A stretch of DNA of 20,853 nucleotides, from IMG/VR virus record IMGVR_UViG_3300028176_000230, positions 1 through 20,853 of that record. One strand, 5' to 3'. This DNA is from a virus. The notes under the pieces were generated by a model. It searched no databases, had not been told where the DNA came from, and saw only the letters and a list, made by a program, of their open reading frames with translations. Of the stretch, positions 1 to 20,853 are shown piece by piece. The position numbers and the translations under genes are program-made. Position 1 is the stretch's first letter, and each line of letters begins with the position of its first letter.

Positions 1-804
1 GTTAGAGTCCACATACAGGAACCCGGGAAGCAGCGTCGAGGTGGTGCCGCCAGTGATGGAGCTTGGCCCGGCCGCGCCGGTTGCCCCCGTGGCTCCGGTG
101 GCTCCCGTGCTTCCGATGGCTCCCGTATATCCCCTCGGCCCGATGGGACCGGCAGGACCGACCGATCCACCGCCACCGCTTCCGCCGCCAATACAGCGGG
201 AGTCGATGGTGAGGCTCCCGAGACAGTGCGAGAGGATGATGGCCCCGCACCCGGTCGCGGAGAGTTTGGCCGTGCCGTCAGCGATGGTCAGTAGCCCGAT
301 GGCGACAATCGCCTTGCCGGTGCCTGCGGGCGCGGTGGGGATGGTCTGGTCCGGGTAGCTGCCACTGCTGGCGGCTTGCTGCCACACCGGGGCGGTGGAG
401 GTTTCGAGTCCCGGCAGCAACACACCATCCTCGACGTTGGCCGTGACCCCGATCTCCAGCCAAACCAGGAACGTGCCGGTGGCTTCGAGGTTGAGTTCCT
501 TGTTGGACACGTTCCAGACCTTGTCGCCCGCATAGACAGCGCCGCCCCGGATGCCGGTCTTGGTGACAGCCTCTTCACCCTCGCCCACTACCCATGTGAC
601 GATTTGCCCGAAAGGACAGTCCGACACAGCGGTGCCCGTGCCGCCGGCCCCATGACGCGCCCGATAGGCGAATCCCCCGGAGGTGGAAACAAGCTCCATT
701 CCAGCGGAGGGACGGGGCGTGCGGGCGGCCAATGCATCAACGAGCGTGTTCCAGTCGCTGGCGAGGATCGGGTTGCCGGGACGTTTTTTTGGTGGGAGTC
801 TCAT
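1..804 (-). CDS. Collagen-like phage tail fibre/tip protein (3' end beyond window)
   Basis: The frame opens at an ATG at 804 and stays open for 268 codons to the window edge, so the C-terminus is missing. It starts two bases after the TGA of the upstream tail gene. Residues about 1-200 look like a beta-rich domain of no family I recognise. They are followed by a glycine-rich linker (GGGSGGGGS, about 203-211) and then a Gly-X-Y collagen-like run from about residue 212 to 247, with units such as GPAGPIGPRG and GATGATGATG. The tract is followed by the start of a further domain. Collagen-like triplets are a known feature of phage tail fibres and tip proteins, where they form trimeric stalks. The position downstream of the tape measure agrees with a distal tail or receptor-binding role. 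The stalk is seen in the sequence; receptor binding is inferred. Confidence 0.75.
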   Translation of the reverse strand, partial: MRLPPKKRPGNPILASDWNTLVDALAARTPRPSAGMELVSTSGGFAYRARHGAGGTGTAVSDCPFGQIVTWVVGEGEEAVTKTGIRGGAVYAGDKVWNVSNKELNLEATGTFLVWLEIGVTANVEDGVLLPGLETSTAPVWQQAASSGSYPDQTIPTAPAGTGKAIVAIGLLTIADGTAKLSATGCGAIILSHCLGSLTIDSRCIGGGSGGGGSVGPAGPIGPRGYTGAIGSTGATGATGATGAAGPSSITGGTTSTLLPGFLYVDSN

Positions 805-807
805 GTG

Positions 808-1536
808 TCAGGTTCCATAAATGTCCGCGTCCCATCCGCCCCGGTCGCTGGCGAGCCATTCGCGCTCGACGCGGAACGAACGACCCTCCTGCGTCTGGTT
901 CACGCCGTTGAGCAGCCAGTTGCGGCTGGTGGCCAATGCCGGGGCCGGTCCTGAGGGTGAGTCAATCTCGCCGATCTTGTTGAGGTCTGCGGTCCTGACA
1001 CCCGAGTTGCGCGTGATGCTTTCGCGCCACGCCACCTTGGGCGAATAGTAGGATGTTTGTCCGCGCATGATTTTCTTGAGCGCCTCCTTGCCCAGCGTGC
1101 TGGTGATCTTGTCCTTGTAGGAGGCCCCCGAATCATCCTTGTCCTTGCCTCCGGCGATGGCCTTGAGTGCCTCCACTTCGTCATCGGGGAGATCCTTGTA
1201 CCGGTAGTTTGATAGAAGCGGCTCCTCGGAAAGCGACAGGCCCATCGAATAGGTCGCCGCAGTAGCCTCTTCCTCCGGGGTCTGGTCAGGTGCACCGGCA
1301 TAGTTGCAGGTGATTTCCGCCAGGTCGCCTTCCATCACTTTTGCGGTGGCCGTGTCCACGCTGATGAACGACACCTCCGGGTGGGCGGTGCCTGGTCGCG
1401 GCATCAATGTGGCAATCGAGTTGCGGTGGCAGAGGAAAACCTGGCTGGCCGTCCACTTGCCTTCCCGGTCCACGGAGAGCGTGTAATCGGGCTGTGGATA
1501 GAGAACTCCCGGTTGAATCGAAACGTGCTCAGGCAT
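808..1536 (-). CDS. Phage tail protein of unknown family (downstream of tape measure)
   Basis: This 242-aa protein begins at an ATG 18 bases after the tape-measure stop and ends just before the collagen-like fibre gene, so it is probably co-translated with both. I recognise no domain. The N-terminal half has alternating hydrophobic residues that look beta-rich. The middle (about residues 105-160) is charged and lysine-rich and may be helical. There is no signal peptide or membrane segment. Genes immediately after the tape measure in siphophages commonly encode distal tail, baseplate hub or tip proteins, and that position is the only basis for the call. A host-contact or assembly role is possible but cannot be read from the residues. 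Confidence 0.6.
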   Translation of the reverse strand: MPEHVSIQPGVLYPQPDYTLSVDREGKWTASQVFLCHRNSIATLMPRPGTAHPEVSFISVDTATAKVMEGDLAEITCNYAGAPDQTPEEEATAATYSMGLSLSEEPLLSNYRYKDLPDDEVEALKAIAGGKDKDDSGASYKDKITSTLGKEALKKIMRGQTSYYSPKVAWRESITRNSGVRTADLNKIGEIDSPSGPAPALATSRNWLLNGVNQTQEGRSFRVEREWLASDRGGWDADIYGT

Positions 1537-1554
1537 CTTGGCCGGGGCGCGAAG

Positions 1555-3213
1555 TCAACCGAACGCCGCCTGACCGGTGCCGCCGAGTTTGTCGATCCCT
1601 TGTTTCACGGCGGTTAGCAGGCGGTTCGTTTCCCCTGTCAGCCGGTTGTTCTCGCGCTGGGCGTCGAGCGTGCCGGACGAGTAACCGCCACCACCGACCT
1701 TGCCGAGCGACGTGACGATGGGATCAAGTTTTGATGTCTGTGGGGACACGACGGGACCCTTGGTATCGATTTTGCTGGCAGCTTTCGCCGCCTGCTTCAC
1801 GGCCTCGGGTTTGGGCATCGCTTCGCGGATCGACTGCACGACCCTGCCCATGTTCTCCCTCAATCCCGTGGTGTCGAGGGTGTCGGTGAACCCAAAATCG
1901 GTGGCCTTCTTGGCGGCTGCGGCTGCGCTTGTCCCGAGTCCGGCGGCACCCGACGACATCAGGGCGTTGTTTTCCTTCTGCAAGTCGGCGTATTTCACCC
2001 CGAACAAGGTGCCGCCCTCCGCCTTGTTGCCCTTGAGGATGTCACCGAAATTCGTGTTCACGTCCTGCGACTCGAAGCCCATCAGCTTCGACATTCCAGG
2101 GACTTTCGCCAGACCTTTGAGCATCCACGCGACGCACCACTCGATGCCGGCTTTTAGATAGGCAATCGGCATCTCGAACGCATTGAGAATGCCAAGGCCG
2201 AACGACGCGGCCAAACCTAACAGCACCGTGCCAAGACCCTTCCACATCGCACCGTCCGAGATGAAATAGAACAGGAACGACACGGCGGCACGGAAGCCAT
2301 TGATGAGCGAGTTGATGGCCACCGCGAACCCGAGCTTCAAGGATGCCGTCACGAGGTCAAGGATCTGCCCGCTCTTGAACGCGGTGATGACGAACGAGAT
2401 CGCATCCTTGATCCGTGCGCCCGCATCGGCGGCGAGTGGCGCGAGCGTGGAGACGAGTCCGATGGCTTCCGCGACCAACGGGCGGATCGCGTCGTTGATC
2501 GGCTGGCCGAGTGACAGGAACACCTCGTTGACCGAATCCTTGAGCGTGGAGAACAATCCCTTGGTCGTTTTGCTCTGCGTCTCCATCATGCCCGCGAACT
2601 TGCCACCCGTGGATGTCATGTTGATGAACGCCTTCTCGATTTGCGGGAATCCTACCTGGCCGGATTCTACCAGTTTCCTTACCTGCGATTCATTCACTCC
2701 GAACTGCTTTGCCAGCTCGCCAATGACCGGGATGCCCCGGCCTGTTAGCTGGTTCACGTCCTCGGCAAAGAGCCGCCCTTGGACCCGCGCCTTGCCATAG
2801 ACCTCCGCGATCTCATTGATCGGTGCCTGCACGCCAGCAGACACGTCCCCGATTCTCCGCAGGGTTTCGGGCACGGTGTCGGCGGATTCACCGAAGGCGA
2901 TCAGCTTGCGGCCGGCATCGGCCAGTTCGGGAAACTCAAAGGGCGTCTCGGCACCGAGTTGTCGGAGTTTTGCGAGGGTCTGTTCGGCCTTGCCCGCGTC
3001 ACCGATCAGGGTTGAGAACGCGACTTTCGTCTGCTCGAAGTCGGCGGCGGAATTGACCGCCTTCACCCCGACACCCATCGCTGCCGCACCACCGGCCAAC
3101 GCCGCGCCGATGCCCGCCTTGAGAGCGATACCGGTGACTGCGAACCCTTTGCTGAGTGCCGCCGACCCGCCCTTGCCGAGTCCTGCCAGACCCGCGCCCG
3201 TCACACGAGCCAT
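1555..3213 (-). CDS. Tail tape measure protein, 5'-truncated by an IS
   Basis: This is the main body of the tape measure (552 aa from the ATG at 3213). Residues about 55-240 resemble the tape-measure N-terminal domain family (TIGR02675 type), with the sequence around AADFEQTKVAFSTLIGDA and a long helical segment. Residues about 270-380 hold the long hydrophobic stretches usual in tape measures, and the C-terminal third is Ala/Lys-rich and helical. It scaffolds tail-tube polymerisation and sets tail length. The natural start is at 5330. The first 26 codons lie on the far side of the IS, and deleting the IS plus one CTAA copy joins the parts in frame into a protein of about 585 aa. The frame is open upstream of 3213 only to a TGA inside the IS end, with no earlier ATG, so any residual product probably starts at 3213 and lacks its first 33 or so residues. 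Confidence 0.9.
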   Translation of the reverse strand: MARVTGAGLAGLGKGGSAALSKGFAVTGIALKAGIGAALAGGAAAMGVGVKAVNSAADFEQTKVAFSTLIGDAGKAEQTLAKLRQLGAETPFEFPELADAGRKLIAFGESADTVPETLRRIGDVSAGVQAPINEIAEVYGKARVQGRLFAEDVNQLTGRGIPVIGELAKQFGVNESQVRKLVESGQVGFPQIEKAFINMTSTGGKFAGMMETQSKTTKGLFSTLKDSVNEVFLSLGQPINDAIRPLVAEAIGLVSTLAPLAADAGARIKDAISFVITAFKSGQILDLVTASLKLGFAVAINSLINGFRAAVSFLFYFISDGAMWKGLGTVLLGLAASFGLGILNAFEMPIAYLKAGIEWCVAWMLKGLAKVPGMSKLMGFESQDVNTNFGDILKGNKAEGGTLFGVKYADLQKENNALMSSGAAGLGTSAAAAAKKATDFGFTDTLDTTGLRENMGRVVQSIREAMPKPEAVKQAAKAASKIDTKGPVVSPQTSKLDPIVTSLGKVGGGGYSSGTLDAQRENNRLTGETNRLLTAVKQGIDKLGGTGQAAFG

Positions 3214-3229
3214 GCGGCGGGCTGACGCA

Positions 3230-3233
3230 CTAA
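3230..3233. repeat. Target-site duplication, left copy (CTAA)
   Basis: CTAA directly abuts the left inverted repeat of the IS and is repeated at 5251-5254 after the right inverted repeat. The duplication could be read as 5 bp (CTAAC), because the first base of the left inverted repeat is also C. Confidence 0.8.
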
Positions 3234-3253
3234 CCCGACTTCCGCTGTTAGAT
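3234..3253. repeat. IS left terminal inverted repeat
   Basis: Twenty bases beginning CCCGACTTCC are the exact reverse complement of 5231-5250. The match breaks immediately after position 3253. Confidence 0.93.
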
Positions 3254-3293
3254 GATTTTTCAGCTCCGGATCGTTGAGATTGCGTTCATTTTT

Positions 3294-5093
3294 TCAAAAG
3301 GTCTCCACCACAGGCTTTGGATTTCGGATTTCCGGCGGGGGTTGTTCGGGCAGGGTCAAGCCGAGTTGGTCGAGCAGTAGCTGGTGAACCTTCTCGGGCC
3401 TGGTGTAGCGCTTCATCCGCAGTTCGCGGCCGTCGGTGGCGGGGATTGTCACATCGAGCATCTGGATCCCGCTCATCCGCTCCAGCACGCTGCGGGAACT
3501 CAGGCCGGTTGCCGCCTTCTTGTTGTATTGCTCAAGGGTGACGTGCAGGCAGTAGGCGAGGAAGCTGATGAAGACGTGTGCTTCAATGCGTTCGTCGAGC
3601 TGGTGAAAGACCGGACGTAACCCGAGGTCGCCCTTGAGTGTGCGGAAGCTTTCTTCGATGCGCACGAGGTTGATGTAGTTGCGCCACAGTTCGGCGGGGT
3701 CTTCTCCTGTTAGGTTGCTGCGAAGCAGATACTGGCCTTCGTGGCGGCGGGTGGCTTTGAGCTTCTCGCGATCCAGTTCGATGCGGAAGGTCCCGGCGGT
3801 GACTGGCGCTGCAGATGCGGGAAGATGAAGGATCACGAGCCGGTGGGCGGTGCGGCCGGCTTTTTCTTTGGCCGCACCAATGGCGAGCAGCAGTTCATCG
3901 CGAGTGAGGCGGTCGCGCTTTTGGAGTTCTTTGAGGCGCGCCCAGTAGGCTTTGAGTTTTTTGCGCCGCATCGCACTCTCCTTGCCGCGGCGGGGCAGGC
4001 TGCGGGCCAACACGTAGAGTTCGCCGTCGCGGTGCAGGAGTTTGACCTGAACGTCGTCTTTGACCTGCTGCCAGTCCTTGGTGGCGAGGTCCTTTTCCAG
4101 TTTGGTTAGGCGACCTTTCGGGGTGCCTACGAGGTAGCGCACGGTGGGGTCGGCATGGCGCATCTGTTCGAGGGTTTCTTCGGTGGGGATGCCGCGATCC
4201 ATGATCCAGGTGCGCCGCTCTTTGCCGTAGCGGCCGGTGATTTTCTTGAGCATGCCGCCCAGCGTGGTTTTGTCGGAGGTGTTGCCGCGCATGACTTCGT
4301 AGCCGATGGGCAGGCCGTCGGGGGTGATGATGAGCGCGATGACGATCTGCACGCAGTCGGGACGCTTGTCGCGGCTGTAGCCGAAGGCTTTGAGGCGGCT
4401 GGCTTCGGTGACCGGACCGTTGGCGTCGACCTCGAAGTAGGTGCTGGTGAGATCGTAGAGAAGGATGTCATAACAAGCTCCGAAGAGTCCGGCCCAGCGT
4501 TCCTTGAGGTGGGCGAAGAGGGCTGCGCGATGGACTAACAGACGGTCGTGACAGCGATAGAGGGTGTCTATGGCCGCGAGCCGGAAGTCGTCGTCGAGCA
4601 GGTCGGCCATGGCACTGCGGTCGAACCAGGAGCGGTGAAGGCTCCATTCGCTGCCAGGGTCGAGCAGGCGATAAACGACGAGGGTTTTGAGCACCTTGAG
4701 CCAGGGGGTGCCTTTTTGAGAGTCGGGCAGGAGCGGTTGCCAGAAGGAATCGAGATCGAGGCGATTCCAGAGTTCCAGAGCGAGCCAGCAGCCGCCCCAT
4801 TGGCGTGGACGGGCCAGTTCGATGTGGGCGAGCCGGAGTTGGAGCGTTGGATGTTTGAGTAGAGGGTCGGGCGTGCGATCCTCTGGGAAAAGATGAATCT
4901 GGCGGGTGTGGTCGCGTTCATCGACGGCTTCGATGGCACGGGTCCAAGCGGCGTGGTCGCTGTCGTTGATCTCGCCGAGATAGAGCAGGGTTTTCTGAAC
5001 GGATCGGCCACCTGTTACGCGGCGGTTTTCCACGACGCTCCAGTAGCGGTGCTCCTTGCCGTCTTTGAATCGTTTGTTCGCACGCAAAAACAT
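3294..5093 (-). CDS. IS1634-family (IS4 superfamily) DDE transposase
   Basis: This is a full-length 599-aa cut-and-paste transposase. The start at 5093 (MFLRANKRFKDGKEHRYWSV) is the type of N-terminus usual for this family. RNase H-fold catalytic positions can be assigned as Asp214 (LLYDLTSTYF), Asp299 (WIMDRGI) and Glu480, with Lys487 in RIEESFRTLKGDL. A large insertion lies between the second Asp and the Glu, as in IS4-type enzymes. The C-terminal HVFISFLAYCL segment is also family-like. No frameshift or premature stop is seen, so the enzyme is probably active. The gene is on the phage operon strand, so prophage late transcription could read into it; the hairpin at 5173-5192 lies just upstream. 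Confidence 0.94.
   Translation of the reverse strand: MFLRANKRFKDGKEHRYWSVVENRRVTGGRSVQKTLLYLGEINDSDHAAWTRAIEAVDERDHTRQIHLFPEDRTPDPLLKHPTLQLRLAHIELARPRQWGGCWLALELWNRLDLDSFWQPLLPDSQKGTPWLKVLKTLVVYRLLDPGSEWSLHRSWFDRSAMADLLDDDFRLAAIDTLYRCHDRLLVHRAALFAHLKERWAGLFGACYDILLYDLTSTYFEVDANGPVTEASRLKAFGYSRDKRPDCVQIVIALIITPDGLPIGYEVMRGNTSDKTTLGGMLKKITGRYGKERRTWIMDRGIPTEETLEQMRHADPTVRYLVGTPKGRLTKLEKDLATKDWQQVKDDVQVKLLHRDGELYVLARSLPRRGKESAMRRKKLKAYWARLKELQKRDRLTRDELLLAIGAAKEKAGRTAHRLVILHLPASAAPVTAGTFRIELDREKLKATRRHEGQYLLRSNLTGEDPAELWRNYINLVRIEESFRTLKGDLGLRPVFHQLDERIEAHVFISFLAYCLHVTLEQYNKKAATGLSSRSVLERMSGIQMLDVTIPATDGRELRMKRYTRPEKVHQLLLDQLGLTLPEQPPPEIRNPKPVVETF
3300..3315. repeat. Internal direct repeat of the IS, copy 1
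   Basis: The 16-mer GGTCTCCACCACAGGC recurs exactly at 5143-5158. Here it encodes the end of the transposase (PVVET before the final Phe). Confidence 0.85.
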
Positions 5094-5142
5094 GATCTGG
5101 CGTGGAGCATACTGCGGAGTATTCGGACCTGTCTATGGGCAG

Positions 5143-5158
5143 GGTCTCCACCACAGGC
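5143..5158. repeat. Internal direct repeat of the IS, copy 2
   Basis: Exact copy of the 16-mer at 3300-3315, located in the leader upstream of the transposase start. Read from an ATG at 5160 it would again spell PVVET, but in a frame different from the transposase. Confidence 0.85.
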
Positions 5159-5172
5159 ATTTTCGCAAGGCG

Positions 5173-5192
5173 ACCCTTGTAAAATCAAGGGT
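5173..5192. terminator. Hairpin upstream of the transposase (possible read-through guard)
   Basis: ACCCTTG and CAAGGGT form a perfect 7-bp stem around a 6-base TAAAAT loop. There is no clear T-run on either side, so it may be a structural block to translation or transcription entering from outside rather than a true terminator. IS elements often carry such leader hairpins. Confidence 0.45.
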
Positions 5193-5230
5193 TCCAGCGC
5201 CTCAGAGGGGCAAAATTCGATGATTTTCCA

Positions 5231-5250
5231 ATCTAACAGCGGAAGTCGGG
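5231..5250. repeat. IS right terminal inverted repeat
   Basis: Exact reverse complement of 3234-3253 over 20 bases, directly followed by the right CTAA duplication. Confidence 0.93.
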
Positions 5251-5254
5251 CTAA
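5251..5254. repeat. Target-site duplication, right copy (CTAA)
   Basis: CTAA follows the right inverted repeat and matches 3230-3233. Collapsing the two copies rebuilds the uninterrupted tape-measure gene in frame. Confidence 0.8.
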
Positions 5255-5330
5255 CAAGCTCGGTAGCCCCGGCCATCGCGCGCCTCAGTGCAGTGATGTC
5301 GGCTCCAAGGGTAACGGTCAGGGCGCTCAT
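5251..5330 (-). pseudogene. Detached 5' end of the tape-measure gene
   Basis: An ATG at 5330 opens 26 codons (MSALTVTLGADITALRRAMA and so on) plus two bases up to the IS boundary. Removing the IS and one CTAA makes the next codon AGT, and the frame continues through SASARRM into the ATG at 3213 and on to the tape-measure stop at 1555. The original gene therefore ran 5330 to 1555 with about 585 codons. In the present arrangement the frame runs into IS sequence, and the N-terminal peptide is separated from the rest of the protein. Confidence 0.9.
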
Positions 5331-5383
5331 GCGCCGGGGGTGGAGTCAACCGTAGGCGTTGAATGTCGTGAAGATGACAGCTA

Positions 5384-6127
5384 TCAATTTTCCGGTGCGA
5401 GTGTCTTCCCATCGCTCGTTTGTTTTGGAACTCGACGGAGAATCATATCTTCATTGGCTACGAGTTTCCCGAGGTATTCCACGAAAGACATTGCTTCCTT
5501 ACTCCATTCAAAATCAAGAAGGGTATTGGCGGAGGAAAAGTCTCCGCGTTGACGGTGAATTTCGATAAGCTCAAGACGGTTTGCCTCACTGGAGCCGTCT
5601 ATCAACAACGCCAGTTCCGTTAGGTTTTCAAGGTGTCTTTCTTGGAGATCGCACTTGGTTCCAACCGGAAATGAAAACTCGGAGATGGTGCGGAACGCAT
5701 TGGTGCTTTCATACCAAGTGAAAGTGCGCAGCCAGCACCATTTTTCCTTTTTTCTACCGGCTACCCCTTCGCGAATCGCCTGATGGCAATCGTCGATACC
5801 GTTGTATTGCAAACCCCTCGAAAGTTCCAGCCAAAGCTCGGCTTGTATTCGCCTCTTTCCTGACAAGTGTTCGCAATCTTTGGACGACCAAGGGGGGTCT
5901 TCAACCCGTTCCACCATTTTTGCCGTATCTATCCAGAAGGTCATCAAGCATCCTCCCCGGTAGCACTTGATGAATGGGCGGGAAATGGGAGGCATCATGC
6001 AGTCAGTGAGGCATCCGTCTGTCCAGAGTGTTGCACCGCCGAACGTGTTTCCCGAGGCCCATGTGTTGTCTACGCACAAGCCGCCGCAATGTGGACATTT
6101 AATGATAAATCCCGGTCCAGGTTGCAT
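5384..6127 (-). CDS. Zinc-ribbon hypothetical protein, cargo between tail chaperone and tape measure
   Basis: This 247-aa protein starts 5 bases after the GT chaperone stop. Its N-terminus has a CPHCGG pair (residues 11-14) and a second Cys pair in CYRGGC near residue 54, consistent with a treble-clef or zinc-ribbon metal site. The intervening GNTFGGATLWTDG stretch resembles a family of bacterial hypotheticals with this ribbon arrangement, recalled and not searched. The C-terminal half looks helical with a TPR-like ELALLIDGSSEANRLELIEI segment. Base composition is visibly more AT-rich than the flanking tail genes. Tail operons normally run directly from GT to the tape measure, so this looks like an inserted accessory (moron) gene rather than a tail component. 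Function is unknown; the second cysteine pair has non-standard spacing and may not bind metal. Confidence 0.75.
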   Translation of the reverse strand: MQPGPGFIIKCPHCGGLCVDNTWASGNTFGGATLWTDGCLTDCMMPPISRPFIKCYRGGCLMTFWIDTAKMVERVEDPPWSSKDCEHLSGKRRIQAELWLELSRGLQYNGIDDCHQAIREGVAGRKKEKWCWLRTFTWYESTNAFRTISEFSFPVGTKCDLQERHLENLTELALLIDGSSEANRLELIEIHRQRGDFSSANTLLDFEWSKEAMSFVEYLGKLVANEDMILRRVPKQTSDGKTLAPEN

Positions 6128-6132
6128 CGCGC

Positions 6133-6806
6133 CTACTCATGGTGAATTCCCTCAATCGTTGCAAGAACGAAGTCGCTGTCGGGAACGATTGATTTTGCCC
6201 AAAGCGCTTTCATGCGACCGATTGTTTCCTTGAGGCTGCGCTGATCTAATCCACCGCTCCACCGCGTGATTGTGGAGTTCCTCCGTAACAGACAGTGTTG
6301 ATACTGAGAGAGTCGCGCCAACGGCATGAACAAAATACTTTCCTCGGACCAGCCGGTTTCGGCGGCGACGGCGAACACCTGGGCGGCTAGGAAACCGGGT
6401 TCGTCGCAGGGAGGGGCTTTTTTCCGCCGAGGTCCCCCATAGTTTCAACCTGGGCTGCTTCCAGCTCACGGCTCTGTTCTTCGAGGCGCTTGAACGCAGT
6501 TTGAAAATCGGCGGGCGTGAGGCCACCGCAGAAGATCAGGGCTGATTCACGGAACCGCTGGTCGTCGAAGGACGCCCGGACCACATCCGGCCATGGGGCG
6601 CAGTGTGTGAACACAAATCCCATGATGGCCGAGGTGAACTCGGGCGTGCCGTCCGTGGGCATTTCGCCCTTCACCAACGGGTTGCCGGTGCGCAGGAGCA
6701 CGTCGTAGCTGGCCAGTGAGAGCGGGCGCATGGCGTGGCCTCCGACGACGGTTTCAACGTCATGGAAGGCGGTGGATAGAAGCTTCTGGCGGTCGGTGTC
6801 GTTCAT
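6133..6806 (-). CDS. Tail assembly chaperone GT, made by programmed -1 frameshift
   Basis: Ribosomes that slip back one base at A-AAA-AAG (6423-6417) after codon 130 of the G frame enter a frame that stays open to the TAG at 6135-6133, giving a fused protein of 224 aa. The added 94 residues begin APPCDEPGFLAAQ and continue into a Trp/Leu-rich helical tail. Both frames are open in exactly the way needed: the -1 frame has no stop between the slip site and 6133, and the G frame stops 10 codons after the slip. In lambda and most long-tailed phages, G and GT are made in a fixed ratio by this mechanism and chaperone the tape measure during tube assembly. The downstream part has a GTG at 6378 but no convincing ribosome site, which favours frameshifting over independent translation. 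Confidence 0.85.
6387..6806 (-). CDS. Tail assembly chaperone G
   Basis: This 139-aa acidic protein is the major, unshifted product. It starts at the ATG at 6806 (MNDTDRQKLL), after a palindromic intergenic repeat, and ends at a TAG ten codons beyond the slippery site. The residues give no strong family match by eye. The call rests on position (after the tube gene and before the tape measure), size, and above all the A-AAA-AAG slip site near its 3' end. Residues 105-125 (PADFQTAFKRLEEQSRELEA) form a probable helix. Known G proteins bind the tape measure and recruit tube subunits. Confidence 0.8.
   Translation of the reverse strand: MNDTDRQKLLSTAFHDVETVVGGHAMRPLSLASYDVLLRTGNPLVKGEMPTDGTPEFTSAIMGFVFTHCAPWPDVVRASFDDQRFRESALIFCGGLTPADFQTAFKRLEEQSRELEAAQVETMGDLGGKKPLPATNPVS
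6417..6423 (-). promoter_or_regulatory. -1 ribosomal frameshift slippery heptamer A-AAA-AAG
   Basis: On the minus strand A AAA AAG falls exactly in the G reading frame (codons 129-130 are Lys-Lys), the most efficient bacterial -1 slip sequence (as in E. coli dnaX). A Shine-Dalgarno-like GGGGGA (6438-6433) lies 9 bases upstream, the spacing at which such sequences stimulate -1 slippage. A clear downstream pairing element is not evident by eye. Confidence 0.85.
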
Positions 6807-6826
6807 GGGATTTCAGATTGGAATTT

Positions 6827-6895
6827 TTTAACAGGAGGTAGCGGAGAAAGCAGAGGCTTGGAATTGGATCTCCGCTCTCTCTGCTTGCTCCTGTT
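6827..6895. repeat. Long imperfect palindromic repeat in the G leader
   Basis: The outer arms AACAGGAG and CTCCTGTT (about 6829-6836 and 6887-6895) pair perfectly. Inner arms of about 17 bases pair with one G-T and a few mismatches around a short loop holding GAATTGGAT. The unit is purine-rich on one arm and pyrimidine-rich on the other. It has no T-run in the operon direction, so it is not an ordinary terminator. It looks like a small interspersed palindromic element, of a type I recall (not searched) from Verrucomicrobiota-like genomes. It fills most of the 109-base gap between two tail genes and would form a hairpin in the mRNA upstream of the chaperone start. Confidence 0.6.
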
Positions 6896-6914
6896 CAAAT
6901 TCTTGTATTCATTG

Positions 6915-7316
6915 TTAGAGGTAGCGGAGGAACAGGTCTTCGGTTTGGGGCGTGGCATTGAGCGGCAGGAAGGCGAACTTCCCGCGACGGCTGATGCATG
7001 CAAGCGGCACGTCCTGTTTGATTTTGGTCACCAGCGATTCCCGGTTTACAAGCGCGGCCTTGATGTAGGCGAACGGATGCTCGGGGTTGGCGAGGTGCCA
7101 GGAATTGTCCGACCACGCCGCGATGAGTTCGCTGGTCCGGTATTTCCCGCAGGGACTCTGCGGCTCGAAAAACCAGATCACTCGCTCGCCGCGAATGCCG
7201 TCGCCGACCACGCGGACGAGGGGTTTTTCGGCCAGAGGGATGCCGACCGCTGATAGGGCGGCGGCGAGGGCCGTGTTGCTGGTGGCGGTGGATGACAGGT
7301 GGGTGATGGAGTTCAT
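6915..7316 (-). CDS. Hypothetical tail-region protein
   Basis: This 133-aa protein lies between the tail-tube candidate and the chaperone pair. It starts at the ATG at 7316, about 30 bases after the tube stop. It has an alanine-rich N-terminus and a middle with GERVIWFFEPQ and SELIAAWSDNSWH, suggesting a small mixed alpha/beta fold. No signal peptide or membrane segment is seen and I recognise no family. Its last codons (CTC CGC TAC CTC) share a 12-base match with the palindromic repeat just downstream, so the C-terminal LRYL may derive from repeat sequence. Position suggests a tail function. Confidence 0.6.
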   Translation of the reverse strand: MNSITHLSSTATSNTALAAALSAVGIPLAEKPLVRVVGDGIRGERVIWFFEPQSPCGKYRTSELIAAWSDNSWHLANPEHPFAYIKAALVNRESLVTKIKQDVPLACISRRGKFAFLPLNATPQTEDLFLRYL

Positions 7317-7346
7317 GTCTTGATCTGCGATTGGTTGGATAGACTA

Positions 7347-7721
7347 TTACGGACCGATGTTCAGGAATTGATAGTGGGTGGCGGTGATCTCGATCTTCTC
7401 AAAATCTTCGTTGCTGAAACTGCGGCTGATTTGCATGACAATCGTGGTGCCTCCGGTGGTCGCGAGGTGAGCCGGGATCGCATTGGCCAGGACAAGGGGC
7501 GTCCCGAGCTTGCCGTTGAATGGCGACGTTTTGGGGACCAGTCCGGAGATTTTCACCTCTCCCTTCTGCTGATAGCAGGCGAGTCCCTGGACTTCTCCGC
7601 TAATGGTGAGGACCGTTTTTTCCTGCTGGGAAAACTCGTATCCCATATCATACAAGATGAAGCCCGATTGTTCGTTCGGGATGCCCCAATTGCCGATATT
7701 ACCAAGGGAAGTCGCAGCCAT
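7347..7721 (-). CDS. Tail tube protein (V position), probable
   Basis: This 124-aa protein has the order and size expected of a short siphophage tube subunit: after the tail-terminator candidate and before the G/GT chaperones. It reads as mainly beta strands (FILYDMGYEFSQQEK, TVLTISGEVQGLACY, EKIEITATHYQFLN), with a mid-protein loop rich in Gly and Thr. Tube subunits share a beta-sandwich fold and little sequence, so an exact family cannot be assigned by eye. The tube would polymerise around the tape measure. It starts at the ATG at 7721, 18 bases after the previous stop. Confidence 0.6.
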   Translation of the reverse strand: MAATSLGNIGNWGIPNEQSGFILYDMGYEFSQQEKTVLTISGEVQGLACYQQKGEVKISGLVPKTSPFNGKLGTPLVLANAIPAHLATTGGTTIVMQISRSFSNEDFEKIEITATHYQFLNIGP

Positions 7722-7739
7722 TTGACCGCGGGTGCGGTG

Positions 7740-7985
7740 TCAACCGAGCTTGTTCAGGACGAAATCCTCCACCTGGTCCTTGAAGTCCTCATAGGGACGA
7801 TTGATTCCGGCAAGCATGAGTCTTTCCATATCAGAAAGGAATTCCGCAACTTCCACATGGAAAGTAACCTTGGTTTTCATCATGGCGAAGGTCACAGATA
7901 CGGCGGCAAGCAACTCATCCTCACCTTTGAGCAGGTTTTCCGCGAGGAATTTCCGAAGTTCCTCCTTTGTAAAGTGGTTGAGCAT
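7740..7985 (-). CDS. Small hypothetical tail-region protein
   Basis: This 81-aa, mostly helical, acidic protein (MLNHFTKEELRKFLAENLLK, later EFLSDMERLMLAGINRPYED) sits between the tail-terminator candidate and the tail-tube candidate. I recognise no family. It has no cysteines and no membrane segment. The clean start, tight spacing to its neighbours and codon use like theirs support it as a real gene. An assembly or regulatory role in the tail operon is possible but only by position. Confidence 0.6.
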   Translation of the reverse strand: MLNHFTKEELRKFLAENLLKGEDELLAAVSVTFAMMKTKVTFHVEVAEFLSDMERLMLAGINRPYEDFKDQVEDFVLNKLG

Positions 7986-8029
7986 CGACGGGTCTTTTTA
8001 TCATCATCAACCCGGCCGTCCAACAATCT

Positions 8030-8461
8030 TCACACGGCGGACACGACGGCCTCGAATGTCAGCACCGATTCGCGGCCACGTGCCTCGTCGGGACTGGTCA
8101 CGCTCTCGCGGCCTAGCAGGTCATGTAGAATGAAGGTTTCCGACTCCAACGCCGCCTGAATCGCCACCTTGTCGCCGAGCAATGCAACCAGCTTGCCCGC
8201 CCACTGTGCATGGGTGTCGGCGGGCGTGTCGTCCACCTGCGAGAACAAATGCACGTCGAGCTTCACGCGGGCGGTGTGGGGCATCCCCGGAACCGGCTTG
8301 GATTCGGCTGTATTGAGAACGACACATGGCCGGGAGCGGATTTCATCGCGGCGGGCGACGTGGACCGGCAGGGCCGCCGCATCCGGGAATTCATCCGGTC
8401 TGTTGGAGTCGATCCATTCGGCCAGGAGTGAGGTAAGGCGATCTTCGATTAGATTTGGCAT
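8030..8461 (-). CDS. Tail terminator-like protein (U position)
   Basis: This 143-aa protein has size, order and texture that fit the minor tail/tail-terminator class. Its N-terminus (MPNLIEDRLTSLLAEWIDSN) is a helix, followed by beta strands such as PCVVLNTAES, ARVKLDVHLFSQVDD and SVLTFEAVVSAV. In lambda the equivalent slot holds gpU, a ring that caps the tube and joins the tail to the head. It begins 19 bases after the stop of the Z-position gene. The call is structural and positional; no diagnostic motif is visible. Confidence 0.55.
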   Translation of the reverse strand: MPNLIEDRLTSLLAEWIDSNRPDEFPDAAALPVHVARRDEIRSRPCVVLNTAESKPVPGMPHTARVKLDVHLFSQVDDTPADTHAQWAGKLVALLGDKVAIQAALESETFILHDLLGRESVTSPDEARGRESVLTFEAVVSAV

Positions 8462-8480
8462 CTTGCCCAGTGGATGCGCG

Positions 8481-9287
8481 TCAACCGGCTTTTCTCATGG
8501 ATCGGTTCACCTTGTCATTGATCACCCGCAACGAAGTGGCCAAGGCCTTTCGCAACCGCCCCGCTGCCACCTGGAGGGCGAGATTGATCCCGGTGTAGGT
8601 CGTCACCTGTTCGATGTAATCGAGCTTGTTGACGAGCGTGACGGCCGGTTTGTCGCCGGTTTTCACGGTAGCCGTTCCTGGTGCCTGTTTGTGACGCGTC
8701 GCCCATTGCGCGGCACCCCGAACCCGCCCACCGATTGCCTTGGCCGCGTTGATCCACGAGCCTTTGGCAAAACCGACACGCTTCTGGATCTTGGCAATGT
8801 AGGTGTTGAGCGCCTTCGGGCTGGTGACGACCTGGGCCGGTGTCCTGCGCTTCACGTTGGCGTTCTTGCCCGTCCTGCTTGCCTTGTGGAGATTCGGGTC
8901 AAGACGGCCCACGGACAGGTCTTTCCACGGGGAATTGGATGCTTGGAGCGTCTTCTGTGCCTTGGAAAATCGCCGGTTCTGGATGTCGGCCCAGAATCTA
9001 TCAGAAGCGGCAGGATCGGCGGGTTGGGTTTTCTCGAATGCATCGGAGGGCAGCGCGAACACTTTGATGATGTCGCCGGCCACTGCTTTTTCCCCGCGCT
9101 TCTTCGCCTTCTCGGAAAACCCGAATGGCCGTGTGTTGCGTGCCAGTTCGACCGCCAGGCCGCGTGCTTCCTGCTTCACCAGGGATTCGAGGGTCCTGCC
9201 CACTTTTTCAGGATAGCGGTTGAGCAGACGTGCAACGTCGCTGCCGCCCTTCATCTTTGCGGTAAAGCGGATGGAGCCGTCACTCAT
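8481..9287 (-). CDS. Tail completion/minor tail protein (Z position, HK97 gp10-like)
   Basis: This 268-aa, strongly basic, mostly helical protein starts at 9287, inside the end of the preceding gene (8-base overlap), which suggests translational coupling. The N-terminal segment (KGGSDVARLLNRYPEKVGRTLESLVKQEARGLAVELARNTRPFG) has the pattern of gp10/gpZ-type tail-completion proteins, where a helical N-terminus precedes a small beta domain. The middle is Lys/Arg-rich, and the C-terminus is again helical (LRKALATSLRVINDKVNRSMRKAG). Such proteins sit at the neck between connector and tail. The assignment rests on the N-terminal resemblance and the neighbours. Confidence 0.6.
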   Translation of the reverse strand: MSDGSIRFTAKMKGGSDVARLLNRYPEKVGRTLESLVKQEARGLAVELARNTRPFGFSEKAKKRGEKAVAGDIIKVFALPSDAFEKTQPADPAASDRFWADIQNRRFSKAQKTLQASNSPWKDLSVGRLDPNLHKASRTGKNANVKRRTPAQVVTSPKALNTYIAKIQKRVGFAKGSWINAAKAIGGRVRGAAQWATRHKQAPGTATVKTGDKPAVTLVNKLDYIEQVTTYTGINLALQVAAGRLRKALATSLRVINDKVNRSMRKAG

Positions 9288-9591
9288 CGGTGGTGGATAG
9301 GCTGAGTGTTAGAAGCGGTGAACGCGGATGGCCCGACACCTGCGATATGCGGTATTCCGTGCCGTCCACCTCGATGCGCTCGCCGAACTTCGGGCGTGTG
9401 TTAGGAAACGCCACCTTGGGCACCCGCAGGCTGAGGTCAGGCGATTCTACGAACCCTCCCATGTCGATCTGCTGTTTGATGTCCACCTTGCTGACGAGAA
9501 CGAGCAGGTCGATGCCCTGCCACCGTGCTTTCACCCCGTGTTCGTCGAGCAGTTGGCGCAGGTCTGATAGAATTTCCGATTCGAGTCCCAT
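9280..9591 (-). CDS. Head-tail joining protein (FII position)
   Basis: This 103-aa protein is the first gene after the hairpin terminator candidate. Its predicted content is one N-terminal helix (LESEILSDLRQLLDEHGV) followed by a beta-rich part with KFGERIEVDGTEYRISQV, the common form of small head-tail attachment proteins of the FII kind. Its stop overlaps the start of the Z-position gene by 8 bases. Family assignment is by fold texture and order, since these proteins diverge strongly. Confidence 0.6.
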   Translation of the reverse strand: MGLESEILSDLRQLLDEHGVKARWQGIDLLVLVSKVDIKQQIDMGGFVESPDLSLRVPKVAFPNTRPKFGERIEVDGTEYRISQVSGHPRSPLLTLSLSTTDE

Positions 9592-9616
9592 GCCGGTGTG
9601 ATGGTGTCAAAATGAA

Positions 9617-9646
9617 GCACCCCCTCCGGTTTCCCGAAGAGGGTGC
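9617..9646 (-). terminator. Strong hairpin terminator/attenuator after the capsid genes
   Basis: The arms 9646-9634 and 9629-9617 form a 13-bp stem (11 Watson-Crick pairs, 2 G-U) closed by a GAAA tetraloop. On the minus strand the stem is followed by TTCATTTT. It sits in the 86-base gap between the decoration-like gene and the first connector/tail gene, where several phages place a partial terminator to keep coat protein high relative to tail proteins. Confidence 0.65.
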
Positions 9647-9677
9647 CCACGAACCCCGCCAGACCAACGCAGGAAAA

Positions 9678-10190
9678 TCAGGAATACTCGCCCGCCACCA
9701 GGTTGATGCGGCAGGCCGACGTGCCGTCGAGTTCGATCAGCGCCGGTCCTTCATTGACCACGAACACGGTGGGCGCGTTGGTTTCCTTGGTGGCGGCACC
9801 GACCGGAATCTGCCCGAAGGCGGCCATCAGGTGGACCATGTCGCCGGGTGCGAGGGCCAGTCCGAGGTTGGCGTTGAGCGTGATCGACACCCCGGCTTGG
9901 ACCGAGGCAACCACGCCGCGTACGCCGGTGCCGGTGATCGCTGAGAACAGCACCACCACATCATTGGCCGCCGCCCCGGCATAGGGCACGCAGTTGATGA
10001 CGGTCTGGTTGGACGCGCTGGCGGCGGTCACGACGGTTGATTTCGATGGCAACTTGAAGGCAAGCAGTGAGGCCGCCTTGTCGGAGGTGGCATTCACATA
10101 CTGGACACGGATGCGGTCGCGCCCGCTGGCTGGGACAACCACGCTGCTAAGGGTGGATCCGGCATTGCCGGTGAAACTGAATGGAATCAT
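9678..10190 (-). CDS. Capsid decoration-like protein
   Basis: This 170-aa protein directly follows the major capsid gene. It is rich in Ala, Val, Thr and Ser and reads as almost entirely beta, with regular alternation (STVVTAASASNQTVINCVPYA, ANDVVVLFSAITG, ALIELDGTSACRIN). It has no signal peptide. A second beta-rich capsid-proximal gene beside the coat gene is usually a decoration or capsid-stabilising protein. I cannot match it to the lambda gpD family by residues, and a head-completion role remains possible. It is followed by the hairpin at 9646-9617, which supports membership in the highly expressed capsid block. Confidence 0.5.
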   Translation of the reverse strand: MIPFSFTGNAGSTLSSVVVPASGRDRIRVQYVNATSDKAASLLAFKLPSKSTVVTAASASNQTVINCVPYAGAAANDVVVLFSAITGTGVRGVVASVQAGVSITLNANLGLALAPGDMVHLMAAFGQIPVGAATKETNAPTVFVVNEGPALIELDGTSACRINLVAGEYS

Positions 10191-10224
10191 GGGGATGGTT
10201 GATTTGGTGTTAGATGGGGATTGC

Positions 10225-11121
10225 TCACGGTTTGACGAGACGCTTGAGGGCGTCCGTTTTGGCGGCGGTGAAGCCGTAGAGGCATTCGATGGTCACAAAC
10301 ACCTTGTTGGCGCGGGTGTCGGTGAAGCGCAGGTAACCGAAGGTCATGCCGGTGTTGGGATCGGTGACCGCACCGGCCTGCTGGTAATCGGCGACCGGCT
10401 GGAGGTAACGCATGGCCACCGCCACCGCACTCGGATGCACGGCGAAACCGACGAGCTTTTCCGCGTGATCGGACGGAATCACCACCGTTTCATGGAGATC
10501 GAAACCGGCCAGGCGCTTGATGAGGGCATCGGTGACACCGGGGGCGCTGAGGTTGAGGTTGAAGCTCTTGGCCACGACCTCGTCGGCGAGCAGGTTGGTG
10601 TAGTAACCGGCGTCGAGCACCAGCGAACGGGGCGAGGCAGGCATTTTGGCGTTGCCGCAGGTTTCGCGCAGGTTGAGCACCTTCTTGTAATCGAAGTTGG
10701 TGGCGTTGAGCGCGGGAATGCCTGGGGTGCCAAAGTTGGCGGCGGTGATGACCGTCATGATGTCCAGCAACACGTCCTGGGCAAGCTGCTGGGCGGCGCT
10801 GGAAACCAGGGTATCCAGTAGGTCCATCGCGGTTTCGGCGGCGTCGCGGGCGCTGACGTGGACCGTCTTGAACTTATGGCGGTTGAGCGTGACCGGGATG
10901 GTGGTGACCGTTGAATCCGAGTTGGCGGTATAGTCACCGGCGAAGTCGCTGGAACCGGACGGAGCGCCGACGAGCGGCACGCGCACGGTGTCGCCCTTGT
11001 CGGCCTGCTGGGGGCCGAAGTTGGTGGAGAACGAGGTGACGGGCATCAGGTTCGCGGTGAAGGGCATGAGCGCCTTCTGGGCGACCTTGATGTCTTTGAC
11101 GTTTGTTAGGGTGTTGGACAT
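10225..11121 (-). CDS. Major capsid protein
   Basis: This 298-aa protein starts at the ATG at 11121, 9 bases after the stop of the protease/scaffold gene. The expected features for an HK97-fold coat are visible: a flexible N-terminus (MSNTLTNVKDIKVAQKALMP), a beta-rich extended-loop region (GDTVRVPLVGAPSGSSDFAG), a long spine-type helix (ARDAAETAMDLLDTLVSSAA), and a C-terminal A-domain ending FVTIECLYGFTAAKTDALKR. There is no large N-terminal delta domain, agreeing with a separate scaffold region at the end of the upstream protease. The position after portal and protease is canonical. Confidence 0.85.
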   Translation of the reverse strand: MSNTLTNVKDIKVAQKALMPFTANLMPVTSFSTNFGPQQADKGDTVRVPLVGAPSGSSDFAGDYTANSDSTVTTIPVTLNRHKFKTVHVSARDAAETAMDLLDTLVSSAAQQLAQDVLLDIMTVITAANFGTPGIPALNATNFDYKKVLNLRETCGNAKMPASPRSLVLDAGYYTNLLADEVVAKSFNLNLSAPGVTDALIKRLAGFDLHETVVIPSDHAEKLVGFAVHPSAVAVAMRYLQPVADYQQAGAVTDPNTGMTFGYLRFTDTRANKVFVTIECLYGFTAAKTDALKRLVKP

Positions 11122-11130
11122 GACGGGGTG

Positions 11131-11583
11131 TTAGGCTTGGTGTTTGAGGATGATGGCTTGTTGTTCCGGCGTGAGTTTGCGCCAGAAGACGGTTTGCGCG
11201 ACCGGGTCGTTGATGGCGGCGAATTGCGCGTGGAGGTCGGCGGCCTGGGTGGCGTCGCCTGCGGGAGTGACGCGGGCCGGCAGCGTGGTGCCGGTGGAGG
11301 CGACGACGCGGGCAACCTCGGTTTGGACTCGGGTGTCGAAATCGGTTTGTGCCGACTGGAGTTCCTCAATGCGGGTTTGCAGGGTGGTGGCATTGGCGTT
11401 CGCCGCATCGCGTTCGGCCTTGAGCGTGTCGATGTCGGCGGTGAGCAATGCGACTTCGCCGCGCAGCGAATCGAGGTTGGTGGAGGCTTCGGCCAACAGG
11501 TCGGCCTGGGCTTGGTAATCCCGCTGGAGGGTTTCCACTTTGGTGTTGGCTGCTGCCAGAAGGTCTTCGGGTGAGTCGTTCAT
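11131..11583 (-). CDS. Possible nested scaffold protein (Nu3-like, internal start)
   Basis: An in-frame ATG at 11583 (MNDSPEDLLAAANTK) falls exactly at the junction between the S49 domain and the coiled-coil tail. A product from it would be 150 aa and almost wholly coiled coil, with a short C-terminal helical segment (FWRKLTPEQQAIILKHQA). Lambda Nu3 is made in the same way from inside gpC and is the core scaffold. The sequence just before the ATG has only a weak GGAA, so independent initiation is an inference. Confidence 0.4.
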   Translation of the reverse strand: MNDSPEDLLAAANTKVETLQRDYQAQADLLAEASTNLDSLRGEVALLTADIDTLKAERDAANANATTLQTRIEELQSAQTDFDTRVQTEVARVVASTGTTLPARVTPAGDATQAADLHAQFAAINDPVAQTVFWRKLTPEQQAIILKHQA

Positions 11584-12402
11584 CGCACGGGATTCCGTGT
11601 CAACCGACGCGTGATATACCCGCAACCGGCGCATTGCCTCGGCGCGGTCGGAAACCATGCCCGCCAGATTGAATCGTTGGGCCTGCCGCCCGCTGAATGT
11701 CTGGCCTTCCATGGCCTCGGGTGGAATCGAACGGCCCCGCGCCAGCACGGCGGCATGAAAATCCTGTGCCGTCTCGGCCAGGTTGGAGTTGATCAGTTCG
11801 CGCTGGTCGTCGGTGAGCGGCGTGCCTGGTGCGCCCATCGCCTTGTATTTGCCGACCGAAAACACCTCCACCTTGATCCCGCGGGCGTCGAGGGCGGCGG
11901 AATTGTCGATTACGGCCTGCACCACTCCGATAGACCCGACCCGGGCGGATGGTGTGGCGTAGATGGCGCGTGCCTGGCTGGCGATCCAGTAGGCGGCGGA
12001 ACACATCAGGCCGGACGAAAAGGCATAGACCGGCTTTTGCTCGTTGATCGAGGCGACGGTGGCGGCCAATTCGGGCGTGCCGGCCACGGTGCCGCCGGGC
12101 GAGTCGATGTCGAGAAACACCGCCTTGATGTCGTCGCGCTGACCGGCTTCACGGAGTGCCGCGCCGATGTCCTCGGAACTGGTGGCACCCATCAGCACGC
12201 GGGCGAACACATCCGGCTTGCGGAGGATCGGGCCGTCGATGGACACAGTGCCAATGCCATCCTCAACGCTGAGCAATGGGTTGGATTGGGCAGCCTGGGG
12301 CAACGCGCCGCCACGCTCGCGGAACAAACTGACCGCCGCCGCCATTGCATGCAGCGCCTCTGGCTGGATCAACCACTCGCTATTTTGGAGAACCGGATTC
12401 AC
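11131..12402 (-). CDS. S49 (SppA/ClpP-fold) prohead protease with scaffold-like C-terminus
   Basis: This 423-aa protein starts at a GTG at 12402 inside the portal gene (23-base overlap). Residues about 45-270 form an S49 serine protease of the lambda gpC kind: the glycine-rich DIDSPGGTV (98-106), the nucleophile Ser135 in GLMCSAAYWIAS, and Lys185/187 in SVGKYKAMG, about 50 residues later as in SppA's Ser-Lys dyad. It would mature the capsid shell and degrade scaffold. Residues about 275-390 are a long helical coiled coil (VETLQRDYQAQADLLAEAS, TLKAERDAANANATTLQTRI) that looks like a scaffold domain. An in-frame Met at residue 274 could start a nested scaffold. Confidence 0.9.
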   Translation of the reverse strand: MNPVLQNSEWLIQPEALHAMAAAVSLFRERGGALPQAAQSNPLLSVEDGIGTVSIDGPILRKPDVFARVLMGATSSEDIGAALREAGQRDDIKAVFLDIDSPGGTVAGTPELAATVASINEQKPVYAFSSGLMCSAAYWIASQARAIYATPSARVGSIGVVQAVIDNSAALDARGIKVEVFSVGKYKAMGAPGTPLTDDQRELINSNLAETAQDFHAAVLARGRSIPPEAMEGQTFSGRQAQRFNLAGMVSDRAEAMRRLRVYHASVDTESRAMNDSPEDLLAAANTKVETLQRDYQAQADLLAEASTNLDSLRGEVALLTADIDTLKAERDAANANATTLQTRIEELQSAQTDFDTRVQTEVARVVASTGTTLPARVTPAGDATQAADLHAQFAAINDPVAQTVFWRKLTPEQQAIILKHQA

Positions 12403-13837
12403 GACCGGTTGGCGGTGTCAACGCGGGCTGCATGACACTGGACCCACCCGACGGCTTCCAGAGCATATCGACCGGCACACCAAACTTGGCCGCGGTTTCA
12501 AGGATGAGCTTCGCATCGCTGGCGCGGCGTTCGATTTCCTCACCGAAGTCGGCACCCAACTCCTGAAAGTGGTCTGATAGAGTTTTCAGGCCCATTTCCA
12601 CATCGGCGCGGTTCTGTTGGGCCTCACGGCCCGCGTCCACAGTCACGCGCTTGGGTGGGACTGAACTGATCTTCCACCATCCTGCGATGGGAGGCAGCAG
12701 GCCACGGATGATCGCGTCACCAATCACATACGCCCACACGGGCCGGATCAGGCGGCGTTCGAGGATCATCTGGCGGAATGAGAACCGGCGATCCGCTTTG
12801 GCCACGATCAACCGCACGCCCGCACCACCGACCTTGCTGGAATCCGCAGCGAACTCGAAGGGGATCATGCCGAGCGCGGAATCACGCCGCAGGTGTTCAA
12901 GAAAGCCCGTGAAGGTGGGCGATGGGCGGTTCGATTGAAAGCTATCTAACGATTCGTCGGGCTTGAGTGCAACCAGCTTGCCGCCGACGATGCGCTGGAG
13001 TGACACCGGGTCGCTGGATTCGTTGGCAGCACCGGCACCCCCGACCACAAAATCACCATTGTCGTCGATCTCGCCACGCGCCGTCTTGAGGATGCGTGAC
13101 ACGTCCGCGTTGTCCTTGACCGCGTGTTTCTCCAGGGCGAGCAATTCCATTTCATCAAGCACATGGTTGATCGAGTGCTGCATCGAGGGATGCGAGCGCA
13201 CGCCGCCGGCCCATTCCGGTTCGTGGATATGGAGGATGGATGGGGCCGGGATGTCGCGCCCTTTGCCCCCATCCTCCAACACCCGATAGAATACCGGTGC
13301 GCCCCAGGCGTCGAGGCCCACGCCGTCAATGGTTTCCTTCGATCCGAACTCATCACCGATGCGGTGGGATTCGATCAACTGAATGCGTGGTTCTCCCTCG
13401 GAATCGCGGGTCTTGTGGATGAAGTATTCGCCGTCGATGTCCATACCCCGGCAGACGAGCGCCTGGCATTCCTCGAAGGAAAAACGCCGGGTAATCTCAC
13501 AGCGTGCCGCCCACAGGGCGAAATAATCCTCGGCGGCACGGTTCCAGACGGGATTACCGGATTGCGACTGGACGCGGATGCCGTCGCCGGTGGAATAGAT
13601 CGCCATGTTGGCGACCAGTTCACGCACGAATCCGCTGTTCTTGTGGAGGTAGCGCGACTTGCGGACCAGTTCGGTGCGCACCCCCGGCGTGAGTTCGTTG
13701 CGGGCGTCTGTCGGTGAGGCACCCGGCACCGTGCCTCGGCGGGGCGACCAGTTGGCTGCCTCGAATGGCGACCCCCACGCTTTGGGGACAAGCACAGGAG
13801 GCAGCCAACGGAGAGCGATGTTCTTGAGACTGATCAT
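12380..13837 (-). CDS. Portal protein (lambda gpB type)
   Basis: This 485-aa portal has the right length and N-terminus for the lambda gpB/TIGR01539 class. An N-terminal helical part contains ARNELTPGVRTELVRKSRYLHKN, then VRELVANMAIYSTGDGIRVQ. A central wing follows with GMDIDGEYFIHKT and QLIESHRIGDEFG, and a C-terminal region holds IPFEFAADSSKVGGAGVRLI and the stem helices. Twelve copies form the DNA gate and docking site for terminase. Start and stop overlap the neighbours (ATGA with the gpW-position gene, 23 bases with the protease), indicating translational coupling. Confidence 0.88.
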   Translation of the reverse strand: MISLKNIALRWLPPVLVPKAWGSPFEAANWSPRRGTVPGASPTDARNELTPGVRTELVRKSRYLHKNSGFVRELVANMAIYSTGDGIRVQSQSGNPVWNRAAEDYFALWAARCEITRRFSFEECQALVCRGMDIDGEYFIHKTRDSEGEPRIQLIESHRIGDEFGSKETIDGVGLDAWGAPVFYRVLEDGGKGRDIPAPSILHIHEPEWAGGVRSHPSMQHSINHVLDEMELLALEKHAVKDNADVSRILKTARGEIDDNGDFVVGGAGAANESSDPVSLQRIVGGKLVALKPDESLDSFQSNRPSPTFTGFLEHLRRDSALGMIPFEFAADSSKVGGAGVRLIVAKADRRFSFRQMILERRLIRPVWAYVIGDAIIRGLLPPIAGWWKISSVPPKRVTVDAGREAQQNRADVEMGLKTLSDHFQELGADFGEEIERRASDAKLILETAAKFGVPVDMLWKPSGGSSVMQPALTPPTGRESGSPK

Positions 13838-14094
13838 TTTGGGAGGTAGCCGCCGATGAATGAGGTGGTGGCGATGCGGGGTTTGCCATAGGTGGCTGGG
13901 TCAAGGACGCGCAATGCGTGACCGCATTCCTCAAGCACCTCGGCCACCGGCATCGCGAACTGCTTCGAGACAGACGTGTCCGCGTCGTTCCAGTTCATGA
14001 CTGTCTTGCCCTCAAGGAGCAATTCCTTGGCGCGGCGCTGGATGCCAAGCACCTCGGCGACGGTGAATCCGGTGATGAAGAGTCCGCGTGCCAT
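13834..14094 (-). CDS. Head-tail connector-like protein (gpW position)
   Basis: This 86-aa protein sits just before the portal gene, which is where lambda places gpW. Residues 8-35 (TGFTVAEVLGIQRRAKELLLEGKTV) and 45-65 (KQFAMPVAEVLEECGHALR) look like two helices with a small beta loop between. Its stop overlaps the portal ATG in ATGA. gpW proteins plug the portal and bridge to the tail. A match to that family is not evident by sequence alone, and a short portal-associated assembly protein is an alternative. Confidence 0.55.
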   Translation of the reverse strand: MARGLFITGFTVAEVLGIQRRAKELLLEGKTVMNWNDADTSVSKQFAMPVAEVLEECGHALRVLDPATYGKPRIATTSFIGGYLPK

Positions 14095-14117
14095 GCATGG
14101 CGGCGGATGTCAACGGA

Positions 14118-14732
14118 TCACGCGACAGGATTGCTGTCCTTCCCGCATTGGCGTACCTTGGGCTGAGTGTTAGAATGGTGATCTGAACACTGCTCTGATG
14201 ATGTCGGAAGAGATAGCGTGGCGGGTGATGCTAGCGGTGTCGTGGATATTGAGCTCCGCCATGACCCTCTGGCGGCGTTTTTCTCCGGCGTGTCGTCCAT
14301 GGACTTGGCCATGCGTTGGTGATGGTTGTGTCGCTTGGTAATGCACGAGCTGAAGAACTGTCTGCCTTGGTAAACCTCACGTATCGCCCGTGCCAAATGT
14401 CGCGCGTCGGTCTGTTTGACCATATAGCCCGTCGCGCCCGTGGCCATGGCATGCTCTACGTAGGCATCTTCGCAGTGCGCGGAGAAGATGATTACCCTGA
14501 TGGTGGGGTTGGCGTGGAGAATCTGCCGTGTCGCTTCCAGGCCATTGAGCATTGGCATGGCAATATCCATGACGACTACACTTGGACCGAGCTTGGCGGC
14601 CATCGTCACCGCTTGGCGGCCGTTCTTCGCCTCGCCGACAACTTGGATGTCAGCTTCTTGTTGCAACATGGCCCGCAGCCCTTCGCGGACAAACAAGTGG
14701 TCATCAGCCAACAGGACGGTGATTGGGTTCAT
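14118..14732 (-). pseudogene. Decayed NarL-type response regulator
   Basis: The receiver domain (residues 1-120) is well kept: Asp10/Asp11 acidic pocket, phospho-acceptor Asp56 in VVVMDIAMP, Ser84 at the end of strand 4, and Lys106 in GYMVKQ. After FSSCITKRHNHHQ (about 127-139), the expected LuxR-type DNA-binding domain is missing and replaced by Ser/Thr-rich shadow sequence. The tail of that domain survives in another frame (14283-14170: RQRVMAELNIHDTASITRHA), a typical NarL-family C-terminal segment. An internal deletion removing the recognition helix region and shifting the frame explains this. The open frame could still yield a receiver-only protein. It lies alone between phage lysis and head genes with no kinase nearby. 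Confidence 0.8.
14170..14283 (-). pseudogene. Out-of-frame remnant of a LuxR-type HTH domain
   Basis: Thirty-seven codons ending in TAA read EKRRQRVMAELNIHDTASIT, followed by RHAISSDIIRAVF. This closely fits the last helices of NarL/FixJ regulators (consensus of the type EKHRQRLMxKLNIHDTA). The frame differs from that of the receiver domain upstream. It is evidence that a complete regulator once existed here. Confidence 0.75.
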
Positions 14733-14871
14733 TGGGATTTAATGTTTTTGGGCGAAACTCACGCGTAAAGGACTGCAAAATGTCCACGGATTTCTCCACA
14801 TATCGTCGCACACATTCGGCAGGCTACCCATGGGGTATTCCCCTACTCTTGTTCCTGAAGCATTGGCGTAG
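14733..14871 (-). promoter_or_regulatory. Leader of the response regulator with an inverted repeat
   Basis: This 139-base stretch holds no gene I can support. It contains TACCCATGGGGTA (14825-14837), an inverted repeat of TACCC/GGGTA, overlapping GGGG-TATT-CCCC (14832-14843). Its left half TACCCAT fits the NarL heptamer consensus TACYYMT. It could be the operator of the regulator that followed. No confident -35/-10 pair is seen. Confidence 0.35.
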
Positions 14872-15462
14872 TCACGTCCACCAGGTGCCGTCCTTCACTC
14901 GCTGCCGTGCTTCGGCCAGCGTGTAGCCGGTCTTGGTCTGGATATGCGGGGTGTCCTGGAATCCGGTCCAATGGCCACCCCATTCGAGGCCGAGCGATTC
15001 GGCGATTCTGCCGCAGCATTCCATCAGCGGACTGTTCCACTGCGGTTGGCCGTTGGCGTCGAACACCACGAAATCCCATCCCACGCCGAAATTGTGCCAC
15101 GAGTAACCGGCCGGGGCGTTGGTCACGATAGGCCCAGGTGCGCTGCGGCCCTTGGCATACAACTCCGCCTGTTCCTGATAGGACCGGTTGCCGCAGATGA
15201 TCTTCACGTTGATGCCCGCCTCCAGGCACTTCAACAGCCACTCGCGGGCCTTCGCTTGTGCGTCCTTCCTGAGTGTGGCGATGTTGCCAGCGGATCGGGA
15301 ATCAATCGTGCCGCCGGTCGGGGCCGGGGCGGGTGTGGCGGCAGGCGTAGCGATGGCGATCCCGAGCTTGGTGGCGACGGCCCGTGCAGTGCGGGGACCG
15401 GGAATACCGTCGGCGGTAATCCCGAGGGATTTCTGAATTGTGGCCCAAAGTGATGCGCTCAT
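14872..15462 (-). CDS. Phage endolysin: M15 peptidoglycan endopeptidase with a PG-binding-like N-terminus
   Basis: This is a 196-aa protein. Residues 1-35 (LWATIQKSLGITADGIPGPRTARAV) match the short peptidoglycan-binding repeat pattern, followed by a Pro/Ala linker (38-50). The M15 domain follows: zinc ligands His123 and Asp130 in SWHNFGVGWD, His173 in DTPHIQ, and the catalytic-type Glu160 in LGLEWGGHW. Members of this group (CwlK/M15C type) cut stem peptides of peptidoglycan. There is no signal peptide, so a holin or other route is needed, but none is visible here. The gene starts 27 bases after the small lipoprotein gene. Confidence 0.88.
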   Translation of the reverse strand: MSASLWATIQKSLGITADGIPGPRTARAVATKLGIAIATPAATPAPAPTGGTIDSRSAGNIATLRKDAQAKAREWLLKCLEAGINVKIICGNRSYQEQAELYAKGRSAPGPIVTNAPAGYSWHNFGVGWDFVVFDANGQPQWNSPLMECCGRIAESLGLEWGGHWTGFQDTPHIQTKTGYTLAEARQRVKDGTWWT

Positions 15463-15489
15463 GGTGTTCTGGGTCGTTCTGGTTGCGGG

Positions 15490-15648
15490 TTACTTGCCGG
15501 TGCGGGGTTCGATCACGATTTCGACTCGGCCGTCGGGCATGAGCTTGAGCATGCCGAACTTGTTGGAGATGCTGCCGCTCACGGGAGGGGGAGTCGTGCA
15601 GGCGGAAAGCAGCAGGGACAACGTGGCGAGAAAGATGATGGTTTTCAT
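15490..15648 (-). CDS. Small phage lipoprotein (possible spanin-type subunit)
   Basis: This 52-aa protein begins with ATGA overlapping the large terminase stop. MKTIIFLATLSLLLSAC is a lipoprotein signal with lipobox LSAC (Cys17), followed by TTPPPVSG and a short, charged mature part ending EPRTGK. A lipidated, proline-containing peptide just before the endolysin is the usual position and form of an outer-membrane spanin (Rz1-like), although no Rz-like inner-membrane partner is seen. The lipoprotein signal is clear; the spanin role is inferred. It also implies a Gram-negative-type host. Confidence 0.75.
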   Translation of the reverse strand: MKTIIFLATLSLLLSACTTPPPVSGSISNKFGMLKLMPDGRVEIVIEPRTGK

Positions 15649-17471
15649 GGTTCCCCGTCCGGGGTGTCAACCGGATCAGGGCTGGCCGCAGCCTCCCGCC
15701 CGATGATCTTGAGCATGGTGGCCGCGGTGACCTGCATGGACTCGCAGTCTAACAGGTGGTTCGGTCTTGATCCGATTTGCTCCCACAACCACTTGCCGCC
15801 CTTCTTGATCCGGTGCTCGCTTTCCATCTGGGCGAGATAGTCGTCGTCGATGTCGTCGGGCACTTCCCACACCGGGCCGTTGTCGCGGTCCTGGTTGCGT
15901 CGTAGGCGGGCGAGCGTGTCCTTGATGTTGAGGTTTGACCAATAGAACACCGAGCAACTCTGGCCGCGACCCAACACCACCTTGCGGCGCGGCGAATAGA
16001 ACCGCTCGATGGATTTCCGGCCCTTGATCTTGTGGGTGAAGGTGGCTCGTTTGTCGCCCATGAGGGCAGTCCATCCGTGTGCCGCACACTCGCGATACAC
16101 ATCGTAGGTGGCGTGACCCGCGTCCACGAAGACGAGATTCGGATGAATGCTGAACCGCTCCTGAATAGTCTCCACGTCGGTGTAGGTGAAAACCTTCTCG
16201 TTCCAGATGAGGCGACTGGATCCGTCATCGGCCCATGCTCGAACGACAAGGAACAAGTGGTCGATCTGGCAATCCACCGTGAGGATGCGCAGCGGGCAGA
16301 CGGATGGCTCACCAGGAGGCACGATCCGCCCCGCGGCATCGACGCCCGCCTCGCCGTCCCATGTTTCCCCCTTGAGGTAGCCGCCTGGCACGATCTCCAA
16401 TTTATAGTCCTCCAGATACTCGCGCCATGCCAACGCCAACCGCTTTTGATAGAACTGCTGGATGAGCGACACGTCACCACGGCGGGCAGCGGCTTTGGCG
16501 CGAAGGTATAACTCGGCCAGCCGCCCCCAACTCATGGCGCACAGTGCATTCCAGTGAAACCCGGCGTTTTCCTTCGGTGCGTTCGGATTGGTGACCAGAT
16601 AGCGGCCCGATAGATTGAGTTCGCGGCGCGTCCGGTCACTGTCGTCGAAGTAGTGGTTGCACGATGCACAACGCATGATGGTGGTTTCCCGGACTCGTTG
16701 AAAATTCCACTCGCCGTCCTCGTCGCGGGCGTCCTTGCTCCATTCGACCTGTTCCCATTTGAATGGCTGGCGGTGATGGCAGTGCGGGCAGGCGAATGTC
16801 CACTCGCGCATGTCGGTTGCTTCATGCTTGCGGTGGGTGTCGTCGTCATCCTCGCCGCCCTGGCTCATGAACAGGCACTTGCCCAGCCAACCGAACGCGG
16901 TGACCCGCGCCTCAGCTTCCGCCATGTGTCCCTGCGGCCAACGCCACGTTTCGTCCCCGATGAGCCAGCGAATTGAGCGGCGCTGGAGGTTGGTTTTGTT
17001 ATGGGCACCCAACACCCACAAGGTCATGCCATTGGCGAAATGCACGGTGGCAAGGCGTCGCTTGTGCCGGTTGGCCGGATAAAGACTCCTGACCGGCGGG
17101 CATTCGTCGAAAAGTTTCTGCAACCGGCTTTCGCTCTGGTCCTTGGCGTCGTCGTCGGTTTGGTCGAGCCACAGGGCCGGGCCGGGCAGGTTGGCGATGA
17201 TATAGGCGACACCAAGTTCGCCGACGCTGGTTTTCCCGCTCTGGATCGCGGCGATGATGCTCACCAGGCGGATCTTCGGATCGACCAGAGCTTCCATCGG
17301 TTCGCGCATCCACGGCGAGTTGCCCGAACGAAACCGCCCGGGGATCGGCGAGTATGGGATCGAGGTGATATGATCCTCACACCACGCCCACGGGGGCCGA
17401 CGGTCGGGCGGACGCCAGGCATCGCGCCAGATGCGTTCGAGTTTTTTCCGTGCTGGTTCGACTGTCTTCAT
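15645..17471 (-). CDS. Terminase large subunit, GpA family
   Basis: This 608-aa packaging ATPase/nuclease starts at 17471, overlapping the small subunit stop in ATGA. The N-terminal motor has Walker A AAIQSGKT (74-81, Lys80) and a Walker B-type region ending in IGDETWRWP (171-179, Asp173/Glu174). A zinc-ribbon-like insertion has CPHC (228-231) and CASC (268-271). The C-terminal nuclease part contains acidic strands ILTVDCQIDHL and NLVFVDAGHAT. Length and layout match lambda gpA-type terminases. It pumps phage DNA into the prohead and cuts it at the packaging site, with the small subunit and portal as partners. Confidence 0.93.
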   Translation of the reverse strand: MKTVEPARKKLERIWRDAWRPPDRRPPWAWCEDHITSIPYSPIPGRFRSGNSPWMREPMEALVDPKIRLVSIIAAIQSGKTSVGELGVAYIIANLPGPALWLDQTDDDAKDQSESRLQKLFDECPPVRSLYPANRHKRRLATVHFANGMTLWVLGAHNKTNLQRRSIRWLIGDETWRWPQGHMAEAEARVTAFGWLGKCLFMSQGGEDDDDTHRKHEATDMREWTFACPHCHHRQPFKWEQVEWSKDARDEDGEWNFQRVRETTIMRCASCNHYFDDSDRTRRELNLSGRYLVTNPNAPKENAGFHWNALCAMSWGRLAELYLRAKAAARRGDVSLIQQFYQKRLALAWREYLEDYKLEIVPGGYLKGETWDGEAGVDAAGRIVPPGEPSVCPLRILTVDCQIDHLFLVVRAWADDGSSRLIWNEKVFTYTDVETIQERFSIHPNLVFVDAGHATYDVYRECAAHGWTALMGDKRATFTHKIKGRKSIERFYSPRRKVVLGRGQSCSVFYWSNLNIKDTLARLRRNQDRDNGPVWEVPDDIDDDYLAQMESEHRIKKGGKWLWEQIGSRPNHLLDCESMQVTAATMLKIIGREAAASPDPVDTPDGEP

Positions 17472-18073
17472 GGTTCCTGATGGAGAATGGAAAGCACCTC
17501 GTCGATGGCGCGGCGGGCTTCCTCCTGGATGCCGGTGGCGTCGAGCCCTGATAGGATGGGCGGCAATTCCTGCTCGAACTTCTTGCGGAGCATCGACGTT
17601 GCCTGCGCCACGAACTCGGTCCAGATCTGCCGGACCTCCTCGACGGCCACATAGTCGCCACGCCGGATGCCAAGGCGCAGTTCCCTTTCTTCCACCTCTG
17701 CCAGCAGCTTGCGGGCCTTGAGCGAGGTTTCGATGTCGGCGGCATCCTGTGTTGCAGGCTCGCCACCCTTGAGGTCATGACGGCGCATGAACTCACGCCA
17801 CGCGGCCACATCATGCGACCCGTTGGCGGCGGCCTTCGGCGCGTCCTTGCGCTTGTTCCATGAATACAACGATTGGCGGGCGATCCCGAGCACGGCGGCA
17901 AGTTCGACATAGCTGGCTGCCGTGGTTGGCGCGGGTCCGGTGCCAGTGGCCATCGTTTGCAGCATCGTCCGTTCGGTGCGCGTCAGTTTGCCCCCCTTCT
18001 GCACGCGACCGACAAGGTTCGCGAAGTCGCGGGTGAGCAGTTTTTTGGCAATGTCGGGGGATACGGCATCCAT
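17468..18073 (-). CDS. Terminase small subunit (Nu1-like)
   Basis: This 201-aa protein lies directly upstream of and overlapping the large subunit. Residues about 54-80 (YVELAAVLGIARQSLYSWNKRKDAP) form a helix-turn-helix of the winged-helix Nu1 type, used to bind the cos/pac site. The middle (112-135) is a long charged helix (KARKLLAEVEERELRLGIRRGDYVAVEEVRQ) typical of Nu1-type proteins, where the GDYV segment recurs. The C-terminal part probably contacts the large subunit. The start at 18073 gives the expected size. Confidence 0.85.
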   Translation of the reverse strand: MDAVSPDIAKKLLTRDFANLVGRVQKGGKLTRTERTMLQTMATGTGPAPTTAASYVELAAVLGIARQSLYSWNKRKDAPKAAANGSHDVAAWREFMRRHDLKGGEPATQDAADIETSLKARKLLAEVEERELRLGIRRGDYVAVEEVRQIWTEFVAQATSMLRKKFEQELPPILSGLDATGIQEEARRAIDEVLSILHQEP

Positions 18074-18099
18074 CTGCCGGGTGCGGACGCGTCAACTCG

Positions 18100-18513
18100 T
18101 TAAAGCAGATCCACCAGACCCGCGATATCATGATCCCTGGAAAACTTTCGTTCGATTGCTCTTCTGATCTCAGATTTATTTCCAGCATCTGGAATTCTGT
18201 ATCGATAAATATCAATCACTGTATTCTTTACAATGGCCATAAGGTATTTTTTTTGATTCTTTGTAACCAGAATTCGATACTCGTTAATGATGTCTAAAAT
18301 GGTCACGACCTGACGAGATCTAGTAGCAATTTCCTCCATGTCTTTACAAGACTCTGGAGCGAATATGATTTGATGATATCGATAGAATACATTCGCGACA
18401 CAATCTGCGAGGTCGTGGGGAAGATCATGATAATCACCAAGGCATGAGAACATGTCAGTTTTTGTGAGATTGAGTAAGTGCTTGTCCGTTTTCACGGGCG
18501 TCATAATACCCAT
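18100..18513 (-). CDS. AT-rich gene of unknown function
   Basis: This 137-aa protein is encoded in DNA markedly richer in A and T than its neighbours. It is mostly helical and charged, with Tyr/His/Asp-rich parts (CLGDYHDLPHDLADCVANVF) and a basic C-terminal helix (YRYRIPDAGNKSEIRRAIERKFSRD). I recognise no family. The frame begins immediately after the TGA of the broken regulator. A second Met three codons later is an alternative start. Composition and isolation just ahead of the terminase suggest recently acquired cargo; a regulatory, immunity or host-interaction role is possible but not shown. Confidence 0.6.
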   Translation of the reverse strand: MGIMTPVKTDKHLLNLTKTDMFSCLGDYHDLPHDLADCVANVFYRYHQIIFAPESCKDMEEIATRSRQVVTILDIINEYRILVTKNQKKYLMAIVKNTVIDIYRYRIPDAGNKSEIRRAIERKFSRDHDIAGLVDLL

Positions 18514-18783
18514 TCAGTAGCCTGATGTAAAGTTTTTACGCCCGGGGGAAAGTCGCTCTCCGCATGCTGCTTTCACGTTATCCGGGCGTAATTTTCGTTT
18601 CCGCATTGGCTGGATGACTTTCAGCAGCGCCTGAAACCCGAATCCCTGCGGCATTGCCCGCTCCTGGTCCCAGTTCTGGAACCACGGTTTCGAGACTTTG
18701 AGCACCTACGCCGCGTCGCTATCGCTGTAACCGTTACGTTCCCTCCAGGCACTGAGCAGTTGGGCGAAGATGGCGTCGTCCAT
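18514..18783 (-). pseudogene. Xre-like HTH regulator interrupted by an amber codon
   Basis: From an ATG at 18783 the frame reads MDDAIFAQLLSAWRERNGYS and on to DSDAA, then TAG (codon 26), then continues with VLKVSKPWFQNWDQERAMPQ and GFGFQALLKVIQP to a TGA at 18514 (89 codons in all). Across the TAG the sequence fits a compact Xre/Cro-type helix-turn-helix: helix, AAxVLKVSKPWFQNWDQ recognition unit, then PQGFGFQALL. A single base change to TAG (for example from AAG) explains the break. The position at the divergent control region is right for a phage repressor or Cro. Whether a suppressor tRNA reads the codon cannot be seen; a downstream GTG at 18705 would give only the second half. Confidence 0.75.
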
Positions 18784-18848
18784 GATGCTGTCATCAGACT
18801 ACGGATGAACCCTGTGGTGGTGTCAAGGTTGACTCCCGGCACCGGGCC
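18784..18848. promoter_or_regulatory. Divergent control region with operator-like inverted repeat
   Basis: This 65-base gap separates the minus-strand operon from the plus-strand ParB gene. It contains GTCAAGGTTGAC (18822-18833), with 5-bp arms GTCAA/TTGAC. On the minus strand a perfect TTGACA (18826-18821) overlaps that repeat and is followed, after 19 bases, by TAGTCT (18801-18796), a weak -10. An operator overlapping a -35 beside an HTH gene is the usual phage-switch layout. The promoter call is tentative because the spacer is long. Confidence 0.4.
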
Positions 18849-19628
18849 ATGAGCATTCCCGTGCATTGCGCCCACACCCGGCTTGTCGATCCGAACACGC
18901 TGAAACCCAACCCGGCCAACCCGAACCGCCACAGCGCCCACCAGATCCAGCTTCTTGCGTCGATCATCCAGGAGCAAGGGTGGCGTAATCCCGTCACCGT
19001 GTCCAATCGCTCGGGGCTGATCGTCCGCGGCCACGGTCGGCTGGAGGCGGCATTGCTGATTGGCTGCGAAACGATTCCCGTGGACCAACAGGACTACGCC
19101 AGTGAGGCTGAGGAACTCGCCGATTTGCTGGCCGATAACCGCCTGTCGGAACTGGCCGAACTCGACGAGGACGACCTGCGGAAGGTGTTGCGCTCGATCC
19201 AGGATGCGGACCCGGATTTCGACATCGAACTGACCGGCTTCATGGAAGACGAAATCCGCAAGCTGATGGACGACGACGGCAAGCCAGAGGACGAGCTTGA
19301 AACCATTCCCCGGATGGAATGCCAGGCATTCGAGACGCACGACTACCTCGTGTTCATGTTCCACGACCTGCGCGACTGGATGCAGGTGCTCCAACTGATG
19401 GGCGTTCACGAGGTTGACTACTCAATCAACCGCAGAACCAAAAAAATCGGCATCGGCCGTGTGCTTCATGGAAAACGACTCATTGAACTCTGCCGCCGCG
19501 CCAGCCTGGCCGGAACTCCGCCCGTTGAAACTCCGTCTGGTGATCCTGTCGCGCAGCCGGAGCCGCTCGATCACCAGCCACAAGCTGTTTCCGACGGCGA
19601 CTCTCCTCGTTCCCGCAAGCGAGGCTGA
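18849..19628 (+). CDS. ParB/sulfiredoxin-domain protein of a phage DNA-modification module
   Basis: In this 259-aa protein, residues 10-110 form a ParB-type domain: LKPNPANPNRH (18-28), the GHGR box (61-64) and an acidic patch near DLLADNRLSELAELDEDD (about 88-105). The second part (110-200) is mixed and includes a charged ELTGFMEDEIRKLM helix. The tail (about 215-259) is Pro/Ser-rich and probably disordered, and it overlaps the start of the next gene in another frame. ParB-domain proteins of this phage type commonly accompany DNA methyltransferases or base-hypermodification enzymes and may act as ATP-dependent or phosphotransfer-type enzymes or guide factors. The exact reaction here is unknown. 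It does not look like a chromosome-partition ParB. Confidence 0.85.
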   Translation: MSIPVHCAHTRLVDPNTLKPNPANPNRHSAHQIQLLASIIQEQGWRNPVTVSNRSGLIVRGHGRLEAALLIGCETIPVDQQDYASEAEELADLLADNRLSELAELDEDDLRKVLRSIQDADPDFDIELTGFMEDEIRKLMDDDGKPEDELETIPRMECQAFETHDYLVFMFHDLRDWMQVLQLMGVHEVDYSINRRTKKIGIGRVLHGKRLIELCRRASLAGTPPVETPSGDPVAQPEPLDHQPQAVSDGDSPRSRKRG

Positions 19629-20259
19629 GCATTACTCCCACACCGGGCTGGAGATCGAAACCATCCCCGACGAGATCGCCGGCATCAGCGCCGTTAGGAA
19701 CTGGGTGCTTCGGCGTTTCAAGGAGGACGCCATCGTCATGCTCGACGATGATATTTCCGCCTGCGTCTGCATGGTCAGCTTGCGCTGCCGCCGCCTCTCC
19801 GTGGTGGAAACCATCGCCATGCTGGAAAACTCTGCATGGTGCGCCCGCGGGGCCGGTGCCCGGTTGTTCGGCTGGCACCAGCGCAGCGACCCCCGGCTCC
19901 TGCAACGCAACGACCCGTTCGGGGTGAACCACTGGGTCGGCGGAGCGGTCGGAGTTGTGCGCGATGAACACGGCGGAGTGCCGAAGTGGGATGAGCTGCT
20001 CAAGTGCAAGTGCGACATCGACGCCACGTTGCAGGAACTCATGGACAACCGGCTCGTCTGGAACGAGGCGCGATTCTGTTTCGTCCAGGAGCGCGACAAG
20101 AACCTCGGCGGCAACAGCCTGTTCCGCAGCGAGGAACGCATCGCCACCGAGAAGCGCTACCTCAAGCGCAAGTGGATGGCGCACATCCGCATCGAAACCT
20201 ACAAGAGCCAGGACCGCGTGGCGATGGATGCACCCCGCCGCCAACCGGTGAAGCTGTGA
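19468..20259 (+). CDS. GT-A-type glycosyltransferase, TET-associated (TAGT)-like
   Basis: From the ATG at 19468 this is a 263-aa protein; a TTG at 19414 in the same frame would add 18 residues. The first core strand is LRLVILSRS (22-30), then TSHKLFPTATLLVP and IPDEIAGISAVRNWVL (66-81), then the metal-binding acidic run in IVMLDDDIS (89-97, DDD at 93-95). Later NHWVGGAVGVVRDE and CDIDATLQ suggest the acceptor or catalytic side. This motif order resembles the TET-associated glycosyltransferases that add sugars to 5-hydroxymethyl bases in phage DNA (family recalled, not searched). The overlap with the ParB gene is at least 160 bases. An alternative is another GT-A enzyme acting on a phage or host surface. 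Confidence 0.75.
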   Translation: MENDSLNSAAAPAWPELRPLKLRLVILSRSRSRSITSHKLFPTATLLVPASEAEHYSHTGLEIETIPDEIAGISAVRNWVLRRFKEDAIVMLDDDISACVCMVSLRCRRLSVVETIAMLENSAWCARGAGARLFGWHQRSDPRLLQRNDPFGVNHWVGGAVGVVRDEHGGVPKWDELLKCKCDIDATLQELMDNRLVWNEARFCFVQERDKNLGGNSLFRSEERIATEKRYLKRKWMAHIRIETYKSQDRVAMDAPRRQPVKL

Positions 20260-20316
20260 CAAATGGCGTTCAATACTGCTTTCACCTTGTGTGCCAAACC
20301 GCTAATCTAGCAGACG

Positions 20317-20853
20317 ATGAGTTATCACTTAAACACCAAGCGCGGATACAGCTTCCCGGCAGTTTCCAGCGCGATGCAGAAGGGAATCCGGCGCGGTGAC
20401 GCGAAGCTGGCCGGTTATTGGGCGCTCGAACTTTGGACCAGCGGATTTGGCCAGTATGTCTGGCGGCGTCTGCTGACCGTGAGTGCGGAGGACTGTTGGG
20501 GCATCCTCACCCAGGAGATCAAGGCGCTCCACGACAGCTACACCGAGATCAACCGCAACACCCCGAGCAAAACGCCGAAAGGCCGCATCTTCATCTCCAA
20601 GGCGGTGATCCTGCTGTGCCTCGCCAAGAAAAGCCGCGACGCCGACCACCTCCAGAACTTCGTCTATGACCAGCAGGCCGGGCTGGAACCCGAAACCCTG
20701 ACCGACGAACTTGAACAGGCGGGCGAATATATCCCCATCCCCGATTACGCCTATGACTGCCACACGCCGCAGGGCCGCAAGATGGGCAAGACCAAGGCCG
20801 AGTTCTTCCGCGCCGAGCAGGACGCGCTGTCGCCCTTCATTCCCGGCCTCTTC
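20317..20853 (+). CDS. MgsA/RarA C-terminal-like protein (3' end beyond window)
   Basis: The frame opens at the ATG at 20317 after a 57-base AT-rich gap and is open for 179 codons to the window edge. Residues 15-60 (AVSSAMQKGIRRGDAKLAGY, then WALELWTSG and YVWRRLLTVSAEDCWG) resemble the C-terminal region of MgsA/RarA AAA+ proteins, where a helical pair reads like KSIRxGDxxAALYWLARMLE and RRLxxxASEDVG. Near the visible end, IPDYAYDCHTPQGRKMGKT also fits that family. The ATPase core is not present before this start, so it would be a stand-alone C-terminal domain, perhaps linked to phage replication or fork processing. The match is from memory and should be treated as moderate. Confidence 0.6.
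   Translation, partial: MSYHLNTKRGYSFPAVSSAMQKGIRRGDAKLAGYWALELWTSGFGQYVWRRLLTVSAEDCWGILTQEIKALHDSYTEINRNTPSKTPKGRIFISKAVILLCLAKKSRDADHLQNFVYDQQAGLEPETLTDELEQAGEYIPIPDYAYDCHTPQGRKMGKTKAEFFRAEQDALSPFIPGLF

Follow-up and report, generated by a model that had tools for sequence, protein, structure and literature searches.

Phage DNA glycosylation requires, as far as we know, a base that already carries a hydroxyl group, and we know of no characterised DNA modification of the TET-associated glycosyltransferase (TAGT) type that does without an enzyme making this hydroxylated acceptor. The idea that a ParB-domain protein, a TAGT and a TET/JBP dioxygenase belong together reportedly comes from a 2013 NAR paper on TET/TAGT operons. 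In phage T6, the TAGT places a second glucose on glucosyl-hmC (PMC13216743), and its gene adjoins that of the dCMP hydroxymethylase. According to a 2026 paper, 288 of 753 phage genomes have a solitary TAGT, without the alpha- and beta-glucosyltransferases, and the functions of these enzymes have yet to be established (PMC13216743). Another system against which the present locus can be set is the fusion of a ParB domain to a DNA methyltransferase (phrog_498). Three of five annotated ParB-methyltransferases that we inspected, those of TPDSL_ph1, Javan108 and ct3Oc712, lie between or shortly before the terminase genes, and the other two, from Lagaffe and Shimadzu, lie near the end of a linear record together with a sigma factor.

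The stretch of DNA analysed here, which we call the window, is a linear IMG/VR fragment of 20,853 bases from a phage of Verrucomicrobiota bacteria, and its right end falls inside the gene for a protein resembling the MgsA/RarA C-terminal domain (MgsA_C). On the minus strand, the left 18 kb carry a lambda-type head, tail and packaging block that includes terminase GpA, the portal and the small terminase subunit, and three plus-strand genes run divergent from the last of these. The features that concern us are:

15645 to 17471, minus strand: terminase large subunit (TerL), GpA type (PF05876, PF20454)
17468 to 18073, minus strand: terminase small subunit (TerS; phrog_57), divergent neighbour of the ParB-glycosyltransferase pair
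18849 to 19628, plus strand: ParB N-terminal-domain protein, 259 residues (phrog_498, phrog_620, weak PF02195)
19468 to 20259, plus strand: TET-associated glycosyltransferase (TAGT), GT-A fold (PF20691, phrog_842)
20317 to 20853, plus strand: stand-alone MgsA/RarA C-terminal-like protein, with its 3' end beyond the contig (PF12002, phrog_16866)

A first-pass annotation, made from the sequence alone, had described a module of these three domains running divergent from the packaging genes; the positions and strand of TerS and TerL confirm the layout, and profile matches support all three domain calls. Elsewhere on the minus strand, the head/packaging block contains a response-regulator receiver-domain protein (PF00072, 93 bits; window 14118-14732), an odd location for such a gene, and a 599-residue open reading frame that looks by eye like an IS1634-type transposase (window 3294-5093) sits between a tape-measure-like gene and other tail genes.

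By family and predicted fold, the glycosyltransferase is a genuine TAGT. The window protein matches PF20691 at 30.1-30.4 bits, above the cut-off of 27.5, over its N-terminal half only, and phrog_842 (beta-glucosyl-HMC-alpha-glucosyltransferase) matches it over nearly the full length (E 2e-9). All 28 aligned members of its family match PF20691 and no other glycosyltransferase family in hmmscan, and the enzyme of L297, a phage that bridges to more distant loci, reaches 50 bits over positions 1-204 of the 205 in that profile. Alignment of the family to T6-type TAGT with hhalign gave 98.0-98.7% (E 3e-13 to 3e-16) over 215-227 columns. An AlphaFold model built on a wider alignment (mean pLDDT 81) found its best named matches in BFVD among TAGT and beta-glucosyl-HMC-alpha-glucosyltransferase proteins (TM 0.65-0.71), with GT2 proteins at about 0.4-0.55; an earlier, poor model (pLDDT 60), built on a narrow alignment, likewise ranked TAGT proteins first. 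The enzyme has in common with T-even TAGTs (T6, PF20691) the family, a full-length profile match, the GT-A fold and the GIS/GIA..R, (D)DD and GG[CN]...R motifs, which include MLDDD at residues 91-95 and GGN..FR in the window protein. It differs from T6 in its surroundings, since the window lineage lacks the hydroxymethylase and has instead a ParB gene that overlaps the glycosyltransferase. The earlier description of the enzyme as TAGT-like with an MLDDD motif is therefore upheld, and the capsular or teichoic-acid assignment that had been named as its alternative is ruled out: the profiles place the enzyme in TAGT, PF20691 is the sole family matched, and the model lies closest to TAGT.

The closest family of the neighbouring ParB-domain protein is that of the ParB-DNA methyltransferases. 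It matches phrog_498 (E 1e-39) and phrog_620 (E 1e-34) strongly. Of the features of a ParABS partition ParB, which has an HTH domain, a ParA partner and parS, Pfam recognised in it nothing beyond a weak PF02195 (ParB_N), at 18.4 bits under a cut-off of 26.3. The phrog_498 alignment takes in the ParB part only (window residues 4-149 against profile positions 29-172 of 633), and no fused methyltransferase domain is present in the window protein. PADLOC likewise matched it only to the ParB part of methyltransferase models (MTase_II) and returned no match for the glycosyltransferase or MgsA_C in its defence-system scan, and on these results we rejected a reading of the locus as a defence system. 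The window is thus like the fusions of TPDSL_ph1, Javan108 and ct3Oc712 in its ParB domain and its terminase-proximal site, but where they carry a fused methyltransferase it has a glycosyltransferase encoded by its own gene, which overlaps that of ParB. Amidoligase genes occur near the ParB-methyltransferase of TPDSL_ph1, and the operons of the window lineage contain an amidoligase too. Because the ParB domain is closest to those of the ParB-methyltransferases, and because these are terminase-proximal in three of the five cases, we propose that the ParB-glycosyltransferase pair may fill the same functional slot, with the glycosyltransferase replacing the methyltransferase.

The two genes of the pair are physically interleaved. 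The open reading frame of the glycosyltransferase opens at 19414 and ends at 20259, with its likely start at the ATG at 19468; this start lies inside the ParB gene and creates an overlap of 161 nt (window 19468-19628), an arrangement seen in 67 of 93 relatives. The ParB protein consists of a core at about residues 4-157, a conserved 'KIGIGRVLHGKRLIEL' segment up to about residue 207 and a tail of some 50 residues encoded over the start of the glycosyltransferase. Third-position variation within the overlap (0.152) is below that in glycosyltransferase-only sequence (0.246) and tracks the glycosyltransferase frame, so ParB seems to have been extended at this end by overprinting. In the bridging phage L297 there is no such tail, and ParB stops right at the glycosyltransferase start with a 4-nt overlap.

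Conservation of the pair extends far beyond the window. ParB and the glycosyltransferase are adjacent in all 109 testable relatives, a terminase gene lies within 3 kb in 99 of 100, and more than 100 relatives retain the arrangement. Judging by its dN/dS of about 0.06 (median 0.057, 72 comparisons), the glycosyltransferase is under strong purifying selection, and this value together with the retention in more than 100 relatives excludes a chance association. Besides many viral relatives, the family occurs at 21 bacterial loci, all in Verrucomicrobiota genomes (Akkermansiaceae, Verrucomicrobiaceae, Prosthecobacter, Chthoniobacter), one of them a prophage in the isolate Chthoniobacter flavus Ellin428; the plasmids searched gave no match to the glycosyltransferase. 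We found a tyrosine integrase and replication genes on three long contigs and also at the C. flavus locus, which identifies these Verrucomicrobiota relatives as temperate phages. The nearest near-complete relative of the window has a glycosyltransferase 96% identical to that of the window, in a set where viral contigs may be incomplete.

More distant relatives do carry the dioxygenase. In L298, L299 and L300 the gene order is ParB-ParB-TAGT-TET/JBP-TerS-TerL-portal (we assigned TerS, TerL and portal by eye, using sequence and gene order), with profile scores of 73 bits for TAGT in L298 and about 49-50 bits for Tet_JBP in all three, and these loci support the earlier claim that ParB beside a TAGT marks a TET/JBP neighbourhood. 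As in the window, ParB lies immediately upstream of the TAGT gene and overlaps it, and TerS and TerL are adjacent; in contrast, the window lineage lacks both TET/JBP and the second ParB and has MgsA_C instead. In a small glycosyltransferase tree, of few rows and long branches, the TET-less enzymes fall on one side of a branch with support of 96/94. This distribution, with TET present in distant relatives and missing from the window lineage, is what would be expected if the locus were a decayed remnant, in which TET has been lost and the pair is kept for a packaging role of ParB while the glycosyltransferase is inactive. Nevertheless, the low dN/dS, the retention of both ParB and the glycosyltransferase in all testable loci, and the invariance of DDD, D183, D185 and GG214-215 across the aligned TET-positive and TET-less enzymes make such decay highly improbable.

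The absence of TET from the window lineage is seen in its relatives, since the window record itself ends to the right of the MgsA_C start. Tet_JBP was absent from ten window-lineage records, two complete Microbacterium phages, five host genomes and the bridging phage, with three control records positive. A dCMP-hydroxymethylase/thymidylate synthase (PF00303) was found in none of the phage records tested, where the T6 gene was detected as a control, and the records searched for a phage C5-methyltransferase yielded nothing beyond a fragment of 28 residues, interrupted by a stop, close to one contig's end. Other 2OG oxygenases (PF13640, PF05721) gave no match in searches in which few controls responded, and very divergent oxygenases may escape profile searches. 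The suggestion that a TET, methyltransferase or hydroxymethylase gene lies just to the right was not borne out, as other genes are seen in the 40 relatives that extend 6 kb or more in this direction, and for the relatives we reject any such gene to the right of MgsA_C on the basis of the profile searches. That the extended locus yielded no modification genes in many relatives counts against a TET-type module, and the first-pass annotation had itself named this outcome as a refutation. What survives of the original hypermodification reading is the ParB, TAGT and terminase context, and what falls away, in the records searched, is TET/JBP, C5-methyltransferase and hydroxymethylase; DNA modification by another route is possible, and the ParB/terminase context favours it.

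The genes that do occupy the right-hand side in these 40 relatives are an amidoligase (38), a glutamine amidotransferase (GATase; 36), F18 (33), an AAA gene (32), a DNA ligase (28) and RadC (4), and no modification enzyme was recognised among the further right-side genes tested. The amidoligase (PF12224) and the class-II GATase (PF13522) that follows it form a conserved pair downstream of MgsA_C (L005:12624-14187, and relatives). Since both are missing in L101 they appear to be accessory, and their absence from L101 and from the Microbacterium phages disfavours them as the missing partner. Farther along L005 (15876-18551, minus strand) is a gene, possibly for cargo or for receptor binding, whose product of about 890 residues combines MBG and FGE-sulfatase (C-type-lectin-like) domains; it lies at a site whose genes vary among relatives. 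The operon also contains F16, F18 and F24, conserved genes without an assigned family. These three, along with the TAGT identity and the DNA-linked context, are consistent with a more conventional version of our explanation, in which DNA is glycosylated on an acceptor supplied by a conserved but unrecognised phage enzyme, for example the product of a small gene, or by a host enzyme. No candidate for this role is common to all TET-less lineages, however, which share ParB, the glycosyltransferase and MgsA_C alone, bar a weak tape-measure-like match; the L101 locus dispenses with amidoligase and GATase, Tet_JBP occurs in none of the five host genomes, and we judge this version quite unlikely.

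Nucleotide-sugar genes are also present in these phages. An epimerase occurs in five of seven long Verrucomicrobiota contigs, and in the Microbacterium phages a UDP-glucose dehydrogenase-like gene directly follows the glycosyltransferase. Such genes would suit an enzyme that glycosylates a protein (capsid, tail or terminase) or a host surface glycan, with ParB as an unrelated DNA-binding protein of packaging or regulation, and so would the lack of a DNA-hydroxylating enzyme in any TET-less relative and the occurrence of the GT-A fold in protein and glycan transferases; a GT-A enzyme with DDD could act on either kind of substrate. We nonetheless consider this unlikely, as the enzyme is nearest in sequence and fold to TAGT and not to GT2-type cellular enzymes, it is invariably coupled to a ParB domain like those of the ParB-methyltransferases, and homologous loci are TET-positive.

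The third gene of the module is an unusual partner. The window MgsA_C product, 179 residues up to the contig end, begins at the C-terminal domain; it matches PF12002 at 27.2 against a cut-off of 27 and phrog_16866 at E 5e-59. Its likeness to RarA/MgsA is confined to this domain and is weak (PF12002, 27 bits; PDB 3bge, 2r9g), and in Pfam no AAA+ ATPase domain is fused to it; instead, an RFC-like AAA protein is encoded by a gene of its own farther along the operon. In L228 (5239-6374) an RFC-like AAA gene is immediately 5' of the MgsA_C gene, which suggests a RarA-like protein split over two genes. MgsA_C is found within 6 kb of the pair in all 81 testable relatives and is not directly next to it in L228, L241 and L245. 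The order in L245 is MgsA_C-F16-amidoligase-GATase-F18-ParB-GT-TerS-TerL, and in L241 and L297 it is ParB-GT-TerL preceded by a TerS named by eye and followed by MgsA_C. From these rearranged loci (L245, L241/L297 and L228) it follows that the pair is tied to the terminase and that MgsA_C is a mobile companion. The stand-alone domain remarked upon in the first-pass annotation is thus invariably associated with the TET-less branch, near the pair throughout and able to move.

That the three genes belong together as a unit is best supported by phages that are otherwise almost unrelated. Microbacterium phages of cluster EC (Quhwahvirus) have the order ParB-GT-UDP-glucose dehydrogenase-like-MgsA_C, just upstream of the terminase on a circularly permuted map (PMC7302621); in the linear record the pair lies near the end, like the ParB-methyltransferases of Lagaffe and Shimadzu. 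These phages are lytic and infect Actinobacteria, their glycosyltransferase is 27% identical to that of the window, and nearly no other genes are common to the two groups: the comparison with Verrucomicrobiota phages returned ParB, the glycosyltransferase, MgsA_C, a weak tape-measure-like match and, in reverse frame, a single match at chance level. That MgsA_C is the third gene common to such unrelated phages, and within 6 kb wherever testable, disfavours it as a chance neighbour. In a further phage, Arthrobacter phage KellEzio (L247:8935-16986), genes for MgsA_C, for a ParB-domain protein and for GT-B-type glycosyltransferases are dispersed across 8 kb, and a methyltransferase is annotated nearby.

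We conclude that the ParB-glycosyltransferase pair is, on balance, probably a phage DNA-modification unit of the ParB-TAGT kind, linked to the terminase and belonging to a branch without the TET/JBP dioxygenase, and that, as far as sequence can tell, this branch most likely glycosylates phage DNA near packaging. In our model, the TAGT, a metal-dependent GT-A enzyme by family, fold and intact DDD motif, would move sugar from a nucleotide sugar, and the ParB-domain protein would recruit the enzyme to phage DNA or slide it along. The acceptor would be a phage DNA base, modified before or during packaging, such that the injected genome could resist host restriction; we infer the DNA acceptor and the counter-restriction role from homology to T6 TAGT, the TET-positive relatives and the position beside the terminase. 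Since the searches turned up none of the known hydroxylases or hydroxymethylases, the acceptor may be made by an unrecognised phage or host enzyme, or the TAGT may use a kind of acceptor that has yet to be described. As for the stand-alone RarA C-terminal domain, its probable role, tentatively assigned, is to link the unit with DNA or with the replication-fork machinery. A bolder proposal is that the system needs no hydroxylated base supplied by a known enzyme: ParB would load a TAGT that sugars phage DNA either at an acceptor arising by a new route or directly at an unmodified base, and the RarA C-terminal domain would be indispensable to it. We regard this as doubtful.

A ParB-TAGT branch that is conserved and widespread yet has no recognised source of a hydroxylated base would imply either a hidden new route to modified DNA or TAGTs that act on another substrate. 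As the branch is found both in cultured Microbacterium phages and in the prophage of the cultured Chthoniobacter flavus Ellin428, this question is directly testable.
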